From Microbispora bryophytorum (GTDB lineage: Bacteria; Actinomycetota; Actinomycetes; Streptosporangiales; Streptosporangiaceae): a stretch of DNA of 64,000 nt. The position numbers and the translations under genes are program-made. Where the stretch lies: contig NZ_VIRL01000001.1 of NCBI RefSeq assembly GCF_006874465.1, forward strand, positions 124,001 to 188,000, in the 5' to 3' direction. Numbering within the stretch: position 1 is the stretch's first letter; each line of letters starts with the position of its first letter. A model generated the notes under the pieces. That model saw only the letters and a program-made list of their open reading frames with translations, was not told the DNA's origin and ran no database searches. Positions 1 through 64,000 of the stretch are shown piece after piece.

Positions 1-1702
1 ACGGGCCGAGCAGCCGGGCGGGGTCCTGTTCCGGCGCGGCCCGCCACAGGGCGTACACGATCCCGGCGCCGAGCAGTGCGACGGCGAGGCTGGCGGCCGC
101 CGGCCCCCACTCGACCTGCACACCGGCCGCCCATCCGGCGAGGCCGAGCAGCAGGGCGGGCACGGCCAGCACGCCGGCCGGCCACAGCATCGACGGGGGC
201 GCCTCCCGGCCGTCGAAGACGTGGGCGACACCCGGCGGCGGCTCCGGGAGCGGCTCGATCCGGGCGGGCCCGAAGAACGTGCGCAGCCAGGCCCGGGCGG
301 CGTACGCCCCGGTCACCCCCACCGTCAGCAGCGCCGACGCGTACACGAGCGGCTGGGCCGGTCCCGTCCCGTGCTCGACGGCCGAGAGCACCGCGTCCTT
401 GCTGAAGAAGCCGCTCGCGGGCGGCAGCCCAGCGAGCGCGGCGAAACCGATGGTCATCGTCCAGAACGTCACGGGAAGGGCGGTACGCAGCCCGCCCATG
501 TGGCTGATCAGATTCGACCCGACATGGTGGATCACCAGGCCGGCGCAGAGGAACAGCAGGGCCTTGAACGCGCCGTGCGACACCAGGTGGAACATCGCCG
601 CCCGGTCGGACCCGGCTGCCAGCGCCGCGGCCATGTAGGCGAGCTGGCTGATCGTCGAGTAGGCGAGCACGCGCTTGAGGTCGTCCTGAGCGAGCGCCGC
701 GAGCGCGGCGCCCAGCATGCCGACGGCCGCGACCACGCCCAGCACGTCGAGCGTGGGCGGCGCCGCGAGGAAGGCGGGATAGAGCCGGGCGACGACGAAG
801 ATCCCGGCCGCGACCATCGTGGCCGCGTGGATGAGCGCGCTGATCGGGGTGGGGCCGGCCATCGCGTCGGGCAGCCAGGTCTGCAGCGGCACCTGCGCGC
901 TCTTGCCCGCGACCCCGGCGAGCAACAGCAGCGTCGCGGCGACCAGAGTGCCCCTGGGCAGGTCGGCGCGCAGCACGTCGTCGATCCGGAAACTGCCCGC
1001 CGACAGTCCCAGGACGAAGATCCCGAACAGGAAGCCGACGTCGCCGAGGCGGGTGACCAGGAACGCCTTGACCGCCGCCCGGGAGTTGGCCCGGTCCTCC
1101 CACCAGTGCCCGATGAGCAGGTAGGAGCACAGGCCCATGATCTCCCAGCCGGCGTAGAGGACGATCAGGTCCCCCGCGTAGACCACCAGCAGCATGGCGC
1201 TGGTGAACAGGCTGACGAACGCGCTGTAGGACGGGTAGCGGGGTTCGTCCCGCATGTACCCGACCGAGTAGACCTGCACCGCCAGCGCGACCACGACGAC
1301 CAGGATGCCCGCGAGCACTGACAATCCGTCGGCCCGCAGAGTCAGGGAGATCGGCACCGACCCCGTCTCGACCACCGTCAGGGTGCCCTCGGTTCGCCCG
1401 GGGAGCAGTTCCGCCCAGAAGCGCCCGTCCGTCGCAGGCGTGCCCCGCGCGAGGGCGGCGGCCAGCCACACCGTGAGCGCCGCCGACACCGTGCCCGGGA
1501 CGATCGCGAACCACGCCGCCCGCCGGTACGCCGCCCGTTCCGCGCGGGCGCCGACATCTGCGGTACGCGCATCTCGGGCGCCTACACCTCGCGTGCGCAC
1601 ATCTTCGGCGCGCACGTCTCGGGTGCCCAGGCGGGTCGCGAGCAGCCCGGCCACGGCGGCGGCGAACGGCAGCAGGACGATCAGAGCCACCACGGCGGTC
1701 AC
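1..1702 (-). CDS. nuoL: NADH-quinone oxidoreductase subunit L (partial, C-terminus outside window)
   Basis: This is the large proton-pumping membrane subunit of complex I. The frame starts with a GTG at 1702 that overlaps the nuoK stop (GTGA) and runs off the window start, so the C-terminal helices are missing. The translation shows the antiporter-type core typical of NuoL, including [30 protein letters not shown], a Lys-bearing [18 protein letters not shown] helix, and [11 protein letters not shown] followed by [12 protein letters not shown]. It is the last subunit gene visible in the operon; nuoM and nuoN would be expected beyond position 1. An oddity is an Arg/Asp/Ala-rich, roughly six-residue repeat at residues 28-53, between the first and second membrane helices. 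Family assignment is certain. Confidence 0.97.
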
Positions 1703-2061
1703 GAGGCGCCCTCCCCGTCCGGGCGCCCCGGCTCGGGCGTGCGTACGACTTCGGCGAGCGCCCGCAACCGGTCGACGTCGACGGTCCGGCGCGTGCGGAA
1801 GACGGCCAGCACGATCGCCAGCCCCAGGCCCACCTCGGCCGCGGCGATCACGATGACGAACAGCGTCAGCACCTGGCCGCCGTGCAGGCGGTCCCCGAGC
1901 CAGACGTCGAAGGCCACCAGGTTGAGGTTGACCGCGTTGAGCATCAGCTCGACCGACATCAGCACGAGGATCGCGTTGCGCCGGGCCAGCACGCCGTAGA
2001 CACCGATGGAGAACAGCAGGGCGGAGACCACCACCGGGTAGACGACGTGCACCTCGCTCAC
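1699..2061 (-). CDS. nuoK: NADH-quinone oxidoreductase subunit K
   Basis: A small integral membrane subunit of complex I, 120 residues, forming part of the proton channel next to NuoJ and NuoL. Three hydrophobic helices are visible, with the family signatures [21 protein letters not shown] and [10 protein letters not shown], including the conserved membrane glutamate in SVELM. A further glutamate lies in [13 protein letters not shown]. The start is a GTG at 2061. The stop overlaps the GTG of nuoL, implying translational coupling. Unlike the other junctions in this operon, the gap from nuoJ is 61 bp and contains a short direct repeat. The tail after the third helix ([17 protein letters not shown] and onward) is somewhat longer than in typical 100-residue NuoK proteins. 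Confidence 0.97.
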
Positions 2062-2086
2062 CGCCTCCGGGCCGTCGGCCTGGCCG

Positions 2087-2117
2087 ATAAGGTCGCTAAG
2101 GTCAATAAGGCCGCTAA
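2087..2117. repeat. 13-bp imperfect direct repeat in the nuoJ-nuoK gap
   Basis: ATAAGGTCGCTAA (2087-2099) and ATAAGGCCGCTAA (2105-2117) differ at one base and are spaced 18 bp apart, inside the only noncoding gap between nuoI and nuoL. The segment is AT-richer than its surroundings. No function is assigned; it could be a decayed coding tail or an RNA-processing site. Confidence 0.5.
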
Positions 2118-2122
2118 CCAGG

Positions 2123-2662
2123 TCATTCCCGCCCCCTGATGTCCGTACGGGACAGGACGATCGCGCCGATCAGCGCGGCGAGCAGGAGCACGGACAGCGC
2201 CTCGAACGGCAGCACCCAGGTGCGGAAGACGCTCGCCCCCAGGGGCTCGGCCGCCCCCCGCCCGGGTTGGAGCGGCGCGTACGCCGTGCGGAAACCGGTG
2301 ACGATCACGGTGACGAGCACGGCGGCGGTCGCGACGGCGACCAGCGCGGCGGCCCACCGGTTGCCGGAGTCGAGGCCTGCCGAGGGCCCGATGGGCGCGC
2401 GGGTCAGCATGATGCCGAACAGCAGCAGCACCACGACCGCGCCCACGTAGATCAGCACCTGCACCCAGGCGACGAACTCAGCGGTCAGCACCAGGTAGCC
2501 GCCCGCGAGCGCGCCGAAGCAGACGACCAGCCACAGCGCCGCGTGGACGAGTTGCCTGGTCGTGACGACCAGCAGGGCCGAGCCGACAGCGACGGCGCCG
2601 AGCAGCAGGAAGACGACCTCAGGCCCCGAGGGCGGCCACAACCCCGGCGCCTGGGAGGTCAT
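2123..2662 (-). CDS. nuoJ: NADH-quinone oxidoreductase subunit J
   Basis: A membrane subunit of complex I, 179 residues with five predicted helices. Family features are the [17 protein letters not shown] helix and the highly conserved [21 protein letters not shown] segment, which in the complex carries the pi-bulge of transmembrane helix 3. The ATG at 2662 overlaps the nuoI stop by ATGA, so translation is probably coupled. The length matches the shorter actinobacterial NuoJ proteins. Confidence 0.97.
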
Positions 2663-3552
2663 CGCTCCCCCTCGGGCCCGTCCTTCTTCTGCGGCGGTGA
2701 CCCGGCGTTCTTGGGCAGCGAGCCCGGCGGCCGGATGGAGCGGATGTCGCGCATGGCTCTCGGCGGCTCACGACGCGGGGGGCTGTCCGGCCCCTTCGCT
2801 GGTTCCGCCGCCGGTCGCCGCACCGTCTCCCGCGCCGTCTCTTGATCCGTGTCCTGCACGGCGTCCTGCGTGGCGTCCCGCCCTGGGCCCTGCCCTGTGT
2901 CCTGGGCGGTGTCCTGTGTCGTTTCCCGCTCGGCTCCCTGCGCGGGGTCCCGTGTCGCCTTGTGCGCAGTGCCCTGCGCGGCCTCCGGTGCCACGGACGC
3001 GCCCTCGGCCGGCCCTCTCGCCGGTGCGGGCGGCGCCGTACGGCGGGCCGCTGCCGGGCGGGAACCTGCGGACAGTTCCTTCGGCGACTCGGCGCCGACC
3101 TCGTGGGCCGGTGGCGGCGGCACGGTCGCCGCCCACTCGCCCAGCTTGTCCTTCTCGTGCAGGAGGTCGCGGATGTCGTACTCGGCGTACTCGAACTCGG
3201 GCGACCAGAACAGCGCGTCGAAGGGGCACACCTCGATGCAGATGCCGCAGTACATGCACAGCGAGAAGTCGATCGCGAAACGGTCGAGCACGTTGCGGGC
3301 GCGCGGACGGCCGCCCTCGGGCGCCGGCAGAGTCTCCTTGTGGGAGTCGATGTATATGCACCAGTCGGGGCACTCGCGGGCGCAGAGCATGCAGACGGTG
3401 CAGTTCTCCTCCACCAGGGCGATCACACCCCGGCTGCGGGCGGGCAGGTCGGGGTGGACCTCCGGGTACTGCTGCGTCTCCGACTTCTGCAGCATGTGCC
3501 GCATGGTCACGGCCAGGCCCTTGGCCAACCCTTCTCCTGGAATGTGCGCCAC
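2659..3552 (-). CDS. nuoI: NADH-quinone oxidoreductase subunit I with long disordered C-terminal tail
   Basis: A peripheral-arm subunit holding two [4Fe-4S] clusters (N6a and N6b). The ligand motifs are [15 protein letters not shown] and [12 protein letters not shown]. The GTG at 3552 (first residues [12 protein letters not shown]) is preferred because actinobacterial NuoI proteins begin with a closely similar [11 protein letters not shown] segment; an in-frame TTG further in has a better ribosome site (AGGAG). The core ends near residue 165. About 130 residues follow that are Pro/Ala/Gln/Thr/Asp-rich, with recurring TQD, AQD and GQG units, and look disordered. Because the operon is broken between nuoH and nuoI, this gene must use its own promoter or read-through from far upstream. 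Confidence 0.95.
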
Positions 3553-3608
3553 AGGCTCATCATCGCGCACTATCGGCGGCGAGTGAACGTGTGAGTCCAG
3601 CGCAGCTG

Positions 3609-3650
3609 TTTTCCACATCGTCCACACCGCAATCCCCAGGGTTGTCCACA
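3609..3650. promoter_or_regulatory. cluster of three DnaA-box-like 9-mers
   Basis: TTTTCCACA (3609-3617), TCGTCCACA (3618-3626) and TTGTCCACA (3642-3650) lie in the same orientation in the divergent gap between nuoI and the downstream plus-strand gene. The last is an exact match to the DnaA box consensus known for high-GC actinomycetes; the others differ by one base each. No AT-rich unwinding region or dnaA/dnaN genes are present, so this is more likely a regulatory or DnaA-titration site than an origin. Confidence 0.5.
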
Positions 3651-3705
3651 AGATGTGAGGAGAAGGGGGCAGCACAAACACCAACGAATACGTATCGTCT
3701 GGACC

Positions 3706-4713
3706 ATGAACGGCTATGGGGGGCCGGGAGGTTACCCGCCCGGACCGCAGGGACCACAGGGGCCGCAGGGATCACAGGGGCCGCAGGGACAAGGGCCGCA
3801 GGGGCCGCAAGGACCACCGCACCGACCACAGGGGGCGCCAGGGCCACACGGACAGGGAACACAGGGGCAGGGACCGCGGAATCCGTACCGGCATCGGGGG
3901 CCGGGACCGTACGGGGAGCAGTGGCCTGGTCCTTACGGCGCCCATCCGGCGCCGCAAGCACGGCCACCCGTGCCGCCACCCGTGCCTCCGCCCGCACGGC
4001 CGCCCGTGCCGCCCCCTCCACCGCCGATGCCGCCGATGCCGCCGTCCCCACCGCCGCCTGTGCAGCGGCCTTCCAGCGCCCCCAGCTACCTGTGGGCGCT
4101 CGCCCCGCTCTACACCTGTGGTTTCGGCACTCCGTTCAGCATGCTGTACGCCGCCATCCGCAAGCGCAGCTGGGGGTACGGGGCCGCCGCCGCCGGATAC
4201 GCCACGGCCACCGGCGCCTGGATCTACCTGGTCGAGCTGTACGAGGACACACAGGAGCCGACTCTCGTGTCCCTCGTCATGATCTTCTGCATGCTCGCTC
4301 CCTGGCTGATCGGCACCGTGCACTCGCTCGCGGTCAGGAGACAGGTCTTCGGCGACTCCCCGCCGTACGAGACCGCGAACGAGCAGGCGATCGCGCTCGC
4401 GCAGCACCGCCGTGCCCTGCGGCAGCAGGCCAGAGAGCTGGCGGAGCACGATCCGGTGATGGCGCGCGAGCTGCGGATCGGGCGGCCCGACCTGCCCCGC
4501 CAGTACGATGACGGCGGCCTGGTCGACCTCAACCACGCCCCGGCTACGGTGATCGCGAACCTGCCCGGCCTGACGTCCGCGCTCGCCGAGCAGATCGTGC
4601 GCGTACGCGACCAGGTCGGCGGCTTCGTCTCGGCCGAGGACGTCTCGGCCGCCGCCTCGCTGCCTCCGAACCTCACCGCCGATCTCGCCGAATACGGCAT
4701 TTACCTCCCATAG
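3706..4713 (+). CDS. collagen-like, proline-rich membrane protein with C-terminal helix-hairpin-helix domain
   Basis: 335 residues from the ATG at 3706. Three parts are visible. The N-terminal 60 or so residues are Gly-Pro-Gln triplets of collagen type. A proline-rich stretch follows, with PPVPPP repeats to about residue 120. After two hydrophobic segments (near [20 protein letters not shown] and [17 protein letters not shown]) comes a soluble C-terminus. Its last 65 residues, beginning [18 protein letters not shown] and continuing with [14 protein letters not shown], match a ComEA-type helix-hairpin-helix. The function is unknown; similar membrane-anchored HhH proteins occur in actinomycetes. 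It is the first gene of a four-gene plus-strand cassette that splits the nuo operon. Confidence 0.8.
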
Positions 4714-4813
4714 TCAGTCGATAATCCCGATTGTCGTCGCACATATCCCTGGCCGAGCGATCGGCGTTTCCTTAGGCTTTATGGTGCGTCAGCCGCGAGA
4801 AACGGGAGGGCCA

Positions 4814-5074
4814 GTGACGTCACCCGAGATCGCCGAATGCCGGGCGGACATGGCCGCGGCCGCCACCGCCGTACGGGAGGTTCTCCAGGCGCTCACCGCC
4901 GTCCCCACGATGTTCGGGGACCACACCTGGCAGGGCCCGGCGGCCGACCGTTGGGCCGCTGGTTGGAACGCCCGCAGGACTCAGCTCACCAGGCTGCTCG
5001 ACGCCGTACTCGCCGAGCAGCCGCATCTGATCGCCCGTGTGGAGGAGGCGGAGCGCCGAAAAACCGCCTCGTAG
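4814..5074 (+). CDS. WXG100-like small protein
   Basis: 86 residues from a GTG at 4814 preceded by GGGAGG. An ATG at 4781 is possible but would place the ribosome site inside the gene. The protein is all-helical and alanine-rich with a central W-x-G turn (HTWQGPAADRW) between two predicted helices, the hallmark of the WXG100/ESAT-6 fold exported by type VII secretion. It lies 23 bp before a large DUF6571-like gene. No type VII secretion ATPase is in the window, so export is an inference from the fold. Confidence 0.65.
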   Translation: MTSPEIAECRADMAAAATAVREVLQALTAVPTMFGDHTWQGPAADRWAAGWNARRTQLTRLLDAVLAEQPHLIARVEEAERRKTAS

Positions 5075-5097
5075 TCCCCCTCAACGGAAGGAATGCC

Positions 5098-7101
5098 GTG
5101 GGCGAATTCGTCGGAGTCGATCCCGCGAATCTCAACGAGCTGACCAAACGGCTCGAACAGCTCCACGATCTGCTGGCCCGGCACAGCCCGCTGATACGGC
5201 AGAAAATGGAGAAATGGGGGAGCGAAGTCGGAACCGTGTCCTTGCCCGGTCTTATCGCCGCCGCGCTCGACGACGTCCGCGACATGGACGCCCGCACGAC
5301 CAGGGCGCACGAACTGGCGAGGCAGCAGGGCTGGAGCGCGCTGGGCCCCGCGCCCGGCCTCCCCGGCCTCACTTTCAACCGGCCACCCAACGTACGGCTG
5401 GACTGGGAGGCGACCGGGCAGAGCGGCTATCAGGGCAAGCGCGACGCCGAGACACTGACCGCCGCCCTCGCCGACAAGAACCCCGAAAGCACCCGCATCG
5501 CCCTGTCAGGGCTGTCGGATCGCCTGCAGCGGCACCTCGCCGACAATGACTACCAGGCGGCCTTCTGGGCGGGGGCGGGCCCGCTCGCGCTACGGGCCGC
5601 CCGCGCGCTCTACGAACGAGCGGGTGGCGCCCTGTTCAGCGCGGAGAGCGTGAGCGTACTGCGGGCGCTCGGGGCGTCCCTGGCCGCCGCCAGTCAGATG
5701 CGCGTCGGCACGGGCAAGGACCGCCGCCCGCTGCTGCCCGCCGCTATCCGCGCCGGCCTCACCGGAAACTCCGACCCCTGGTCGGTCGGAATGCTCGTGA
5801 AGTACGGCCCCGACGGCAGGTCGTGGGACTCCCGCATGCTCGCCGACCTGACCCGCGCCATGCTCGACGCCCGCGCCGCCGGCAAGACGATCTGGCCGCC
5901 CGCCCGCGGCAAGCTGGAGACCGACGCCGACGCCTCACGCCACCAGCGGCTCATGGCGGAGTACGACGCCGTCGGAGCCGTCCTCCAGCGGGCCGCCGAG
6001 AACGGGATGGCCGCCCGGCACGTGCTGGGCGACCCGGACACCGGCCTCAAGTACGCCCGCATGCTCGTCAGCGACTCCTGGCACACCCCCGGCTACGACG
6101 CAAGCCTGTACGCCAGCGCCTATCTCGACCCGATCAGCAGAGATGCCGCCCCGGGCTACCTGGAACCACCGGGGAAGATCGACACTTCTTCCTCCACAGC
6201 CGCCTTCCTCAAGGCCGCCGTCTCGGCGGAGCGGGGCACCTCAGCGGACGCCAAGGAGTCGGCCTGGTCCGTCGTCCACATCGTCCAAGCCACCGCCGAC
6301 TTCTCCAAGCTCCACCCGCAGACGGTGCTTCCCAGAGAGATTCGGCAGGCGCTTATCTACACCGCCGACCGCTACCTCCCCGATTTCGCCGCCTCGGCAA
6401 GTCATGAGTTCACCGCATCCATGGCGATGCAGAGAGGCGAGGATGTCGCAAATCCCTGGGCTCCTGTCGTACGGCCGGCTGAACTGGAGGCTCTGTTTGG
6501 GCAGGCACTGCTGGAACCAAAAGAGTTCGGCGCTTACAAGGGAAAGATGGACGGCCGTATAAGCGTTGCCGTCGCCGCCACAATCAAGGACCCCTCAGAT
6601 CAGAATTACCTACGGGAAATGGGCGGCCTCTACGGAATGATCCAGAGGATTCAGGGCGATCACCACTTCGCCGAGGAACAACTGAAGGACGAGCAAGCCA
6701 CCCGCTCGCAGACGGCGATCTCGATAATCAGCGGAGGCTTCGGCGCATTGAGCTTCAGCAACCCACTCGGCCCGGGAACGATCACGCAGATCCTCGTCGC
6801 CCTGGCCGCCCCGACGCTCAGCACCAAGTTCGACACCGACTTCGCCCTTCAGGCGTACAAGAGCAACGCGGACGACTTTCGTGCTCAAGTCCTGCATGTC
6901 GAGCCACCAGTACTACAGGGATTGATACTGGCCGGCGCGATCAACCCGCCTGACGATGCAAGCTGGGCGAGGAACGGCGTTGTCACTCCCAACGCGGCTA
7001 TGGCCGACTGGGTGAGCCAGCACGCCGACACAAGGTACTCGGGAAAAACTTTCACGGATTGGGTTAAAGAGGCGCAGGACGCCATGAGGTCACAACAATG
7101 A
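5098..7101 (+). CDS. large helical protein, DUF6571-like, downstream of a WXG100-like gene
   Basis: 667 residues from a GTG at 5098 with a GGAAGGA ribosome site five bases upstream. The N-terminal 90 residues (starting VGEFVGVDPANLNELTKRLE) look like a helical WXG100-type or LXG-type export domain. The middle is a long Ala-rich helical region with recurring patterns such as LGDPDTGLKYARMLV and SAYLDPISRDAAPG. The C-terminus has a glycine-rich hydrophobic stretch (about residues 540-575), like a membrane-active segment. The final 45 residues share a motif with the next gene's product. The DUF6571 name is from memory of this gene pairing in Streptosporangiales and is tentative; the function is unknown. 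Confidence 0.6.
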   Translation: MGEFVGVDPANLNELTKRLEQLHDLLARHSPLIRQKMEKWGSEVGTVSLPGLIAAALDDVRDMDARTTRAHELARQQGWSALGPAPGLPGLTFNRPPNVRLDWEATGQSGYQGKRDAETLTAALADKNPESTRIALSGLSDRLQRHLADNDYQAAFWAGAGPLALRAARALYERAGGALFSAESVSVLRALGASLAAASQMRVGTGKDRRPLLPAAIRAGLTGNSDPWSVGMLVKYGPDGRSWDSRMLADLTRAMLDARAAGKTIWPPARGKLETDADASRHQRLMAEYDAVGAVLQRAAENGMAARHVLGDPDTGLKYARMLVSDSWHTPGYDASLYASAYLDPISRDAAPGYLEPPGKIDTSSSTAAFLKAAVSAERGTSADAKESAWSVVHIVQATADFSKLHPQTVLPREIRQALIYTADRYLPDFAASASHEFTASMAMQRGEDVANPWAPVVRPAELEALFGQALLEPKEFGAYKGKMDGRISVAVAATIKDPSDQNYLREMGGLYGMIQRIQGDHHFAEEQLKDEQATRSQTAISIISGGFGALSFSNPLGPGTITQILVALAAPTLSTKFDTDFALQAYKSNADDFRAQVLHVEPPVLQGLILAGAINPPDDASWARNGVVTPNAAMADWVSQHADTRYSGKTFTDWVKEAQDAMRSQQ

Positions 7102-7439
7102 TCAGGCGTCATCTGGCCAGCCTCCTGGCCGTCGCCGTCTGCACTCAGATGCTGGCAAGTTGTACGCGGACAGAACCGCCCACTTCGCCTGAGGCAGGTC
7201 AAGCAGAACGGCGCGGCCAGGCTCTCGTCGCCGTCGTCCAATGCTTCGTTGACCACAATGTGCTGGCGCGGAGCGAGGCGGAGAGCCATTCATGGTTCAA
7301 GAACGGCAAGGTGCAGCAGACTGCGGCTCTCGTGGACTGGGCGAGCAGCCACGCGGAGACCAACTTCAGCGGGAAGACGCTGCAGGTGTGGGAGGACGAG
7401 GCGACGGCGGGGTGGCCGGGGTGGAGGTGCCCGTTGTGA
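7098..7439 (+). CDS. small lipoprotein sharing a C-terminal motif with the preceding protein
   Basis: 113 residues; its ATG overlaps the preceding stop (ATGA). The N-terminus is a lipoprotein signal peptide with lipobox L19-A-S-C22. Residues 65-102 (SWFKNGKVQQTAALVDW, then SGKTLQVWEDEA) align well with the last 45 residues of the upstream protein (SWARNGVVTPNAAMADW, then SGKTFTDWVKEA). The two genes therefore share a domain, which suggests a binding module or an immunity-type relation (inference). It converges on nuoH with only six bases between the stop codons. Confidence 0.7.
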   Translation: MIRRHLASLLAVAVCTQMLASCTRTEPPTSPEAGQAERRGQALVAVVQCFVDHNVLARSEAESHSWFKNGKVQQTAALVDWASSHAETNFSGKTLQVWEDEATAGWPGWRCPL

Positions 7440-7445
7440 TCGCGT

Positions 7446-8399
7446 TCAGGCCATGAGGACCCTGACGACTCCGGTGAGGGCGAGCTGGAGGAGGGCGAGG
7501 GGCACCAGGACCGTCCAGGCGAGCTTCTGCAACTGGTCCTCGCGCAGCCGGGGATAGCTGACGCGCACCCAGATGACGACGAAGGCCAGGGCGAAGACCT
7601 TGAGAAGCGTCCACACCGGGCCGGGCAGGAGCGGCCCCTGCCAGCCGCCGAGGAACAGCACGGTCGTGAGGGCGGACAGCACCACGATCCCGGCGTACTC
7701 GGCCAGCATGAACAGGGCGAAGCGGAACCCGGCGTACTCGGTCATCGGGCCCATGATGAGCTCGGATTCCGCGGTCGGCATGTCGAACGGCGGCCGGCGC
7801 AGCTCGGCCAGGCCGGCGACGAAGAACACGAAGGCCGCGATCGCCTGCCAGGGCAGCCACCACCAGCGCCACTGCTCGGCGATGCCCTGCAGGGACAGCG
7901 TGCCCGCGGCCATCGCCACGCTGGAGGCGGCGAGCACCAGCGGCAGCTCGTACGACATGAGCTGGGCGGCGGCCCGGATGCCGCCGAGCACGCTGTACTT
8001 GTTGGCCGACGCCCACCCCGCCATGATCGCGCCGAGCACGCCGACGCCCATCACCGCCAGCACGAAGAACAGCCCGGCGTCGAGGTCCACGGCCGCCAGT
8101 CCGGGGCCGATCGGGATCACGACCATCACCACGAGGTACGGCACGAGCGCCACCGCCGGGGCGATCGCGAAGATCCGCCGGTCGGCCGCGGCCGGGATGA
8201 CGTCCTCCTTCTGGACGAACTTGACGCCGTCCGCGAGGAGTTGCGCCCATCCGTGGAAACCGCCGGCGTACATCGGCCCGAGGCGGGACTGCATGTGGGC
8301 CATGACCTTGTGCTCCATCTGCCCGACGATCAGTGGCAGCAGCAGGAACGCCGCCACCACGACGACCAGCCGGACCGCTATGTCGAGCACCTCGGCCAT
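7446..8399 (-). CDS. nuoH: NADH-quinone oxidoreductase subunit H
   Basis: A quinone-site membrane subunit of complex I, 317 residues, about eight helices. Conserved features include the amphipathic MEHKVMAHMQSRLGPM segment, GVKFVQKEDVIP, GWASANKYSVLGGIRAAAQ, MSYELPL, and the quinone-channel loop ELRRPPFDMPTAESELIMG followed by TEYAGFRFALFMLAEY. Together these make the assignment certain. It begins ten bases after the nuoC stop, leaving no room for nuoD. Its stop faces the plus-strand cassette instead of reading into nuoI. Confidence 0.98.
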   Translation of the reverse strand: MAEVLDIAVRLVVVVAAFLLLPLIVGQMEHKVMAHMQSRLGPMYAGGFHGWAQLLADGVKFVQKEDVIPAAADRRIFAIAPAVALVPYLVVMVVIPIGPGLAAVDLDAGLFFVLAVMGVGVLGAIMAGWASANKYSVLGGIRAAAQLMSYELPLVLAASSVAMAAGTLSLQGIAEQWRWWWLPWQAIAAFVFFVAGLAELRRPPFDMPTAESELIMGPMTEYAGFRFALFMLAEYAGIVVLSALTTVLFLGGWQGPLLPGPVWTLLKVFALAFVVIWVRVSYPRLREDQLQKLAWTVLVPLALLQLALTGVVRVLMA

Positions 8400-8409
8400 G
8401 GAGTCCCTC

Positions 8410-8943
8410 TCACCCGGAGGCCCAGTCGGGTGGCACGCCCGGAGGCAGCATCCTGCGGCGGCTCGGCGAGCCGTGGCCGGACTCTCCCGGTTCCTTGGCC
8501 CCGGGCCAGGCCTTGGCGACCCGGCCGGCCAGCACGAAGTCCTTGCGCAGCGGGTGGCCCTCGAAGCCGTCCGGCAGCAGCAGCGGGCGCAGGTCCGGAT
8601 GGCCGTCGAAGACCACGCCGAACATCTCGTACGTCTCCCGCTCGTGCCAGTTCGCCCCGCGGAAGACGCCGGTGACGGTCGGCAGGCGGGGGTCGGCGCG
8701 CGGCACCCGGGTGCGCACGAGCAGGTGCGCGAACGCGACCGGGTCGAACACGTGGGCCACGACGGCGAACGCGTCGGGCGGCTCGTCCACGGCGGTCAGC
8801 CAGTCGAAGAACGCGAATCCGGCCGAGCGTGCGAACGCCAGCGCGTCGGTCCATTCGCCGGGGTCCACGTCGAGCACGTCCTGGCCGAAGGAGCCGGTGA
8901 CGCGGGAGCCGTACCGCTCGCGCAGGGCCTCGACGGCGCTCAT
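8410..8943 (-). CDS. nuoC: NADH-quinone oxidoreductase subunit C
   Basis: The 30-kDa peripheral-arm subunit, 177 residues from the ATG at 8943, which overlaps the nuoB stop by ATGA. The family signature [21 protein letters not shown] is present ([14 protein letters not shown] then [12 protein letters not shown]), as is the terminal [10 protein letters not shown]. It is a stand-alone NuoC, not a NuoCD fusion, and no nuoD follows. In complete complex I, NuoC and NuoD together line the quinone path, so a NuoD from another locus would be needed. Confidence 0.96.
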
Positions 8944-9458
8944 GCGTGCGCCTCCGGCCGGTAGCGGTCCTCCAGCGTCTCGCCCGCGATCTTCTCCTGG
9001 AGCTTCATGATCCCGTGGAGCAGCGCCTCGGGGCGGGGCGGGCATCCGGGGACGTACACGTCCACCGGGATGATCTGGTCCACGCCCTTGGTGACGCAGT
9101 ACGAGTCCCAGTAGGGCCCGCCCGAGTTGGAGCAGGCGCCGAACGAGATGACGTACTTGGGGTCGGGCATCTGCTCGTACAGCCGCCGTACGGCGGGAGC
9201 CATCTTGTCGGTCACCGTGCCCGACACGATCATCAGGTCGGCCTGCCGGGGGCCGTTGGCGAACGGGATCACCCCGAAGCGGATGAAGTCGTGCCTGCTC
9301 ATCGACGTGGCGATGAACTCGATGGCGCAGCAGGCCAGGCCGAAGTTGAAGACCCACAGCGAGTAGCGCCGGCCCCAGTTCAACACGAACTTCATCGGCT
9401 TGGGCGCCAGCCGGGACACCGGCCCCACCGTGGGCATCGGGAGATCGTTCACGGGCAT
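8940..9458 (-). CDS. nuoB: NADH-quinone oxidoreductase subunit B
   Basis: The PSST subunit carrying cluster N2, the last iron-sulfur centre before quinone; 172 residues. The four cluster ligands are visible: the tandem pair C43-C44 ([10 protein letters not shown]), C109 ([10 protein letters not shown]) and C139 ([10 protein letters not shown]). Start ATG at 9458; the stop overlaps nuoC. Complete ligands indicate a functional N2 cluster and argue that this partial complex still delivers electrons to quinone. Confidence 0.98.
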
Positions 9459-9504
9459 GCGGTCACCGCCATGCCGTCCATTGTCCTCCCCCGAGCCGGT
9501 CGGG

Positions 9505-9876
9505 TCACGTCCAGCCCAGCACCCTCTTGCGCCAGGCGTACAGGATGCCGAGCGCGATGAACGCGAGGAAGACGAACATCTCCACCAGCGTCGTCATGCC
9601 GTACCCGGGGGTGGCGAAGACGGTGGCCCAGGGGAAGAGGAACACGGCGTCGACGGCGAAGACCACGTAGAGGTACGTGAAGACGTAGTAGCGGATCTGC
9701 GACTGCGCCCAGCCCTCGCCGACGGGGTCGACCCCGCACTCGTACGTCGTGAGCTTCTCGGGCGTCGGCCGGCTGGGACGTAACATGCGGTTCACGAACA
9801 ATCCGCCCGCGAAGATCGCTACGCCGACGAGGAAAAGGACGACGACCACGGCATATGAGCCGAAGTATCCACTCAT
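9505..9876 (-). CDS. nuoA: NADH-quinone oxidoreductase subunit A
   Basis: A small membrane subunit with three helices, 123 residues from the ATG at 9876, which has GGGAGG four bases upstream. An upstream in-frame start at 9918 lacks this. Family signatures are the [16 protein letters not shown] loop and the [25 protein letters not shown] segment. It is the first gene of the minus-strand operon and is separated from nuoB by 46 bp. Its promoter must lie in the 366-bp divergent gap shared with korA. Confidence 0.97.
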
Positions 9877-9956
9877 ACCGCCTCCCAGATCTCGAGAATA
9901 AACCCGGCGCGATCTCAAGGGCTGAACACCTGACGGTCACATCCGAGTCCCCCGCA

Positions 9957-9962
9957 TATAGT
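9957..9962 (+). promoter_or_regulatory. -10 element TATAGT before the leader-peptide ORF
   Basis: A near-consensus -10 hexamer ends eight bases before the GTG of the short ORF at 9971. That distance fits transcription starting at or next to the start codon, that is, a leaderless message. A convincing -35 at 17-18 bp was not found (CTGACG lies 21 bp upstream). Confidence 0.45.
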
Positions 9963-9970
9963 TGAGGATC

Positions 9971-10060
9971 GTGACCCGAATCAAGCTCGTCGCCCGCTTG
10001 CACCTGGACCTGTGCCGGCTCGCGTCAGGCCTGTGTCGCCCGGACGGTTCTCGAAGCTGA
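9971..10060 (+). CDS. short leader-peptide ORF upstream of korA
   Basis: 29 codons, GTG start, product beginning VTRIKLVARLHLDLCRLASG and ending LCRPDGSRS. The R-x-H-x-D-L-x-R-x-x-S-x-x-C pattern is the one seen in actinobacterial putative leader peptides that precede metabolic operons and are thought to act as cis-acting attenuators. Here both cysteines (TGC, TGT) and a cluster of Arg codons fall in the expected part. It ends 182 bp before korA; that interval is GC-rich, contains GCGCGGCC-type inverted segments and ends in a strong ribosome site. The rest of the 9877-10242 gap has no other gene. The match is by pattern recall, not by search. Confidence 0.6.
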   Translation: MTRIKLVARLHLDLCRLASGLCRPDGSRS

Positions 10061-10242
10061 CGGTGCGCCGCTCGCGCGGCCGAGGCACCAGCGGGAACGC
10101 GCCAGAGGCGCGGAAAGTCCCGGCAGAGCGCACCCCAAGTGCGCATCTGCGAAAAACCAGCGGACCCCGATGGATCTAGCATGGACATGACAACGTGCCA
10201 CCAGCAGGCAGGCCTGGGTGCGTCAAGGAGGACTGAGGAGCT

Positions 10243-12087
10243 GTGACCAAGCAGGTTCAGCAACTCGACCGCGTGATCATCCGGTTCGCGGGTGACTCCG
10301 GCGACGGAATGCAGCTCACCGGTGATCGGTTCACTGCGGAGACGGCCCAGTTCGGCAACGACCTGTCGACGCTCCCCAACTTCCCGGCGGAGATCCGCGC
10401 TCCGGCCGGCACCCTCCCCGGGGTGTCGAGCTTCCAGTTGCACTTCGCCGACCACGACATCCTGACCCCCGGCGACGCGCCCAACGTGCTCGTCGCCATG
10501 AATCCCGCCGCGTTGAAGGCGAACCTCGGGGACCTTCCCAGGGGCGCCGACATCATCGCGAACATCGACGAGTTCACGAAGCGCAACCTCTCCAAGGTGG
10601 GCTACGACGGCAACCCGCTGGAGGACGACTCGCTGGCCGAGTGGCGTCTGCACGCGGTGCCGCTGACCTCGCTGACGGTCAAGGCGCTCGAGGGCTACGA
10701 CATCTCCAAGAAGGACGCCGAGCGGGCGAAGAACATGTTCGCGCTCGGGCTGCTGTCCTGGCTGTACCACCGGCCGACCGAGGGGACGGTCCAGTTCCTG
10801 GAGGCCAAGTTCGCCAAGAAGCCGGAGATCGCCAAGGCGAACATCGCGGCCTTCCAGGCGGGCTGGAACTACGGCGAGACGACCGAGTCCTTCTCGGTCT
10901 CCTACGAGATCAAGCCGGCCACGCTCCGTCCGGGCACCTACCGGAACATCTCCGGCAACCAGGCCCTGGCGTACGGGCTGATCGCGGCGTCGGTGCAGTC
11001 GAAGCTGCCGCTGTTCCTCGGGTCCTACCCGATCACCCCGGCCTCCGACATCCTGCACGAGCTGTCCAAGCACAAGCGGTTCGGGATCCGGACGTTCCAG
11101 GCCGAGGACGAGATCGCCGGCGTCGGCGCCGCGCTGGGCGCCGCCTTCGGCGGGTCGCTCGGCGTGACCACGACCTCCGGCCCGGGCGTCGCGCTCAAGG
11201 CCGAGACCGTGGGCCTCGCGGTGACCACGGAGCTTCCGCTGATCGTCGTGGACGTGCAGCGGGCCGGGCCCTCGACCGGCATGCCGACCAAGACCGAGCA
11301 GACCGACCTGCTGATGGCCATGTACGGCCGCAACGGCGAGTCGCCGGTGCCGGTGCTGGCGGCGGCCACGCCGTCGGACTGCTTCACCATGGCGATCGAG
11401 GCGGCACGGATCGCGCTCAAGTACCGCACGCCGGTCATGCTGCTGTCGGACGGCTACCTGGCCAACGGCTCGGAGCCGTGGCGCATCCCGGAGATCGACG
11501 AGCTGCCGGACATCTCGGTGCTGTACACCACCGAGCCCAACGGCGACGACGGCACGTACCTGCCTTATCTCCGTGACCCGGAGACGCTGGCCCGCCCGTG
11601 GGCGGTGCCGGGCACGGCGGGCCTGGAGCACCGGATCGGCGGCATCGAGAAGGCCGACGGCACCGGCAACATCTCCTACGACCCCGACAACCACGACAAG
11701 ATGGTGCGGCTGCGCCAGGCCAAGATCGACGGCATCGACGTGCCCGATCTGACGGTCGAGGACCCGGACGGCGACGCCCGGGTGCTCGTGCTCGGCTGGG
11801 GCTCGACGTTCGGGCCGATCGCGGCGGCGGCCCGCCGCGTGCGCGCGGCCGGGCACAAGGTGGCCCAGGCGCACCTGCGGCACCTCAACCCGCTGCCCGC
11901 CAACACCGGCGAGGTGCTGCGTTCCTACGACAAGGTGCTGCTGCCCGAGATCAACCTCGGCCAGCTCGCCATGCTGCTGCGGGCCCGCTTCCTCGTCGAC
12001 GTGATCAGCTACAACCGGGTGCGCGGGCTCCCGTTCAAGGCCGCCGAACTCGCCGCCGTCATTCAGGATGTGATCGAAAGTGACTGA
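10243..12087 (+). CDS. korA: 2-oxoglutarate:ferredoxin oxidoreductase, fused gamma-alpha subunit
   Basis: 614 residues from a GTG at 10243 preceded by GGAGGACTGAGGAG. The N-terminal ~190 residues are the gamma domain (IIRFAGDSGDGMQLTGDRF). The rest is the alpha domain with the pyrimidine-binding part (LFLGSYPITPASDILHEL, FQAEDEIAGVGAALGAAFGG, VTTTSGPGVALKAE) and a C-terminal transketolase-like domain (DGDARVLVLGWGSTFGP). With KorB it oxidatively decarboxylates 2-oxoglutarate with CoA and reduces ferredoxin, a CoA-dependent bypass of 2-oxoglutarate dehydrogenase. In mycobacteria the pair has this role. The neighbouring ferredoxin-type complex I genes suggest where the electrons go (inference). 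Confidence 0.95.
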   Translation: MTKQVQQLDRVIIRFAGDSGDGMQLTGDRFTAETAQFGNDLSTLPNFPAEIRAPAGTLPGVSSFQLHFADHDILTPGDAPNVLVAMNPAALKANLGDLPRGADIIANIDEFTKRNLSKVGYDGNPLEDDSLAEWRLHAVPLTSLTVKALEGYDISKKDAERAKNMFALGLLSWLYHRPTEGTVQFLEAKFAKKPEIAKANIAAFQAGWNYGETTESFSVSYEIKPATLRPGTYRNISGNQALAYGLIAASVQSKLPLFLGSYPITPASDILHELSKHKRFGIRTFQAEDEIAGVGAALGAAFGGSLGVTTTSGPGVALKAETVGLAVTTELPLIVVDVQRAGPSTGMPTKTEQTDLLMAMYGRNGESPVPVLAAATPSDCFTMAIEAARIALKYRTPVMLLSDGYLANGSEPWRIPEIDELPDISVLYTTEPNGDDGTYLPYLRDPETLARPWAVPGTAGLEHRIGGIEKADGTGNISYDPDNHDKMVRLRQAKIDGIDVPDLTVEDPDGDARVLVLGWGSTFGPIAAAARRVRAAGHKVAQAHLRHLNPLPANTGEVLRSYDKVLLPEINLGQLAMLLRARFLVDVISYNRVRGLPFKAAELAAVIQDVIESD

Positions 12088-13138
12088 CACCCTCAATGGC
12101 AAGGGCTTGGCCCTGATCCCCCGCACGGACGCCAAGCAGACGCTGAAGGACTTCAAGTCCGACCAGGAGGTGCGCTGGTGCCCGGGCTGCGGTGACTACG
12201 CGATCCTGGCGGCGGTGCAGAGCTTCCTGCCGGAGCTGGGGCTCAAGCGCGAGAACATCGTGTTCGTCTCCGGCATCGGCTGCTCCTCGCGGTTCCCGTA
12301 CTACCTCAACACCTACGGCTTCCACTCGATCCACGGGCGGGCGCCGGCCATCGCGACGGGCCTGGCCGCCTCCCGGCCGGACCTGTCGGTGTGGGTCATC
12401 ACCGGCGACGGCGACGCCCTGTCGATCGGCGGCAACCACCTGATCCACGCGCTGCGCCGCAACGTCAACCTGAACATCCTGCTGTTCAACAACAGGATCT
12501 ACGGCCTGACCAAGGGGCAGTACTCCCCCACGAGCGAGATCGGCAAGATCACCAAGTCGACGCCGATGGGCTCGCTGGACAAGCCGTTCAACCCGATCTC
12601 GCTGGCGCTCGGCGCGGAGGCCGGGTTCGTCGCCCGGACCATCGACAGCGACCGCAAGCACCTGCAGGGCGTGCTGCGCCAGGCCGCGGAGCACCGGGGC
12701 ACCTCGCTGGTGGAGATCTACCAGAACTGCAACATCTTCAACGACGGCGCCTTCGACACGCTGAAGGACCCGGGCGTCCGCGACGAGATCACCATGCGGC
12801 TCGAACACGGGCGGCCGATCGTCTTCGGCACCGGCGACAACGAGCGCGCCGTACGGCTGTCGCCCACGGGCGGCGTCGAGGTCGTGCGCCGTGCCGAGGT
12901 CTCCGACGCGGAGATCCTCGTGCACGACGCCCACAACCCCGACCCGTCGCTGGCGTTCGCGCTGTCGCGGCTGGACGAGCCGGCGTTCGAGCACGTGCCG
13001 ATCGGCGTCTTCCGCTCGATCGACCGGCCCTCCTACGACCAGCTCCTCAACGAGCAGGTTCAGGCGGCCACGGCCGGCACGGGCATGGGCAGCCTCGCCG
13101 ACCTGCTCCACGGCGGGGACACCTGGTCCATCGGCTGA
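12080..13138 (+). CDS. korB: 2-oxoglutarate:ferredoxin oxidoreductase, beta subunit
   Basis: 352 residues; the GTG at 12080 overlaps the korA stop by eight bases. It is the thiamine diphosphate and [4Fe-4S] subunit. The cluster-binding WCPGCGDYAIL lies near the N-terminus, and the ThDP/Mg motif is GDGDALSIGGNHLIHA continuing to NLNILLFNNRIYGLTKGQ. Later residues (EIYQNCNIFND) complete the family pattern. The gene ends 12 bases before a strong terminator, so korAB is a two-gene operon behind the leader peptide. Confidence 0.95.
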   Translation: MTDTLNGKGLALIPRTDAKQTLKDFKSDQEVRWCPGCGDYAILAAVQSFLPELGLKRENIVFVSGIGCSSRFPYYLNTYGFHSIHGRAPAIATGLAASRPDLSVWVITGDGDALSIGGNHLIHALRRNVNLNILLFNNRIYGLTKGQYSPTSEIGKITKSTPMGSLDKPFNPISLALGAEAGFVARTIDSDRKHLQGVLRQAAEHRGTSLVEIYQNCNIFNDGAFDTLKDPGVRDEITMRLEHGRPIVFGTGDNERAVRLSPTGGVEVVRRAEVSDAEILVHDAHNPDPSLAFALSRLDEPAFEHVPIGVFRSIDRPSYDQLLNEQVQAATAGTGMGSLADLLHGGDTWSIG

Positions 13139-13150
13139 GCACACCACCTG

Positions 13151-13180
13151 AAAGGGACCCGTCTTCGGACGGGTCCCTTT
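13151..13180 (+). terminator. intrinsic terminator of korAB
   Basis: A perfect 13-bp inverted repeat (AAAGGGACCCGTC and its complement) closed by a TTCG tetraloop, with the stem ending in TTT and followed by CGTATT, 12 bases after the korB stop. Confidence 0.92.
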
Positions 13181-13282
13181 CGTATTAGCGGCCCCGAACA
13201 TTGTTCTCACCGTCAACCATGGTCGCGGCCGGCCCGTCTCCCTTGCCGGAACGCAGCATGATCCAGCACGTGAGGAGAGCCC

Positions 13283-14251
13283 ATGGCCCAGCCCCCTTCC
13301 TCCGGACCGCCGTCACCGGCACGGCCGGAACAACCACCGTGGGTGGGAAGGAAGGTCGTGGTCACAGGAGCGTCGGGATTCATCGGGAGCCGTCTCTCCC
13401 TTCGGCTGGACGGCATGGGCGCCGAGGTGCACGCCGTCAGCAGAAACCCTGTTCACCGGCAGGCATCAGGCCTGTCCGAACGGGCGATCTGGCACGCGGC
13501 CGACCTTCGCGACCGGGAGACGGCCGAGGCGTTGCTCCAGAAGATCAACCCGGACGTCGTCTTCCATCTGGCCGGCGAGGTCGACGGAGCGAGGGAGGCC
13601 GGCCTCGTACTGCCCACGCTGGAGAGCAATCTCCTGAGCACGGTGAACCTGCTGAACCACGCCGCGGCCCTCCCCGGGGTCCGGGTGATCCTCTGTGGCT
13701 CCAGCGAGGAACCTCGGCCTGCGAACGAGCAGTCGCCGCCTCCGTCGCCGTACGCCATGGCCAAGTGGGCGGCCACCGGCTACGCGCAGATGTTCAGCCG
13801 ATTGTGGGGCGTCCCCGTCACCGTGCTGCGGCCGACCATGGTCTACGGTCCGGGCCAGCGGGACGCCCGGAAGCTGGTGCCGTACCTGGCGCTGTCTCTG
13901 CTGCGCGGCGAGGAGCCGCGTCTCACCAGTGGGAGCAAGCGGGCCGACTGGGTCTACGTGGACGACGTGGTCGACGCGCTCGTCCTGGCCGGGGGGACCG
14001 ACAGGGCCGCCGGGCAGGTGCTGGACGTCGGCACGGGGGTTCTCACCTCCGTCAGGGAGACCGTGGAGTTGCTCTTCCGCATCTCCGGCACCTCACTCCG
14101 GCCGCGGTTCGGCGTGGTCGCCGACCGCCCCCTGGACATGGCCCAGACCGCCGACGTCGGACCCGCTGCCGAAGTCCTCGGCTGGCGGGCCGTCGTCGGC
14201 CTGGAAGAAGGGCTGCGACGGACGCTGGCCTGGTATGCCGAGCGCAGGTAA
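13283..14251 (+). CDS. NAD-dependent epimerase/dehydratase (extended SDR)
   Basis: 322 residues from the ATG at 13283 with GGAG upstream. The Rossmann motif VVVTGASGFIGSRL follows a 20-residue proline-rich leader. The catalytic YxxxK is PYAMAKWAATGY and the Ser is in ILCGSSEEP. The segment VLRPTMVYGPGQRDARKLVP is typical of NDP-sugar-modifying extended SDRs. It opens the plus-strand block of the polysaccharide locus, next to an oxygenase and a methyltransferase. The exact sugar substrate cannot be told from sequence. Confidence 0.85.
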   Translation: MAQPPSSGPPSPARPEQPPWVGRKVVVTGASGFIGSRLSLRLDGMGAEVHAVSRNPVHRQASGLSERAIWHAADLRDRETAEALLQKINPDVVFHLAGEVDGAREAGLVLPTLESNLLSTVNLLNHAAALPGVRVILCGSSEEPRPANEQSPPPSPYAMAKWAATGYAQMFSRLWGVPVTVLRPTMVYGPGQRDARKLVPYLALSLLRGEEPRLTSGSKRADWVYVDDVVDALVLAGGTDRAAGQVLDVGTGVLTSVRETVELLFRISGTSLRPRFGVVADRPLDMAQTADVGPAAEVLGWRAVVGLEEGLRRTLAWYAERR

Positions 14252-14282
14252 CAGAAGACTCCAGAAAGGCGATAGCCGTACC

Positions 14283-15164
14283 GTGACCGTTATCTTCTCA
14301 GGTCCCCTTCTGACGGACGAAGAGCGCCGTACACGCCTTTACGGGGGGCAGGTCTTCCTGTATCCGGCCCGTCCCGAATCCCTGGCACTGATCGAGTTCG
14401 CGCGGGAGCTGATCGGTGCCGCATTCCGCGGCCTGGACCCGGAGACAGCGCAGTACGAGCTGCCCGTGGAGAAGTTCGCCGCGATCCTCGCCGAGCTCAA
14501 GCCGAAGTTCATCCATCACCCGCGCTCGAAGGAACTGCTGCGGGCGCTGCTGCTCTCCTTCGGCTGCGACGCCGACCGGACGTATTTCGATGTCCCGAGG
14601 ATGCGATCGTCCACGTCCGACTACTACCTCACCACAGGCATCGCCTACGCGTTCCACCCCCACCGGGACACCTGGTATTCGGCGCCTCTGAGCCAGATCA
14701 ACTGGTGGATCCCGATCTATGAGGTCGTGCCGGAGAACGTGATGACGTTCCATCCGCGGTATTGGAGCGCTCCGGTCAAGAACGGCTCCGCCGGCTACGA
14801 CTACTACGAGTGGAACCGGACCAGCCGCTTCAACGCCGCACAGCACATCGGCACCGACACCCGGGAGCAGCCCAAGCCCGAGGAGCCGGTCGAGCTGGAC
14901 CCCCGGGTGACCGTCGTGCCCGAGCCGGGCGGTGTGATGATCTTCTCCGGCAACCAGCTCCACTCGTCGGTGCCGAACACCTCGGGCAAGACCCGCTTCA
15001 GCATCGACTTCCGTACGGTCAACGTGGACGACGTCATCGCGCGACGCGAGGCGCCCAACGTCGACTGCGCGTGCACCGGCACCACACTCCGCGACTTCCT
15101 GCGCGTCTCCGATCAGGAGCGGATGCCGGAGGACGTCGCGCTGGCGTACGAGGGCAAGGGCTGA
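14283..15164 (+). CDS. Fe(II)/2-oxoglutarate-dependent oxygenase, phytanoyl-CoA dioxygenase-like
   Basis: 293 residues from a GTG at 14283. The double-stranded beta-helix metal site is visible as H-x-D in YAFHPHRDTWYS, a distal histidine in FSGNQLHSSVPN, and an arginine in KTRFSIDFRTV that would bind 2-oxoglutarate. This pattern suits the phytanoyl-CoA dioxygenase-like branch that hydroxylates small molecules or sugars. It lies 31 bp after an SDR gene and 67 bp before a methyltransferase gene, suggesting a joint modification of a sugar or lipid precursor of the polysaccharide. The substrate is unknown. Confidence 0.75.
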   Translation: MTVIFSGPLLTDEERRTRLYGGQVFLYPARPESLALIEFARELIGAAFRGLDPETAQYELPVEKFAAILAELKPKFIHHPRSKELLRALLLSFGCDADRTYFDVPRMRSSTSDYYLTTGIAYAFHPHRDTWYSAPLSQINWWIPIYEVVPENVMTFHPRYWSAPVKNGSAGYDYYEWNRTSRFNAAQHIGTDTREQPKPEEPVELDPRVTVVPEPGGVMIFSGNQLHSSVPNTSGKTRFSIDFRTVNVDDVIARREAPNVDCACTGTTLRDFLRVSDQERMPEDVALAYEGKG

Positions 15165-15231
15165 TGACCGTTCCGGCATCGGACCGTTTCCGCACGCCCC
15201 GAGGAGCCCCCGCATCAGAGAGGCCCCGCCC

Positions 15232-15891
15232 ATGAGCCGTCTGAACGCCCTGCGCAACCGCTTCGTCGACGCTCCCGACTCACTGGGCGCGAAGGCCCGG
15301 GCGCGGCGGTGGAGCTGGTTCGCCGAGTGCTTTCCGGACCTCGACCGGATGAACGTGATCGACCTCGGGGGGACGGCCGGGGCCTGGCTCCGGGCCCCGG
15401 TCAGACCCGCCCACGTGCACATCGTCAACCTGGAGAAGCCGCCGCCGGACCTGCCGTCCTGGGTGCGCGCCGACGTCGCGGACGCCTGCGACCTGCCGGC
15501 CGCGATCCGGAGCAGCACCTACGACCTGGTCTTCTCCAACGCGGTGATCGAGCATGTGGGCGGTCACCAGCGCCGGCAGATCTTCGCCGACACCGTGAAC
15601 TCCCTGGCCGACCGGCACTGGGTGCAGACGCCCTACCGCTACTTCCCGGTCGAGCCGCATTTCCTGTTCCCCGGCTTCCAGTTCCTCCCGTTGACGGCCC
15701 GTACGGAGATCCTCCGCCGCTGGCCGCTCATCCACACGCCGACCTCCGACCGGGAGGCCGCGCGGCGCATCGTGATGGACGTCGAACTGCTCAGCGTGAC
15801 GGAGATGCGGCATTACTTCCCCGGCTCGCGGATCCGGTTCGAACGGCTGGCCGGCCTGGTGAAGTCGGTGATCGCCTACAAGCGCGCCTGA
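15232..15891 (+). CDS. class I SAM-dependent methyltransferase
   Basis: 219 residues. The SAM-binding loop is NVIDLGGTAGAWL, an acidic strand follows (HIVNLEKPPPDLP), and the post-II motif is SSTYDLVFSNAVIEHVGGH. The FSNAVIEHV sequence is typical of methyltransferases found in surface-polysaccharide clusters. It is the last gene before a bidirectional hairpin and probably shares a transcript with the two preceding genes. The methyl acceptor is not identified. Confidence 0.8.
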   Translation: MSRLNALRNRFVDAPDSLGAKARARRWSWFAECFPDLDRMNVIDLGGTAGAWLRAPVRPAHVHIVNLEKPPPDLPSWVRADVADACDLPAAIRSSTYDLVFSNAVIEHVGGHQRRQIFADTVNSLADRHWVQTPYRYFPVEPHFLFPGFQFLPLTARTEILRRWPLIHTPTSDREAARRIVMDVELLSVTEMRHYFPGSRIRFERLAGLVKSVIAYKRA

Positions 15892-15897
15892 CGCCGG

Positions 15898-15934
15898 ACG
15901 AGCGGCCGGCCCCCGCGAGGGCCCGGCCGCTCGT
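15898..15934. terminator. bidirectional hairpin terminator
   Basis: A 12-bp perfect stem ACGAGCGGCCGG (15898-15909) paired with 15923-15934, plus a few extra inner pairs, lies between two convergent genes. No U-tract is present, as is common in high-GC actinomycetes. Confidence 0.75.
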
Positions 15935-15939
15935 CGTCG

Positions 15940-17514
15940 TCACGACTTGCCGGGGTCCACGGCCCCGCCGTCCTCCCAGGTGTTGCCCCGCCAGACGTTG
16001 CCGGAGCCCTCGTGGTCCCAGTAGGCCACCGGGCCGGCGTACCCTCCCTTGGGCCAGACCTGGCGGCTGAAGACGTTGTCGATGACCTTGACGTTCGACG
16101 AGGTGCCCTTGGTGCCCGCCCCTGCGTACAACGCCCATCCGCCGCCCGCCAGCAGGTTGCCCTCCACCGTCACGTCGCGGATCACCCCGAAGTCCTGGAA
16201 CAACGCGATGGCGCCGGTCTGGTCGAGCGTGTTGATGACCGTGTTGTGGCGGATGATCAGCTGTGTGCCCTTGGCCGGCGCACTTGTGCTCATGATCATG
16301 TCCGTGTGGTCGCCCGAGTAGTACTTGGGGTCGTGGAGGTAGGAGTCCTCCACCACCCCCTGCTCGGTGCAGATGCCGTTCGAGATCGTGTGGATGTCCA
16401 CGCGCCGGATTGTGATCATCCTGCCCTGGTTGAGGATGCCGAACTGGGTGCGCGCCTTGCCGTTGCCGAAGACCTCGACGTCCTCGACCGTCAGCCCCGA
16501 GTGGCCCTCACGCTGGAGGATCCCCCAGTAGTCCCGCTGCCCGCGGACCCGCGTGTTGCGGATGGTCACGTTGTCCGCGTCCACCGTTATGTCGCCGTAG
16601 ACATCCAGACCGTCGATGACGGTGCCGTCCTTCGTGATGACGAGCGAGTCGGATCTCTTGAGCGTGACACCCGCGGGGACGCCCGTGTTGCCCGGGCCCG
16701 GCATGTCGCCCGTACGCGGCGGCGTCGTCGCGTTCGAGGGTGTCGGGTCCGAGGGTGTCGGGTCCGAGGGTGTCGGGTCCGAGGGTGTCGGGGAAGGACG
16801 GGCGGACGCGGACCTCGACGGCGTCGGCGAGGGCCGGTCGGGGGACGGTGTGCGCGACGGGGTGCGCGACGGACTGTGTGCCGGACTGGGCGACGGGCTG
16901 TGGCCCGCGCTACGCGAGGGCGTCATGCCGGGCGAGGGACTCCCGCTGCGCGAAGGAGTCGCACTGTGCGAAGGGACGGCGCCGGGAGAGGGACTGCGCG
17001 TGGGACGCGCTGTTGGCCGGAGGGTCGGCCGGAGGGTCGGCCAGAAGGTCGGGCGAGTCGTCGGGCGGAGGGTCGGACGAAGGGTCGGCGACGCGTCCGG
17101 CGGGGGGCCGGCCGGGATGCCCGGACGTGGGGAGGCCGACGGTCTCGCCGTCCAGGACGCTTTCGGAGCGGGCCGCGCGGTGGGCCGGTGTCCTCGCCGC
17201 GGCGGCAGGGTGGTCCACCAGGTGACCGCCGGATACGGCTTCCGGCTCCGCCGGCCCGTGGGCGCCGGCGTCGCCCCTTTGCGGCCGCGGCGCGAGGAGG
17301 GCGAGGCCCTGACCGCCTCGGCGCCGGCCGCCTGCGGTTTCGCCCGTGCGTCCTGCTTCTCTCCGTCTCGCGTCCCGGCGCCCGCGAGCTCGACCGTCCC
17401 GTCGGACGCGTCCTGGCCGACGGCGCCACATCCTCCGCCGGTGAGGACGACCAGGGCGGACAGACCCGCCACGACCAGCAGCCCGCTTTTCCGGGTGTCC
17501 TTATATATCCGCAC
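15940..17514 (-). CDS. secreted beta-helix lipoprotein with long Pro/Ser/Thr-rich linker
   Basis: 524 residues from a GTG at 17514 with GGAAGGAG seven bases upstream. The N-terminus is a lipoprotein signal ending in LTGGGC. Residues ~30-260 are low-complexity: first basic and Ala-rich, then T-L-R-P and P-T-x-R repeats, then SPSP and a perfect S-D-P-T-P repeat, consistent with a wall-spanning extended linker. Residues ~265-524 form a right-handed parallel beta-helix (GTVIDGLDVYGDITV, VTIRNTRVRG, LTVEDVEVFGNG, IRRVDIHTISNGI). Such domains often bind or cleave polysaccharides. A paralogue with the same core is the next gene. A surface role in processing or anchoring the polysaccharide is inferred. 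Confidence 0.75.
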   Translation of the reverse strand: MRIYKDTRKSGLLVVAGLSALVVLTGGGCGAVGQDASDGTVELAGAGTRDGEKQDARAKPQAAGAEAVRASPSSRRGRKGATPAPTGRRSRKPYPAVTWWTTLPPRRGHRPTARPAPKASWTARPSASPRPGIPAGPPPDASPTLRPTLRPTTRPTFWPTLRPTLRPTARPTRSPSPGAVPSHSATPSRSGSPSPGMTPSRSAGHSPSPSPAHSPSRTPSRTPSPDRPSPTPSRSASARPSPTPSDPTPSDPTPSDPTPSNATTPPRTGDMPGPGNTGVPAGVTLKRSDSLVITKDGTVIDGLDVYGDITVDADNVTIRNTRVRGQRDYWGILQREGHSGLTVEDVEVFGNGKARTQFGILNQGRMITIRRVDIHTISNGICTEQGVVEDSYLHDPKYYSGDHTDMIMSTSAPAKGTQLIIRHNTVINTLDQTGAIALFQDFGVIRDVTVEGNLLAGGGWALYAGAGTKGTSSNVKVIDNVFSRQVWPKGGYAGPVAYWDHEGSGNVWRGNTWEDGGAVDPGKS

Positions 17515-17691
17515 AGTCGACTCCTTCCGGATAACGGTTATGCCGACTGTCCGCCTCTATAGGGGAGGCTCACCGGGAGGGTAGCCACACCCGACACACA
17601 ATGTGGGCCGTTTTCGCAAAAGGAACCATTTTCAGCGTAATCTACATGCGTCCCAATCTGCGTATAAACCGCATTCAGGCGACAAAGGGCG

Positions 17692-18666
17692 TTATTCGGG
17701 CGTTACCTTCCCGCCGCCCTCCCAGGCGTTGTCCCGCCAGACGTTCCCGCGGCCATGGGCGTCCCAGTACGCCACCGGACCCGCGGATCCTCCCTTGGGC
17801 CACACCTTGCGGCTGAAGACGTTGCCGATGACCTTGATGTTCGACGAGGTGCCCTTGGCGCCCGCCCCCGCGTACAACGCCCAGCCGCCGCCCGCCAGCA
17901 GGTTGCCCTCGACCGTCACATCCCGGACCACGCCGAAATCCTGGAACAGCGCGATGGCGCTGGTCTGGTCGAGCGTATTGACCGCCACATTGTGGCGAAT
18001 GATCAATTCGGTTCCCTTGGCGGGCGGTCCGGACGACATGATCATATCGACGTGATCGTCTTTGTAGAGTTTCGGATCATGGACGTAGTTGTCCTCGATG
18101 AGGCCCTGCTCGGTGCTGATGCCGTTGGAGATCGTGTGAATATTCGTCCGCCGCACGGTGATCATCACACCCTGGTTGAGAACGCCGAACTGCGTGCGTT
18201 CCCTGCCGTTGCCGAAGATCTCGACGTCCTCGACCGTCAGCCCGGAGTGCCCCTGCCGCTGGAGGATCCCCCACCAGCCCGGCGTGCCGCGAACCCTGGT
18301 GTTGCGGATGGTGACGTCGTCGGCCTCGACCGTGATGGCGCCGTTCACCTCCAGACCGTCGATGACCGTGCCGTCCCTGGTCACGGTGATCGATTCGGAC
18401 GGGCGCAGCTTCAGCCCCTTGGGCACTCCGGTGTTGTCCGGTCCCGGCCAGGCCGCCGGCCGCGACGGTGAGGGCGCGGGGCTCGGCGTGGTGCGCGCCG
18501 TCGGCGTCGTCGGCGGGGTGGGGCGTCCCGGGCCGCCGTCCGTGGTCGCCTGGCACGCGGTCTGCGAGGTCACCAGTACGGCTCCCGCGAGCAGGACCGC
18601 CGTACGCCTCGTCACCGCCCGGCGCACGCCGGGCCGATTCCGCGGGCGATGCGAACGCACCGGCAT
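17692..18666 (-). CDS. secreted beta-helix lipoprotein, paralogue of the neighbouring gene
   Basis: 324 residues from the ATG at 18666; an ATG at 18717 would add 17 residues. The signal peptide ends in the lipobox-like TSQTAC. A short Pro/Thr linker (about 35 residues against about 230 in the neighbour) leads to a beta-helix domain with the same order of strands (GTVIDGLEVNGAITV, LTVEDVEIFGNG, HTISNGISTEQGLIEDNY, GGGWALYAGAGAKGTSSN). Near-identity over most of the domain indicates tandem duplication followed by divergence of the linker. The function is unknown beyond a likely carbohydrate-associated surface role. Confidence 0.75.
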   Translation of the reverse strand: MPVRSHRPRNRPGVRRAVTRRTAVLLAGAVLVTSQTACQATTDGGPGRPTPPTTPTARTTPSPAPSPSRPAAWPGPDNTGVPKGLKLRPSESITVTRDGTVIDGLEVNGAITVEADDVTIRNTRVRGTPGWWGILQRQGHSGLTVEDVEIFGNGRERTQFGVLNQGVMITVRRTNIHTISNGISTEQGLIEDNYVHDPKLYKDDHVDMIMSSGPPAKGTELIIRHNVAVNTLDQTSAIALFQDFGVVRDVTVEGNLLAGGGWALYAGAGAKGTSSNIKVIGNVFSRKVWPKGGSAGPVAYWDAHGRGNVWRDNAWEGGGKVTPE

Positions 18667-18819
18667 GACGTGATGCGGCTCACCGCGTTCTCCCCCCTGC
18701 GCCCGTCGTGCGGGCATGTCGGCGCCGGCATTTGAGCGGATCTCCGGCCGCCATCACCGTACCGGGCGGGTCCGCGTCACGCCGGGAATACCGGCGGCGA
18801 GCCTGCGCGCCTGGTCCGG

Positions 18820-19629
18820 CTACGCCTTGTCGCCGCGGCTGAGCAGGTCCACCAGCGCCGGAGGCGTCCAGCGCTTCACCGTCTGGCGGAAGCTGCTCTT
18901 CCACTCCTCTCCGGGCCGCTGTTTGAAGAGGGTCGTGTGGTCGGCGCCCGTCTCCTCCCCCGGCCGGCCGTTCGTGTAGTAGTACAGCGCCATCGAACGG
19001 CGGGCACGGTCGTCCGGGCACGTGAGCGGGTCGGGATGCCCGTGGTTCGCGTCGTCGGTCGTGGCGAAGACGACGAAGCGGTTGAAGACCGGCAGGATCT
19101 TGTGCTCGCAGCCGGTCATGTCCTTGTCCCAGAGCTGCAGGTGACCGCCGTAGTCCTCTTTCCAGTCCTTGTTGAGGTAGAGCAGCCCGTTGAGCCGGCG
19201 GTCGAGGTTGAGCCTGCGGTGCCGGTTGAAGTCGGCGTGCACCTTCAGGAAGCCTCCGGGCTTGATCTGGTGCAGGCCGCCGCCCTCCAGGTGCGGATCG
19301 GAGACGAGCTGCGTGATCCCCGTCAGCCGTTCGAGGAACTCGACGAACACCTGGCCGTTGAACTCGGCGAGCAGGTGGCGGGTGGCGGGGCCCATCCGCT
19401 CGGTGTCCGACAGCGCGAGCTTGATCTCGCGCGAGCTGTCGAACTGCTGCCAGCTCGCGTCCCGCGGCTCCGGGAACTCCTCCAGGATCGGCTCCAGCGC
19501 ACCGGGCGGCAGGAAGTCGTCGATCACCACGTGCCGGAACGGCGCGGCGCCGAGGAAGTCCTCGCGCCTGCGGTCGGCCAGCGGGAACAGGTCCTCCCGA
19601 CGGAAGGTGAACCTTTGGGTCTCCTGCAT
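18820..19629 (-). CDS. 2OG-Fe(II) oxygenase, prolyl-4-hydroxylase-like
   Basis: 269 residues from the ATG at 19629, chosen for the GGGAG ribosome site six bases upstream. The metal ligands H-x-D are in FLKVHADFNRH, with the preceding GGGLHQIKPGG loop and the strand LLYLNKDWKEDYGGHLQLWD typical of the PF13640-type fold. The distal histidine is in DANHGHPDPL and the following arginines could bind 2-oxoglutarate. It is the second such oxygenase in this locus. Similar proteins hydroxylate sugars or peptides in surface-glycan clusters; the substrate is not determined. The 290-bp divergent gap (19630-19919) before the next gene holds no gene that can be supported. Confidence 0.75.
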   Translation of the reverse strand: MQETQRFTFRREDLFPLADRRREDFLGAAPFRHVVIDDFLPPGALEPILEEFPEPRDASWQQFDSSREIKLALSDTERMGPATRHLLAEFNGQVFVEFLERLTGITQLVSDPHLEGGGLHQIKPGGFLKVHADFNRHRRLNLDRRLNGLLYLNKDWKEDYGGHLQLWDKDMTGCEHKILPVFNRFVVFATTDDANHGHPDPLTCPDDRARRSMALYYYTNGRPGEETGADHTTLFKQRPGEEWKSSFRQTVKRWTPPALVDLLSRGDKA

Positions 19630-19919
19630 CGAATTCTCCCTCGCCGCCGGCTGAAAGGTGTCTGTCTCGATCCGTCGCCCCCGTGCTCGCCACCGCACGA
19701 TCCGCCGGACGCTTCCCGGGCGGCTCGGAACGGCGAGGCTCCGACTTGAATATCGTGCGGCGAATCCGCCCGCGTTACAGCGCCGCGCCCGGGCCGGAGC
19801 TCTCACCTTGCCGCGTTGGACGCGCAACACCAGGGCGAAGATCGCGGAATGCATTGCCTGCCGGATGCACCGCATTTAGCATGCGCCTGGCGGGCAGTTC
19901 CCGACCCCCGGAGGGCCGC

Positions 19920-20843
19920 ATGTCCGAGACCCCGCGAATCGCGGTCGTCGTCGTCACCTACAACAGCGCGCGCGTGCTGGCAGACTGCCTGCAGTCGCTC
20001 GCCGCGGGCGCGCGGGGCGCCGACCTCGTGCAGGTGATCGTCGCCGACAACGCGTCACGGGACGAGTCCGTACCGCTCGCCGAGCGAGCCGGGGCGACGG
20101 TGGTGCCGCTGGGCCGCAACGCGGGGTACGCGGCGGCCATCAACGCGGGCGTCGCCGCCCTCGACCGCGAGGGACACCTCGACCGCGTCGACGCGGTCGC
20201 CATCCTCAACCCCGACTGCCGCACCCGGGAAGGGGCGCTCACCCGTCTCGCCGCCGCACTGCACGCCCCCGGCCGCGGCATCGCCGTACCCCGGCTGATC
20301 AGCCCGGACGGCCATACGCATCCCTCCCTGCGCCGTGCCCCCACCGTACGCGGCGCGCTGGCCGAGGCGGTGATCGGCGGACGGCTCGCGGACCGTGTCG
20401 GGCGGCTCGGCGAGGTGATCACCGATCCCCGCCGGTACCGGACGCCGGGCACCGCCACGTGGGCCACCGGGGCCGCCCTGCTCGTCTCCGTGGCGGCCGT
20501 ACGCGACCTCGGGCCGTGGGACGAGTCCTTCCTGCTCTACAGCGAGGAGACCGAGTTCGCGCTGCGGGCGGCCGACCGGGGCTGGACGCTCTGGTACGAA
20601 CCCGAGGCCGTGGTCGAGCACATCGGCGGCGAGGCGAACGTCAACCCCGTGCTGGCCGCGCTGCTCACGACGAACCGGGTGCGGCTGTTCCGGCGGCGGC
20701 GCGGGCCGGTCTCCTCCGTCGCCTTCTATCTGGCCGTGGTTCTCGGCGAGGCGCTGCGCGCGCTCGCCGGACGGCGTACGGCGAGGGCCTCGCTGGTGGC
20801 CCTGCTGCGGCCCTCCCGGCGCATGCGGGTGCTGCCGCGATGA
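19920..20843 (+). CDS. family 2 glycosyltransferase (rhamnosyltransferase-like)
   Basis: 307 residues from the ATG at 19920 with GGAGGG before it. GT-A fold: IAVVVVTYNSARVLADCL, the nucleotide-binding IVADNASRDES, GRNAGYAAAINAGV, and the metal-binding AILNPDCR (D-x-D variant). The acceptor part contains GPWDESFLLYSEETEFALRA, which is the ED motif region of WbbL-type dTDP-rhamnosyltransferases. With rmlABCD in the same locus, rhamnosyl transfer is a reasonable guess. It is followed 63 bp later by an RmlC-like gene. Confidence 0.85.
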   Translation: MSETPRIAVVVVTYNSARVLADCLQSLAAGARGADLVQVIVADNASRDESVPLAERAGATVVPLGRNAGYAAAINAGVAALDREGHLDRVDAVAILNPDCRTREGALTRLAAALHAPGRGIAVPRLISPDGHTHPSLRRAPTVRGALAEAVIGGRLADRVGRLGEVITDPRRYRTPGTATWATGAALLVSVAAVRDLGPWDESFLLYSEETEFALRAADRGWTLWYEPEAVVEHIGGEANVNPVLAALLTTNRVRLFRRRRGPVSSVAFYLAVVLGEALRALAGRRTARASLVALLRPSRRMRVLPR

Positions 20844-20906
20844 GCGGGCGGGGCGGCTCGGCGGAGGCGGCGTAACGGCGGGCCCGTCCGCCGCGACTAC
20901 AGACAT

Positions 20907-21452
20907 GTGAAAGTGACGCGACTCGCCCTGGAGGGCGTGCTGCTGTTCGTCCCCACGCCCCACCACGACGAGCGCGGCTTCTTCACCCGGACCTTCGACA
21001 CCGCCGTCGCCGCCGAGCACGGGCTCGACCCCGCCGCCTTCATCCAGGACAGCCAGTCACGCTCCCGCAAGGGCACCGTCCGCGGCATGCACGGCCGTTC
21101 GGGGCGTGGCGAGGCCAAGCTCGTCCGATGCGCCCGCGGCGCCGTCCTCGATGTGCTGGTGGATGCCAGGCCCGGCTCGCCGACCTTCGGCCGGCACCTG
21201 TCGGTGCTGCTCGACGACGAGACGTTCGCCCATCTGTACGTGCCTCCGGGCCTCTTGCACGGTTACCAGGCGCTGACCGAGGCCGACGTGTGCTACCGCA
21301 TCGACCGGGAGCACGACCCGTCGGAGGATCTCGCCGTGCGGTACGACGACCCGGATCTCGCGCTTCCGTGGCCGCTGCCGGTCGGCCCGATCAGCGGCCG
21401 GGACCTGTCAGCCGGGTCCTGGGCCGAGCTGCGCGACCGCCTCGGGGCGTAG
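20907..21452 (+). CDS. RmlC-like sugar 3,5-epimerase, divergent
   Basis: 181 residues, GTG start. The cupin fold of dTDP-4-dehydrorhamnose 3,5-epimerases is clear: DERGFFTRTF, RKGTVRGMHGR with the catalytic histidine, VLVDARPGSPTFG, and YVPPGLLHGYQAL. The segment where the catalytic tyrosine normally sits reads CYRIDREHDPSED, with His where other members have Tyr. The product may therefore be a 3-epimerase, 5-epimerase or isomerase for another NDP-sugar. A canonical rmlC lies at 35376. The 3' end overlaps the convergent polymerase gene by 45 bp. Confidence 0.8.
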   Translation: MKVTRLALEGVLLFVPTPHHDERGFFTRTFDTAVAAEHGLDPAAFIQDSQSRSRKGTVRGMHGRSGRGEAKLVRCARGAVLDVLVDARPGSPTFGRHLSVLLDDETFAHLYVPPGLLHGYQALTEADVCYRIDREHDPSEDLAVRYDDPDLALPWPLPVGPISGRDLSAGSWAELRDRLGA

Positions 21453-22799
21453 CCCGGCACGTGCCGCCACCGCCGCGGTCGGGGCGGGGGCCGCGGCCGC
21501 GTTCTCGGCCTTCAGCGCGCGCAGCAGCGAGCCGGCGGCACCGATCAGCAGGAACATCAGGCTGGTGACCCCGGGATAGGACAGCAGGTCGAAGGTGGCC
21601 GCGCCGACGAGCGGAACCAGCAGGCAGGCGGCGATGGTCAGGGCCAGGTTGCGGACGTTGGGATCGCGGCTGAGCCGCCGTGCGCGCAGCGCCACGATCA
21701 CGCCGCAGACGATGACGCCGACGAAGGCCACCACGCCGACTACACCGGTCTCCACCAGCGACAGCAGGTACTGGTTGTCGAACACCTGGTGCTTGTAGGG
21801 GTACCAGGTGCCGATGCCCCGGCCGAAGAGCGGATGCTTGGTGACCTCCGTCAGCGCGAACGGGTAGTCGTGCGTGCGGTAGAGGATGCTGTCGTCGGAC
21901 CCGGCGTTCGCGAACAGGTTGTAGAAGGTGCCGAGCAGCCCGGGGGCCGCCACCTTCATCGCTCCGAGGAACACGGCGAGCGCCCCCAGGCTCACCAAGC
22001 AGCGCCTGAGCGGCCAGCCGGTGAACAGCACCGCGCCGACCACGACCGTCCCGAGCACGGCCGACCTGGAGACCGAGAACATCAGCCCGGCCGCGATCAG
22101 GGCCGCGCACAGCCACCAGCGCCGCCATGGCTCGCCCCGATCCCGCGCCTGCAGGGCGAAGTGCGCCGCGAACGGCAGGACCATCGAGCAGAACACTCCG
22201 AACTCGATCGGGTGGCCCAGCGTCGCGGCCACCCGGCGCAGGTCCGCACGCGACATCACGGTCTCGGTGCCCTCGACGGAGGTGTGCCGGAACCCGGGCA
22301 GGGACATGTAGGTCGTGGGGTCGAACTCCAGCAGGTACTGGCAGACGGCGACGACCGACACGATCGCGCCGGCCACCACGACCGTCTTGAGCACGAAGTC
22401 GAGCCGGTCCCGTCCCCTGACGCCGTCGCACATCATGAGCACGAGCCCGACGTACCCGGCGAACAGCACCAGGGAGTGGTCCGCCAGGTTGAGCTCGTCC
22501 GAGGGCAGGTATCCGAGGCTGGCGAAGCCGTAGCAGGTCAGGAACGCCATGCCGTACGCGAAGATCGCGGTGCGAACGGGGTTGGCACCCTTGGCGGCGC
22601 CGAGGGTGGTGGTGAACTGCGCCAGGAGCCAGACGAGGAGGAGCAGGAGGGCGACGACGTCGGCGAGCGTCAGCGACATCGGCAGCCCGCGCAGGACGAG
22701 CCGGGCCGGGATGAGCAGCAGGGCGAGCGCGAACAGGCAGACGAGCGTCGCGCCGTCGGCGTGCCGACGCGATCCGGGCAGCGAGCTGTCGATCCTCAC
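21408..22799 (-). CDS. Wzy-like O-antigen ligase/polymerase family membrane protein
   Basis: 463 residues from the GTG at 22799 (GGGAG four bases upstream); a GTG at 22817 is an alternative. About ten to twelve hydrophobic helices are visible, with a large periplasmic loop containing the family pattern NLFANAGSDDSILYRTHDYP and HPLFGRGIGTWYPYKHQVFDNQYLLSLVETG. The H-x-x-F-G-x-G motif is characteristic of the O-antigen ligase/Wzy_C superfamily. It should polymerise lipid-linked repeat units on the outer face of the membrane. It is the third gene of an operon with two chain-length proteins. Confidence 0.85.
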   Translation of the reverse strand: MRIDSSLPGSRRHADGATLVCLFALALLLIPARLVLRGLPMSLTLADVVALLLLLVWLLAQFTTTLGAAKGANPVRTAIFAYGMAFLTCYGFASLGYLPSDELNLADHSLVLFAGYVGLVLMMCDGVRGRDRLDFVLKTVVVAGAIVSVVAVCQYLLEFDPTTYMSLPGFRHTSVEGTETVMSRADLRRVAATLGHPIEFGVFCSMVLPFAAHFALQARDRGEPWRRWWLCAALIAAGLMFSVSRSAVLGTVVVGAVLFTGWPLRRCLVSLGALAVFLGAMKVAAPGLLGTFYNLFANAGSDDSILYRTHDYPFALTEVTKHPLFGRGIGTWYPYKHQVFDNQYLLSLVETGVVGVVAFVGVIVCGVIVALRARRLSRDPNVRNLALTIAACLLVPLVGAATFDLLSYPGVTSLMFLLIGAAGSLLRALKAENAAAAPAPTAAVAARAGLRPEAVAQLGPGPG

Positions 22800-22822
22800 G
22801 GGACTCCCGATGGTCACGGCTG

Positions 22823-23563
22823 TCAGCGCCGGAGCAACGGCGCCGACTCCGTCCGCGCGCCGGCTGGATAGGCGGATCCGTTGAGGGACGGCTGGGGCTT
22901 CGCGGCGCCGGAGCGGGCGCGGCGCGACCGCGCCCCGCTTTCGACGGCGAAGGCGGCGGCCATGCTCAGGAACAGGCCCATCGCCAGCGCGACGCACGCC
23001 GCCCGCAGCCTGCTCCCCGTCTTCTCCTCGGGTGTGGTCGGCGGCACGACCTCGAACGCCCTGAGATAGGTGGCCCGTGGCGCGCCCAGCGCCCGCTGCT
23101 GCTCGACCAGCTTGTCCTGGGCGATCCGGCCGAGCCGCGCCACCACGTCATGGGCCTCCCGCGCCGTCGGGGCCTCCGCGGAGATGACGACGAACGGCAG
23201 CGTGATCATCAGCTCCGGATTGGTCGTGCCGTTGCTGATCTTGTAGGTGGTGCGTCCACCGGGCGTCACCCCCACCCGCTGCGCGACCTCGCCCGTGCTG
23301 AGGCCCTGGATGAGGATCGAGGCGGAAAGGCCCAGCCCGCTGTCGACGTTGACCAGCGGGTTCGTCACCGGGTTGGGGAACTTGGGATCCGCGGGCAGGC
23401 TTCCCCCGCCGCGGGGGACGGTCAGCACGAGGCTCGAGGAGCACACGAAGGTCTTCGGGAACATGACGTAGACGCCGGCCGCCCCCGCGAGCACGAGTAC
23501 GAAGACGGGGAAGGTGACGTACCACCGCCGGAACAGGACGAGGACCGTCGCCCAGAAGTCCAT
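22823..23563 (-). CDS. Wzz-like polysaccharide chain-length/co-polymerase protein (paralogue 2)
   Basis: 246 residues with two membrane helices (near residues 14-35 and 193-211) flanking an extracytoplasmic domain, the topology of Wzz/CapA-type polysaccharide co-polymerases. A Pro-rich loop with VLTVPRGGGSLPADPKFPNP and a second helix preceded by EVVPPTTPEEKTGSRLR are notable. The short cytoplasmic tail has no kinase or Walker motif. It follows a paralogous gene with three bases between stop and start and precedes the Wzy-like gene. Confidence 0.75.
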   Translation of the reverse strand: MDFWATVLVLFRRWYVTFPVFVLVLAGAAGVYVMFPKTFVCSSSLVLTVPRGGGSLPADPKFPNPVTNPLVNVDSGLGLSASILIQGLSTGEVAQRVGVTPGGRTTYKISNGTTNPELMITLPFVVISAEAPTAREAHDVVARLGRIAQDKLVEQQRALGAPRATYLRAFEVVPPTTPEEKTGSRLRAACVALAMGLFLSMAAAFAVESGARSRRARSGAAKPQPSLNGSAYPAGARTESAPLLRR

Positions 23564-23566
23564 GCG

Positions 23567-24484
23567 TCAGTCCTTGTCGTCGTCCGTGCGCGCGTCTCTG
23601 GTCACACTCGCGAAGCGACGGTCGTCGTCGGCGCGCAGCGCCTCGGCCGCGTCCTGCCCCTTCACCGGCTCCGTCACGACGACGATCTCCTGGGTGTCCC
23701 ACAGGACCACGTCATCGTCCTCGTACGCCGAGACGACGGGAGCCACGGGAGCGACGGGAGCCATGGGGACCGCCGGGCGCGCGGCGGCGGCCGGCGGCGG
23801 CGCGGGCTCGCGCGGGGGTGGCGGGGCGTTGCGGAGCAGCGGGACCCGGCCTCTGCGCGTCAGAGCGTAGGCCAGGCCGAGACCCGCGCAGGCGACCAGA
23901 AGGCCGACGCCGGCCGCCAGCTGCCACCGCGTGGACGTCATGGCCTCCGGCTTGGAGGCCGGCACGATGTTGGCGACCGTGAGATAGGTCGAGGGCGGGG
24001 CGCCGAGCGTCTGCTGCCACCCGGTCAGCTCGTCGCGGACGCGCCGCTGCGCCTTCGTCAGAACGCTGGAGGCGACCGCCGGGGACGGCGCCACGACGCG
24101 GATGTAGATGTACGGCCCGCTGATGTCCAGAACCCGGGGGTTGCTTCGCCCGTCGTCGATCGTGATCGTGGTGGGCCCGTCCTTGGGCGCGCCGAGCTGC
24201 GTCCACACGTCCTGCGTGTTCATGGACTGGATGACGATGCTCGCGGCCGTCTTCAGCGCATCGTTGAACTGCAGGAGCGGGTTGCCCCGGGGCAGGGGGC
24301 GGTTCGGGTCCCGGGAATAGACGCCGCCGTTGACGGGCGTGGCCAGCACCAGCGAGGTGTCCGCCTCGTAACGCGTCGGGGCGAGGACGAAGGTGACCGT
24401 GCCGGCCAGGATGGAGATCGCCAGCAGGGGGAGCCCGATCGACCATTTTCGTAAGAGACCGGCGGTCGTCGTCCAGAACTCCAC
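23567..24484 (-). CDS. Wzz-like polysaccharide chain-length/co-polymerase protein (paralogue 1)
   Basis: 305 residues from a GTG at 24484 preceded by GGGGGGA. The start V-E-F-W aligns with M-D-F-W of its downstream paralogue. Two membrane helices flank an outer domain (YEADTSLVLATPVNGGVYS). The second helix is preceded by IVPASKPEAMTSTRW, the Pro-rich motif of Wzz-type proteins. The cytoplasmic tail is long, Pro/Ala-rich and acidic, ending DDDKD, and carries no ATP-binding site. It heads a three-gene operon with the second Wzz-like gene and the polymerase, and is divergent from an acyltransferase gene. Confidence 0.75.
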   Translation of the reverse strand: MEFWTTTAGLLRKWSIGLPLLAISILAGTVTFVLAPTRYEADTSLVLATPVNGGVYSRDPNRPLPRGNPLLQFNDALKTAASIVIQSMNTQDVWTQLGAPKDGPTTITIDDGRSNPRVLDISGPYIYIRVVAPSPAVASSVLTKAQRRVRDELTGWQQTLGAPPSTYLTVANIVPASKPEAMTSTRWQLAAGVGLLVACAGLGLAYALTRRGRVPLLRNAPPPPREPAPPPAAAARPAVPMAPVAPVAPVVSAYEDDDVVLWDTQEIVVVTEPVKGQDAAEALRADDDRRFASVTRDARTDDDKD

Positions 24485-24670
24485 GTATCCCCCCGGCCTG
24501 TCCAGTGCCGTCGGCCTGCCAGCAGGCGTCCGGACCCTGCTTGGATACATCGTGACGCGCGGCTGTCACGTTACAACGTTCCGACGTCCTGCGCCGGGTG
24601 GTTACATTCGGCGGCATCCCACCGATATACGGTGCGGCGACCGGTCCGGGCGACGACGGGAGTGCGGCGG

Positions 24671-25855
24671 ATGGAGTCCACTGCGGGTCAGGCGACGTCC
24701 CCGTCCACCCGGGCGGCACGCGCGCCCACACGCCTGCCGGGCCTCGACGGGATCCGCGGGATCGCGGCCCTGTTCGTGGTCCTGCACCACTGCTGGCTGC
24801 TGTCCTTCCCGGGCTTTCCCGCCGACACGGGCCCCGCGTGGGCCGGCTGGCTCGTCTACGGGCACCTCGCGGTGGTGATGTTCATCGTCCTGTCGGGGTT
24901 CTCGCTGGCGGTCTCGCCGGCCAACTCGGGCTGGCGGCTGAACAGCCTCCGCCGGTTCGCCTACCGGCGGGCCTGGCGCATCCTCCCGCCCTACTGGGCA
25001 GCCCTGCTGTTCAGCCTCGTGGTCGCGTGGACGCTGATCCCGCAGCCCGGGCAGAGCGACCCGACCGTGAAGTCCGTCGTCGTCTACGGCCTGCTGGTCC
25101 AGGACCTGTTCGGCTCGCCGAGCCCCAACGGCGCCTTCTGGTCCATCGCGGTGGAGGCGCAGCTCTACATCGTGTTCCCGCTGATGCTCCTCGTGCTGCG
25201 ACGGGCCGGCGCGGCCGTCCTGCTCACCGTCCTGACCGTCGTCGTGGCCCTCATCGGGCTGCTCGCGCCGAGCGTCCCCGCGGTGGACCTGTTCATGCGG
25301 CTGACCCCGCAGTTCGCGGTACTCTTCGCGATCGGCGCGGTCGCCGCGGGAGTGGCGGCGGCCATGGCGCGGGGCATCACGGCGCACGAGGAGGCCCACG
25401 AGGACGCGTCGCCGTGGCCGTCGCGTCTGCCCTGGCTGGCCCTGGCCGCCGCGACACCCGTCGTCCTGCTGATCGTCGTGCGTGGTCCCGGGTGGACGGT
25501 CGACCACTACTTCTGGGTCGACCTGGCCGTCGGCCCGGCGGTCGGGCTGCTGCTCGCCTCCGTGGCGGCCGGTCGGCCCCGGCCCCTCGTGCGCCTGCTC
25601 GACACGGGGGCGCTGCGCCGGCTCGGCTCGTTCTCCTACAGCCTCTACCTCATCCACGCGCCGATCGTGGTGGTGGTGAACCGCATGGTCCTGGCCCCCC
25701 GTCTCGCCCCGGGCGTGACGATGTTCCTGGCCACGCTCGTGCTGACCGTGCCGCTCGCGCTGCTCGCGGCGTGGCTGTTCGCGTCGGTCTTCGAGCTGCC
25801 GTTCCAGCGCCACCGCGGCTGGGGGGCGCTGCGGGCGGCGGTCCTGCGGCGGTAG
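24671..25855 (+). CDS. acyltransferase 3 family membrane protein (OafA/YrhL type)
   Basis: 394 residues from the ATG at 24671 (GGGAG eight bases upstream). Ten or so helices; the family's catalytic features are RLPGLDGIRGIAALFVVLHH with the conserved histidine near the end of helix 1, RRFAYRRAWRILPPYW, and FWSIAVEAQLYIVFPL. The C-terminal LGSFSYSLYLIHAPIV is also typical. These proteins transfer acetyl or other acyl groups onto polysaccharide sugars. Its stop codon lies in the loop of a perfect hairpin shared with the convergent methyltransferase gene. Confidence 0.9.
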   Translation: MESTAGQATSPSTRAARAPTRLPGLDGIRGIAALFVVLHHCWLLSFPGFPADTGPAWAGWLVYGHLAVVMFIVLSGFSLAVSPANSGWRLNSLRRFAYRRAWRILPPYWAALLFSLVVAWTLIPQPGQSDPTVKSVVVYGLLVQDLFGSPSPNGAFWSIAVEAQLYIVFPLMLLVLRRAGAAVLLTVLTVVVALIGLLAPSVPAVDLFMRLTPQFAVLFAIGAVAAGVAAAMARGITAHEEAHEDASPWPSRLPWLALAAATPVVLLIVVRGPGWTVDHYFWVDLAVGPAVGLLLASVAAGRPRPLVRLLDTGALRRLGSFSYSLYLIHAPIVVVVNRMVLAPRLAPGVTMFLATLVLTVPLALLAAWLFASVFELPFQRHRGWGALRAAVLRR

Positions 25856-25865
25856 CCGCCGCAGG
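25843..25865. terminator. bidirectional hairpin over the acyltransferase stop codon
   Basis: CCTGCGGCGG (25843-25852) and its exact complement (25856-25865) enclose TAG, which is the stop codon. It lies between convergent genes, so it could end transcripts from both sides. Confidence 0.7.
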
Positions 25866-25881
25866 ATCCCTCCGGACCGGT

Positions 25882-26736
25882 CTAGAGCGGCAGCTCCGTC
25901 TGGCTGTCGGGGCGGCCGACGTACCGGCCGTAGTCGGGGTGGTCGAAGCGGTGCAGCGCGACGATGTTGTCATTCCACGGCGCGGGCACGGCCCGCTTGT
26001 GGCGCAGACCGTTGATCGGGGCGATCTTCAGGGTCTCGTTCGCCTGGTTGAACTCCCCGATGGCCCGCAACTCGCCGACGTAGTCGTTGTGCAGGATCTG
26101 GTCGTCATCGCCGACGGTGTCGTCCAGGTAGCAGAAGACGCGGGGCAGGAAATACTTGTGGTCGCCCGTGAAGATCCTCAGCGCGGCGGCCGTCGAGGAG
26201 TAGAAGTCCACGTCGACGGAGACGAAGCCGATCGGCGCGGGCCGCCTGTCGTCCAGGAACTCCGCCACGGTGTCGGTGATGTTCCCGAGGACCAGGTGTG
26301 CCTCGGGCAGGCGCGCGTGCAGGGCGTCGACGTCCATGCTGAAGTCGCCCTCGCGCCAGATGTAGGGCAGGTCGCGGTAGTCGGTCGGCTTCGGCAGGCC
26401 CTCTCCCGTGTCGAAGCCGTACACGTCGATCCGCACACCGGTGGCGGCGGTGGCCAGCCGTGCCTGGCGGCACATCTCGACCAGCCCCGCGCCGCCCGCG
26501 ACGCCGAACTCGACCACGCTGATGCGGTCGACGCCGAGCCGCCTGGCCAGTTCGGCCGCCTGCTGGACGCCGTAGGCGTAGTGCGGCCGGGGGAACAGGT
26601 CGAGAGCGCAGCGCAGCTCGTACGAGCCGAAGGGCAGGCGGCGCATGACGGCGAGAACCGACCGTCCGGGCTGCATCAGCACCCGGACGAGGCGTATCAC
26701 GTTCCGGTCGAACCCGCTTCGCGGCGAGGACGTCAT
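25882..26736 (-). CDS. class I SAM-dependent methyltransferase-like protein
   Basis: 284 residues from the ATG at 26736. The SAM-binding motif is ISVVEFGVAGGAGLVEM, with a following acidic residue in DVYGFDTGEGLP and a metal-binding-looking FVSVDVDFYSSTAAAL, which resembles the TylF/MacrocinO-methyltransferase group. The position at the end of a minus-strand operon of sugar genes suggests O-methylation of a sugar residue. Identification is at superfamily level only. Confidence 0.65.
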   Translation of the reverse strand: MTSSPRSGFDRNVIRLVRVLMQPGRSVLAVMRRLPFGSYELRCALDLFPRPHYAYGVQQAAELARRLGVDRISVVEFGVAGGAGLVEMCRQARLATAATGVRIDVYGFDTGEGLPKPTDYRDLPYIWREGDFSMDVDALHARLPEAHLVLGNITDTVAEFLDDRRPAPIGFVSVDVDFYSSTAAALRIFTGDHKYFLPRVFCYLDDTVGDDDQILHNDYVGELRAIGEFNQANETLKIAPINGLRHKRAVPAPWNDNIVALHRFDHPDYGRYVGRPDSQTELPL

Positions 26737-26793
26737 AGTGGGTCGGCCTTTCTTCTGATCGCGTGGTTGGATTGCGGCCGCCGTGCCCGTGGG

Positions 26794-27699
26794 TCAACCT
26801 CCCAGGAGGCGGACGGCGAGACCGGTGAGCTTGCGGCCGCGGTGGGCCAGCACCTGGCGCTGGCGGCGCCCGTATATGCGGGCCAGCACGGCCCGGCCCC
26901 GGCGGCGCTGCTCCGGGGTGAGGTCCATGGCGCGCAGCGCCCCGTACATCGCGCGGAACTGAAGCGTGTTGGCGAAGTGCGCGGTCCACACCGGCACGCC
27001 GAGGGCCCGGGCGATGTGCGGCAGCCGCTTCCAGCGCAGGCTGCGGTGGGCCAGCACCTCGGGGACGTGACCCCACGGCCCGGTCAGGGCCAGCACGGTG
27101 GCGTACACCTCGTCCTCACGGATCATCACGGGTCTGCGGATGCCCACCACCGCCGCGCGCCGCATCACGCCGTACAACGGGTCGAGGCGCATGTGCTCGG
27201 TGGTGACCGCGTCCCACAGCTCCTCCAGCCGGTCGACGGGGTCGTCGGAGAGCATCCCCGTGCCCTGGTAGGCCGGCCGGTGGACTGATCCGTCCGGGCT
27301 TGTGTACGCCGTGTCAGAGGTCACCAGGATGAGCCGCTCGTCTGTCAGCAACGGTTCGAGCGACCGGGACACGCAGTGGGGCTCGAGACGGTCGTCGTCG
27401 CCCATCCACCGGAAGAACTCGCCCCGCGCCAGCCGCAGCGCCTCGGTGAAGTTGCCGACGATGCCGATGTTGCGGGGCTGGCGGTGGTAGACGACCCGGG
27501 GATCCTCCCGGGCGAGCCGCCGGCACAGCTCCTCCGTGCCGTCCGTGGACGCGTTGTCCGAGATGACGACCTCAAGCCGTTCGTGGTCCTGGGCGAGGAC
27601 GGACCGCACGGCCTCCTCCAGCCGGTCGGCTCCGTTGCGGACCGGTATGCCGATGGAGACGAGTCTCCGTGAGTCCGCCGACTTCCGTGAATCCGCCAC
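26794..27699 (-). CDS. family 2 glycosyltransferase
   Basis: 301 residues from a GTG at 27699, one base after the flippase stop. GT-A signatures are LVSIGIPVRNGADRLEEAV, LEVVISDNASTDGTEEL, and the metal-binding GEFFRWMGDDDRLEP. It should transfer one sugar of the repeat unit on the cytoplasmic face. It is tightly linked to the flippase gene, and a methyltransferase gene follows after 57 bp. Confidence 0.85.
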   Translation of the reverse strand: MADSRKSADSRRLVSIGIPVRNGADRLEEAVRSVLAQDHERLEVVISDNASTDGTEELCRRLAREDPRVVYHRQPRNIGIVGNFTEALRLARGEFFRWMGDDDRLEPHCVSRSLEPLLTDERLILVTSDTAYTSPDGSVHRPAYQGTGMLSDDPVDRLEELWDAVTTEHMRLDPLYGVMRRAAVVGIRRPVMIREDEVYATVLALTGPWGHVPEVLAHRSLRWKRLPHIARALGVPVWTAHFANTLQFRAMYGALRAMDLTPEQRRRGRAVLARIYGRRQRQVLAHRGRKLTGLAVRLLGG

Positions 27700-27700
27700 C

Positions 27701-29263
27701 TCAGTGCTCCTTCGCCGTCGCCTCGACCGGCACTGGCTGCCGGTGACCGGCGGGCAGCCGCTCCATCATGTGGCCGCCCACCGTTCTCATCTGGTGCAGC
27801 GGCACCACGATCAGCACGTAGACCAGCAGACCTCCGGCACCTCCGACGACGAGCTGGAGGAACTGGCTGCCTCCGGTCAGCGCGGCAAGGCCCATGGTGA
27901 CCGCGAACGACACCGCGGCTCCGGCGAACGGCCGTACCAGCTGGGGCAGGATCGGCCGCAGCCGCACGCCGGTGCGCTGCACGGCGAGCATCGCGAGCGG
28001 AAGGGCCACCAGCAGCGCGGCCGCCGCCTGGCCGACGGCCGCGCCCCGGATGCCGTCGAGGTGCGTGCCCACGATCACCGCGGGGATCAGGGCCACGCCG
28101 TACCCCAGGTTCATCCAGACGGTCGAGCGCGTGGCGCCCTGCCCGTTGAGGATGTCCAGGGCGAAGGAGGTCAGCATGCGCACCACCATCAGCACCGCGA
28201 GGAACCGCAGGACGCCGGCCGCCTGTCCCCACTTCTCGCCGTACAGGAAGTAGATGAGCGGGTGAGCGAGCACCGCCATGGCCACGGCCAGTGGCAGGAT
28301 CGCGGTGATCAGCATCGGCACCGACTTCTGCACGCCGAGCGACAGCGACTGCTCGTCATGCTCGGCGAGACGCGAGAAGCCGGCGATGGACACCGAACGG
28401 ATCGCGGTGCCGATCAGTCCGGGCACCCAGCTCGACACGTTGAAGGCCAGCAGGAAGAAGCCGAGCCAGTCGGGCCCCATGATGGCGCCGACGATGATGT
28501 AGCCGACGTTGAGCAGCACGACTTCCAGAGCGATGCCGGCGGCGGAGGGGATGCCGAACCACAGCAGCCTCCTGGCGACGCCCCTGTCGAATCCCAGACG
28601 CCAGGGCAGCCGGGCGTAGGCGAGCATGAACACGCCGGTGACCACCGCACCGGCCACCTGTCCCCAGGCGAAGCTGTACGGCCCGGCGCCGCCGGCGGCG
28701 AGCGCGATCGCCACCGGGGCGTTCACCAGGAACCCCGCCAGGATCGCCTTGGCGCTCTTGCCCACGTGGAACCTGCGCAGCAGTGTCGCGCTGCGTACCG
28801 CGGTCACGGCCTCGATGAGGATGACCGCGGTGAGGATCCGGACGACCGGGGTGGCCTCCTCGCTGCCCGCGAGGCTGGAGAAGTACGGCGCGCCTACGTA
28901 GAACACGCCGTACAGGGTGACGGCGGAGATCATCGACAGGGTGGTGGCGGTCGGCGCGACGTCCTCCAGTTTGCCCCGCCACTGCACGACCGCCGCCATG
29001 ACACCGATGTCCTTGACGACCATGACGAACTGGGTCGCGGCCAGCGCGACCGCGTAGATGCCGAAGTCCCCCGGGGACAGCAGACGGGCCAGGACGAGGC
29101 CCATGAGGAACGATCCCGCCCGGGTCGCCAGGGTGCCCAGCAGGCTCCAGCCGAGCCCGCGTCCGGCCTTGCGGCCGATGTCACGGAGGTGGGCGGCCTC
29201 GCCGCCGGCCGGCTCGCCCGGCTCCGGCGGCTCCGCTGAGTCCGCGTCCTGGCTGTCTCTCAT
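27701..29263 (-). CDS. Wzx-like oligosaccharide flippase (MOP superfamily)
   Basis: 520 residues from the ATG at 29263 with GGGGAG five bases upstream. Twelve to fourteen helices; the N-terminal pattern GLGWSLLGTLATRAGSFLMGLVLARLLSPGDFGIYAVALA is typical of polysaccharide transporter family proteins (first part LGTLATRAGSFLMG). It would move the lipid-linked repeat unit across the membrane. It sits 16 bp after the Cys-rich duplicated-domain gene and one base before a glycosyltransferase gene, within a single long minus-strand operon. Confidence 0.88.
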   Translation of the reverse strand: MRDSQDADSAEPPEPGEPAGGEAAHLRDIGRKAGRGLGWSLLGTLATRAGSFLMGLVLARLLSPGDFGIYAVALAATQFVMVVKDIGVMAAVVQWRGKLEDVAPTATTLSMISAVTLYGVFYVGAPYFSSLAGSEEATPVVRILTAVILIEAVTAVRSATLLRRFHVGKSAKAILAGFLVNAPVAIALAAGGAGPYSFAWGQVAGAVVTGVFMLAYARLPWRLGFDRGVARRLLWFGIPSAAGIALEVVLLNVGYIIVGAIMGPDWLGFFLLAFNVSSWVPGLIGTAIRSVSIAGFSRLAEHDEQSLSLGVQKSVPMLITAILPLAVAMAVLAHPLIYFLYGEKWGQAAGVLRFLAVLMVVRMLTSFALDILNGQGATRSTVWMNLGYGVALIPAVIVGTHLDGIRGAAVGQAAAALLVALPLAMLAVQRTGVRLRPILPQLVRPFAGAAVSFAVTMGLAALTGGSQFLQLVVGGAGGLLVYVLIVVPLHQMRTVGGHMMERLPAGHRQPVPVEATAKEH

Positions 29264-29279
29264 CGGCACTCCCCGGCTC

Positions 29280-30287
29280 CTAGTTCTCCTCGGTGACCCG
29301 CTCCAGCCAGATCTCCCGCCAGAACGGCACGAACGCCCGTGGGCAGTTGGCCTTGTACACCCCCGCGCAGACGACGCCGTCGAGGACGATGCAGGGATTC
29401 TTCATCTGCAGCATGCGCCCGGTCCTCTCGTCGATGCATCGTTCCACGCGCGCGGCGACCCGGGCCACGCGTCCGCAATATCGGGCCATCTCCTCTTCGA
29501 AACCCATGCCGCGGTTGAGCCGCTTCGTGTCGAGCGTGGCGACGATCGCCTCCCGCGATCTGACCCGCACGAGCTCGCCCGGTTGCAGGTCGCTCAGCTC
29601 GGTCGGGGTCGTGGTGTTCGGGCCTGGCGCCACGAAGCCCCACGCCATGCCGTCCCTGAACCGCAGCCGGCGGGGCAGCCTGCGGCTCGCCGCCTGTAAT
29701 CGGTTGAACAGCCCGAAGAAGACCGTGCGGAGGGTGGCCAGGACGCCGGCGTTGCCCACTCGCACGTCCGTGGCGTACTGGCCGAGGTCCTTGAAGGGCA
29801 GGCGCTCGGGTGCGGCGCGCAGCAACTCGGTCGCCTGGCAGCGGTACCGCACCTCGCCGTCCACTGCCGGTTCCCTGCGGGCGTTGATCTCAAGCAGGGG
29901 AAGGCTGCGTACGGGCTCGGGTGCGGCATCGGGCGCGGGCGCGCCCGGGTCCGCCCGTTTGAGCCAGGCCTCCTTCCAGTACAGCGAGCACGAGGTCTGG
30001 CAGCCGCCGTGGGCCGAGCCGTCGCAACGCGCCCCGGTCAGGTGCACGGCGTCCCGCATCCGCCGCATGCCCGTGCCCGTCACCGTGTCGCACAGCTTGT
30101 GGGCCACCTTGTGCACCGTCATCCGCCGCCCGCAGAACGACAGCATCTCCGGCATGAAGGGCAGGCCGTCGAGCTCGCCCTTCTCGTCGAGTGTGGACAT
30201 GATCTCCTCGACGCTGCGGACCTCCACCTCCTCGCCGACCGTGAGGCCGAGGGCCTCCGGTCGTGCGGAGGCCTCGAACTGCGTCAT
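29280..30287 (-). CDS. unrecognised protein with two copies of a Cys-bearing ~95-residue domain
   Basis: 335 residues from the ATG at 30287 with AGGAG upstream. I do not recognise a named family. The N-terminal part (residues ~15-115) and the C-terminal part (residues ~235-332) are clearly related: EVEVRSVEEIMSTLDEKGEL against LVRVRSREAIVATLDTKRLN, then PFMPEMLSFCGRRMTV against GFEEEMARYCGRVARV, then CQTSCSLYWKEAWLKR against NCPRAFVPFWREIWLER. Cysteines recur at matching places, so a metal or disulfide site is possible. The linker carries further hydrophobic and basic stretches. It sits between a DUF4910 gene and the flippase gene, so a role in repeat-unit assembly or modification is inferred. 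Confidence 0.6.
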   Translation of the reverse strand: MTQFEASARPEALGLTVGEEVEVRSVEEIMSTLDEKGELDGLPFMPEMLSFCGRRMTVHKVAHKLCDTVTGTGMRRMRDAVHLTGARCDGSAHGGCQTSCSLYWKEAWLKRADPGAPAPDAAPEPVRSLPLLEINARREPAVDGEVRYRCQATELLRAAPERLPFKDLGQYATDVRVGNAGVLATLRTVFFGLFNRLQAASRRLPRRLRFRDGMAWGFVAPGPNTTTPTELSDLQPGELVRVRSREAIVATLDTKRLNRGMGFEEEMARYCGRVARVAARVERCIDERTGRMLQMKNPCIVLDGVVCAGVYKANCPRAFVPFWREIWLERVTEEN

Positions 30288-30291
30288 CCGG

Positions 30292-31548
30292 CTACTCCTT
30301 CACGAGTCCCGCGACCAGCAGAGCCTGGGCCGCGTCCGCCACCACGTCGAACGGCAATCCAGATCGTTCCGAGATGTCGAGCAGGCTGTGCGCGCCGTCG
30401 GACTGGTTCAGCACCCACAACATCGCCATCTGCGCCTGTTTCGTGTCGCTGCGCCCGCCGAGGGACTCGTACAGGCCGCGCCTGCCCAGCTGGGGCTCAC
30501 CGTACGGGCTGAGATTCACGTAGGCGCGGTTGCGCTCCAGCATCCCGAAGGCCCGCACGCAGGCGTCCAGCGTGTCCCGCATCGCCTCCTCGGTGACGAA
30601 GTCCGGATCGTCCGCCGAGGTGTGGTACTCCGGATAGCCGGCGTACGGGGTCCTGGTCAGGCAGCCGACCGGCAGGTCGAACCCGGGCGAGCAATACTGC
30701 CGCTCGTCGTAGCCGTAAGGGGAGAAGTCCACCAGCGTGTGCGGGCGGTCCCGCAGGACGTGGGCGAAGACCCGGTCGATCTCGGCCTCCCCCCGCCGGC
30801 TGCGCTTGTAGGTGATCGGTCCGCGGTCTCCCGCGCAGGCGAGCACGATCCCGTGCCTGATCCGGCCGGCCCGGTCCCGGTTGCGCGCCAGCCAGGCGAT
30901 GGAGCCGACGGTGCCCGGCGCGAACAGGAAGCGGTAGGTGTAGCGCCGCTCCTCCTGCGCCAGCAGCCGTGCCAGCCGGGTCGCCACCGCGACGCCCGCC
31001 AGGTTGTCGTTGGCCAGCGATGGGTGGCAGACATGGCACGAGATCAGGACCTCCTCCGCGCTGCGGCCCGGGATCACGTGCTCGCCGTACGTCAGGTGCC
31101 CGTCCGCGAGCGTCGAGTCGATCCGCACCTCGTACGGACCCGGTCCCATCCCCGCCAGCGTGTTCTCGCTGAGGCAGAACCCCCACGTCTCGGCGTAGTA
31201 ACTGGTGCGGTACGGCACCAGGCCGGGCTGTCCGGGAAGCGTGTGCAGGTGGGGGCGGAGCTCCTCCAGGGTCATGGTCGCCGACACCGGCACGCTGTAG
31301 CCGACCACGTGCAGGTTGGAGGCCGCGAAGTCGACGATCCGGGTCCCGGAGGAGTCCTTGATGTAGGCGTCGCGGATGTTCCATTCCTTGGGAATGGTCC
31401 AGTCGAGGACCTGGGTGCCCGTGGGCACCTCGCTGATCTCCAGCGGGATCGACTCGCCGATGATCTCCAGGGTGCGCCGCAGGCCGGATCCGGTGATGCT
31501 GCGGCACAGCGGGTAGAGCCGCCTGACCAGCGCGTGCATCTCGCTCAT
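30292..31548 (-). CDS. DUF4910 aminopeptidase-like protein
   Basis: 418 residues; the ATG at 31548 overlaps the epimerase stop by ATGA. The N-terminal part has LYPLCRSITGSGLRRTLEII and VLDWTIPKEWNIRDAYI. The metal-site-like region is ISCHVCHPSLANDNLAGVAV, followed by GYDERQYCSPGFDLPVGCLTR and YPEYHTSADD. The C-terminal 80 residues look like a winged helix. DUF4910 proteins have a peptidase-like fold and are common in polysaccharide and nucleotide-sugar clusters, where they may act as deacylases or amidohydrolases rather than true peptidases. This function is not proven. Confidence 0.75.
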   Translation of the reverse strand: MSEMHALVRRLYPLCRSITGSGLRRTLEIIGESIPLEISEVPTGTQVLDWTIPKEWNIRDAYIKDSSGTRIVDFAASNLHVVGYSVPVSATMTLEELRPHLHTLPGQPGLVPYRTSYYAETWGFCLSENTLAGMGPGPYEVRIDSTLADGHLTYGEHVIPGRSAEEVLISCHVCHPSLANDNLAGVAVATRLARLLAQEERRYTYRFLFAPGTVGSIAWLARNRDRAGRIRHGIVLACAGDRGPITYKRSRRGEAEIDRVFAHVLRDRPHTLVDFSPYGYDERQYCSPGFDLPVGCLTRTPYAGYPEYHTSADDPDFVTEEAMRDTLDACVRAFGMLERNRAYVNLSPYGEPQLGRRGLYESLGGRSDTKQAQMAMLWVLNQSDGAHSLLDISERSGLPFDVVADAAQALLVAGLVKE

Positions 31549-32564
31549 GGGCGCAGCGAGGAGTCGACGGCGCCGGTCTCCCGCCGGTCGGACAGGCGGG
31601 CGAGCCGGGTGAAGCGGCGCTCGAAGTCCTCCCTGGTCAGTCCGTACTCGCGGTAGGCGTCGGCCAGTTCCACCGCGCCGTCCTTGACCGCCCAGCGGGC
31701 CTCGTACCCGGGGAGGGCGGCCCTGATTCGGGAGAAGTCCACCCGGTAGGAGCGCGGGTCGGCGCCCGCCTCACCGGTGATCACGAGCGTGGCGCCGGGC
31801 ACGGCCTCGACGACCTCGGCCGCGATCTCCGCCACGGTCAGGTTGTTGCGCTCGGTGCCCACGTTGAACGCCTTGGCGTGCACCGCCTCCCTGGGCGCGG
31901 TCAGCGCGGTGGAGAACGCCTCCGCGATGTCGCGGGCGTGGACCAGCGGGCGCCAGGGCGTGCCGTCCGACAGCACGCGCACCTCTCCCGACAGGCACGC
32001 GTGGCCGACCAGGTTGTTGAGCACGATGTCGGCCCGCAACCTCGGCGAGAAGCCGAAGGCCGTCGCGTTGCGCATGAAGACGGGGGTGAAATCGTCGTCC
32101 GCCAGAGCGGCCAGGTCGTCCTCGACCCGGACCTTCGACTCCGCGTAGGGGGTCACCGGCCGGAGCGGCGCCTCCTCGCCCAGCAGGTCGTCGCCGCCCG
32201 ACGCGCCGTACACCGAGCACGTGGACGCGTACAGGAACCGCCGCACTCCGGCGTCCCTGGCGAGCCGGGCCAGCCGCGTGGAGGCGTGGTGGTTGATGTC
32301 GTAGGTCAGCTCGGGGGCCAGCGAGCCGAGTGGGTCGTTGGACAGCGCGGCGAGGTGGACGACGGCGTCGAACCCCGCCAGGTGGTCGGGCCGGACGTCC
32401 CGCAGATCCACCGCGTACGTCTCGGGGTCGGCGGGCGGAGGGCCGAGCACGCAGTCGGCGAACAGCCCCGAGTCGAGGCCGACCACCTCGTGGCCGGCCT
32501 GGGCGAGCACCGGGGCCATGACCGTGCCGAGATAGCCCTGGTGTCCGGTCAGCAGTAGCCGCAT
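31545..32564 (-). CDS. NAD-dependent epimerase/dehydratase (extended SDR)
   Basis: 339 residues from the ATG at 32564, which shares one base with the PIG-L stop (TGATG). The Rossmann motif is MRLLLTGHQGYLGTVM and the active site is YASTCSVYG with PYAESKVRVEDDL (YxxxK). The segment SPRLRADIVLNNLVGHA is typical of NDP-sugar SDRs related to GDP/CDP-sugar reductases. In the cassette with a CTP-type nucleotidyltransferase and a C-methyltransferase it would reduce, epimerise or dehydrate the nucleotide sugar. Confidence 0.85.
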   Translation of the reverse strand: MRLLLTGHQGYLGTVMAPVLAQAGHEVVGLDSGLFADCVLGPPPADPETYAVDLRDVRPDHLAGFDAVVHLAALSNDPLGSLAPELTYDINHHASTRLARLARDAGVRRFLYASTCSVYGASGGDDLLGEEAPLRPVTPYAESKVRVEDDLAALADDDFTPVFMRNATAFGFSPRLRADIVLNNLVGHACLSGEVRVLSDGTPWRPLVHARDIAEAFSTALTAPREAVHAKAFNVGTERNNLTVAEIAAEVVEAVPGATLVITGEAGADPRSYRVDFSRIRAALPGYEARWAVKDGAVELADAYREYGLTREDFERRFTRLARLSDRRETGAVDSSLRP

Positions 32565-33211
32565 CAGTTCTCCAGGTCGAGGGTGAGCTTGTCCACGTGG
32601 AAGGCCTCGGCGTACCGCGCGTGGCACTCGATCCCGCGGATGCGGGCGAGGCCGAGGAATGCCTCCGGGTCGTACCAGGGGCGGTGCCGTTGTGAGGGGT
32701 AGTGGCTCTGCAGCAGGGCGACCTTCTCCTCCGCCACGCCGGGGGTGAGCGGCTGGTAGACCGACGGCCGGCCGAGGTCGCCGTCCCACTTGACGATCTC
32801 GTAGCCCAGAACCAGGTGGTCGCGGAACCCGGTCGGCACCAGTTCGGCGAGACCCCGGTGATCCTGGTGCAGGTCGCCCCGGTGGGGGGCGACGACCAGG
32901 TCGGGGTCGCCCTCCGCGCGCAGTTCCTCGACGGCGTTCTTGGCCTCGTCCCAGTGGGCGGGCAGCCGCCCGTCGGGCAGCTTCAGCACGGTCAGCCGCA
33001 GGTCGGCGCCGGGGCAGAAGGCGGCGAGCGCGGCCCGTTCCTCGTCCTCCCGCGCGGTGCCGCCGCCGGACAGCACCAGGGCGTCCACGCGGACGCCGGG
33101 GTGCGCGGCGCAGAGGGTCAGCAGCGTGCCGCCCGCCCCGATCGCGATGTCGTCGCAGTGCGCCGCGAGTGCCGCGATCCTGCGCACGCGGCCGGGCCGC
33201 AGCCCGATCAC
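32564..33211 (-). CDS. PIG-L family deacetylase
   Basis: 215 residues from a GTG at 33211 overlapping the upstream stop (GTGA). The zinc-binding motif is AALAAHCDDIAIGAGGTL (AHxDD variant with Cys in place of Pro), and the distal histidines are in APHRGDLHQDHRGLAE. The family removes N-acetyl groups from sugars such as GlcNAc-inositol. Here it is sandwiched between nucleotidyltransferase and epimerase genes, so it probably deacetylates an amino sugar intermediate. Confidence 0.85.
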   Translation of the reverse strand: MIGLRPGRVRRIAALAAHCDDIAIGAGGTLLTLCAAHPGVRVDALVLSGGGTAREDEERAALAAFCPGADLRLTVLKLPDGRLPAHWDEAKNAVEELRAEGDPDLVVAPHRGDLHQDHRGLAELVPTGFRDHLVLGYEIVKWDGDLGRPSVYQPLTPGVAEEKVALLQSHYPSQRHRPWYDPEAFLGLARIRGIECHARYAEAFHVDKLTLDLEN

Positions 33212-33987
33212 ACCTGCTCCCACAGCGCCCACGGCCGGTCGTCGCGCTCCCACGCCTGGTCCAGCTCCAGCCGCTGGTTGACGGTGTCGCTCGGCCGCCA
33301 GTAGCCGCGGTGGGGATAGGCGAGCAGGCGCCCGCGCTTGGCCAGCTCCGCGCAGCCGTCGGCCACGAGGTCGCCGTTCACGGGGATGTGGTCGAAGACC
33401 TCCTGGCGGAGCACGAAGAAACCGCCGTTGACCCACAACGGCATGTCGCTGACCGGCGTGATCGAGCCGACCCTGCCGTCCTCGCCCACGTCGACGCAGT
33501 GGAAGGTGTTGGACGGCGGGACCACCATCATCGACGCCCCGGCGTCCGCGGCGCGGAACCGCTCGACGATGTCGGACAGCGGCGCGTCGGTGAGCACATC
33601 CGCGTAGTTCGCCAGAAAGATCTCATCGCCCTCAAGATAGGGGCGTACCCGGCGAAGCCGTTCCCCGATGGGCGCGTCCACCCCGGTGTCCACGAGAGAG
33701 ACCGACCAGTCGGAGATGTCGGTGGACAACAGGTCCACCCGGCCGTTGCGCAGGACGAAATCATTGGACGCCGTTTCCTGGTAGTTCAGGAAAAAACTCT
33801 TGATGTGTTGCGCGCCATATCCGAGACAGAGGATGAAATCCCGATGTCCGAAATGCGCGTAATACCGCATCACATGCCAGAGCAACGGACGGGGGCCCAC
33901 GAGCTGCATCGGCTTGGGAATGTCCCCACCAGGAAGATCGCTGCGCATCCTGGTGCCCCGGCCTCCGCAGAAGAGGACGACTTTCAC
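33208..33987 (-). CDS. glucose-1-phosphate cytidylyltransferase-like nucleotidyltransferase
   Basis: 259 residues from a GTG at 33987 overlapping the preceding stop. The N-terminal signature is VVLFCGGRGTRMRSD, then IPKPMQLVGPRPLLWHVMRYYAHFG (first part IPKPMQLVGPRPLLWH), and FILCLGYGAQHIKSFFLNY, all typical of RfbF-type enzymes that make CDP-glucose. Later motifs are NYADVLTDAPL and WVNGGFFVLRQEVFDHI. It should activate a sugar-1-phosphate with CTP. No CDP-glucose 4,6-dehydratase is in the window. Confidence 0.85.
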   Translation of the reverse strand: MKVVLFCGGRGTRMRSDLPGGDIPKPMQLVGPRPLLWHVMRYYAHFGHRDFILCLGYGAQHIKSFFLNYQETASNDFVLRNGRVDLLSTDISDWSVSLVDTGVDAPIGERLRRVRPYLEGDEIFLANYADVLTDAPLSDIVERFRAADAGASMMVVPPSNTFHCVDVGEDGRVGSITPVSDMPLWVNGGFFVLRQEVFDHIPVNGDLVADGCAELAKRGRLLAYPHRGYWRPSDTVNQRLELDQAWERDDRPWALWEQV

Positions 33988-35198
33988 ACGATCTCCAGTC
34001 TGGGGATCGGGAAGACCAGCCGGCCTCCCCACTCGCGTACGTACGAGAGCTGGGCGGTCAACTCCTCCCTCAGGTTCCACGGAAGCACCAGCACGTAGTC
34101 GGGGCGGTCGACGGCGATCTGCTCCGGCGGGAGGACGGGGATCCGCGCGCCGGGGGTGAACCGTCCGTGCTTGTAGGGATTCCGGTCCACCGTGTAACGC
34201 AGCAGGTCCGGGCGGATTCCGCAGTGGTTGAGCAGGGTGTTGCCCTTGCCGGGGGCGCCGTAGCCCACGACCGTTCTGCCCTGCGCGGCGGCGTCGAGGA
34301 GGAAGGTCAGCAGCTCCCGCCGGACCCGCGCCACCCGCTCGGCGAACTGCGCGTAGCCGGACAGCTCGTGCAGCCCGGCGGCCTTCTCCGCCGCCAGCAC
34401 CTCGGCCACGCGCGGGCTCGGCTCCGCGCCGAGCTCCGCCGGGCGGGCCCACAGCCGGATCGATCCGCCGTGGGTCGGCAGCAGCTCGACGTCGACCAGG
34501 GCGAGCCCGCCGCTCGCGAGCGCCCGCTCGGCCGAGGCGACCGTGTAGTACTGGAAGTGCTCGTGGTAGATGGTGTCGTACTGATTGAGCTCCATGAGGG
34601 TCAGCAGGTGCTGCACCTCGATGGAGACCCAGCCCCGGTCGTCCAGGAGCGCGCGCAGCCCCCGGGTGAAGCCGATGACGTCGGGGATGTGCGCGTACAC
34701 GTTGTTGGCCACGACGAGGTCGGCGGGCCCGTGCTCGGCCCGTACGGCGGCGCCCGTCTCCGGCCCGAGGAACGCCGTGACCGTCGGGACCCCGTTGTCC
34801 CTGGCCGCCTGGCCGACGTTCACCGACGGTTCGATGCCGAGGCACCGAATGTCGCGTTCCACAACGTGCCGCAGAAGGTAGCCGTCATTGCTCGCCACCT
34901 CCACCACGAACCGGGGGCGCAGCCGCTCGGCCGCGTCCGTCACGAACTGCCGCGCGTGCTCCACCCACGAGGTGGAGTACGACGAGTAGTAGGCGTACTC
35001 GGTGAAGGTGTCCTGCGGCGTGATGAGCGCGGGGATCTGGGCGAGCCAGCAGTCGGTGCACACCCGCAGATGCAGCGGATAGGTCGTCTCCGGCTCGTCG
35101 AGCTGCTCCGCGCCGAGGAACCGCTCGCACGGCGGCGTCGCGCCGAGGTCGACCACGCCGACGAGGCTCGCGGACCCGCACAGCCGGCACGTCGTCAT
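33984..35198 (-). CDS. NDP-sugar C-methyltransferase with N-terminal zinc domain
   Basis: 404 residues from the ATG at 35198 with GGAGG six bases upstream. The N-terminus is a putative zinc-binding domain (CRLCGSASL, later RVCTDCWLAQ). The SAM site is FVVEVASNDGYLLRHV, and the family-specific segments are NNVYAHIPDVIGF, QYDTIYHEHFQYYTV and the C-terminal VVGYGAPGKGNTLLNHCG. This three-part architecture is that of TylC3/NovU-type sugar C-methyltransferases. It is the first gene of a long minus-strand operon (35198 to 25882), so a branched C-methyl sugar is the likely product of this cassette. Confidence 0.85.
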   Translation of the reverse strand: MTTCRLCGSASLVGVVDLGATPPCERFLGAEQLDEPETTYPLHLRVCTDCWLAQIPALITPQDTFTEYAYYSSYSTSWVEHARQFVTDAAERLRPRFVVEVASNDGYLLRHVVERDIRCLGIEPSVNVGQAARDNGVPTVTAFLGPETGAAVRAEHGPADLVVANNVYAHIPDVIGFTRGLRALLDDRGWVSIEVQHLLTLMELNQYDTIYHEHFQYYTVASAERALASGGLALVDVELLPTHGGSIRLWARPAELGAEPSPRVAEVLAAEKAAGLHELSGYAQFAERVARVRRELLTFLLDAAAQGRTVVGYGAPGKGNTLLNHCGIRPDLLRYTVDRNPYKHGRFTPGARIPVLPPEQIAVDRPDYVLVLPWNLREELTAQLSYVREWGGRLVFPIPRLEIV

Positions 35199-35375
35199 CA
35201 GAACCTCCTCCGACCGCGCGGACAACGTCGCGCCGGCCGTTTTCCGGATGAATTCCGGGCAGGCGTAACCGACAGAAACTGAGCTGGCATTTCCCTCCCA
35301 GCACCGGAGTCCGACAGTCATAAGTCGGGCGATGGACCGCGAGCGTTACAAGACGCCTGTGTCATGATTCCGGCC

Positions 35376-35942
35376 ATGGAGCGGATGAGTATCGAGGGAG
35401 CGTGGAGCTTCACCCCACGAATCCACAGCGACATCCGGGGCGACTTCCTCGAATGTTTCAGGGTGGGGGAGTTACGCGAGGCGATCGGGCACGGCATGGA
35501 GCTGGCCCAGGTCAACTGCTCGGTGTCCCGGCGCGGCGTGCTGCGCGGCGTCCATTTCGCGGAAGTACCGCCCGGCCAGGCCAAATACGTGACCTGCGTC
35601 TCCGGGGCGGTGCTCGACGTCGTGGTGGACCTGCGGGTGGGCTCACCGACCTTCGGCAAGTGGGAGGGGCTCGTCCTCGATGACGTGTCCCGGCGCGCGG
35701 TGTACGTGCCGGACGGCCTCGGCCACGCGTTCGCCGTCCTCAGCGAGCAGGCCACGGTGCTCTACCTGTGCTCCCAGCCGTACACGCCGGGGCGCGAGCA
35801 CGGCGTGCACCCGCTCGATCCGGAGATCGGCGTCGACTGGCGGCTCGACGGTGAGCCGGTCCTGTCGGACAAGGACGCCGCGGCGCCCACGCTGAGCGAG
35901 GCGCTGGATTCCGGAATCCTCCCGAGATACCGGCCCTCCTGA
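35376..35942 (+). CDS. rmlC: dTDP-4-dehydrorhamnose 3,5-epimerase
   Basis: 188 residues from the ATG at 35376; ATGs at 35364 and 35385 are alternatives, none with a strong ribosome site. The opening MSIEGAWSFTPRIHSDIRGDF, RRGVLRGVHFAEVPPGQAKY with the catalytic His, VVVDLRVGSPTFGKW, and VPDGLGHAFAVLS are typical. The catalytic Tyr region is canonical (VLYLCSQPYTP). With rmlA, rmlB and rmlD in the same locus this completes the dTDP-L-rhamnose pathway. The gene is divergent from the C-methyltransferase operon. Confidence 0.9.
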   Translation: MERMSIEGAWSFTPRIHSDIRGDFLECFRVGELREAIGHGMELAQVNCSVSRRGVLRGVHFAEVPPGQAKYVTCVSGAVLDVVVDLRVGSPTFGKWEGLVLDDVSRRAVYVPDGLGHAFAVLSEQATVLYLCSQPYTPGREHGVHPLDPEIGVDWRLDGEPVLSDKDAAAPTLSEALDSGILPRYRPS

Positions 35943-35967
35943 CCCGGCGGAAGCCCATACTGCTCGT

Positions 35968-36813
35968 GTGACGAGCGTCGTGATCCCCGCGCACAACGAG
36001 GCTCCGGTCCTCGGCCGCCTGCTCTCCGGGCTGCTGGGCGACGCCCGGCCGGGCGAGTTCGACGTCGTGGTCGTCGCGAACGGGTGCACCGACGAGACCG
36101 AGTCTGTCGCGCGGGCGCACGGCGTGCGCGTGCTGAGCACGCCGGTGGCGTCCAAACGCGAGGCGCTGCGTCTCGGCGACCGGGCGGCCCGCGGCTTTCC
36201 CCGGCTCTACGTGGACGCCGACCTCACCGTGAGCACCGCGAGCGTACGCGCGCTCGTGGCCCGTCTCGGCGACCCGGGCCCGCTGCTCGCGGCGGCGCCC
36301 GAACGCGATCTGGCGCTCGCCGGCCGGCCGTGGACCGTCCGCGCGTACTACGCGATCTGGACCCGCCTGCCGCACGTGCGCACGGGGCTGTTCGGCCGCG
36401 GAGTTATCGCGGTCACCGAGGCGGGCAACGACCGGATTCGCGCGCTCCCGCCGGTCATGGCCGACGACCTGGCCGCCTCCCTGGCGTTCGGCGAGGACGA
36501 GCGGGTGGTCGTGGCGGAGGCGCGGGCCGGGATCCAGACCCCCCGCACGTTCGCCGACCTGCTGCGCCGGCGTGTCCGCGCGGCGACCAGCGTGAGCGAG
36601 CTGGAACGCGAGACCGGTCCGGGCGGGCCGTCCGCGCGCACGAGCCTGGGCGACCTGGTCCTTATGGCCGCACGGGAGCCGTGGCTGCTCCCGGCGGCGG
36701 CCGTCTTCACCTGCGTCACGGTGCTGGCGCGGCGCAGGGCGCGCCGCGCCGTACGGGCGGGCGACTACACGACCTGGCTGCGCGACGAGAGCAGCCGGGC
36801 GCCGGGATCATGA
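35968..36813 (+). CDS. family 2 glycosyltransferase
   Basis: 281 residues, GTG start 25 bp after rmlC. GT-A motifs are TSVVIPAHNEAPVLGRLL, VVVVANGCTDETESVA and LYVDADLTVS (D-x-D). A hydrophobic segment near the C-terminus (WLLPAAAVFTCVTVLA) may anchor it to the membrane. It is probably the second gene of a short plus-strand operon with rmlC. Its 3' end overlaps the convergent gene by six bases. Confidence 0.8.
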   Translation: MTSVVIPAHNEAPVLGRLLSGLLGDARPGEFDVVVVANGCTDETESVARAHGVRVLSTPVASKREALRLGDRAARGFPRLYVDADLTVSTASVRALVARLGDPGPLLAAAPERDLALAGRPWTVRAYYAIWTRLPHVRTGLFGRGVIAVTEAGNDRIRALPPVMADDLAASLAFGEDERVVVAEARAGIQTPRTFADLLRRRVRAATSVSELERETGPGGPSARTSLGDLVLMAAREPWLLPAAAVFTCVTVLARRRARRAVRAGDYTTWLRDESSRAPGS

Positions 36814-37977
36814 CCGGCGCGGCAGCTCGAACAGCCAGGCGTACAGGAGCCAGCCCAGCTCGTAGGGCCGGCATTCGCGGTCGACGGCGACCGGCGGGTA
36901 GAACCGGTCGAGGGTGGCGAGCCGGGCCGCCGGACGGGTGCGGGTGGCCACCGCGCGCAGGCCGCGCACCAGCTTCTTCGGGTCCGCCCTGGCCGCCTTC
37001 CGCCAGGTGAGGCTCAGCCGCTCGTCGATGAGGGACTCGTCGGACTCGGGCCGCTCGCTCATCCAGCGCACGCCCTCGCCGATCTCGTCCAGGTAGGCCG
37101 TCCCCCCGGCGTCGGCGAGGTCGAGCAGAGCCATCGGGGCCATCGCGAGCTGATGGACGCTGTAGACGGGATACCCCTCGACCACGGCGCCGGTGCGGGC
37201 GTCGTAGTGCCACCACCACTGGCCCTCGGCGCCCTGGGCCGCGCAGATCCCCGCGGCAATCTGTTCCGCGGCAGCGAGCGCGTCGGCGTCTCCGACCGCG
37301 GCGTGCAGCCGCGCCAGCGCCTGCAGCGGGTACACCTGGTCGGCGAAGCAGCCGACGTGCGCCCGGTACCAGGGCACGAGCGGCCCGGACGACGGACCGA
37401 GCACGTGCCGGTAGAGGCGGTCGGACGCCAGCCCGCCGAGCAGCCGGGCTCGGGCGCGTTCCAGCCTGCCGTCCAGCCCGGAACTCGCCCCCAGCGTCGT
37501 CCTGGCGGCGACGAGCGCGGCGAGCTCCCAGGCGGCCTCGACCGTGTACACCTGACCCGAGGAGGCGAGCCGGTCGATCCCGGCCAGGTGCCGCAGCGCC
37601 TCGTCCAGCCCCGGATGTCCGGTTTCCGCCGCCGCCCAGCAGATCAGGGCCGCGTCGCCGAGACCGCGCACGCCGGGCAGCCGCTCGACGAGGCGCCCGG
37701 CCAGGTCGGCGGCGGTGTCTCCGGCGAGCGCGGCGCGCTGCCGCTCCTCCGGGAGCGTGGCCACGCCGAGCGCGACGATCGCCGAATAACGCAGGCTGCG
37801 GCCCTCCGCGACGGCGTCCCACGTGCCGTCCGGCCGCCGCACGCCCCTGCGGGTGAACACGAACTCCCCGTCCACGTAGCCGGGCGGCAGTCCGCGCACC
37901 GCCAGGTCCACCATGGCCGGCAGCAGGCCGGCCGGCGCGCCCGGGCCCAGCAGGGCGATTCTGCGGTGCTGCGTCAC
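36808..37977 (-). CDS. unrecognised alpha/alpha-toroid-like protein
   Basis: 389 residues from a GTG at 37977 (GGAG seven bases upstream, four bases after the WecG-type stop). No named family is recognised. The protein is Ala/Leu-rich with regularly spaced helices and aromatic turns (QVYTVEAAWELAALVAART, DQVYPLQALARLHAAVGD, GQWWWHYDARTGAVVEGYPV, YSVHQLAMAPMALLDLADAG), the look of an (alpha/alpha)6 barrel as in glycan lyases or prenyltransferase-like repeats. Its position after a glycosyltransferase gene in the rml operon suggests a role in glycan metabolism. Confidence 0.6.
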   Translation of the reverse strand: MTQHRRIALLGPGAPAGLLPAMVDLAVRGLPPGYVDGEFVFTRRGVRRPDGTWDAVAEGRSLRYSAIVALGVATLPEERQRAALAGDTAADLAGRLVERLPGVRGLGDAALICWAAAETGHPGLDEALRHLAGIDRLASSGQVYTVEAAWELAALVAARTTLGASSGLDGRLERARARLLGGLASDRLYRHVLGPSSGPLVPWYRAHVGCFADQVYPLQALARLHAAVGDADALAAAEQIAAGICAAQGAEGQWWWHYDARTGAVVEGYPVYSVHQLAMAPMALLDLADAGGTAYLDEIGEGVRWMSERPESDESLIDERLSLTWRKAARADPKKLVRGLRAVATRTRPAARLATLDRFYPPVAVDRECRPYELGWLLYAWLFELPRRS

Positions 37978-37981
37978 GTTG

Positions 37982-38770
37982 TCACTCCAGAGAATCGGCG
38001 GAACTCGCAAGACGGCCGCGGCCACGGATCAGTCCCGCGGCCACGAGGAGGAGGAACATCCCGTTGGTCTTCAGATACCGGGGTCCGAGGCGCACCGGCT
38101 CCTGCAGCAGGCGGTACAGCCACTCGAACCCGAGGCGCTGCCAGGCACGCGGCGCCCGGCGGGTGTGCCCGGACAGCACGTCGAAGGCGCCGCCCACCCC
38201 GTGCACGACCTTCGCCCCGGTGGCCTCGCCCCAGTCTCGGACGAAGATCTCTTTCTTCGGCGAGGTCATGCCGAGGAACAGCAGGTCGGCTCCCGACAGC
38301 GCGATCTCCTCCGCGACCCGCGCGGACTCCTCGACCGGGAAGTAGCCGTCGCGGTACCCGGCGATCCGCAGGCCGGGGAAGTCGCGCCGCACCCGCTCGA
38401 CCAGCAGGGCGAGCACCTCCGGCGTGGCCCCCAGGAAGTACGGCCGGTATCCGCGCCGCTCCCCCTCGGCCAGCAGCTCGGTGAACAGGTCGATCCCGGC
38501 CACGCGTTCCGGCAGCCGGTGGCCCAGAAGGCGCGCGGCCCACACGACGGCCTGCCCGTCGGCGAGAACGAGATCGCAGTCGAGCACCGACCGCCGCAGC
38601 TCGGGGTCCCGGCGCATGGTGACGATCTTCGCCGCGTTCACCACGCCGATGTCGAGCCGTCCGCCGCCGTCCACCGCCTCCACACAGGCGGCGACGACCT
38701 GCCGCATGGTCAGCGCGTCCAGCGTCATGCCCAGCACCGACCGCCTGTGTGCCCGTCCCGGCGCCGTCAT
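37982..38770 (-). CDS. WecG/TagA/CpsF family glycosyltransferase
   Basis: 262 residues from the ATG at 38770. The family signature is intact: NAAKIVTMRRDPELRRSV with DLVLADGQAVVWAARLLG, VAGIDLFTELL, YFLGATPEVL, LLFLGMTSPKKEIFVRDW, and KVVHGVGGAFDVLSGHTRRAPRAW. The family (GT26) adds ManNAc-type or glucosyl sugars to a lipid-linked first sugar, so it probably makes the second glycosyl transfer after the initiating enzyme at 43242-44711. Confidence 0.9.
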   Translation of the reverse strand: MTAPGRAHRRSVLGMTLDALTMRQVVAACVEAVDGGGRLDIGVVNAAKIVTMRRDPELRRSVLDCDLVLADGQAVVWAARLLGHRLPERVAGIDLFTELLAEGERRGYRPYFLGATPEVLALLVERVRRDFPGLRIAGYRDGYFPVEESARVAEEIALSGADLLFLGMTSPKKEIFVRDWGEATGAKVVHGVGGAFDVLSGHTRRAPRAWQRLGFEWLYRLLQEPVRLGPRYLKTNGMFLLLVAAGLIRGRGRLASSADSLE

Positions 38771-38846
38771 CGGGGGACAGTCCTTTCCACAGCGTGCGCC
38801 ACCGATCCGTCCACGAATCCCACCGTCCATTTACGCCGCCGCGGCA

Positions 38847-38874
38847 TGCCGTCCATGGGTTGCCGTCCATGGGT
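38847..38874. repeat. 14-bp perfect tandem repeat between wecG-like gene and rmlD
   Basis: TGCCGTCCATGGGT occurs twice in tandem (38847-38860 and 38861-38874) in a 127-bp gap that has no gene. A shorter related piece (CCGTCCAT) lies 20 bp upstream. Confidence 0.6.
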
Positions 38875-38897
38875 TATCGCACGCACGCCCGCGAACG

Positions 38898-39755
38898 TCA
38901 CAACTCGCCGGAGCCGGCGATCCGGGGCCAGGCGTCGCGCAGTGCCTCGCGCCAGTCCCGCATCGGGGTCAGCCCCGCCCTTCCCCATGCCTGGTGCCCG
39001 AGAACGCCGTACGCGGGGCGCCGGGCCGGGCGGGGGAAGTCCCGGCTGCTCGTGGGCCTGACGCGGTCCGGGTCGGCGCCGAGCAGGCGGAAGATCTCCC
39101 GGGCGTAGCCGTACCACGTCGTCTGACCGGCGTTCGTCCCGTGGTAGACGCCGGGGGCCGGGCTCGCACGCACCAGCCGCACGATCTGGGCCGCCAGGTC
39201 GGCCGTCCAGGTGGGCTGGCCGTGCTGGTCGTCCACCACGTGCACCGGGTCGCCCCCGGCGGCGAGCCTGATCATCGTCCTGGCGAAGTTCGGGCCGTGC
39301 GCGCCGTACAACCAGGCCGTGCGGACGACGTAGCCGCCGTGCCGCAGGACGGCCCGTTCCCCCGCCGCCTTGGTCCGCCCGTACGCGTTGACCGGGTTGA
39401 CCGGCTCGTCCTCGGCGTACGGCGTCCGCGCCGTGCCGTCGAACACGTAGTCGGTCGACAGGTGGACGAGCGTCACGCCGTGGCCGGCGCACGCGGCGGC
39501 GAGCGGGCGCACGGCGTCACCGTTGACCGCCAGCGCCTCCCGCTCGCGTGTCTCCGCCTCGTCCACGGCCGTCCAGGCCGCGCAGTTCACCACGACGTCC
39601 GGTTTCGCCGTACGGACCGCCTCCCGGACGGCCGACGGGTCGCACAGGTCGAGGTCGCGCCGGGACAGCGCGGCGACGTCCTCTCCCTCGCCGGCCAGCA
39701 GTGCGGTGAGATCGGCGCCGAGCATGCCCGCGGCGCCGGTGACCATCCATCTCAT
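38898..39755 (-). CDS. rmlD: dTDP-4-dehydrorhamnose reductase
   Basis: 285 residues from the ATG at 39755. The nucleotide-binding motif is MVTGAAGMLGADLTALL, then VNCAAWTAVDEAE, LVHLSTDYVFDGTARTPYAEDEP (first part LVHLSTDYVFDG), and PVNAYGRTKAAGE containing YxxxK. These are diagnostic for RmlD, the last step of dTDP-L-rhamnose synthesis. It follows rmlB by ten bases in the same operon. Confidence 0.93.
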   Translation of the reverse strand: MRWMVTGAAGMLGADLTALLAGEGEDVAALSRRDLDLCDPSAVREAVRTAKPDVVVNCAAWTAVDEAETREREALAVNGDAVRPLAAACAGHGVTLVHLSTDYVFDGTARTPYAEDEPVNPVNAYGRTKAAGERAVLRHGGYVVRTAWLYGAHGPNFARTMIRLAAGGDPVHVVDDQHGQPTWTADLAAQIVRLVRASPAPGVYHGTNAGQTTWYGYAREIFRLLGADPDRVRPTSSRDFPRPARRPAYGVLGHQAWGRAGLTPMRDWREALRDAWPRIAGSGEL

Positions 39756-39765
39756 GACGTCGCCG

Positions 39766-40737
39766 TCACCGGACCTCGGCCCGCAGCGGCTTCCACCACG
39801 ACGGGTTGTCGGCGTACCACCGCACGGTCGCCTCCAGGCCGTCGTCGAAGGACACCTGGGGCGCGTAGCCGAGGGCACGCAGTTTCCGGTCGTCGAGGGA
39901 GTAGCGGCGGTCGTGCCCCTTGCGGTCCTCCACCCGTCTGACGAGGTCGGGCGAGGCGCCGAGCAGGTCGAGCAGGCGCCGCGTGAGCTCCAGGTTGGTC
40001 AGCTCGGCCGTGCCGGCCACATGGTAGATCTCCCCCGGCTCGCCCACCTCGGCGACGAGTTGAATGGCCCGGCAGTGGTCGGACACGTGGATCCAGTCGC
40101 GGACGTTGCCGCCGTCGCCGTACAGGGGGACGGGCCTGCCCTCGATCAGGTTGGTGATGAACAGCGGGACGACCTTCTCGGGGTACTGGTACGGCCCGTA
40201 GTTGTTCCCGCACCGCGTGACGCAGACCGGCAACTCGTGGGTGACCGCGTACGCGCGGGCGATCAGGTCGCCGCCCGCCTTCGAGGCGGCGTAGGGCGAG
40301 CGCGGCGCGAGCGGCGCGTCCTCGTCCCACGACCCCGTCTCGATCGATCCGTACACCTCGTCGGTGGAGACATGGACGATGCGCCTCACCCCGGCGGCCA
40401 GGCACGCGTCCATGAGCGTCTGCGTGCCCAGCACGTTGGTCCTCACGAAGTCCGCCGCGCCGTCGATCGACCGGTCGACGTGGGACTCCGCCGCGAAGTG
40501 GATCACCACGTCGTGGCCCGGCACCACCTCGTCGAGCAGGCCCGCGTCGCACACGTCACCGTGGACGAAGTCGTACCGCCCCTCCACCGGGGCGAGGTTG
40601 GCGAGGCTGCCCGCGTACGTGAGCCGGTCGAGCACCGTGACGGACGCCCCGGCGAAGGCCGGGTATCCGCCCGTGAGAAGCGTACGGACGTAGTGGGAGC
40701 CGATGAACCCGGCGCCGCCGGTGACCAGTAACTTCAC
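39766..40737 (-). CDS. rmlB: dTDP-glucose 4,6-dehydratase
   Basis: 323 residues from a GTG at 40737, with GGAG six bases upstream that lies at the very edge of the inserted element. The Rossmann motif is LLVTGGAGFIGSHYVRTL, the active site VHVSTDEVYGS (Asp-Glu pair) and SPYAASKAGGDLI, then RCGNNYGPYQYPEKVVPLFI and the C-terminal DRKGHDRRYSLDDRKL. All catalytic residues of RmlB are present. The element separates it from rmlA, which would otherwise be directly upstream in the operon. Confidence 0.95.
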   Translation of the reverse strand: MKLLVTGGAGFIGSHYVRTLLTGGYPAFAGASVTVLDRLTYAGSLANLAPVEGRYDFVHGDVCDAGLLDEVVPGHDVVIHFAAESHVDRSIDGAADFVRTNVLGTQTLMDACLAAGVRRIVHVSTDEVYGSIETGSWDEDAPLAPRSPYAASKAGGDLIARAYAVTHELPVCVTRCGNNYGPYQYPEKVVPLFITNLIEGRPVPLYGDGGNVRDWIHVSDHCRAIQLVAEVGEPGEIYHVAGTAELTNLELTRRLLDLLGASPDLVRRVEDRKGHDRRYSLDDRKLRALGYAPQVSFDDGLEATVRWYADNPSWWKPLRAEVR

Positions 40738-40762
40738 CGGATTCTCCGGAGGAGGCCCAGTG

Positions 40763-40780
40763 CTTCAGGGCCGGGAGGAA
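40763..40780 (+). repeat. left copy of the 18-bp terminal repeat of the tnpB element
   Basis: CTTCAGGGCCGGGAGGAA, identical to 42089-42106. The stem GGATT-CTCC...GGCCC (from 40740) can fold against GGGCC-GGGAGG-AATCC here, a subterminal hairpin of the kind seen in IS605-type ends. Confidence 0.75.
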
Positions 40781-40856
40781 TCCGGACCCCGTGAGGGGTG
40801 GCCCGGCGAAGCCGGGGCAGCCCAGAGCGCGAAGCGCTCATGATTTGCTCCTTCCA

Positions 40857-40885
40857 CTGACGGTCAGGCAAAGTACTTGTAAAAT
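40857..40885 (+). promoter_or_regulatory. tnpB promoter, probably giving a leaderless transcript
   Basis: -35 CTGACG (40857-40862), 17-bp spacer, -10 TAAAAT (40880-40885). The tnpB ATG begins seven bases after the -10, so transcription should start at or beside the A of the ATG. No ribosome site precedes the gene, in keeping with a leaderless message. Confidence 0.6.
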
Positions 40886-40891
40886 GCGAAC

Positions 40892-42001
40892 ATGCGTACG
40901 GCCTACAAGGTGCGGGTCTACCCCATCGCCGAACAAGTAGCGGTGCTGAACCGCACGTTCGGCTGCGTACGCCTGGTCTGGAACACGGTCCTGGCGTGGC
41001 GGCAGGCCCGCTACCGCGCCGAGGGCGTGACAATGCCCTATGCGCAGACCGACCGGTACCTGACCGAGCTGAAACGCGACGGCGGTCACGACTTCCTGTA
41101 CGAGGTGTCCAGCGTCCCGTTGCAGCAGGCGTTGCGGCACCAGCACACGGCGTTCGTGAACTTCTTCGCCGGACGCGCCAAGTATCCGCGGTTCAAGTCC
41201 CGGCGTGGCAGGCAATCGGCGACCTACACCCGCTCGGCGTTTCGCTGGCGGAATGGGCAACTGTGGCTGGCGAAGATGGACGGCCCGATCGCGTTCGTGT
41301 GGTCCTGGCCGGAGGTCGACCCCACCACGATCGACCCGACCACGGTGACCGTCTCCCGCGACAGCGACGGCCGCTGGTACGCCTCCCTCGCGGTGGAGAC
41401 CGCGACCGAACCCGAGCCGGCGCCCGCCACCAGCAGCCACACCGGGATCGACCTCGGGGTGACCCACTTCGCCGTCCTGTCCACCGGCGAGAAGATCCCC
41501 AATCCCCGCCATCTGGAGCGCAAAGCCAAAAAGCTGGCCCGCTACCAGCGCAGGATGGCCCGCAAACAGCGCGGCAGTAACAACCGGGCCAAGGCCAGGG
41601 CGAAGGTCGCCCGCGCCCACACCAAAGTGCGGGAAGCCCGCGCCGACTTCCTGCACCGCACCTCCGCCAGGCTGGTCCGCGACCACGACCTCATCGTGAT
41701 CGAAGACCTCAACGTCAAAGGCATGATCCGCAACCGGTCCCTGGCGCGGGCGATCTCCGATTGCGGGTGGGGGGAGTTCCGCCGCCAACTGGAGTACAAA
41801 ACCCAGCGGTGCGGGCGGCGCCTGATCGTGATCGATCGCTGGTACCCCTCGTCCAAGATCTGCTCGGTGTGCGGGCACCTGCTCGCCACCCTCAGCCTTT
41901 CCACCCGGCACTGGACGTGCCCGGACTGCGGCACCCGGCACGACCGGGACCTCAACGCCGCGAAGAACATCCTGGCCGCTGGTCGAGCGGTGTCTGCCTG
42001 A
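40892..42001 (+). CDS. tnpB: TnpB, RNA-guided endonuclease of IS605-type element
   Basis: 369 residues from the ATG at 40892. The RuvC catalytic residues are all present: D187 in TGIDLGVTHFAV, E271 in DLIVIEDLNVKGM, and D353 in HDRDLNAAKNI. The four-Cys zinc finger is C324-x2-C327 and C343-x2-C346 (KICSVCGHL, WTCPDCGT). The N-terminal domain (TAYKVRVYPIAEQVAVLNRT) is typical of the OrfB helix-turn-helix region. The intact active site suggests an active RNA-guided nuclease that cuts donor joints and promotes element retention. The length matches ordinary TnpB proteins. Confidence 0.93.
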   Translation: MRTAYKVRVYPIAEQVAVLNRTFGCVRLVWNTVLAWRQARYRAEGVTMPYAQTDRYLTELKRDGGHDFLYEVSSVPLQQALRHQHTAFVNFFAGRAKYPRFKSRRGRQSATYTRSAFRWRNGQLWLAKMDGPIAFVWSWPEVDPTTIDPTTVTVSRDSDGRWYASLAVETATEPEPAPATSSHTGIDLGVTHFAVLSTGEKIPNPRHLERKAKKLARYQRRMARKQRGSNNRAKARAKVARAHTKVREARADFLHRTSARLVRDHDLIVIEDLNVKGMIRNRSLARAISDCGWGEFRRQLEYKTQRCGRRLIVIDRWYPSSKICSVCGHLLATLSLSTRHWTCPDCGTRHDRDLNAAKNILAAGRAVSA

Positions 42002-42111
42002 GGAGCTGACGTGAGTCCGCAAGGGTCCTCCCTTCGGCGGTCGGCGGTGAAGCAGGAAGCCCGGCCCGTGAGGGCGGGAATCCCGGTCCTTCAGGGCCGG
42101 GAGGAAGTCAA
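42002..42111 (+). ncRNA. candidate guide RNA (omega RNA/reRNA) scaffold at the right end of the element
   Basis: By analogy with studied TnpB systems, the guide RNA is made from the 3' part of tnpB plus the right end. Here the last 50 bases hold two GC-rich hairpins (around GCCCGGCCCGTGAGGGCGGG and CCCGGTCCTTCAGGGCCGGG), followed by AGGAAGTCAA. The guide would start at 42112 in chromosomal flank (AGAAGGTCTACACCTGTCTT). The 5' end probably lies inside the tnpB reading frame and is not defined. Confidence 0.55.
42089..42106 (+). repeat. right copy of the 18-bp terminal repeat of the tnpB element
   Basis: CTTCAGGGCCGGGAGGAA, identical to the left copy at 40763-40780. It forms the distal arm of the last hairpin of the proposed guide RNA. 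Confidence 0.75.
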
Positions 42112-42175
42112 AGAAGGTCTACACCTGTCTTCGAGCTCGGGACTGGAACGGATTGTGCCGGACGGGCGGCAGGGC

Positions 42176-43240
42176 TCAGGAACTGATCTGGACTCTGCTG
42201 TGGTCCCCCAGCACCAGCCGGTGCGCCTTCGGCGTGTCCGGCGCCGGTGTGATCTCGACGTCGTGGCCGATCAGCGAGGCCTCGATCCGCCGGACCCCCT
42301 CGATGGACGAGCGGGCGAGCACGATCGAGTACTCGATCTCGCTGCCGCTGACCACGCAGTCGGCGCCGATCGACGTGAACGGGCCGACGTACGAACGGTC
42401 GACGACGGCCCCCGCACCGACGACCACCGGGCCGACGATGCGGGAGCGGCGCACCGAGGCGCCGGCCTCCACCACGACCCGGCCGATGAGCTCGGAGTCC
42501 TCGACGTCGCCGTCGACACGGCCCTCCAGGGATTCCAGCACCAGCCGGTTCACCTCGAGCATGTCGGCGACGTTCCCTGTGTCCTTCCAGTATCCCGAGA
42601 TGACCGCGGGCTCGACCTCGTGGCCGGCGTCGATGAGCCACTGGATGGCGTCGGTGATCTCCAGCTCTCCCCGCCAGGACGGCTTGAGCTCCGCCACGGC
42701 CTCGTGGATCGCGGGGGTGAACAGGTAGACGCCGACCAGGGCGAGGTCGCTCTTCGGCTCGCGCGGCTTCTCCTCAAGGCCGACGACCCGGCCGTCGCCG
42801 GCCAGTTCCGCGACGCCGAACTGACGGGGATCGGACACCCGGGTCAGCATGATCTGCGCGCTCGGCCGCCGTTCCCGGAAGCGGCCGACCAGGCTCTCGA
42901 TGCCGCCCACGATGAAGTTGTCGCCCAGATACATGACGAAGTCGTCGTCGCCGAGGTAGTCGCGGGCGATCAGGACGGCATGCGCCAGCCCGAGCGGCGC
43001 CTCCTGCCTGAGGTAGCTCGCCTGCAGGCCGAACCGGGACCCGTCGCCCACCGCCGCCTCGATCTCGTCCTGGGTGTCGCCCACGACGATGCCGACCTCG
43101 CTGACGCCGGCCGCCGCGATCGACTCGAGACCGTAGAACAGGACGGGCTTGTTGGCCACCGGGACCAGTTGCTTCGCGCGGGTGTGGGTGATGGGCCGCA
43201 GCCGGGTGCCGGACCCGCCCGCGAGCACGAGGGCCTTCAT
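42176..43240 (-). CDS. rmlA: glucose-1-phosphate thymidylyltransferase (long form)
   Basis: 354 residues from the ATG at 43240, one base after the upstream stop. The nucleotidyltransferase signature is MKALVLAGGSGTRLRPITHT, then KQLVPVANKPVLFYGLESI, VMYLGDNFIVGG, LEEKPREPKSDLALVGVY and ELEITDAIQWLIDAGHEV (first part ELEITDAIQWLID). A C-terminal left-handed beta-helix (IGRVVVEAGASVRRSRIVGP) makes it the long actinomycete type used for dTDP-sugars in surface glycans and antibiotics. It commits glucose-1-phosphate to dTDP-rhamnose synthesis with rmlB/C/D. Confidence 0.92.
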   Translation of the reverse strand: MKALVLAGGSGTRLRPITHTRAKQLVPVANKPVLFYGLESIAAAGVSEVGIVVGDTQDEIEAAVGDGSRFGLQASYLRQEAPLGLAHAVLIARDYLGDDDFVMYLGDNFIVGGIESLVGRFRERRPSAQIMLTRVSDPRQFGVAELAGDGRVVGLEEKPREPKSDLALVGVYLFTPAIHEAVAELKPSWRGELEITDAIQWLIDAGHEVEPAVISGYWKDTGNVADMLEVNRLVLESLEGRVDGDVEDSELIGRVVVEAGASVRRSRIVGPVVVGAGAVVDRSYVGPFTSIGADCVVSGSEIEYSIVLARSSIEGVRRIEASLIGHDVEITPAPDTPKAHRLVLGDHSRVQISS

Positions 43241-43241
43241 G

Positions 43242-44711
43242 TCAGTAGGCCCCCCTGCCGCCGGTGACCGCGGACCACGTCTTCCACAGGATCTGCAGGT
43301 CGAGCAGGAGCGACCAGTTCTCCACGTACCGCAGGTCCAGCCGGACCGACTCCTCCCAGGACAGATCCGACCTGCCGCTCACCTGCCACAGCCCGGTCAT
43401 GCCCGGCCGTACGACGAGGCGCCGGTGCACGTCCGTGCCGTACCGATCGACCTCCGCGGGCAGCGGCGGGCGCGGCCCGACGAGCGACATCTCACCGCGC
43501 AGCACGTTGAGGAGCTGGGGCAACTCGTCCAGCGAGTAGCGGCGCAGCAGCAGGCCCACGCGGGTGATGCGTGGATCGTTCCGAATTTTGAACAACACGC
43601 CGTCCGATTCGTTGGATGTGGCCAGCACCGGCTTGAGCCGTTCGGCGTCCACGACCATGGTCCGGAACTTCAGCATGTGGAACTCACGGCCGTACCGGCC
43701 GATCCGGGTCTGCCGGAACAGGGCGGAGCCCGGGCTGGTGGCGCGCACGACCGCCGCGATGACCAGCATCGGGAAGAGCAGGACGAGGAGGAACGCGGCC
43801 GCCACGATCCGGTCGAAGCCGTTCTTGACGAGCCGCCGGGAGCCCTGGAGGTCGGGGTGCTCGACGTGCAGCAGCGGCATCCCCGCGACCGGGCGGACGC
43901 TGATGCGCGGCCCCGCGACATCCATCAGCGCGGGGGCGACGAACAGGTCGGTCCCCCGCGACTCGATCCCCCAGGCGAGGCGGCGCAGCGCGGCGCCGTG
44001 GAGTTCGGGACACGAGAGGACCGCCACCGCGTCGGCTTCGACCTTGTCGACCACGGCGGGCACGTCCCGGAAGTCTCCGAGCACGGGTACGCCGTCGACG
44101 TCGGAGCGCTGCCTGCGGTACTGCCCGTTCGGCAGGCAGGCGGCCACCACCTGCATGCCGTGGTACGGCTGCCGCCTGAGCTGCAACACCAGCTCGTGGA
44201 CGGACTGCCGGTGCCCCACCGCCACGACCGGCCGCATGTACCGGCCCTTCATGCGCAGCCGGTGCAGCCGCTTGCGCATGCGGTGCCGGATCAGCAGTGT
44301 CAGCACCGTGGCGAGCGGCAACATCGCCATGACGTAGCTGCGGGCGACGTTCGTCTGCGTGAGGTACGCCCCGATCGCGACGGCCGCGATAAGGCCCAGG
44401 CCCGCCTGCGCGACCGCGCGGAACTCCTCGGTCCCCTCGCCGTGGGCGCGTCCGCGGTAGCCGCCGGCGACACCCACGACCAGCGGCCAGAAGATCGTCA
44501 GGGTCGCGCCGAACGCGAGGTCGTACACCGGGATGAAGGCGCCGAACCACAGGCGCGTGAACTCGACGGCGGCGAGGGCGGCGACAGCGCAGAGCAGGTC
44601 TCCCGCCATAAGGATCTTCGAATAGGAACCCGACAACGCGCTCACCGGCAGCCGCACATGGACTTTGCGGGGAAACCCCTCCGATTCCGCCAACTCCGTT
44701 TGCGATTCCAT
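43242..44711 (-). CDS. initiating polyprenyl-phosphate glycosylphosphotransferase (WbaP-like sugar transferase)
   Basis: 489 residues from the ATG at 44711. The N-terminal half has four to five membrane helices and a CoA-binding-like cytoplasmic domain (VVAVGHRQSVHELVLQLRR, VAVLSCPELHGAALRR). The C-terminal phosphoglycosyltransferase domain begins with a re-entrant helix (FDRIVAAAFLLVLLFPML) and has the catalytic pattern ALFRQTRIGRYGREFHMLKFRTM (first part LFRQTRIGRYGREF), SLDELPQLLNVLRGEMSLVG and GLWQVSGRSDLSWEE. It places the first sugar phosphate on undecaprenyl phosphate and so starts the polysaccharide. It is the first gene of the rml-containing minus-strand operon. Confidence 0.92.
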   Translation of the reverse strand: MESQTELAESEGFPRKVHVRLPVSALSGSYSKILMAGDLLCAVAALAAVEFTRLWFGAFIPVYDLAFGATLTIFWPLVVGVAGGYRGRAHGEGTEEFRAVAQAGLGLIAAVAIGAYLTQTNVARSYVMAMLPLATVLTLLIRHRMRKRLHRLRMKGRYMRPVVAVGHRQSVHELVLQLRRQPYHGMQVVAACLPNGQYRRQRSDVDGVPVLGDFRDVPAVVDKVEADAVAVLSCPELHGAALRRLAWGIESRGTDLFVAPALMDVAGPRISVRPVAGMPLLHVEHPDLQGSRRLVKNGFDRIVAAAFLLVLLFPMLVIAAVVRATSPGSALFRQTRIGRYGREFHMLKFRTMVVDAERLKPVLATSNESDGVLFKIRNDPRITRVGLLLRRYSLDELPQLLNVLRGEMSLVGPRPPLPAEVDRYGTDVHRRLVVRPGMTGLWQVSGRSDLSWEESVRLDLRYVENWSLLLDLQILWKTWSAVTGGRGAY

Positions 44712-45225
44712 CTCACCGCGCCTAGGTAGTCGGACCGTCCAGGTGATTGACGCCTCTGGCGTCTCAAAGGTTGACCCACGACTCACCCATTTGAGGCGTG
44801 CCCGCACGAGGATGATGCTAGACAGCGACCGCCCGGTAGGGAACGTAAGCCGCCTGTCCACAATTGGTCGCAATGACCCCGCCTGGAGGGCTTGACGGGA
44901 ACGGTCCAATATGGCACCACCGGCCCCCAGCACGGCATATACCGCCACTACAGACGATGCGTACCGTGCCTATACGGCCGCCTCATACGCGCCCGGGACG
45001 AGGAGTGACGGGCTCGCGAATGAGCGAATACGTGCCTCCCTGGACCTCGAGAACGCTATTTGGCCGAATCGACTCCACAATCCGACTCGGCCTTACCCGC
45101 CGGTTCAATGACATCGATTGCGATGCCGATTGGACAGCCGAGCGCGGGCCCGAACTCACCGAACCGCATTCGAAACAGCGCAGGAAGCCCACCCCGCCCC
45201 GTCGGCGGGCCCGCCGCCCCCACCT
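44712..45225. other. 514-bp gene-free region upstream of the initiating transferase
   Basis: No gene is supported here; short open frames on both strands lack the codon bias of neighbours. The stretch is AT-richer than average. It contains a perfect interrupted palindrome GACGCC-TCT-GGCGTC (44749-44763), 38 bases upstream of the transferase start, and a larger hairpin GGCCGAATCG/CGACTCGGCC (45062-45071 with 45083-45092, 9 of 10 pairs). The first could be an operator for the polysaccharide operon and the second a terminator; both are guesses. Confidence 0.45.
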
Positions 45226-45597
45226 CTAGTCGTATTCGAGGTCGGGTAGCGGGGACGGCGGCTCCGGGCTGCGCCACACGACGACGTAGTCCGAGCATGC
45301 GCTCTCGACCGCGGTGCTCAGCCGGTCGAGGTCGAAGTCCGGCAGGTAGCGCAACCGGGCCAGGAAACTCGCGTCGGTCGCCGAGTGCGGGACCACGCAG
45401 CCCTCGCCCTCACGGTCCAGCAGGACGATGAAGACGTCCTCCGGCTGCCCGGGCGGATCCTGGTCGTCATGGCCGCCGACGCGGACCTCGACCACATCCT
45501 CCCAAGCGAGGGCCTCGACGCTGCCGTCGGCGTAGTGACGTGTCACACCTTCTTCGGTGACGTACACATAGGTGTCCGGCACTGGGTTGCCGTGCAT
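45226..45597 (-). CDS. small acidic protein of unknown function
   Basis: 123 residues from the ATG at 45597; an ATG at 45627 is possible and no ribosome site decides. It starts MHGNPVPDTYVYVTEEGVTR and continues with GSVEALAWEDVVEVRVGGHDDQDPP, FIVLLDREGEGCVVPHS and FLARLRYLPDFDLDRL. It is acidic, without signal peptide or membrane helix. I do not recognise the family. Similar small proteins with a beta-sheet start and a WEDV motif occur as singletons in actinomycetes. It follows a region of tandem repeats. Confidence 0.6.
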   Translation of the reverse strand: MHGNPVPDTYVYVTEEGVTRHYADGSVEALAWEDVVEVRVGGHDDQDPPGQPEDVFIVLLDREGEGCVVPHSATDASFLARLRYLPDFDLDRLSTAVESACSDYVVVWRSPEPPSPLPDLEYD

Positions 45598-45627
45598 GGG
45601 CGCGATTGTGACGACTTGGAGCGGCAT

Positions 45628-45683
45628 GGTGCAAGGGAAACCGCACTGAGAAAGCGGTGCAAGGGAAACCGCGCCGAGAAAGC
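45628..45683. repeat. 28-bp tandem repeat, two copies plus degenerate third
   Basis: Units 45628-45655 and 45656-45683 both begin GGTGCAAGGGAAACCGC and end GAGAAAGC, differing at two or three bases. A decayed third unit (GGTGCGGGGGAATCGCG) and shorter ACGGGGAACC repeats continue to about 45730. They fill the gap between the GntR gene and the small acidic protein gene. There are too few copies and no spacers, so this is not a CRISPR array. Confidence 0.7.
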
Positions 45684-45786
45684 GGTGCGGGGGAATCGCG
45701 GCCACGGGGAACCACGGGGAACCGCGCGGGGGAAATCCGCACCCGTGGAGAACGTGCAGGAGGAATCGCCCGAAGCTCCTCCCGGC

Positions 45787-46401
45787 TCAGGGGTGCCGCC
45801 ACCGCAGGTGCTCGCGCACCGCCCGGACGGCCTCGCTCGCCGGCCCCTCGGCGATGACCCGCAGCAGCGCGGCGTGCTCGGCGGCGAGCTCGCGCGGATC
45901 CTCGTACGCGGTCCTGAGCCCGGCCAGCCCGAGCCGCGTCTCGGCCGCGAGCGTGGCGTACAGGCGCTCCAGGCGGGGGCTGGCGGCGGCGGCGACGAGC
46001 GCCTCGTGCAGCGCCATGTGCTCGGCCACCACGGCCGCCCAGGGCGCACCCGGCGGCAGGCCGGACAGGCGGTCCAGCGCCTCCTCCGCCGCCGTCACCC
46101 GCCGCCCCGCGACGGCCTCGGCCATCAGCTCCTCCAGCGGCGCGCGTACGTACATGAGGTCGGCCAGGTCGGCGGAGGTGATCACCGGGACGTAGGCGCT
46201 GCGGTTGCGCTCGCGCCGCAGCAGTCCCTCGTGGACGAGCAGCGCCAGCGCCTCCCGCACGGTGGGGCGGGCCACGCCGTACCGTGCGGACAGCTCCTGC
46301 TCGGGCAGCGCGGCCCCCGGCTCGATGTCCCCGGACAGCACCCGCTCGCGCAGCGCGGCGGCGAGCGCCTCGACGGTGGAGACGGGCCTCAGGGTGGTCA
46401 C
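45787..46401 (-). CDS. GntR-family transcriptional regulator (FadR/FCD type)
   Basis: 204 residues, GTG start. The N-terminal winged helix is clear (LRERVLSGDIEPGAALPEQE, then LSARYGVARPTVREALALL and HEGLLRRERNRSAYV). The C-terminal all-helical FCD ligand domain includes EHMALHEALVAAAASPRLERLY with the histidine that helps bind a metal. Such regulators sense small carboxylates or similar ligands. It sits directly downstream of an EamA transporter gene (nine bases) in the same direction, and a matching palindrome lies just upstream of that transporter, so autoregulation of the pair is likely. Confidence 0.88.
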   Translation of the reverse strand: MTTLRPVSTVEALAAALRERVLSGDIEPGAALPEQELSARYGVARPTVREALALLVHEGLLRRERNRSAYVPVITSADLADLMYVRAPLEELMAEAVAGRRVTAAEEALDRLSGLPPGAPWAAVVAEHMALHEALVAAAASPRLERLYATLAAETRLGLAGLRTAYEDPRELAAEHAALLRVIAEGPASEAVRAVREHLRWRHP

Positions 46402-46410
46402 GGGCCGAGC

Positions 46411-47361
46411 CTACTGGCGGCTTCCCGCCGCCGCCCGCGCCGTCCCGGGTGTGACGGCGTCCGGGTCGCGCGCCCCGGCGGGCAGCGCCACCACGACCAG
46501 CCCCAGGGCGAGCAGCGCCAGACCGGCCCAGGAGACGGGGGACAGGTGCTCGCGCAGCGCCACGACGCCCAGCAGGGCCGCGACGGCCGGCTCGGCCAGC
46601 GCGAGCGTGGCCGCCGTGGCGACGGGGGTCGTGCGCAGGCCCCGGCCGTACAGGAGATAGGCCAGTCCCGTCGTGGCGCAGCCGAGGTAGAGCGCGGTGA
46701 GCAGGCCGCCCGGGTGCGCGAGCCAGCCCGGTCCGGTCAGCACGAGGACCGGCAGCATGAGCACGGCCGCGCCGCCGAACAGAGCGCCCATGACGACCCC
46801 CGACGCCATCCCCCCGCCGATGGCCCGGGCCGCCACGACCGCGTAGAAGGCGTACAGGAGCCCGCCGAGGAGGGCGAGCGCGACACCTCCCGCGTCCACG
46901 CCTCCCGCGCCCACACCGCCCGTTCCCCTCCCGCCGGTGACGAGCACCGCGCATCCGGCGACCGCGGCGGCCGTGGCAAGCGCCCAGCGCCCGCTCGGCC
47001 GCTCGCGCCCGGCGATCCAGGACAGGAGACCGGTGAAGACCGGGCCGCTGCCGATGGCCACGACCGTGCCGATCGCCACGCCCGTCCTGGCGACCGCGGC
47101 GAAGTAGCACAGCTGGTAGGCCGCGACCGCGACGGCTCCCAAGATCAGCGACACGATCGGCGACCGGCGCGCGGGAACGTTCCCATTCGAGGTGCGGCGG
47201 TACGTGACCAGCGCCAACGTCCCCAGCAGGGCCCCGCCGAGCACGAGGCGGGCCGCGGCCAGCGATACGGAGGCGGCGGAGGCGAGGGTGCCGACGGTGC
47301 CCGCGGTCCCCCACAGGACGGCCGCCGCCACCACCGCGAGCGGGCCGGATCTGGAGTTCAT
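46411..47361 (-). CDS. EamA-family (DMT superfamily) transporter
   Basis: 316 residues from the ATG at 47361 (a TTG at 47379 lies inside a palindrome and is less likely). Ten hydrophobic helices in two EamA repeats: the first with AAVLWGTAGTVGTLA and the second with YAFYAVVAARAIGGG. The motif TPVATAATLALAEPAVAALLGV near the end is typical of the family. It is likely a metabolite exporter. Its partner is the GntR regulator downstream. Confidence 0.85.
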   Translation of the reverse strand: MNSRSGPLAVVAAAVLWGTAGTVGTLASAASVSLAAARLVLGGALLGTLALVTYRRTSNGNVPARRSPIVSLILGAVAVAAYQLCYFAAVARTGVAIGTVVAIGSGPVFTGLLSWIAGRERPSGRWALATAAAVAGCAVLVTGGRGTGGVGAGGVDAGGVALALLGGLLYAFYAVVAARAIGGGMASGVVMGALFGGAAVLMLPVLVLTGPGWLAHPGGLLTALYLGCATTGLAYLLYGRGLRTTPVATAATLALAEPAVAALLGVVALREHLSPVSWAGLALLALGLVVVALPAGARDPDAVTPGTARAAAGSRQ

Positions 47362-47368
47362 GGGCAGA

Positions 47369-47379
47369 TTGTCTGACAA
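47369..47379. promoter_or_regulatory. candidate GntR operator TTGTCTGACAA
   Basis: A perfect 11-bp palindrome that fits the FadR-subfamily pattern TNGTNNNACNA and lies eight bases upstream of the EamA start. A related half-site (CTAGACAG) follows. Its position over the start region would let the adjacent GntR regulator block transcription. Confidence 0.55.
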
Positions 47380-47537
47380 CTAGACAGCGATCAGCAAGAG
47401 CTTTGCTCCACAACGTCGAGACTGTGCCGATATGGGGCTGTGGCCCAAGTCGTTAGGAACGATCCCTGGTAGCGGAGACTGACGCATTGCTATGGTTTCG
47501 CCACTGTTAACACGTGTGTAACCGACGGGCAGGTCTG

Positions 47538-49640
47538 ATGGCTGGTCGGAAACGGTCCATCCGCTTCAAAATATTCGCGATTCTGCTAGTGCCTTTGACC
47601 GCCCTGGTGGTGATCTGGGGGTTCGCCGCCGCACTGACCATCGAGCAGGGGAAGCAGCTCCTGCGCATTCAGAAGGTCTACGACAACATCGTCTATCCCG
47701 TCGGTGAGGCCATCAACGAGCTGCAGAGCGAGCGGTTCGTGTCGGTGAGCTACCTCGCCTGGCGCACCTCTGCGCTGCACACCGACCTTCGGGTGCAGCG
47801 CCGCAAGACCGACGCCACCGCGGTTCTGCTGACCCGTCTGTCGGAGCAGGCCCGCGACGAGACGCCTGCCGCCATGTGGGACCGGCTCCAGGACCTGATC
47901 CGGCAGTTGGACCGGCTCGACGTCCTGCGTGGCCAGGTCGACGACAAGCGGCTCACCCGCCTCGACGTGATCGAGGAGTACAGCTCGGTCGTCGAGACCG
48001 CCCACCAGGTCTACGACCGGCTGATGATCTCCCCGGACATCGACATCATCGAGCAGACCAAGGCGCTGATCCTCATCACCCGCAGCCGCGAGATGGTGAG
48101 CCAGCAGTCCGCGCTCGTGCTGGGCGCCCAGGCGTCCGGGCGGATGACGCAGGACGAGCGGGACGCCTTCTCCGGGATGGTCGGCAAGCGCCGCCTGCTC
48201 TACCAGCTCGGCACGAGCCAGCTCGACGCCGGCCTGCTCAAGCAGTACGGCACGCTGAACTCCACCCCGACCTACACGTCGTTCCTCTCCCTGGAGGACG
48301 ACGTGATCGCCAGGGTGCGGCCGGGGCAGCCGCTTCCGCCGGAGGCGATCGCCTGGCCGACGACGGCCCAGGCCCTGACCCGTCAGCTCACCGAGACGAC
48401 CGGCGCGGCCGCCGGCGTCACCGCCGCCCGCGCCGCGCCGCTGGCGCAGAGCGTGCTCTGGGACATCGGCATCGTCGGCGGGCTCGGCCTCGCGGCCGTG
48501 CTCGCGACCGCGTTCATCTCCTTCCGGTTCGCCCGTACGGTGACCGGCGAGCTGAGCATGCTGCACCGGGCCGCGGCCGACCTGGCCGGACGGCGACTGC
48601 CCGACCTGGTACGACGGCTGCGGCGCGGCGAGGACGTCGACGTGGCGGCCGAGACGCCGCCGATGGCCCAGGCCAGCGGCACCGTCGAGATCGAGAACGT
48701 CGGCCGCGCCTTCACCTCGGTGCAGCACACCGCGATCGAGGCGGCCGTCGGCCAGGCCGAGCTGCGCAAGGGCGTCAACAAGGTCTTCCTGAACCTGGCC
48801 CGGCGCAGCCAGTCGCTGCTGCAGCGGCAGCTCGGCATGCTGGACGGCCTGGAGAAGGAGATCACCGACCCCGACCTGCTGGAACGGCTGTTCGGCGTCG
48901 ACCATCTCACCACCCGCATGCGCCGCCACTCGGAGGGCCTGATCATCCTGTCCGGCGCCGTGCCCGGCCGCGGCTGGCGCAACCCGGTCCGGCTGTACGA
49001 CGTGGCCCGCGCCGCCACCGAGGAGGTGGAGGACTACCTGCGGGTCGACGTGAACATGCCGCACGGGTACTCGCTCGCGGGCGGCAGCGTCACCGACGTC
49101 GTCCACCTGCTCGCCGAGCTGATCGAGAACGCCACGGTCTTCTCCCCGCCGCAGACCCGCGTGCAGGTCAGGGGGGAGCTGGTCGCCCGGGGCTTCGCCA
49201 TCGAGGTCGAGGACCGCGGGCTCGGCATCCCCTCGGAGGAGCTGGCGCACATCAACGCGCGGCTCGCCGACCCGCCGGAGTTCGACCTGGCCGACAGCGA
49301 CAGGCTCGGGCTGTTCGTCGTCGGGCTGCTGGCCCGGCGGCACAACATCCGCGTCTCGCTGCGCACCTCGCCGTACGGCGGGACCAGCGCCGTGCTCCTG
49401 CTCCCGCAGGAGATCGTGGTGGAGAACGACACGAGGGAACCGACGGTCGAGCGCCTCGCCCAGCCGGAGGCCCCGCCCCCCGCCCTGGCCCTCACGCCGC
49501 CGATCGGCGGCGGCGGCGCCCAGGATTCCCTGCCCCGCCGGGTGCGGCAGGCCAACCTGGCGCCGCAGCTCATGGAGGAGCAGGGTGACCTGTTCTCCTC
49601 CTTCCAGGCGGGCTGGCGACGCGCTCAGGAGGACTCGTGA
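47538..49640 (+). CDS. sensor histidine-kinase-like ATPase with nitrate/nitrite-sensing (NIT) domain, conservon CvnA type
   Basis: 700 residues from the ATG at 47538. A membrane helix (FKIFAILLVPLTALVVIWGF) precedes a long all-helical extracellular NIT-like domain, then a second helix (IGIVGGLGLAAVLATAFISF) and a HAMP-like region. The cytoplasmic part has NLARRSQSLLQRQLGMLDGL and an HATPase_c domain with the N-box LLAELIENATVFSPP and G-box VEDRGLGIPSEEL. A Pro-rich tail follows. In conservons this protein is encoded with roadblock, DUF742 and small GTPase proteins; here only DUF742 follows, overlapping by four bases. Confidence 0.88.
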   Translation: MAGRKRSIRFKIFAILLVPLTALVVIWGFAAALTIEQGKQLLRIQKVYDNIVYPVGEAINELQSERFVSVSYLAWRTSALHTDLRVQRRKTDATAVLLTRLSEQARDETPAAMWDRLQDLIRQLDRLDVLRGQVDDKRLTRLDVIEEYSSVVETAHQVYDRLMISPDIDIIEQTKALILITRSREMVSQQSALVLGAQASGRMTQDERDAFSGMVGKRRLLYQLGTSQLDAGLLKQYGTLNSTPTYTSFLSLEDDVIARVRPGQPLPPEAIAWPTTAQALTRQLTETTGAAAGVTAARAAPLAQSVLWDIGIVGGLGLAAVLATAFISFRFARTVTGELSMLHRAAADLAGRRLPDLVRRLRRGEDVDVAAETPPMAQASGTVEIENVGRAFTSVQHTAIEAAVGQAELRKGVNKVFLNLARRSQSLLQRQLGMLDGLEKEITDPDLLERLFGVDHLTTRMRRHSEGLIILSGAVPGRGWRNPVRLYDVARAATEEVEDYLRVDVNMPHGYSLAGGSVTDVVHLLAELIENATVFSPPQTRVQVRGELVARGFAIEVEDRGLGIPSEELAHINARLADPPEFDLADSDRLGLFVVGLLARRHNIRVSLRTSPYGGTSAVLLLPQEIVVENDTREPTVERLAQPEAPPPALALTPPIGGGGAQDSLPRRVRQANLAPQLMEEQGDLFSSFQAGWRRAQEDS

Positions 49641-49990
49641 CCGAGCAGGAGGACGGGCCGCTACTGCGTCCCTACACGCTCACCCGTGGCCGTACGCGTC
49701 CGAGCGGGCCCGAGTTCGATCTGATGACCGTCATCAGGACGGCTCCCGCGGCGTACAGCGGGATCTCCGGGCTGGCCCCCGAGCACTGGCGGATCCTGCA
49801 GCTGTGCCGGATCCCGGTGTCCGTGGCCGACCTGGCCTCGGAGCTCGGCCTGTCGCTGAACGTCGTGCGCATCCTGCTGAGCGACCTGCGCGACCAGGGG
49901 TTGATCAGCGCGCGGCCGCAGGCCACCGTCGCCCAGCTGCCCGAGGAACGCATCCTCCGCGAGGTGATCCAGGGACTCCAGGCGCTGTGA
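49637..49990 (+). CDS. DUF742 family protein, conservon CvnC type
   Basis: 117 residues; its GTG overlaps the kinase stop (GTGA). Family signatures are RPYTLTRGRTRP and LAPEHWRILQLCRIPVSVAD, with LGLSLNVVRILLSDLRDQG showing the winged-helix core. In conservons DUF742 proteins work with a membrane-bound kinase-like protein and a GTPase in development-related signalling. The missing roadblock and GTPase genes mean this pair either works alone or borrows partners. Confidence 0.88.
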   Translation: MTEQEDGPLLRPYTLTRGRTRPSGPEFDLMTVIRTAPAAYSGISGLAPEHWRILQLCRIPVSVADLASELGLSLNVVRILLSDLRDQGLISARPQATVAQLPEERILREVIQGLQAL

Positions 49991-50038
49991 GGCGTCGGGA
50001 GTCCCCCTCGCGGGGCGTCGCCCGCTCTTACCGGTCCG

Positions 50039-50461
50039 TCACCAGTCCGTCTCGCAGGACTCGAGAAGCCGCTGCACATGCCACCGGGCCGGTGTCGTCA
50101 GCTCGTCGGCGTACCGGTCCAGCAGGGCCGCGCACGCCACCGCGTCGGCGGTCTCGACCGACGGCAGCACCAGGATCTCCTCCTCGCCGTCGAGCACGAG
50201 GCCGCCCCGCACGCTGAACATCTCCCCGCCGACCGCGACGGCGGTCTCGAACACGAGGTCGTGCCCCGGGAGCGCCAGCGCGGCGCCGAGCCGTACGGCG
50301 GGCCCGGCCAGGTCGGAGACGGGCTCGACGCGGACGTGGGGGAAGAAGTCGCGGGAGACGGACCGTCCCATCTCGCTGAACCGCGCCGCCGTTCGCATCA
50401 ACGTTGCCAGGAGTTCGGCGGCACCCTGACTGTTGGCGTCCACCCCCGCAGGGTAGATCAT
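50039..50461 (-). CDS. protein of unknown function
   Basis: 140 residues from the ATG at 50461; an in-frame TTG at 50482 would add seven. I do not recognise the family. It starts MIYPAGVDANSQGAAELLAT and has beta-rich segments FFPHVRVEPVSDLAGPAVRL and GGEMFSVRGGLVLDGEEEIL, ending HVQRLLESCETDW. No signal or membrane helix. It converges on the DUF742 gene, so it is not part of that operon. Confidence 0.55.
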   Translation of the reverse strand: MIYPAGVDANSQGAAELLATLMRTAARFSEMGRSVSRDFFPHVRVEPVSDLAGPAVRLGAALALPGHDLVFETAVAVGGEMFSVRGGLVLDGEEEILVLPSVETADAVACAALLDRYADELTTPARWHVQRLLESCETDW

Positions 50462-50522
50462 GGAAAGTTGCGGTTTGGCCAATATTTAGGTTGGACCGGA
50501 GATTTCCCCTAAAAGGGCGGCC

Positions 50523-50957
50523 TCAGCGAAAGGCGTAGCACTCCACCTCGGCCCGCCGGCGGGTCAGCCCGCCGCCCACCGACTCCTCGACGCAGGAACG
50601 CTGCGGGGCGCTGAGTTCGAGCACGCCGCAGACGCTGACCCCGGAGTACGCGCGGCAGTCGAGGCCCGGATTGAACGCACCCACCTTGTACTGCTCGCGC
50701 ACCTGCGTATGGCAGCGGTCCCGCGCCTCCGGCGTTTTCGCGTAGCGGCATTGGCCGACGAGGATGTCGTACTGCTCCTGGCTCACCTCCTGCCGCTTCA
50801 CGCCCCCTTTGGGAAGCGCGGGCGCCTGCGGCTGACTCCCGGCCCACGGGCCGATCGTCGGGTGGCCGCCGGTCCCGGCGGCCACCGTGGCGACTGCGGC
50901 GACCGTGCCGAGCATGGTCATCGCAGCGAGCACGGCGACAGCGACGATCTTTCTCAT
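50523..50957 (-). CDS. small secreted Cys-containing protein
   Basis: 144 residues from the ATG at 50957 with GGGAGG six bases upstream. A Sec signal peptide (MRKIVAVAVLAAMTMLGTVA) is followed by a mature part with six to seven cysteines (VGQCRYAK, ARDRCHTQ, GLDCRAYSG, VSVCGVLEL, QRSCVEES, EVECYAFR), suggesting a disulfide-stabilised fold. No named family is recognised. Divergent from another small secreted protein gene across a gap with a CRP-type palindrome. Confidence 0.65.
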   Translation of the reverse strand: MRKIVAVAVLAAMTMLGTVAAVATVAAGTGGHPTIGPWAGSQPQAPALPKGGVKRQEVSQEQYDILVGQCRYAKTPEARDRCHTQVREQYKVGAFNPGLDCRAYSGVSVCGVLELSAPQRSCVEESVGGGLTRRRAEVECYAFR

Positions 50958-51035
50958 GGCGATCCTCCCGAGCAGGAACGTACCCACGGGCGAACGGCCG
51001 CCCCCCTGCGCCGCGCCGGGCCCGCATGGACGGTC

Positions 51036-51049
51036 GTGACCTGCGTCAC
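51036..51049. promoter_or_regulatory. CRP/FNR-type palindrome GTGA-N6-TCAC
   Basis: GTGACCTGCGTCAC matches the GTGA-N6-TCAC core recognised by CRP-family regulators. It lies in the 261-bp gap between two divergently transcribed genes for small secreted proteins, 79 bp upstream of one and 170 bp upstream of the other. Confidence 0.45.
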
Positions 51050-51218
51050 ATCGAAGTCGACGCATGCAATACAGGAAGTAAATACACCATTGCGAAGTGT
51101 GACGACGGATGATCAAGGGTAAGTGAGGCCACGGAACCGACGGGGACGGCGTTGACGCCGTTCGCAACCCGTTCTTCGGTTCGAAATCCGGTCATTTCCG
51201 ACACAACGGAGCTTTTAC

Positions 51219-51584
51219 GTGCGATTTGTTCACGGAATCACGGCAGCGCTGGTCCTCAGCGGCCTCACTGTCACCGGCGCGGTCACCGGCGCGGGCGCGA
51301 GCGCGCTGGCCGACGCGGGCCCGCAGCCCACGTCCCGCGCCGTCGTCGACGGCTACCAGGTCGTGACGCTGCCCAACGCGAACGTGCCGAACTTCACCCG
51401 GCGCACCGTGTACTGCCCCGCGGGCAAGCGCGCCGTGGGCGGCGGCGGCGAGGCGCAGGGCAACGACGCGGTCCTCGTGGGCAGCTTCCCCACCCCGGAC
51501 GGCGCCGGATGGATCGCGCTCGGCCGGCAGAACTCCTACAACACCGTCGGCATCAGCGTCTACGCCATCTGCGCCAACGCCTGA
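51219..51584 (+). CDS. small secreted protein of unknown function
   Basis: 121 residues, GTG start. A signal peptide (RFVHGITAALVLSGLTVTGA) ends near ASALADA. The mature part has YQVVTLPNANVPNFTRRTVY, CPAGKRAVGGGGEAQGNDAV and GSFPTPDGAGWIALGRQNSY, ending VYAICANA. This CPAGKRAVGGG...GW...A.N pattern recurs in many short actinomycete exoproteins of unknown role. Two cysteines may form a disulfide. A GC-rich terminator follows. Confidence 0.65.
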   Translation: MRFVHGITAALVLSGLTVTGAVTGAGASALADAGPQPTSRAVVDGYQVVTLPNANVPNFTRRTVYCPAGKRAVGGGGEAQGNDAVLVGSFPTPDGAGWIALGRQNSYNTVGISVYAICANA

Positions 51585-51600
51585 TCAAGTCACACGCTGC

Positions 51601-51631
51601 GCGGGGGAGCGGGCAGCGCCCGCTCCCCCGC
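51601..51631 (+). terminator. GC-rich hairpin terminator
   Basis: A perfect 14-bp stem GCGGGGGAGCGGGC with a three-base loop, 17 bases after the stop of the small secreted protein gene. No U-tract. Confidence 0.75.
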
Positions 51632-51655
51632 GCGCATGACGCCGTGACGCGCCGG

Positions 51656-52489
51656 TCAGCGAGCGCTGACGGGCGACGGCTCCGGGCTCGCGGCCGGTTC
51701 CCTCCTGACGCAGGGGGAGGAGGTCGCGCCCAGCGTCAGGCGGGCCGGCAACCCCGTCGTCAGGCTCTGACGGCCGGCGCGTGCCAGCCCGCTCACGGTC
51801 AGCGTCCCGTCGCACGGCCACCCGTCCGCCCGCTCGGACGACCGGTCCCACACGGCCAGCGGACCGTCCAGACTCGCGGTGAGCAGATACTGCAGCGGGG
51901 TGCGCGGCAGGAACAGGTCGACGTCGGGCGTCGCGTGCCGTACGGCCCGGGGCAGCATCGGCTCGCGCAGCCGCACCAGCGTGGCCGGCTCGGCACGCTC
52001 GACCAGCGCGCGGATGTCGGGAGCGGAGAGGTTCGCCACCTCCCGGGCCGTCGAGACGTTCCTGACCAGCACCCGCACCGGTCCCGACGCGCCGTCCATG
52101 CGGGCCAGCGCCTGCTCGGACCTGGCGTCGCAGACGACCTGGTCGGCGAACAGGTCGCGCACCCCGGCCACTCCCCCGGCCCCGATCGCCGCGACGGCCG
52201 CCGCCAGCGCGTCCACGCCCGTGACGGCCTCCCACCACAGGGCGGGGCCGCAGGCCGCGCAGCCCGTCGCGACGGAGGCCGATCTGCGGACGTCCGGCTC
52301 CCGGCTCTCCCGTCCGCAGTCCTCGCACAGGACGGCCGAGGGCGTCGCGGCCGTGGGCGGGCGGCAGTCGTCGCAGCAGACGAGCGGATACAAATACCTG
52401 CGGCCGGTCCGGTCGAACAGCTCACGCACGCAGGCCGAACAGAGCCCCCGCTCACTCCGCCGAGCGCGGGGGGATGCCGAGATGACCAT
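51656..52489 (-). CDS. truncated HypF-like protein: two zf-HYPF zinc fingers plus YrdC-like domain
   Basis: 277 residues from the ATG at 52489. Four CxxC pairs are at C17/C20, C39/C42, C55/C58 and C77/C80 in the HypF arrangement (CSACVRELFDRTGRRYLYPL, CEDCGRESREPD, GCAACGPALWW). A YrdC/Sua5-like region follows (AVAAIGAGGVAGVRDLFADQ, PMLPRAVRHATPDVDLFLPR, TPLQYLLTASLDGPLAVWDR). Full HypF (about 750 residues, hydrogenase cyanide-ligand synthesis) also has an N-terminal acylphosphatase and C-terminal Kae1-like carbamoyltransferase; both are absent. No hydrogenase gene is near. It may be a repurposed paralogue or a decaying fragment, though the reading frame is clean. Confidence 0.7.
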   Translation of the reverse strand: MVISASPRARRSERGLCSACVRELFDRTGRRYLYPLVCCDDCRPPTAATPSAVLCEDCGRESREPDVRRSASVATGCAACGPALWWEAVTGVDALAAAVAAIGAGGVAGVRDLFADQVVCDARSEQALARMDGASGPVRVLVRNVSTAREVANLSAPDIRALVERAEPATLVRLREPMLPRAVRHATPDVDLFLPRTPLQYLLTASLDGPLAVWDRSSERADGWPCDGTLTVSGLARAGRQSLTTGLPARLTLGATSSPCVRREPAASPEPSPVSAR

Positions 52490-52582
52490 GGAAGCGGCAC
52501 TGCCCCCGGCCGGCCGCCCTAATCACACTGGTCACATGATTCTCAGGAGCGCCTGACCTGCGGTCACGCCGTACGGGACGGC

Positions 52583-53137
52583 TCAGCCGTCGGCGAGGGC
52601 GCGCAGGGACGGGCGGAGCGTTTCGGCGATCCGTTCGGGAGACGCGCCGCGCAGGGCCGTGAGGCCGAGCAGTTGATGGGCGATCGTCACGCCCAGCATC
52701 GTGCTGACCATCAGGGCCGCCCGCAGCTCGGCGTCGCCGGAATCGATCGCGTCCGCCAGTTGCGCCACCTGGCCGTCGAGCTTGCCGCGCACCTCCTCGG
52801 CCGCGTCGGGGTGGGTGAGCATGGAGCGCATCATCGCCAGCGTCGCCTGCGGCAGCGGCCCCGTCTTCATGCCGATCCTGCCCAGCAGCTCCTCGACCGG
52901 GTCCAGCTCGCCGTCCAGCGGCGGGATCGACGGGATCCGCACGGCCTGCTCGAACAGCTCCTGCTTCGACCCGAAGTACTGCATGACCAGGGCCGGATCG
53001 ACTTCCGCGGCCGCCGCCACGGCCCGGATCGTCGTGCGCTGGAAGCCGCACTCGGCGAAGATCGCCCGCGCGGCGGACAGGATGCGCTCCTCAGTGCGGC
53101 GCCGGCGCTCTGCCCGGCTCGTCGGCGTCCCCTCCAC
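52583..53137 (-). CDS. TetR/AcrR-family transcriptional regulator
   Basis: 184 residues from a GTG at 53137. The N-terminal helix-turn-helix is typical (ILSAARAIFAECGFQRTTIR, then AVAAAAEVDPALVMQYFGSK). The C-terminal ligand domain resembles the TetR_C group with ALVMQYFGSKQELFEQAV and a proline-rich PSIPPLDGELDP. It is divergent from an NTF2-like gene, and overlapping palindromes lie in the gap, so autoregulation and control of the neighbour are likely. Confidence 0.88.
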   Translation of the reverse strand: MEGTPTSRAERRRRTEERILSAARAIFAECGFQRTTIRAVAAAAEVDPALVMQYFGSKQELFEQAVRIPSIPPLDGELDPVEELLGRIGMKTGPLPQATLAMMRSMLTHPDAAEEVRGKLDGQVAQLADAIDSGDAELRAALMVSTMLGVTIAHQLLGLTALRGASPERIAETLRPSLRALADG

Positions 53138-53186
53138 GGGACGACTCTACCGGCGTTGACCACATCGGCCCGTTCGCTCTACAGTC

Positions 53187-53206
53187 GTTGAGTCAACAAG
53201 TGTTGA
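53187..53206. promoter_or_regulatory. overlapping palindromic operator for the TetR regulator
   Basis: Two overlapping inverted repeats: GTTGA-G-TCAAC (53187-53197) and TCAACA-AG-TGTTGA (53193-53206). Thus three GTTGA-type half-sites lie within 20 bp, 34 bp upstream of the NTF2-like gene and 50 bp from the regulator start, as expected of a TetR operator. Confidence 0.65.
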
Positions 53207-53239
53207 GCGAAGTGCTTTTCCACTGATCGGAGCGAACGA

Positions 53240-53737
53240 ATGCAGCTCACCCCGCGCGAGGTCCTGGCCCGCTATCACCGGGCGATGGTCGACAGGTCGG
53301 CCGACGACCTCGCCGACCTCTACGCCGCCGGCGCCCTTCACACGTTCCCGTTCCGGGCGCCGCTGTTCCCCGCCCGGTTGGAGGGGCGGGAGGAGATCCG
53401 CGCCCTCTACCGCGCGACGTGGGGCGCGAGCCCCGTACGGCTCACCGAGATCCACGACGTCGTCGTCCACGATGCGGCCGATCCCGAGGTTGTCACCGGC
53501 GAGTGGGAGGGCACCGGCACGGTCGAGCCGGACGGCCGGCCGTTCCGGGCCACGGGCCTGCTGACCCTGCGCGTACGGGACGGCGAGATCGTGGAGACGC
53601 GCGACTACATGGACGTGTTCGGCACCTACCACGCGATGGGCCGGCTGAAGGACGTCGTGGCCGCCACGGAGAACTGGACTGCGGAGAACGCCGCCGCCGG
53701 GAACCCTGCCGCCGGCAACCCCGCCGCCACGGCCTGA
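53240..53737 (+). CDS. NTF2-like (SnoaL-type) protein
   Basis: 165 residues. The cone-shaped alpha+beta barrel is suggested by LTPREVLARYHRAMVDRSAD, DLADLYAAGALHTFPFRAP, EGREEIRALYRATWG and VVTGEWEGTGTV, ending IVETRDYMDVFGTY. The family includes polyketide cyclases and limonene-epoxide-hydrolase-like enzymes. The last 15 residues are an N-x-A-A-G-N-P-A-A repeat. Being divergent from a TetR gene suggests it acts on, or its expression responds to, the TetR ligand. Confidence 0.75.
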   Translation: MQLTPREVLARYHRAMVDRSADDLADLYAAGALHTFPFRAPLFPARLEGREEIRALYRATWGASPVRLTEIHDVVVHDAADPEVVTGEWEGTGTVEPDGRPFRATGLLTLRVRDGEIVETRDYMDVFGTYHAMGRLKDVVAATENWTAENAAAGNPAAGNPAATA

Positions 53738-53772
53738 TCGGGGTCGCACGCCTGCCCGCGGGCGCGGCCACA

Positions 53773-54312
53773 ATGGTGACCATGACGATCTCGGGGACCG
53801 TGGTCCGCCGGGCGGAAGCGGCGGACGCCGCGGCTCTCGTCCGCCTGCGCGCCGTGATGCTGGAGGACATGGGGGCGGAGGTCGGGGACGACAGCGCGCC
53901 CTGGCGGGCGTCGGCCGAGGCGTGGTTCGCCCGGCGGCTGGGCGATCCGGAGGACTTCGCCGCGTTCGTGGTGGACGACCCGGAGCTCGGCGTGGTGAGC
54001 TGCGCGGCCGGCACCTGCGACCCCCACGCTCCGGGGCCGACCAACCCGAGCGGCCTGCAGGGCCACGTCTTCAACATCTGCACCGACCGGCGCCGTCGCC
54101 GACTCGGCCTCGCGCGCCTCTGCCTCGACGCGCTGCTCGCCTGGTATCGCACCGAAACCGAGGTCCGGACGATCGACCTCAACGCCACGTCGTACGGGAT
54201 CGAGCTGTACCAGTCCTTCGGGTTCGACGAGCCCCGCTATCCGGCTCTCCAGCTGCGGCTGGGCCCGCCGCTCGGGCGCGGTTTCACGAGCCATCAAAGG
54301 TCGAGCCGGTAG
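53773..54312 (+). CDS. GNAT-family N-acetyltransferase
   Basis: 179 residues from the ATG at 53773; close downstream starts at 53776 and 53782 are possible. GNAT core: VVRRAEAADAAALVRLRAVM, AAFVVDDPELGVVSCAAGT, the acetyl-CoA loop VFNICTDRRRRRLGLARLCL and the C-terminal ATSYGIELYQSFGFDEPRYP. Typical of acetyltransferases acting on small molecules. The substrate is unknown. Confidence 0.8.
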   Translation: MVTMTISGTVVRRAEAADAAALVRLRAVMLEDMGAEVGDDSAPWRASAEAWFARRLGDPEDFAAFVVDDPELGVVSCAAGTCDPHAPGPTNPSGLQGHVFNICTDRRRRRLGLARLCLDALLAWYRTETEVRTIDLNATSYGIELYQSFGFDEPRYPALQLRLGPPLGRGFTSHQRSSR

Positions 54313-54571
54313 CGAGCGGTCCGGCGCGTCGGCACGTGTCCGAGTGTGTGGCCGAGTGCGCGGCCGAGTGGTTTCCAGGTGCGCCGCCGAGGCCGCGCCC
54401 GCGGGCGCTCGGGAACGACGCCGGTGCCCCGCCTGAGTCATGAGTCCTCCACGACCTCACATGGCCCACCCCCTGAGCTGGGCTATCGTGAAAAATGCCG
54501 CCGATGTCCGGGCGTCGTGCCGGTCACGGCACAGCACACCGACGGCCGCTCACGTCAAGAAAGGGAGTCCG

Positions 54572-55006
54572 ATGTCTGAAGTGCTCCGCCCCCTGGACAG
54601 ACTGAGACAGGCCATCAACCGCCACGACCTCGACGCCCTGGCGCGGTGCTTCGACGAGCGAGCCGTTCTGGTGGCCCCCGACGGCATCGCCGAGAACAAG
54701 GAGGAGATCGCCTCCTACTACGGCGAGTGGATGGACGCGTTCCCCAACATGTTGATCACACCCCAGTCGGTGACCATGTTCCAGGACACGGTGGCGGTGG
54801 AGTTCACGATCAGCGGCACGCACAAGGGGCCGCTGCTCGTCCCCGGCGGGGACGTGCTGGAGGGCACCGGGCGGCCTGTCCTCGTACGCTCGTGCAGCTT
54901 CTCCACGGTGGAGGGCGGGACGATCCTCAGTCACCGGCTCTTCTACGACCAGCTGGAGATGGCGGCCCAGATCGGCGGCCACCTCCGCTTCGGCGACGGC
55001 CCGTGA
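54572..55006 (+). CDS. NTF2-like (SnoaL-type) protein
   Basis: 144 residues from the ATG at 54572 with AAGGGAG four bases upstream. Features are LDRLRQAINRHDLDALARCF, DERAVLVAPDGIAENKEEIA, SYYGEWMDAFPNMLITPQSV and FTISGTHKGPLLVPGGDVLE, ending SHRLFYDQLEMAAQIG. This is the ester-cyclase or ketosteroid-isomerase-like pattern. It stands alone, 243 bp before the cellulase gene; that gap contains no CebR-type palindrome. Confidence 0.75.
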   Translation: MSEVLRPLDRLRQAINRHDLDALARCFDERAVLVAPDGIAENKEEIASYYGEWMDAFPNMLITPQSVTMFQDTVAVEFTISGTHKGPLLVPGGDVLEGTGRPVLVRSCSFSTVEGGTILSHRLFYDQLEMAAQIGGHLRFGDGP

Positions 55007-55249
55007 CGGGTCCTGCGACGCGCTGAATATTTCACGGGATTCGGTCCCGGCCGGCAGGTATCGGATGGCGTTTCCCGAGGTGCCGCACGATTTCGGCGAA
55101 CTCGGCGCGGAAAGGGATATTTCCACTTCGGCGAATCGTGTACATGAGCCGGGCGATTGCCGAGTCTGAGGAGCGTCGGCCCCCACGCGCGAGCCGGACC
55201 GGGCGCCGGCATGCCCGAGCCGGTCACCTCACCCTGGAGACGATCTCCC

Positions 55250-57037
55250 ATGTCCTTCGGCCACCGCCGGTCTGTCCGCGCAATCCTGACGGCCGCGGCG
55301 GCGGCCGTCCCCGTCGCAGCACTGGCCGCGGCGGGACCGGTCCTGGGCGTGGCGTCCGCCGACGCTGCCGTCACCTGTCAGGTCACCTACGCGAGCACCC
55401 AGTGGGGCACGGGTTCGGGCGGCTTCACCGCCGGGATCACCGTCAGGAACACCGGCGAAAGGCTGACGGGCTGGAAACTGACGTTCACGTTCCCCCGCTC
55501 GCAGAAGCTCACGCAGGGCTGGTCGGCCCGATGGACCCAGCTCGCCGGCCACGTCACCGCCGAGAACGAGTCCTGGAACGGCACGGTGGCGTCCGGCGGG
55601 TCCGTGCAGCTCGGCTTCAACGGCGCCTGGACCGGCGACAACATGCCGCCCATGGACTTCGCCTTGAACGGCGTGCCCTGCCAGGTCATCGTGCCGGGCA
55701 CGTCGCCGAGCCCGCCCGCCGGTCCCAGCGCGAGCATCACGCCGAGCCCGGGCGGGGACGTGCCGGTGGACAACCCGTTCGCCGGCGCCAAGGGGTACGT
55801 CGACCCCGGCTGGGCGGCCGACGTGGAGTCCTCCGCCGCGAAGGTGAACGAGGCGACCGCGGCGAAGATGCGCGGCCTGAAGAACACGCCCACCGCGGTC
55901 TGGCTGGACCGCATCGCGGAAGTCGGCGGCGGCTCCGGCGTCACCCGCACGCTGAAGGACCACCTCGACACCGCCGTCGAGCAGGGGGCCGGGTACATCA
56001 CGCTCGTCCTGCACGACCTGCCCGACCGCGACTGCCGGTCGCGCGTCTCCAGCGCCGAGCTGCACGAGCGGGACAACGGCCTCGACCGCTACAAGGCGGA
56101 GTTCGTGGACCCCGTCGCCGCCCTCCTGGCCAGGCCCGAGTATCGGAACCTGCGCGTCGCGGCCGTCGTCGAGCCGCGGGCCCTGGCCGACCTCGTCGTG
56201 GGAGGCGCACTGGGCATCTATCCGTGTGTCCAGGCGACGGGGTCGGGCGTCTACGTGACGGGCATCCGCTACGCCCTCGACAAGCTGTCGCCCCTGCCCA
56301 ACGTCTACACCTATCTCGACGCGGGCAGCGCGGGATGGACCGGGTGGGAGACTGACCTCGCCGCGCTCGCGACCTCCGTCACCGAGACCGTGCGCGGCAC
56401 GGCGGCGGGCCTGAACAGCCTCGACGGCATCGCCACGAACGTCGCGGACTACATCCCCCTTGAGGAGCCGTTCCTGACCGGCCCTGATCAGACCGTGGCC
56501 GGCCAGCCGATCAAGCAAAGCAGGTTCATCGACTGGAACCCCTACCTGAACGAACGGGACTACGCCGTCGCGATGCGAAGCGCCCTGATCGCCAAGGGCT
56601 TCTCCAGCCTGCTCGGCGTGGTCGTCGACACCTCCCGCGACGGCTGGGGCGGCCCGGCCCGGCCCACCGCGGCGAGCACCTCCCTCAACATCGACACGTT
56701 CGTGGACCAGAGCCGCGTCGACCGGCGTCCGTCACGCGCCGCGGAGTGCAACCAGAACGGCGCGGGGCTGGGCGCCCGGCCGGTGGCCGCGCCCGTTCCG
56801 GGCGTGGACGCCTACCAGTGGATCAAGCGGCCCGGCGAGTCGGACGGCGTCGGCGGACCGCTCCTGCCCGAGGACTCCGACCGGCTGGTCGACTACAGGT
56901 GCGATCCCAACGGCTCCCTCACCCCCGGGTCGGACGGTTTCCGGCCGACCGGCGCCCTCCCCGACGCGCCGCTGGCGGGCGACTGGCATCACGAGCAGTT
57001 CGTGATGCTGGTGGAGAACGCCTACCCCGCTCTGTGA
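55250..57037 (+). CDS. secreted GH6 cellulase homologue with N-terminal CBM2, probable catalytic-residue loss
   Basis: 595 residues from the ATG at 55250. Signal peptide to about residue 40; CBM2 at 41-148 with terminal cysteines C43 and C144 and surface Trp residues; Pro/Ser linker to ~172; GH6 domain 173-595. GH6 landmarks are VLHDLPDRDCRS, VVDTSRDGWGGPARP, NQNGAGLGARPV, DAYQWIKRPGESDG and DWHHEQFVMLVENAYPAL. Aligned by memory to characterised GH6 cellobiohydrolases, the general-acid Asp (in EPDSL) is Arg310 here (VVEPRALADLV), and the active-site Tyr (YDLPDRDC) is His255. It may bind rather than cleave cellulose, or act by a changed mechanism. Confidence 0.85.
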   Translation: MSFGHRRSVRAILTAAAAAVPVAALAAAGPVLGVASADAAVTCQVTYASTQWGTGSGGFTAGITVRNTGERLTGWKLTFTFPRSQKLTQGWSARWTQLAGHVTAENESWNGTVASGGSVQLGFNGAWTGDNMPPMDFALNGVPCQVIVPGTSPSPPAGPSASITPSPGGDVPVDNPFAGAKGYVDPGWAADVESSAAKVNEATAAKMRGLKNTPTAVWLDRIAEVGGGSGVTRTLKDHLDTAVEQGAGYITLVLHDLPDRDCRSRVSSAELHERDNGLDRYKAEFVDPVAALLARPEYRNLRVAAVVEPRALADLVVGGALGIYPCVQATGSGVYVTGIRYALDKLSPLPNVYTYLDAGSAGWTGWETDLAALATSVTETVRGTAAGLNSLDGIATNVADYIPLEEPFLTGPDQTVAGQPIKQSRFIDWNPYLNERDYAVAMRSALIAKGFSSLLGVVVDTSRDGWGGPARPTAASTSLNIDTFVDQSRVDRRPSRAAECNQNGAGLGARPVAAPVPGVDAYQWIKRPGESDGVGGPLLPEDSDRLVDYRCDPNGSLTPGSDGFRPTGALPDAPLAGDWHHEQFVMLVENAYPAL

Positions 57038-57086
57038 GCCCGCGACGCGTCCTGCCTGACGCCGTTCCCGAGCCGGCTCCACAGGC

Positions 57087-57110
57087 GCCTGCCGCCGGGC
57101 GGCGGCAGGC
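57087..57110. terminator. GC-rich hairpin between convergent genes
   Basis: GCCTGCCGCC (57087-57096), loop GGGC, and exact complement (57101-57110), 49 bases after the cellulase stop and 27 bases beyond the end of the convergent transglycosylase gene. Confidence 0.7.
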
Positions 57111-57136
57111 GGCAGGCGGCGGCGCGCTCGCCGTCG

Positions 57137-58150
57137 TCAGGGGCCGGTCAGGCGGCGCTCCCCCTTCGTCGTGATCACGTAGACCTGCCAGGTGTAGTAG
57201 GCGTAGTAGTTCCTGACGTCCCGCTTCATCTGACGCGCGTGCAGCAGGACCGCGTCGACGTACGCCTGGGAGTGGTTGTAGGCGTACAGCGCGCGCCGGT
57301 AGTCGCCCGGCGCGCCCGACGCGTGGAGGTAGTTGGCCGCGGCGAGCAGGGCGTCGCCGGTGTCGTCGATGTCGCCGCCCATGCCGTACGCCTTCCAGGT
57401 GCCCGGCATGAACTGCATCGGCCCCTTGGCGCCCACGTAGCTCGGCGAGCGCACCCGCCCGAACTTGGTCTCCACGAGCATCACCGCCGCGAGCACCTCC
57501 CACTCGACGCCGAAGCGGCGCTCGGCGCGCCGGAAGGCGGCGAGCAGGGCGTCGGCGGGTTGCGGCGCCTCGACCTTGATTTTGATCGGACCGCTGACGG
57601 GATGGGCGAGGGAGAGCAGGTCGCGGATGGCCGTCACGTTGTCCCGCGCCCGCGCGGCCATGTCCTCCGGCAGTTTTCCGTACGTCCGGGACGCGATTGT
57701 GGAATGGCGGGCGAGATAGCGGTAGACGCGTTGTTCGTACAGGGACAGCAGGACCACCGGCTCGGGAGCCTCCCCCTTCGCGGGGTCGCCCGTGCGCCTC
57801 CAGTCGTCGATCGCGTCACGCAGTCGCCCCGACGTACGGCTGAGGGCGTCGGCCAGCCGCGTGGGGTCCTTGGGGATCGCCTCGTCCGGCGCGGGCAGGT
57901 CCCGTGCGGCCGGCTCCGGCCGCTCCGTACTCGCGGGGGACCGTTCCGACGCGGGCGCGGTCACGCTCTCGCGGGGAGCGACCGAGGCGGCCTCGCCCAC
58001 TGAGCCTCCGCATCCCGAGAGCGGGACGACCACGGCGGCGAGCGCGGCGGCCAGCATCGCGTGGCGCGGCATCGTGCGTTGCGGCATCGTGTGGCGCGGC
58101 ATCGTATGTTGCGGCATCGGCGGTGAGATCACGGCAGGCTGATCGTTCAT
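57137..58150 (-). CDS. lytic transglycosylase-like lipoprotein
   Basis: 337 residues from the ATG at 58150, but several in-frame ATGs follow within a 15-bp tandem repeat, and the best-shaped signal peptide begins at one of these (MPRHAMLAAALAAVVVPLSG, lipobox Cys next). The catalytic SLT-type domain is near the C-terminus: EVLAAVMLVETKFGRVRSPS with the catalytic Glu, YVGAKGPMQFMPGTWKAYG and LLAAANYLHASGAPGDYRRA, then ALYAYNHSQAYVDAVL. It would cleave peptidoglycan glycan strands. A linker with an alanine/proline-rich stretch and a helical domain (~100-200) precede it. Confidence 0.85.
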   Translation of the reverse strand: MNDQPAVISPPMPQHTMPRHTMPQRTMPRHAMLAAALAAVVVPLSGCGGSVGEAASVAPRESVTAPASERSPASTERPEPAARDLPAPDEAIPKDPTRLADALSRTSGRLRDAIDDWRRTGDPAKGEAPEPVVLLSLYEQRVYRYLARHSTIASRTYGKLPEDMAARARDNVTAIRDLLSLAHPVSGPIKIKVEAPQPADALLAAFRRAERRFGVEWEVLAAVMLVETKFGRVRSPSYVGAKGPMQFMPGTWKAYGMGGDIDDTGDALLAAANYLHASGAPGDYRRALYAYNHSQAYVDAVLLHARQMKRDVRNYYAYYTWQVYVITTKGERRLTGP

Positions 58151-58257
58151 CGTCACCAACGTATGCCGCGCGGGGACGTTTCATGTTCCTTCACGGCGAA
58201 GCGGCGCCCTGCGAGAGCCCTGCGAGAGCCGTCCGAGGAGGCGGGAACGTTTTACGG

Positions 58258-58285
58258 CTGACCGCTTTTTTCCCTTCTGTAGAAT
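58258..58285 (+). promoter_or_regulatory. candidate promoter of the ThiF-peptide-M50 unit
   Basis: -35 CTGACC (58258-58263), 16-bp spacer with a T-run, -10 TAGAAT (58280-58285) preceded by TG. It lies 43 bp upstream of the GTG of the ThiF-like gene. A second TTGACT at 58292 could serve a weaker promoter. Confidence 0.5.
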
Positions 58286-58328
58286 TCGATGTTGACTCAC
58301 ACAGTTATCGCCCAGTAGTCGTCATCAC

Positions 58329-59477
58329 GTGCGACTGCCCCGCGTGAAATTCGAGCATCGGCCTCACCGATACGAGGACGGCACCATTCGCATCGGCGGC
58401 GAGATTTACGGGATCGCCGCCGAAATCGCGGACCCATACGGCTGGGCGTGGACGGCCCTCACGCTGATGGACGGCACCCGTTCTCTCGACGAGATCATCG
58501 AGCGGCTGCGGCTGGCCCATCCGGAGCTGCCCGACCCGGAGTCGATCGTCGAGCAACTGGCCGCCACCCGATACGTCGAGGACGCCGCGGCGGTGCCGCC
58601 CGCCGGGCTGAGCGAGCGCGAGCGCGACCGCTACAGCAGGAACCACGCGTTCTTCCGCACGGTCGACATCGTGCCGCGCGGCCACGGCTGGGAGACCCAG
58701 CTCCGGTTGAAGTCCGCGCGGGTCGTGGTGCTCGGCCTGGGCGGCACGGGCTGCCACGCGGCCTGGGCGCTCGCGGCCGTCGGCGTCGGCACGATCCACT
58801 GCGTGGATCCCGACCTGGTCGAGCTGTCCAACCTCAACCGCCAGGTGCTCTACGGCGAGGGCGACGTCGGGCGGCCGAAGGCGGAGGCGGCCGTCGCCCG
58901 GCTGCGAACCGTCAACTCCGACATCTCCGTCACGGGCGAACGCCGCCACATCGGCAGCAGGCGCGAACTGGACGAGTTGATCGCGGGCTACGACGCGCTC
59001 GCCCTCTGCGCGGACCGGCCCACCGGGCACGACATCAGGGTGTGGGCCAACCGCGCCTGCGCCGCCGCGGGCATCCCCTGGGCGGGCGGCGGATACAACG
59101 GGCCGCTGGTCACCGTGGGGTGCTTCGCGCCGGGAGCGGGCGCCTGCTACGAGTGCCTGAGCAGCGGCGAGGAGGCGCGGCGCCACCCCGGCACGCCCGT
59201 GGACCTCGGCGGGCCCGGCGTGATCGCCACCTCGGCGGGCGTGTCCGGCCAGCTCGTCGCCCACGCGCTGCTCGGCCTGCTGACCGGGGTGCCGGTGCCG
59301 CCGGTCGGCACCATCCAGGGGGTCAACCTGATCGCCGCGGACCACCACGTGTGGGTCCGGCATCCGCCTCGGCCCGGCTGCCCGGTGTGCGGGACCCGGG
59401 CCGACGGGTCGGAACACAATTCAATGCACCGAATGACCGAAATCGACGCCGGCCGTGCGAACAGAACCAGGCCTTGA
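58329..59477 (+). CDS. ThiF/E1-like adenylyltransferase with N-terminal PqqD-like domain
   Basis: 382 residues, GTG start. Residues 1-90 form a small winged-helix-like domain (IRIGGEIYGIAAEIADPYGW, then TALTLMDGTRSLDEIIERLR), resembling the PqqD-type recognition element that binds RiPP leader peptides. The E1 domain has the ATP loop VVVLGLGGTGCHAAWALAAV (GLGGTGC 136-142), D160 in CVDPDLVELSNLNRQ with R171, K184, and a zinc site of C273/C276 (GACYECLSS) and C351/C354 (PGCPVCGT). E1-like enzymes activate a C-terminal carboxylate or an amide by adenylation. The next ORF encodes a 41-residue peptide, a plausible substrate (inference). Confidence 0.85.
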   Translation: MRLPRVKFEHRPHRYEDGTIRIGGEIYGIAAEIADPYGWAWTALTLMDGTRSLDEIIERLRLAHPELPDPESIVEQLAATRYVEDAAAVPPAGLSERERDRYSRNHAFFRTVDIVPRGHGWETQLRLKSARVVVLGLGGTGCHAAWALAAVGVGTIHCVDPDLVELSNLNRQVLYGEGDVGRPKAEAAVARLRTVNSDISVTGERRHIGSRRELDELIAGYDALALCADRPTGHDIRVWANRACAAAGIPWAGGGYNGPLVTVGCFAPGAGACYECLSSGEEARRHPGTPVDLGGPGVIATSAGVSGQLVAHALLGLLTGVPVPPVGTIQGVNLIAADHHVWVRHPPRPGCPVCGTRADGSEHNSMHRMTEIDAGRANRTRP

Positions 59478-59555
59478 CTGCGCCGGTCAACGGACGAATC
59501 ATGAACGGGTTCTCGCGAGAACATCCATGTCCCCTCCCCTTCCGAGAGGAACCGG

Positions 59556-59681
59556 ATGAACACGAACGAGCACGAGACCGAGGCCGTCGACGAGGCCGTC
59601 GTGCCGGCGAAGACGACGATCACCATCCGGCTGCTCGACAAGATCGAGACCACGACCAGCAGCAACAGCGTCGGCAACTGA
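59556..59681 (+). CDS. small peptide, candidate RiPP precursor
   Basis: 41 residues, ATG at 59556 with GAGAGGAACC just upstream. It begins MNTNEHETEAVDEAVVPAKT, continues TITIRLLDKIE and ends TTTSSNSVGN. The acidic, helical first part looks like a leader and the last ten residues (three Thr, three Ser, two Asn, one Gly) like a core rich in modifiable side chains. It sits 78 bp after the ThiF gene and 92 bp before a DUF6879-like gene. No homologue is recalled. The assignment rests on size, composition and context. Confidence 0.65.
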   Translation: MNTNEHETEAVDEAVVPAKTTITIRLLDKIETTTSSNSVGN

Positions 59682-59773
59682 CCAAGCGCCGGCCGCGGCG
59701 TGCGGGGGTGCCGCGGGGCCGCCCGCACGCCACGGCCGGCGAGAGCCCGCAGCCGGAACTCAGGGAGGGAAGG

Positions 59774-60445
59774 GTGGCGAACGCCGGCACCGTCTTCGAC
59801 GACGTACGGCAGGCCGAGGCGCGGGTCCTGTCCGCCGACGCCTACCAGGCCGAGTTCACCGAGGAGTTCAAGCGGGCCCCCGACGGGGTGTGGAAGCTCG
59901 AACGCGCTCAGGAGTTCTTCGAACCCGACGTGGCGAGCTGGCGGGCGATGATGGCCGGCGACTGGGACGGGTCGCTCGCCCTGCTGGAGGGGCTGCGGGA
60001 GTTCCTGGTCGACTACTACCGGACCCGGCCCACGGCCCGCCGGGTCCGCGTCGTGGAGACACCGCTCACCCCCTATCTCCAGTGGGAGCTGCACGTCCTG
60101 GCCGTTCGGGCGACGGCGGGCGAGCGGCCCCGGGTGCTGCACGCGGACGCCGTGCGGGAGCTGGAGCACCCCACACCGCTGCCCGAGATCGTCGTGCTCG
60201 GCCCCACTCTGCTCTACGAGGTGCGATACGACGAGATCGGCGCGCACATGGGCGCCCGGCGGATCACCGATCCCGCCCTCGTCGGGCCCTGCCTGGCCGC
60301 GATCAAGGAACTCTACGGCCGGGGAGAGGACGTCCGGGCGTACGTCGAGCGGGAGGTCGCCCCGCTGCCGCCACCCGTGATCACCGCCCGGAGGCGCGAC
60401 CTCCTGTCCGGCTACTCGCACCACACCGGGGTCTTCCGCCCCTGA
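59774..60445 (+). CDS. DUF6879-like protein in the ThiF-peptide-M50 unit
   Basis: 223 residues from a GTG at 59774 with GGGAGGGAAGG upstream. The pattern VFDDVRQAEARVLSADAYQ, SWRAMMAGDWDGSLALLEGL, RPTARRVRVVETPLTPYLQW, then IVVLGPTLLYEVRYDEIG and ARRITDPALVGPCLAAIKEL resembles DUF6879, a family common in actinomycetes and often close to helix-turn-helix regulators. The family name is from memory and its function is unknown. Here it lies between the candidate precursor and the protease, so it might be a partner protein in recognition or modification. Confidence 0.6.
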   Translation: MANAGTVFDDVRQAEARVLSADAYQAEFTEEFKRAPDGVWKLERAQEFFEPDVASWRAMMAGDWDGSLALLEGLREFLVDYYRTRPTARRVRVVETPLTPYLQWELHVLAVRATAGERPRVLHADAVRELEHPTPLPEIVVLGPTLLYEVRYDEIGAHMGARRITDPALVGPCLAAIKELYGRGEDVRAYVEREVAPLPPPVITARRRDLLSGYSHHTGVFRP

Positions 60446-60463
60446 CCCCGCGCCTGGAGGCCC

Positions 60464-61675
60464 ATGGTGGGAGATGCGAGCGTGGTGCGGCTGCGCGACC
60501 TCGCGTTCCGGCAGGACGGCTCCCAGTGGATCGTCGGCCGCCCGGACGGGGACGCGTTCGTCGCCGTGCCGTACGAGGGGGTGCGGGCCATCGGGCTGCT
60601 GTCGGCGGGAGCGACGGTCGAGGAGACGGAACGGCGGCTGCGTGCCGAGACCGGCGCCGATCTCGACGTCCGCGGCTTCGTCCGCGCCCTGGGCGAGCTG
60701 GGATTCCTTGAGGAGCCCGGCGGACCGGCCGCCCCCGCCGCGCCGCCGACCTTTCCGTGGCTGCGCCCCGGGCACGTGCGGTGGACGCTGCACCCGCTGG
60801 TCCACCTGCTGGTCGCCGGCCTGATCGCCGCCGGGATCGCGACGGCGGTCACCCGGCGGGAGACGCTGCCGGGCTGGCGCGACCTGCTGTGGAGCGAGCG
60901 CGGCACGCTCGTGCTCGCGTCGCAGATCGCGGTCGGCTGGATCCTGATCTTCCTGCACGAGATGGCCCACCTGTCGACCGCCAGGGCCGCCGGGGTGCCG
61001 GGCAGGATCCGGCTCGGCACCCGGCTGCAGTTCCTGGCCGTCCAGACCGAGGTGTCCGGCGTGTGGCTGGCCGGGCGGCGGGTCCGCCTGACGGTCTATC
61101 TCGCCGGGATGGCGACGGACGCGGCGGCGTGTTCGGCCGCGCTCCTCCTGACCGCCGTGCTGGGACACCGTCCCGTGCTCTCCCTGGTCGCGCTGACCTC
61201 GTTCGGCATGCTGGCCACGCAGTTCCTCGTGTTCATGCGCACCGACGTCTACTTCCTGCTGCAGGACCTGAGCGGATGCCGCAACATGTACGGCGACGCC
61301 TCCGCCTACGCCCGCCACCTGGCGCTGCGGGTGCTGCGCCGTCCCTCCCCCGACCCGCTCACCGGGCTGCCGCGCCGGGAGCGCCGCGCCCTCAGGACCT
61401 ACGCGGTGCTGCTGGTGGCGGGCACCGCGGCCTGCCTGGGGGTGGCGTTCGCGGTGACGGTGCCGGCGACGCTGACGCTGCTCGGCCGGGCCGTGGGCGT
61501 GCTGGCCGCCCCCGCGGATCCGCTCTCCGGGCTGGACGCCGCGGCGGTGCTGCTGTCCGCGGTCGCGTTCCAGGTGCTCTGGGCGCGGGCCTGGTGGCGC
61601 AGGCACGGCCCGCGCGTACGACGCGCCCTGCGCCGCCCGGGAAGGGAACGGGTCGCCGATCAGGACTGCGCGTAG
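60464..61675 (+). CDS. M50-type membrane metalloprotease with N-terminal PqqD-like domain
   Basis: 403 residues from the ATG at 60464 with GGAGG just upstream. Residues ~5-85 form a second PqqD-like winged helix (VRLRDLAFRQDGSQWIVGRP, then VEETERRLRAETGADLDVRG). Six or more membrane helices follow. The site-2-protease zinc motif is H165-E-M-A-H169 in LIFLHEMAHLSTARAAG, and the third ligand is probably D261 in FMRTDVYFLLQDLSG, matching the usual LDGYYLL pattern. It could remove the leader peptide and release or export the modified product. Its 3' end overlaps the convergent epimerase gene by 16 bp. Confidence 0.8.
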   Translation: MVGDASVVRLRDLAFRQDGSQWIVGRPDGDAFVAVPYEGVRAIGLLSAGATVEETERRLRAETGADLDVRGFVRALGELGFLEEPGGPAAPAAPPTFPWLRPGHVRWTLHPLVHLLVAGLIAAGIATAVTRRETLPGWRDLLWSERGTLVLASQIAVGWILIFLHEMAHLSTARAAGVPGRIRLGTRLQFLAVQTEVSGVWLAGRRVRLTVYLAGMATDAAACSAALLLTAVLGHRPVLSLVALTSFGMLATQFLVFMRTDVYFLLQDLSGCRNMYGDASAYARHLALRVLRRPSPDPLTGLPRRERRALRTYAVLLVAGTAACLGVAFAVTVPATLTLLGRAVGVLAAPADPLSGLDAAAVLLSAVAFQVLWARAWWRRHGPRVRRALRRPGRERVADQDCA

Positions 61676-62544
61676 GAGCCGGTCGTCAGCTCCTCGATCA
61701 GTCCGGGCCGCTCCGGGGCCCATCCGAACAGCCGCCGTGCCCGCGAGGCGTCCATCGGCGACGAACGGGTGAGCGTGGCGGCGAGCGGCCCCATCGCGGC
61801 GATCCCCTGCTCCAGGGTCAGCGACACGGCCTGGGCGCCGGTCAGGCCGGCGACCGTCTCGGCGATCCGCCGGATCGGGGTCCGCTCGGCCGAGGCGGCG
61901 TTGACGACGGTCCCGGCGTCGCGGTGCTCGATCGCGGCCACGTACAGCGCGGCGAGGTCGTCGACGTGCACCGACGACCACGCGTTGGCGCCGTCGCCGA
62001 TGTAGGGCACCGTGCCGCCTTGCCGTCCGGCGGCGATGAGCCCCTGGAGCAGGCCCGATCCGCCGCGCCCGTAGACCAGCGCCGCCCGGATCACCGTGCC
62101 CGCCACGTGACCGGCCGCCAGGACCTGCCGCTCGCCGAGGACCTTGTACGGCTGCGGTGACGTCTCCGGGGCGACGGGGTGGTCCTCGTCCACCGTGGCG
62201 CCCTGCCGGTCGGGGTAGACCAGGCCGGTGCTGGTGTAGACGAACCGGCCGCCCTCGTTCAGGCCGTCGAGCAGCGCCGCGAGGGTGTCGCGCTCGATCT
62301 CGCCCATGTCCGGATCGGCGTAGTCCACGGCGGTGTGCACCACGGCCTGCGCCGCCGCGGCGGCGCCGCGCAGGACGTCGAGGTCGCGCAGGCCTCCGGG
62401 CACCGCCTTGGCGCCCAGCCCTTCGACCCGCTCGCGCGCCTTGTCCGAGCGGGCCAGGGCGACCACCTCGTGGCCGGCCCTGACGAGGTGCTCGGCCACG
62501 ACTGCGCCGACGTAGCCGCTCGCACCGGTGATGAAGATCCGCAT
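61660..62544 (-). CDS. NAD(P)-dependent epimerase/dehydratase family protein (SDR)
   Basis: 294 residues from the ATG at 62544 with GGAAGG nine bases upstream. Rossmann motif MRIFITGASGYVGAVVAEHL; active-site region FVYTSTGLVYPDRQGATVDE and PQPYKVLGERQVLAAGHVAG, where YxxxE replaces the usual YxxxK. It resembles the atypical SDRs that act as NAD-dependent reductases or sensors. It is divergent from an MmyB-type regulator gene, which probably controls it. Confidence 0.75.
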   Translation of the reverse strand: MRIFITGASGYVGAVVAEHLVRAGHEVVALARSDKARERVEGLGAKAVPGGLRDLDVLRGAAAAAQAVVHTAVDYADPDMGEIERDTLAALLDGLNEGGRFVYTSTGLVYPDRQGATVDEDHPVAPETSPQPYKVLGERQVLAAGHVAGTVIRAALVYGRGGSGLLQGLIAAGRQGGTVPYIGDGANAWSSVHVDDLAALYVAAIEHRDAGTVVNAASAERTPIRRIAETVAGLTGAQAVSLTLEQGIAAMGPLAATLTRSSPMDASRARRLFGWAPERPGLIEELTTGSYAQS

Positions 62545-62598
62545 GATCGTGTGCCTTCCGTGAGGTCGGGTGACCGCGGCGCGTTCGTGCTCGCCGCC

Positions 62599-62666
62599 GG
62601 TCGGTGCCGACCCCACCGTCGCCCCGGGCCGTCCCGCACAGCCAGGGACCGAGAGTCCGTGGCTGC
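62599..62666. promoter_or_regulatory. palindromes in the divergent SDR/MmyB promoter region
   Basis: GGTCGG-TG-CCGACC (62599-62612) is a perfect interrupted palindrome. AGCCAGGGAC (62642-62651) pairs 9 of 10 with GTCCGTGGCT (62657-62666). Both lie between the divergent SDR and regulator starts and are likely binding sites for the regulator. Confidence 0.45.
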
Positions 62667-62706
62667 GGGAGTCCGCGCACCCGATGCCGGGCGTACGGTC
62701 ACAAGC

Positions 62707-63558
62707 ATGGACAAGCTTGGCCTGGCGCGGTTCCTCCGGAGCAAGCGGGAGAGCATCGACCCCGCCGACGTCGGCCTGCCCCTGGGACGACGCCGCCGCA
62801 CCCCGGGGCTGCGGCGCGAGGAGGTCGCCCAGCTCGCGTACGTCTCGGTGGACCACTACACGCGGCTGGAACAGGCGCGGGGCCGTCACCCGTCACGGCG
62901 GGTGCTCGACGGCATCGCCCGCGCCCTGCGCCTGTCGGACCAGGAGCGGGCCCACCTGTTCCACCTCGCCGGGGAGCGGGAGGAGAGCCGGTCCGCGGAG
63001 CCCGTGAGCGAGGTGCGCCCGAGCACGCTGAGCCTGGTCAACCGGCTGACCGACGCCGCCGCGATCGTCGTGGACGACATGTGCCGCGTGCTGGCCTGGA
63101 ACCCGCTGGCGGCCGCCCTGTTCGAGGACTTCTCGGCCCTGGCCGGCCAGGAGCGCAACGTCATCAGGCGCTACTTCCTGCACCCCGACCCGGAGCGGCG
63201 GCACTACGGGATGAGCAGCCCGGAACGGTTCGCCGTCACAGCGGTCAGCTACCTGCGCGTCGCCGCGACCCGCTACCCGGACAGCCACGAGCTGAACAGC
63301 CTGATCGAGGAACTGGTGGCGGGGAGCGAGGACTTCGCCCGGCTGTGGAACTCGCAGCGGTTCCACATCGAGCGGCACCTGCACCAGACCGTGCGGCACC
63401 CGCGCGTCGGGCCGATCGAGCTGGACTACGACGTGCTGACCGTGCCCGACCAGGAGCAGCAGGTGGTCATCTTCACCGCCGAGCCCGGGTCCCCGGCGTA
63501 CGAGTCCCTGCAGTTCCTCAAGGTCGTCGGCGCCGAGCAGGTGCCCGCCGAGGCCTGA
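62707..63558 (+). CDS. XRE/MmyB-type helix-turn-helix regulator
   Basis: 283 residues from the ATG at 62707. N-terminal helix-turn-helix: LGLARFLRSKRESIDPADVG, RRRTPGLRREEVAQLAYVSV, DHYTRLEQARGRHPS, typical of this group. The C-terminal MmyB-like ligand domain has AAAIVVDDMCRVLAWNPLAA, RNVIRRYFLHPDPERRHYGM and DSHELNSLIEELVAGSEDFARLW (first part DSHELNSLIEELV), thought to bind fatty acids. In actinomycetes such genes are usually divergent from an SDR or oxidoreductase gene that they regulate, as here. Confidence 0.88.
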   Translation: MDKLGLARFLRSKRESIDPADVGLPLGRRRRTPGLRREEVAQLAYVSVDHYTRLEQARGRHPSRRVLDGIARALRLSDQERAHLFHLAGEREESRSAEPVSEVRPSTLSLVNRLTDAAAIVVDDMCRVLAWNPLAAALFEDFSALAGQERNVIRRYFLHPDPERRHYGMSSPERFAVTAVSYLRVAATRYPDSHELNSLIEELVAGSEDFARLWNSQRFHIERHLHQTVRHPRVGPIELDYDVLTVPDQEQQVVIFTAEPGSPAYESLQFLKVVGAEQVPAEA

Positions 63559-63631
63559 CCCGCGTCCGCGTACGTCCGTCTCCCCGCTCGGCCGGCCGGG
63601 GCTCCGTCGGCGGGTTCGATGTAAATAATTC

Positions 63632-63684
63632 TGTACATCACGTCAAAGACGGGTTACCTTCGTGATGTCAAAGATGTTGTACAT
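63632..63684. promoter_or_regulatory. repeat-rich operator upstream of the last gene
   Basis: Direct repeats ACGTCAAAGACG (63640-63651) and ATGTCAAAGATG (63665-63676), 25 bp apart, plus two TGTACAT copies (63632-63638 and 63678-63684) and an ACATCACG/CGTGATGT inverted pair. The block is AT-rich and ends 16 bp before the start codon. Such layout suits binding of a dimeric repressor, possibly encoded just outside the window. Confidence 0.6.
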
Positions 63685-63700
63685 CCGAAGGGGATCGATC

Positions 63701-64000
63701 ATGACTCACGAGGAGAAGCGCGCCTGGATCCGGCTGGTCGTCGCCGTGATCGCCTACGCCGCGTACGTCGTCGCCGTCCTCAGACGGGCGGACGGAGGCC
63801 CCTTACCCGACGTGCCGTACGCCGCCGCCCTGCTGTGGACGATCGGCGGGGCGATCGTCGCGGCGATCCTGGCCGAGATCGGCATGGCGATCGTCAACCC
63901 GCGGGCCTCACGCGTCATCGACGTCCGCGACAAGGAGATCGGGCGGCTCGGCGACTACACCGGTCAGGCGTTCGTGGCCATCGGGGCGCTCGCGGCGATG
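63701..64000 (+). CDS. membrane protein of unknown function (partial, runs off window end)
   Basis: The ATG at 63701 has GAAGGGG upstream; 100 codons are visible before the window ends. The product starts MTHEEKRAWIRLVVAVIAYA and has a first hydrophobic segment there, a second near LLWTIGGAIVAAILAEIGMA, and a third beginning at AFVAIGALAAM. Between them is SRVIDVRDKEIGRLGDYTGQ. In related actinomycete loci such a protein is paired with a small helix-turn-helix regulator downstream, which would fit the repeats in its promoter. Family not recognised with certainty. Confidence 0.7.
   Translation, partial: MTHEEKRAWIRLVVAVIAYAAYVVAVLRRADGGPLPDVPYAAALLWTIGGAIVAAILAEIGMAIVNPRASRVIDVRDKEIGRLGDYTGQAFVAIGALAAM

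Follow-up and report, generated by a model that had tools for sequence, protein, structure and literature searches.

A candidate minimal RiPP operon joining RRE-fused ThiF and M50 enzymes to a family of short precursor peptides

A compact set of genes in an actinomycete genome raises the question of whether an E1-like adenylating enzyme, a 41-residue peptide and a membrane protease together form a RiPP pathway, and what such a pathway might make. The genes lie within a 64,000-nucleotide stretch of DNA, analysed as a whole and referred to here as the window, and the four plus-strand genes reported by the initial annotation (ThiF, peptide, DUF6879 and M50) were found where it had placed them. 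We consider it probable that the locus is a minimal RiPP biosynthetic operon, and the class appears to be undescribed, as the literature searched gave no description of this gene family.

The operon and its two enzymes

The features of the locus are as follows.

58292..58321, plus strand: promoter-like element TTGACT-18 bases-TAGTCG, putative function
58329..59477, plus strand: RRE-ThiF adenylyltransferase, 382 aa (PF00899, E 1.8e-48)
59556..59681, plus strand: putative precursor peptide, 41 aa (ORF, motif family, codon test)
59619..59648, plus strand: leader motif of the precursor, I22-E31
59646..59654, plus strand: ETT of the precursor
59649..59678, plus strand: precursor tail, T32-N41
59774..60445, plus strand: DUF6879 protein, 223 aa, accessory (PF21806, E 6.5e-33)
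60464..61675, plus strand: RRE-M50 (site-2 protease-like) membrane protease, 403 aa (profiles, alignment, model)
60503..60697, plus strand: predicted RRE of the M50 protein, residues 14-78
60956..60970, plus strand: HExxH of the M50 protein, residues 165-169
61244..61246, plus strand: Asp261 of the M50 protein, in RTDxYF

The promoter-like element stops 7 bases 5' of the ThiF GTG, and the ThiF transcript may be leaderless. In the window and eight Microbispora loci TGTTGAC never varies, nor does the TA in the second box, and the GTG keeps its position. A purine-rich stretch lies directly 5' of the peptide ORF.

The ThiF protein combines the PF00899 E1 domain with intact ATP and Mg residues, as expected of a ThiF-like RiPP enzyme. 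All 31 aligned sequences share its catalytic residues R171, K184 and D229, spaced as R167-K180-D225 of EnfB (numbered after a review), and the Zn-type cysteines C273, C276, C351 and C354 are equally invariant. An RRE is predicted from sequence at about residues 4-85, where the alignment with PaaA (5FF5, E 2.1e-27) covers residues 4-219; this apparent fusion of an RRE to ThiF is the architecture of RRE-dependent ThiF-like RiPP systems. The window protein falls below the cutoff of the PaaA-like_N profile (E 2.7e-4, 20.8 versus 27), while that profile matches 9 of the 31 aligned members and PqqD matches three.

The M50 protein matches PF02163 weakly by itself (0.028), and 25 of 30 aligned members reach E 0.01 or better; H165-E166-xx-H169 and D261 are invariant in all 30. 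In its predicted model (pLDDT 91.2), a PqqD-like winged helix appears to precede the M50 core, as in an RRE-site-2 protease fusion, and the top match of the modelled N-terminus is the TbiB1 RRE (probability 1.00, TM 0.71 by target length, E 0.11); the PqqD profile matches 7 of the 30 members. The initial annotation had assigned PqqD-like N-terminal domains to both enzymes and had agreed to give up its proposal should these domains not fold as PqqD-like winged helices. The M50 model instead folds like a known RRE, so that the assignment is upheld for M50 by predicted fold, and for ThiF it finds support in the PaaA alignment and the profile matches of its relatives.

A site-2 protease with an RRE at its N-terminus has a precedent in the daptides, whose DapP model (NF041824, daptide_HExxH) matches the window M50 at E 2.3e-7 with 30.3 bits, far below its cutoff of 300. 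In contrast to daptides, a C-terminal Thr occurs in only 3 of 79 distinct tails of the present precursors, and the window peptide ends in Asn. Membrane M50 proteases also process the precursors of epipeptides (EpeP/LiaK) and pearlins (TglG/TmoG), but the LiaK/YydH epipeptide model NF058609 gives 11.4 bits against a cutoff of 225, and a PDB sequence search with the M50 and DUF6879 profiles returned nothing useful.

The precursor family and its distribution

The window peptide, MNTNEHETEAVDEAVVPAKTTITIRLLDKIETTTSSNSVGN, is kept at full length in 11 orthologues (10 from Microbispora and one from Sphaerimonospora), and in the window and these orthologues its pN/pS is 0.53 overall and 0.34 for residues 23-41. 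Comparison of loci places it in a family with the pattern IxIRxLDKxETT followed by a short Gly/Ser/Asn-rich tail, represented by 87 distinct motif-plus-tail sequences. Full-length retention, the pN/pS values and the recurrence of the motif beside ThiF-M50 across genera indicate that the peptide is more than a chance ORF; the lack of conservation that had been named as grounds for refuting the proposal was not what we observed. NCBIfam models matched neither the window peptide nor four other precursors.

Loci were picked by M50 similarity (a few plasmid ones by ThiF), and the weaker matches were fetched in part, so that all fractions describe the fetched set. From 126 loci, 13 without a ThiF match and three plasmid loci without M50 at E 1e-10 were set aside, leaving 110, which include duplicates and form 102 groups at 99.5% M50 identity, 95 of them with a motif precursor; the separate series L001-L020 was excluded from the counts and consists mostly of short-flank repeats, with L011, L012 and L017 having no counterpart in the set. 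ThiF and M50 share a strand in 110 of 110 loci, and a motif precursor lies beside them in 102 of the 110 (some loci duplicated) and is absent, by motif, from eight. A conserved small precursor next to the enzymes is as expected of RRE-dependent ThiF-like RiPP systems. The count gave 121 motif ORFs, every one of them 1.5 kb or less from the enzymes; the fetched stretches contained none farther away, and a control on the 110 loci with their sequences reversed gave none. DUF6879, which the initial annotation had counted as a fourth member of the unit, occurs in 29 of the 110 ThiF+M50 loci; it is therefore accessory, and the recurring unit is one of three genes.

ThiF and M50 also diverge together, as their distances co-vary with a Mantel r of 0.93 over 28 rows (0 of 5000 permutations as high). 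The precursor family, the RRE-like domain on both enzymes and this co-divergence all support the original suggestion of a candidate new RiPP system. The gene set is common in soil actinobacteria: M50 was found in 70 of 250 genomes of the source organism's family and in 42 of 295 from a genus identified as Streptomyces.

The motif pattern was built from the very data in which it was then counted, with fixed spacing, only E or Q allowed at position 0, T, C, P or S at +1, and +2 free. Conservation at position 0 and +1 is therefore partly built into the finding that the motif Glu directly precedes the Thr pair in 85 of 87 sequences (Gln in L092 and L046) and that +1 is T in 82, C in three and P in two; +2 is T in 80, I in five and A in two. 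Looser patterns applied to actinobacterial loci yielded no convincing precursor with other residues at these places, the exception being the peptides of two Bacillota loci, which retain the leader motif and lack ETT. The strongly conserved leader motif should make genome mining easy, and the shortest precursors, down to 20 residues, are accessible by solid-phase synthesis.

Candidate chemistries of the product

We propose that the 41-residue peptide is the precursor, and that its IxIRxLDKxE leader part would dock on the RREs of both ThiF and M50. Family membership and the intact catalytic residues, read from sequence, suggest that ThiF adenylates a peptide carboxylate and that M50 cleaves the leader. 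The most likely target would be the C-terminal carboxylate, where the Gly/Ser/Asn-rich tail ends, with the activated end captured by the conserved Thr (Cys in 3 of 87 tails) directly after the leader motif to give a macrolactone, or a thiolactone with Cys, with a ring of roughly 7-15 residues. The membrane M50 would then cut at or near ETT and free the short product. With no family of transporters common to most loci, this release may be directed outwards.

Of the possible readings we favour this one, in which the C-terminus is activated and then captured by Thr or Cys, albeit tentatively. Capture is favoured by the presence of T or C at +1 or +2 after E in 79 of 79 distinct tails, and activation of the C-terminus by the final G, S, N or A in 63 of 79, small residues making up 80% of tail ends versus about 61% of whole tails, only a modest enrichment. 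The Glu before the Thr pair speaks against a pure lactone from Thr to the C-terminus, which would not need it, and an M14 carboxypeptidase-like gene beside the precursor speaks against a C-terminus that is always blocked. Further points against this main reading are the Bacillota loci without ETT, the eight loci without a motif precursor, and six distinct tails that lack Ser, Thr, Cys, Lys and Asn beyond +2.

The M14-like gene occurs in 17 of 102 compared loci and adjoins the precursor in all 10 that were mapped. DrrA-like ABC (16 of 102), MFS (5 of 102) and EamA (5 of 102) genes lie near the precursor or locus, and no transporter family is present at most of these loci, so a dedicated exporter was discarded as a candidate. 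The accessory counts refer to 102 loci kept after manual removal of duplicates and distant ones and are approximate because the gene calls were crude (M50 found in 76 and ThiF in 69 of the 102); for each accessory family, one or two representative members were searched against Pfam.

Macrocyclisation has precedents in the ThiF-like GrcB and IndF. The characterised ThiF-like RiPP enzymes named in a review and a paper are only a handful, and each uses the activated carboxylate differently. IndF, GrcB and EnfB, all from Bacillota, likewise are RRE-ThiF enzymes acting on a small precursor, but their published cores are unlike the present tails; the IndF system has a dedicated protease too, though IndP is an M16 enzyme, and GRC employs two radical SAM enzymes whereas we found one radical SAM gene, near a single locus (L034). 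For M50 the precedent is EpeP, which is believed to export an epipeptide as well as cleave it, and the present system could test whether one M50 protease both matures and releases a RiPP. More speculatively, and with a good deal less confidence than we place in the operon itself, the family may be a new and widespread class of hydrophilic Thr-lactone or thiolactone peptides: RRE-ThiF would act as the cyclase, RRE-M50 would release the product across the membrane with no dedicated exporter, and the small rings would serve actinomycetes as signals, with DUF6879 as a peptide-specific receptor or protection protein where present. What the system offers could be a new linkage, or peptide signals or antibiotics of a new family.

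Among the alternatives, the one that survives best, although we regard it as unlikely, is that ThiF acts, as in the pantocin A pathway of Pantoea, on the conserved Glu (E31), activating its side-chain carboxylate, which then joins to a neighbouring backbone amide or Thr/Cys. The variable tail would be a follower that is taken off afterwards, a task that in Streptomyces might fall to the M14 carboxypeptidase adjoining the precursor. The RRE-ThiF architecture is common to both systems and the PaaA match extends into the N-terminal domain; Glu stands in 85 of 87 tails under a pattern that permitted only E or Q, and the Arg-to-Glu spacing of six, also fixed by the pattern, equals that of R10 to E16 in PaaP. 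The PaaP numbering is that of a review because the Pantoea plasmid locus, tried as a source of PaaP, carried a different ThiF cluster and no recognised PaaP. Yet the Gln of two tails cannot be adenylated, the Glu-Glu pair from which pantocin derives is missing (its core is Glu-Glu-Asn, versus E-T-T or near variants here), and a general Pfam scan of the neighbours revealed no recognisable pantocin-type oxygenase. The window system also differs in its M50 protease and its phylum.

Somewhat less probable again is a linear product whose C-terminus is coupled to a nucleotide, as in microcin C, or to a free amine. Of the solved structures that match ThiF, MccB is one of the best (E 2e-26), and the two agree in adenylation domain sequence, Zn-type cysteines and the Asp of the ADxP stretch. 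MccA has a terminal Asn, and so do the window peptide and its relatives in Microbispora; an MFS gene lies near the precursor in the five loci noted above. C-terminal Asn is found in just 16 of 79 distinct tails, and we dropped microcin C as a family rule, other tails ending in G, S, A, D, R, C, M and so on. The precursors are also longer and bear leaders, an RRE-M50 is present, and general inspection of the loci brought up no tailoring enzyme of the kind that partners MccB.

It is improbable that M50 cuts the precursor to a signal while ThiF merely scaffolds: docking-only ThiF proteins do occur beside YcaO enzymes of azole pathways, but R171, K184 and D229, which serve ATP and Mg, never vary among the 31 aligned sequences, and the TOMM-type model TIGR03882 gives the window ThiF 18.1 bits against a cutoff of 36.9. 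Least credible by far is a chance meeting of a housekeeping ThiF, a regulatory site-2 protease and a spurious ORF, for while ThiF and M50 are common families, this is contradicted by the conserved precursor family, the RREs on both enzymes, co-divergence and recurrence.

The DUF6879 protein and its context

The frequency of DUF6879 rules it out as a defining component. Its predicted model (pLDDT 90.8) has a fold resembling the PLD superfamily, whose catalytic motif is HKD. An HKD-like motif was sought in DUF6879 and is absent, which leaves an active phospholipase D or nuclease unsupported and the fold match a mere resemblance; NCBIfam models gave no match to the protein. We think it most likely a peptide-specific partner, in sensing or self-protection, and the operon gives the DUF6879 family a testable context. 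The source genome has six DUF6879 matches, four of them above the cutoff and two located in the two operons. Outside the operon, DUF6879 adjoins an HTH_31-DUF5753 protein in all six short loci read; the DUF6879 members of these pairs belong to the same Pfam family as the operon protein, which, unlike them, is placed between precursor and M50.

Gene set and enzymes of the operon

The four consecutive genes analyzed here belong to a real, widespread and apparently undescribed family of ThiF-dependent RiPP systems, with a conserved precursor and two enzymes that each carry a domain resembling a RiPP recognition element (RRE). The initial annotation had proposed a candidate new RiPP system, and this proposal is upheld by the conservation of the precursor and by two enzymes with RRE-like domains whose catalytic residues are intact. 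All four plus-strand genes that it had reported were confirmed in the window:

58329-59477, plus strand: RRE-ThiF, adenylyltransferase family gene
59556-59681, plus strand: 41-codon ORF (precursor peptide), between the ThiF and DUF6879 genes
59774-60445, plus strand: DUF6879 gene
60464-61675, plus strand: RRE-M50 membrane protease gene

Relatives support the gene starts: in the window and in eight loci of Microbispora, the ThiF GTG keeps its place immediately 3' of a TGTTGAC that never varies and a box containing TA. Such promoter-like boxes just before the GTG suggest that the ThiF mRNA is leaderless. Upstream of the promoter lies a GGGAACGTTTTACGG box (window 58243-58257), a possible regulator site, which is exact in five of nine aligned Microbispora sequences and retains TTTT and CGG in all nine.

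The window ThiF matches PF00899 (E 1.8e-48), and its solved-structure matches are MoeB, PaaA and MccB. None of R171, K184, D229 and four zinc-type cysteines varies across 31 aligned sequences, and the first three are spaced like the ATP- and Mg-binding residues of EnfB, as described in the parts covered of PMC12250964. As the PaaA match starts at residue 4, it covers the recognition domain too; together with Pfam matches to PaaA-like_N (9/31 ThiF sequences) and PqqD (3/31), this supports the PqqD-like N-terminus predicted earlier from sequence. A similar domain had been proposed for the M50 protease, and here an RRE-like fold is predicted by the AlphaFold model (pLDDT 91.2), in which residues 14-78 form three strands and three helices. 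The best solved match in Foldseek was the lasso RRE TbiB1 with bound leader (probability 1.00, TM 0.71 by target length, E 0.11). McbB, another lasso B1 protein and the PbtF RRE (probability 0.66) were also among the matches listed, and 7 of 30 M50 sequences match Pfam PqqD. The M50 HExxH and the Asp of RTDxYF are invariant in the aligned sequences.

A conserved precursor beside ThiF and M50

Similarity to M50 was used to collect the loci, 40 of them on GTDB contigs and further ones in other genomes, and six plasmid loci were found via ThiF; 126 loci (L021-L146) were counted. Eight of the 40 encode an M50 at least 80% identical to that of the window, all labelled Microbispora, which makes this the probable genus of the window. 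The search for co-occurring orthologues and an alignable short ORF that the initial annotation had suggested returned ThiF and M50 together in 110 of the 126 loci, on one strand in every case and with no more than 1,260 bases between their matches; the two proteins co-diverge (r 0.93 over 28 rows, 0.80 after dropping five divergent rows). A short ORF with [IVLFM]x[IVLFAM][RK]x[LVIM][DE]xx[EQ][TCPS] close to its end was found in 100 of these 110 loci, and stop-to-stop reading added two (L023 and L052, both with usable start codons), giving 102. Every one of the 121 motif ORFs counted is located no more than 1.5 kb from the enzymes; farther out in the same fetched stretches there are none, nor are there any when the sequences of the 110 loci are reversed. 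Because the pattern was derived from the same data, the precursor count is a description and not a blind test, its independent part being position and the reversed-sequence control. The set consists of related loci, some of them duplicates; when they are grouped by M50 identity, a 99.5% cut-off leaves 102 groups, 95 of which have the motif, and a 70% cut-off leaves 47, of which 42 have it.

Neither reading found a motif precursor in eight of the 110 loci: the ThiF match is split in two pieces in L032 and partial in L056 and L135, whose contigs are equally long, three loci are distant (L072, L075 and L077), and the peptides of Paenibacillus L057 and Cohnella L058 retain IEIRxVE without ETT. The latter peptides (L057 3650-3739; L058 3644-3733) read MTIEIREVEELAPT(M/A)(S/T)KTTDV(F/I)EGDGHF(V/I), sharing the leader motif of the family but differing in the tail.

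Precursor codons are under constraint when the window is compared with ten loci of Microbispora and one of Sphaerimonospora. Across these 12 precursors pN/pS is 0.34 in the last 19 residues, where constraint is strongest, versus 0.61 in residues 2-22, which bears out the 41-residue ORF as a conserved gene. Among 87 distinct motif-plus-tail sequences, the position closing the leader motif IxIRxLDKxE (position 0) is E in 85 and Gln in two, the pattern admitting only E or Q; +1 is T in 82, C in three and P in two, where only T, C, P and S were admitted; and +2, free in the pattern, is T in 80, I in five and A in two. The three Cys tails all come from L035, which encodes four precursors; L044 and L037 have three each. 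Beyond the E, the 79 distinct tails run for 8-15 residues and contain much Gly, Ser and Asn; the last residue is G in 18 of them, S in 16, N in 16, A in 13 and a different one in the rest.

Proposed mechanism and known systems

We propose that the RREs of ThiF and M50 would both bind the IxIRxLDK segment, that ThiF would adenylate a precursor carboxylate, and that M50 would cut the leader near ETT, freeing a short product. For the linkage we prefer activation of the C-terminal carboxylate, with the conserved Thr or Cys as the capturing residue, on the grounds that T or C stands at +1 or +2 in each of the distinct tails and that the tails end mostly in small residues. The strongest point against such capture is the conserved Glu at position 0, which is better explained if ThiF activates the side-chain carboxylate of that Glu, as in the PaaA/pantocin A pathway; the two Gln variants argue against this alternative. 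The Streptomyces M14 gene also fits a free C-terminus more easily than C-terminal capture.

In the parts covered of the comparison literature (PMC12250964, PMC12150305, PMC12710340, PMC7470986, PMC10885120, PMC10036551 and PMC7157772), the ThiF-like GrcB and IndF macrocyclise, EpeP is thought to both cleave and export, and daptides have an RRE-site-2 protease. The combination of RRE-ThiF, RRE-M50 and motif precursor was not found described in those parts. Nor did a description turn up, among the matches listed, in the titles and opening lines of abstracts covering the motif strings, the DUF6879 family, or ThiF combined with M50, an RRE-site-2 protease, a metalloprotease, a macrolactone or a lactone. 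According to the IndF paper, several unannotated ThiF network clusters resembled new RiPP pathways, so others may have noticed this family without naming it.

Distribution and variant loci

Counting M50s at E 1e-25 or better, including those without ThiF, we found the protease in 8 of 246 class-wide genomes, 42 of 295 genomes of the genus of genome G127, taken as Streptomyces, and 70 of 250 genomes of the window's family. The window's own genome holds a second complete set in the same four-gene order (L061 4956-8151, contig C54; 57% identity for ThiF, 52% for M50 and 47% for DUF6879), with the precursor tail ETTQTYSGNSNS.

At L065 (6907-7730), a single ThiF and a single M50 are accompanied by a second precursor, which ends LLDAAETAVCSNSTGN and has a DUF6879 to itself; L062 and L012 also have such a second pair. 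L042 and L124, with M50, DUF6879 and a short ThiF fragment several kb off, are possibly decayed copies of the operon. The stretches of M50 relatives L069, L071, L073, L074, L076, L079 and L080, in which ThiF was not found at E 1e-10, possibly represent other peptide systems. Outside the operon, DUF6879 genes have an HTH_31-DUF5753 neighbour in all six short loci (L147-L152), with a DUF397 gene besides in L147. An M14 zinc carboxypeptidase-like gene occurs in 17 loci (L081 2234-3559 and 16 others), adjoining the precursor in the same orientation in the ten that were mapped. On a Pantoea agglomerans plasmid (L141 3384-4493), ThiF lies in a different cluster with ectB, TauD-like dioxygenase, GNAT, CapA and ATP-grasp genes.
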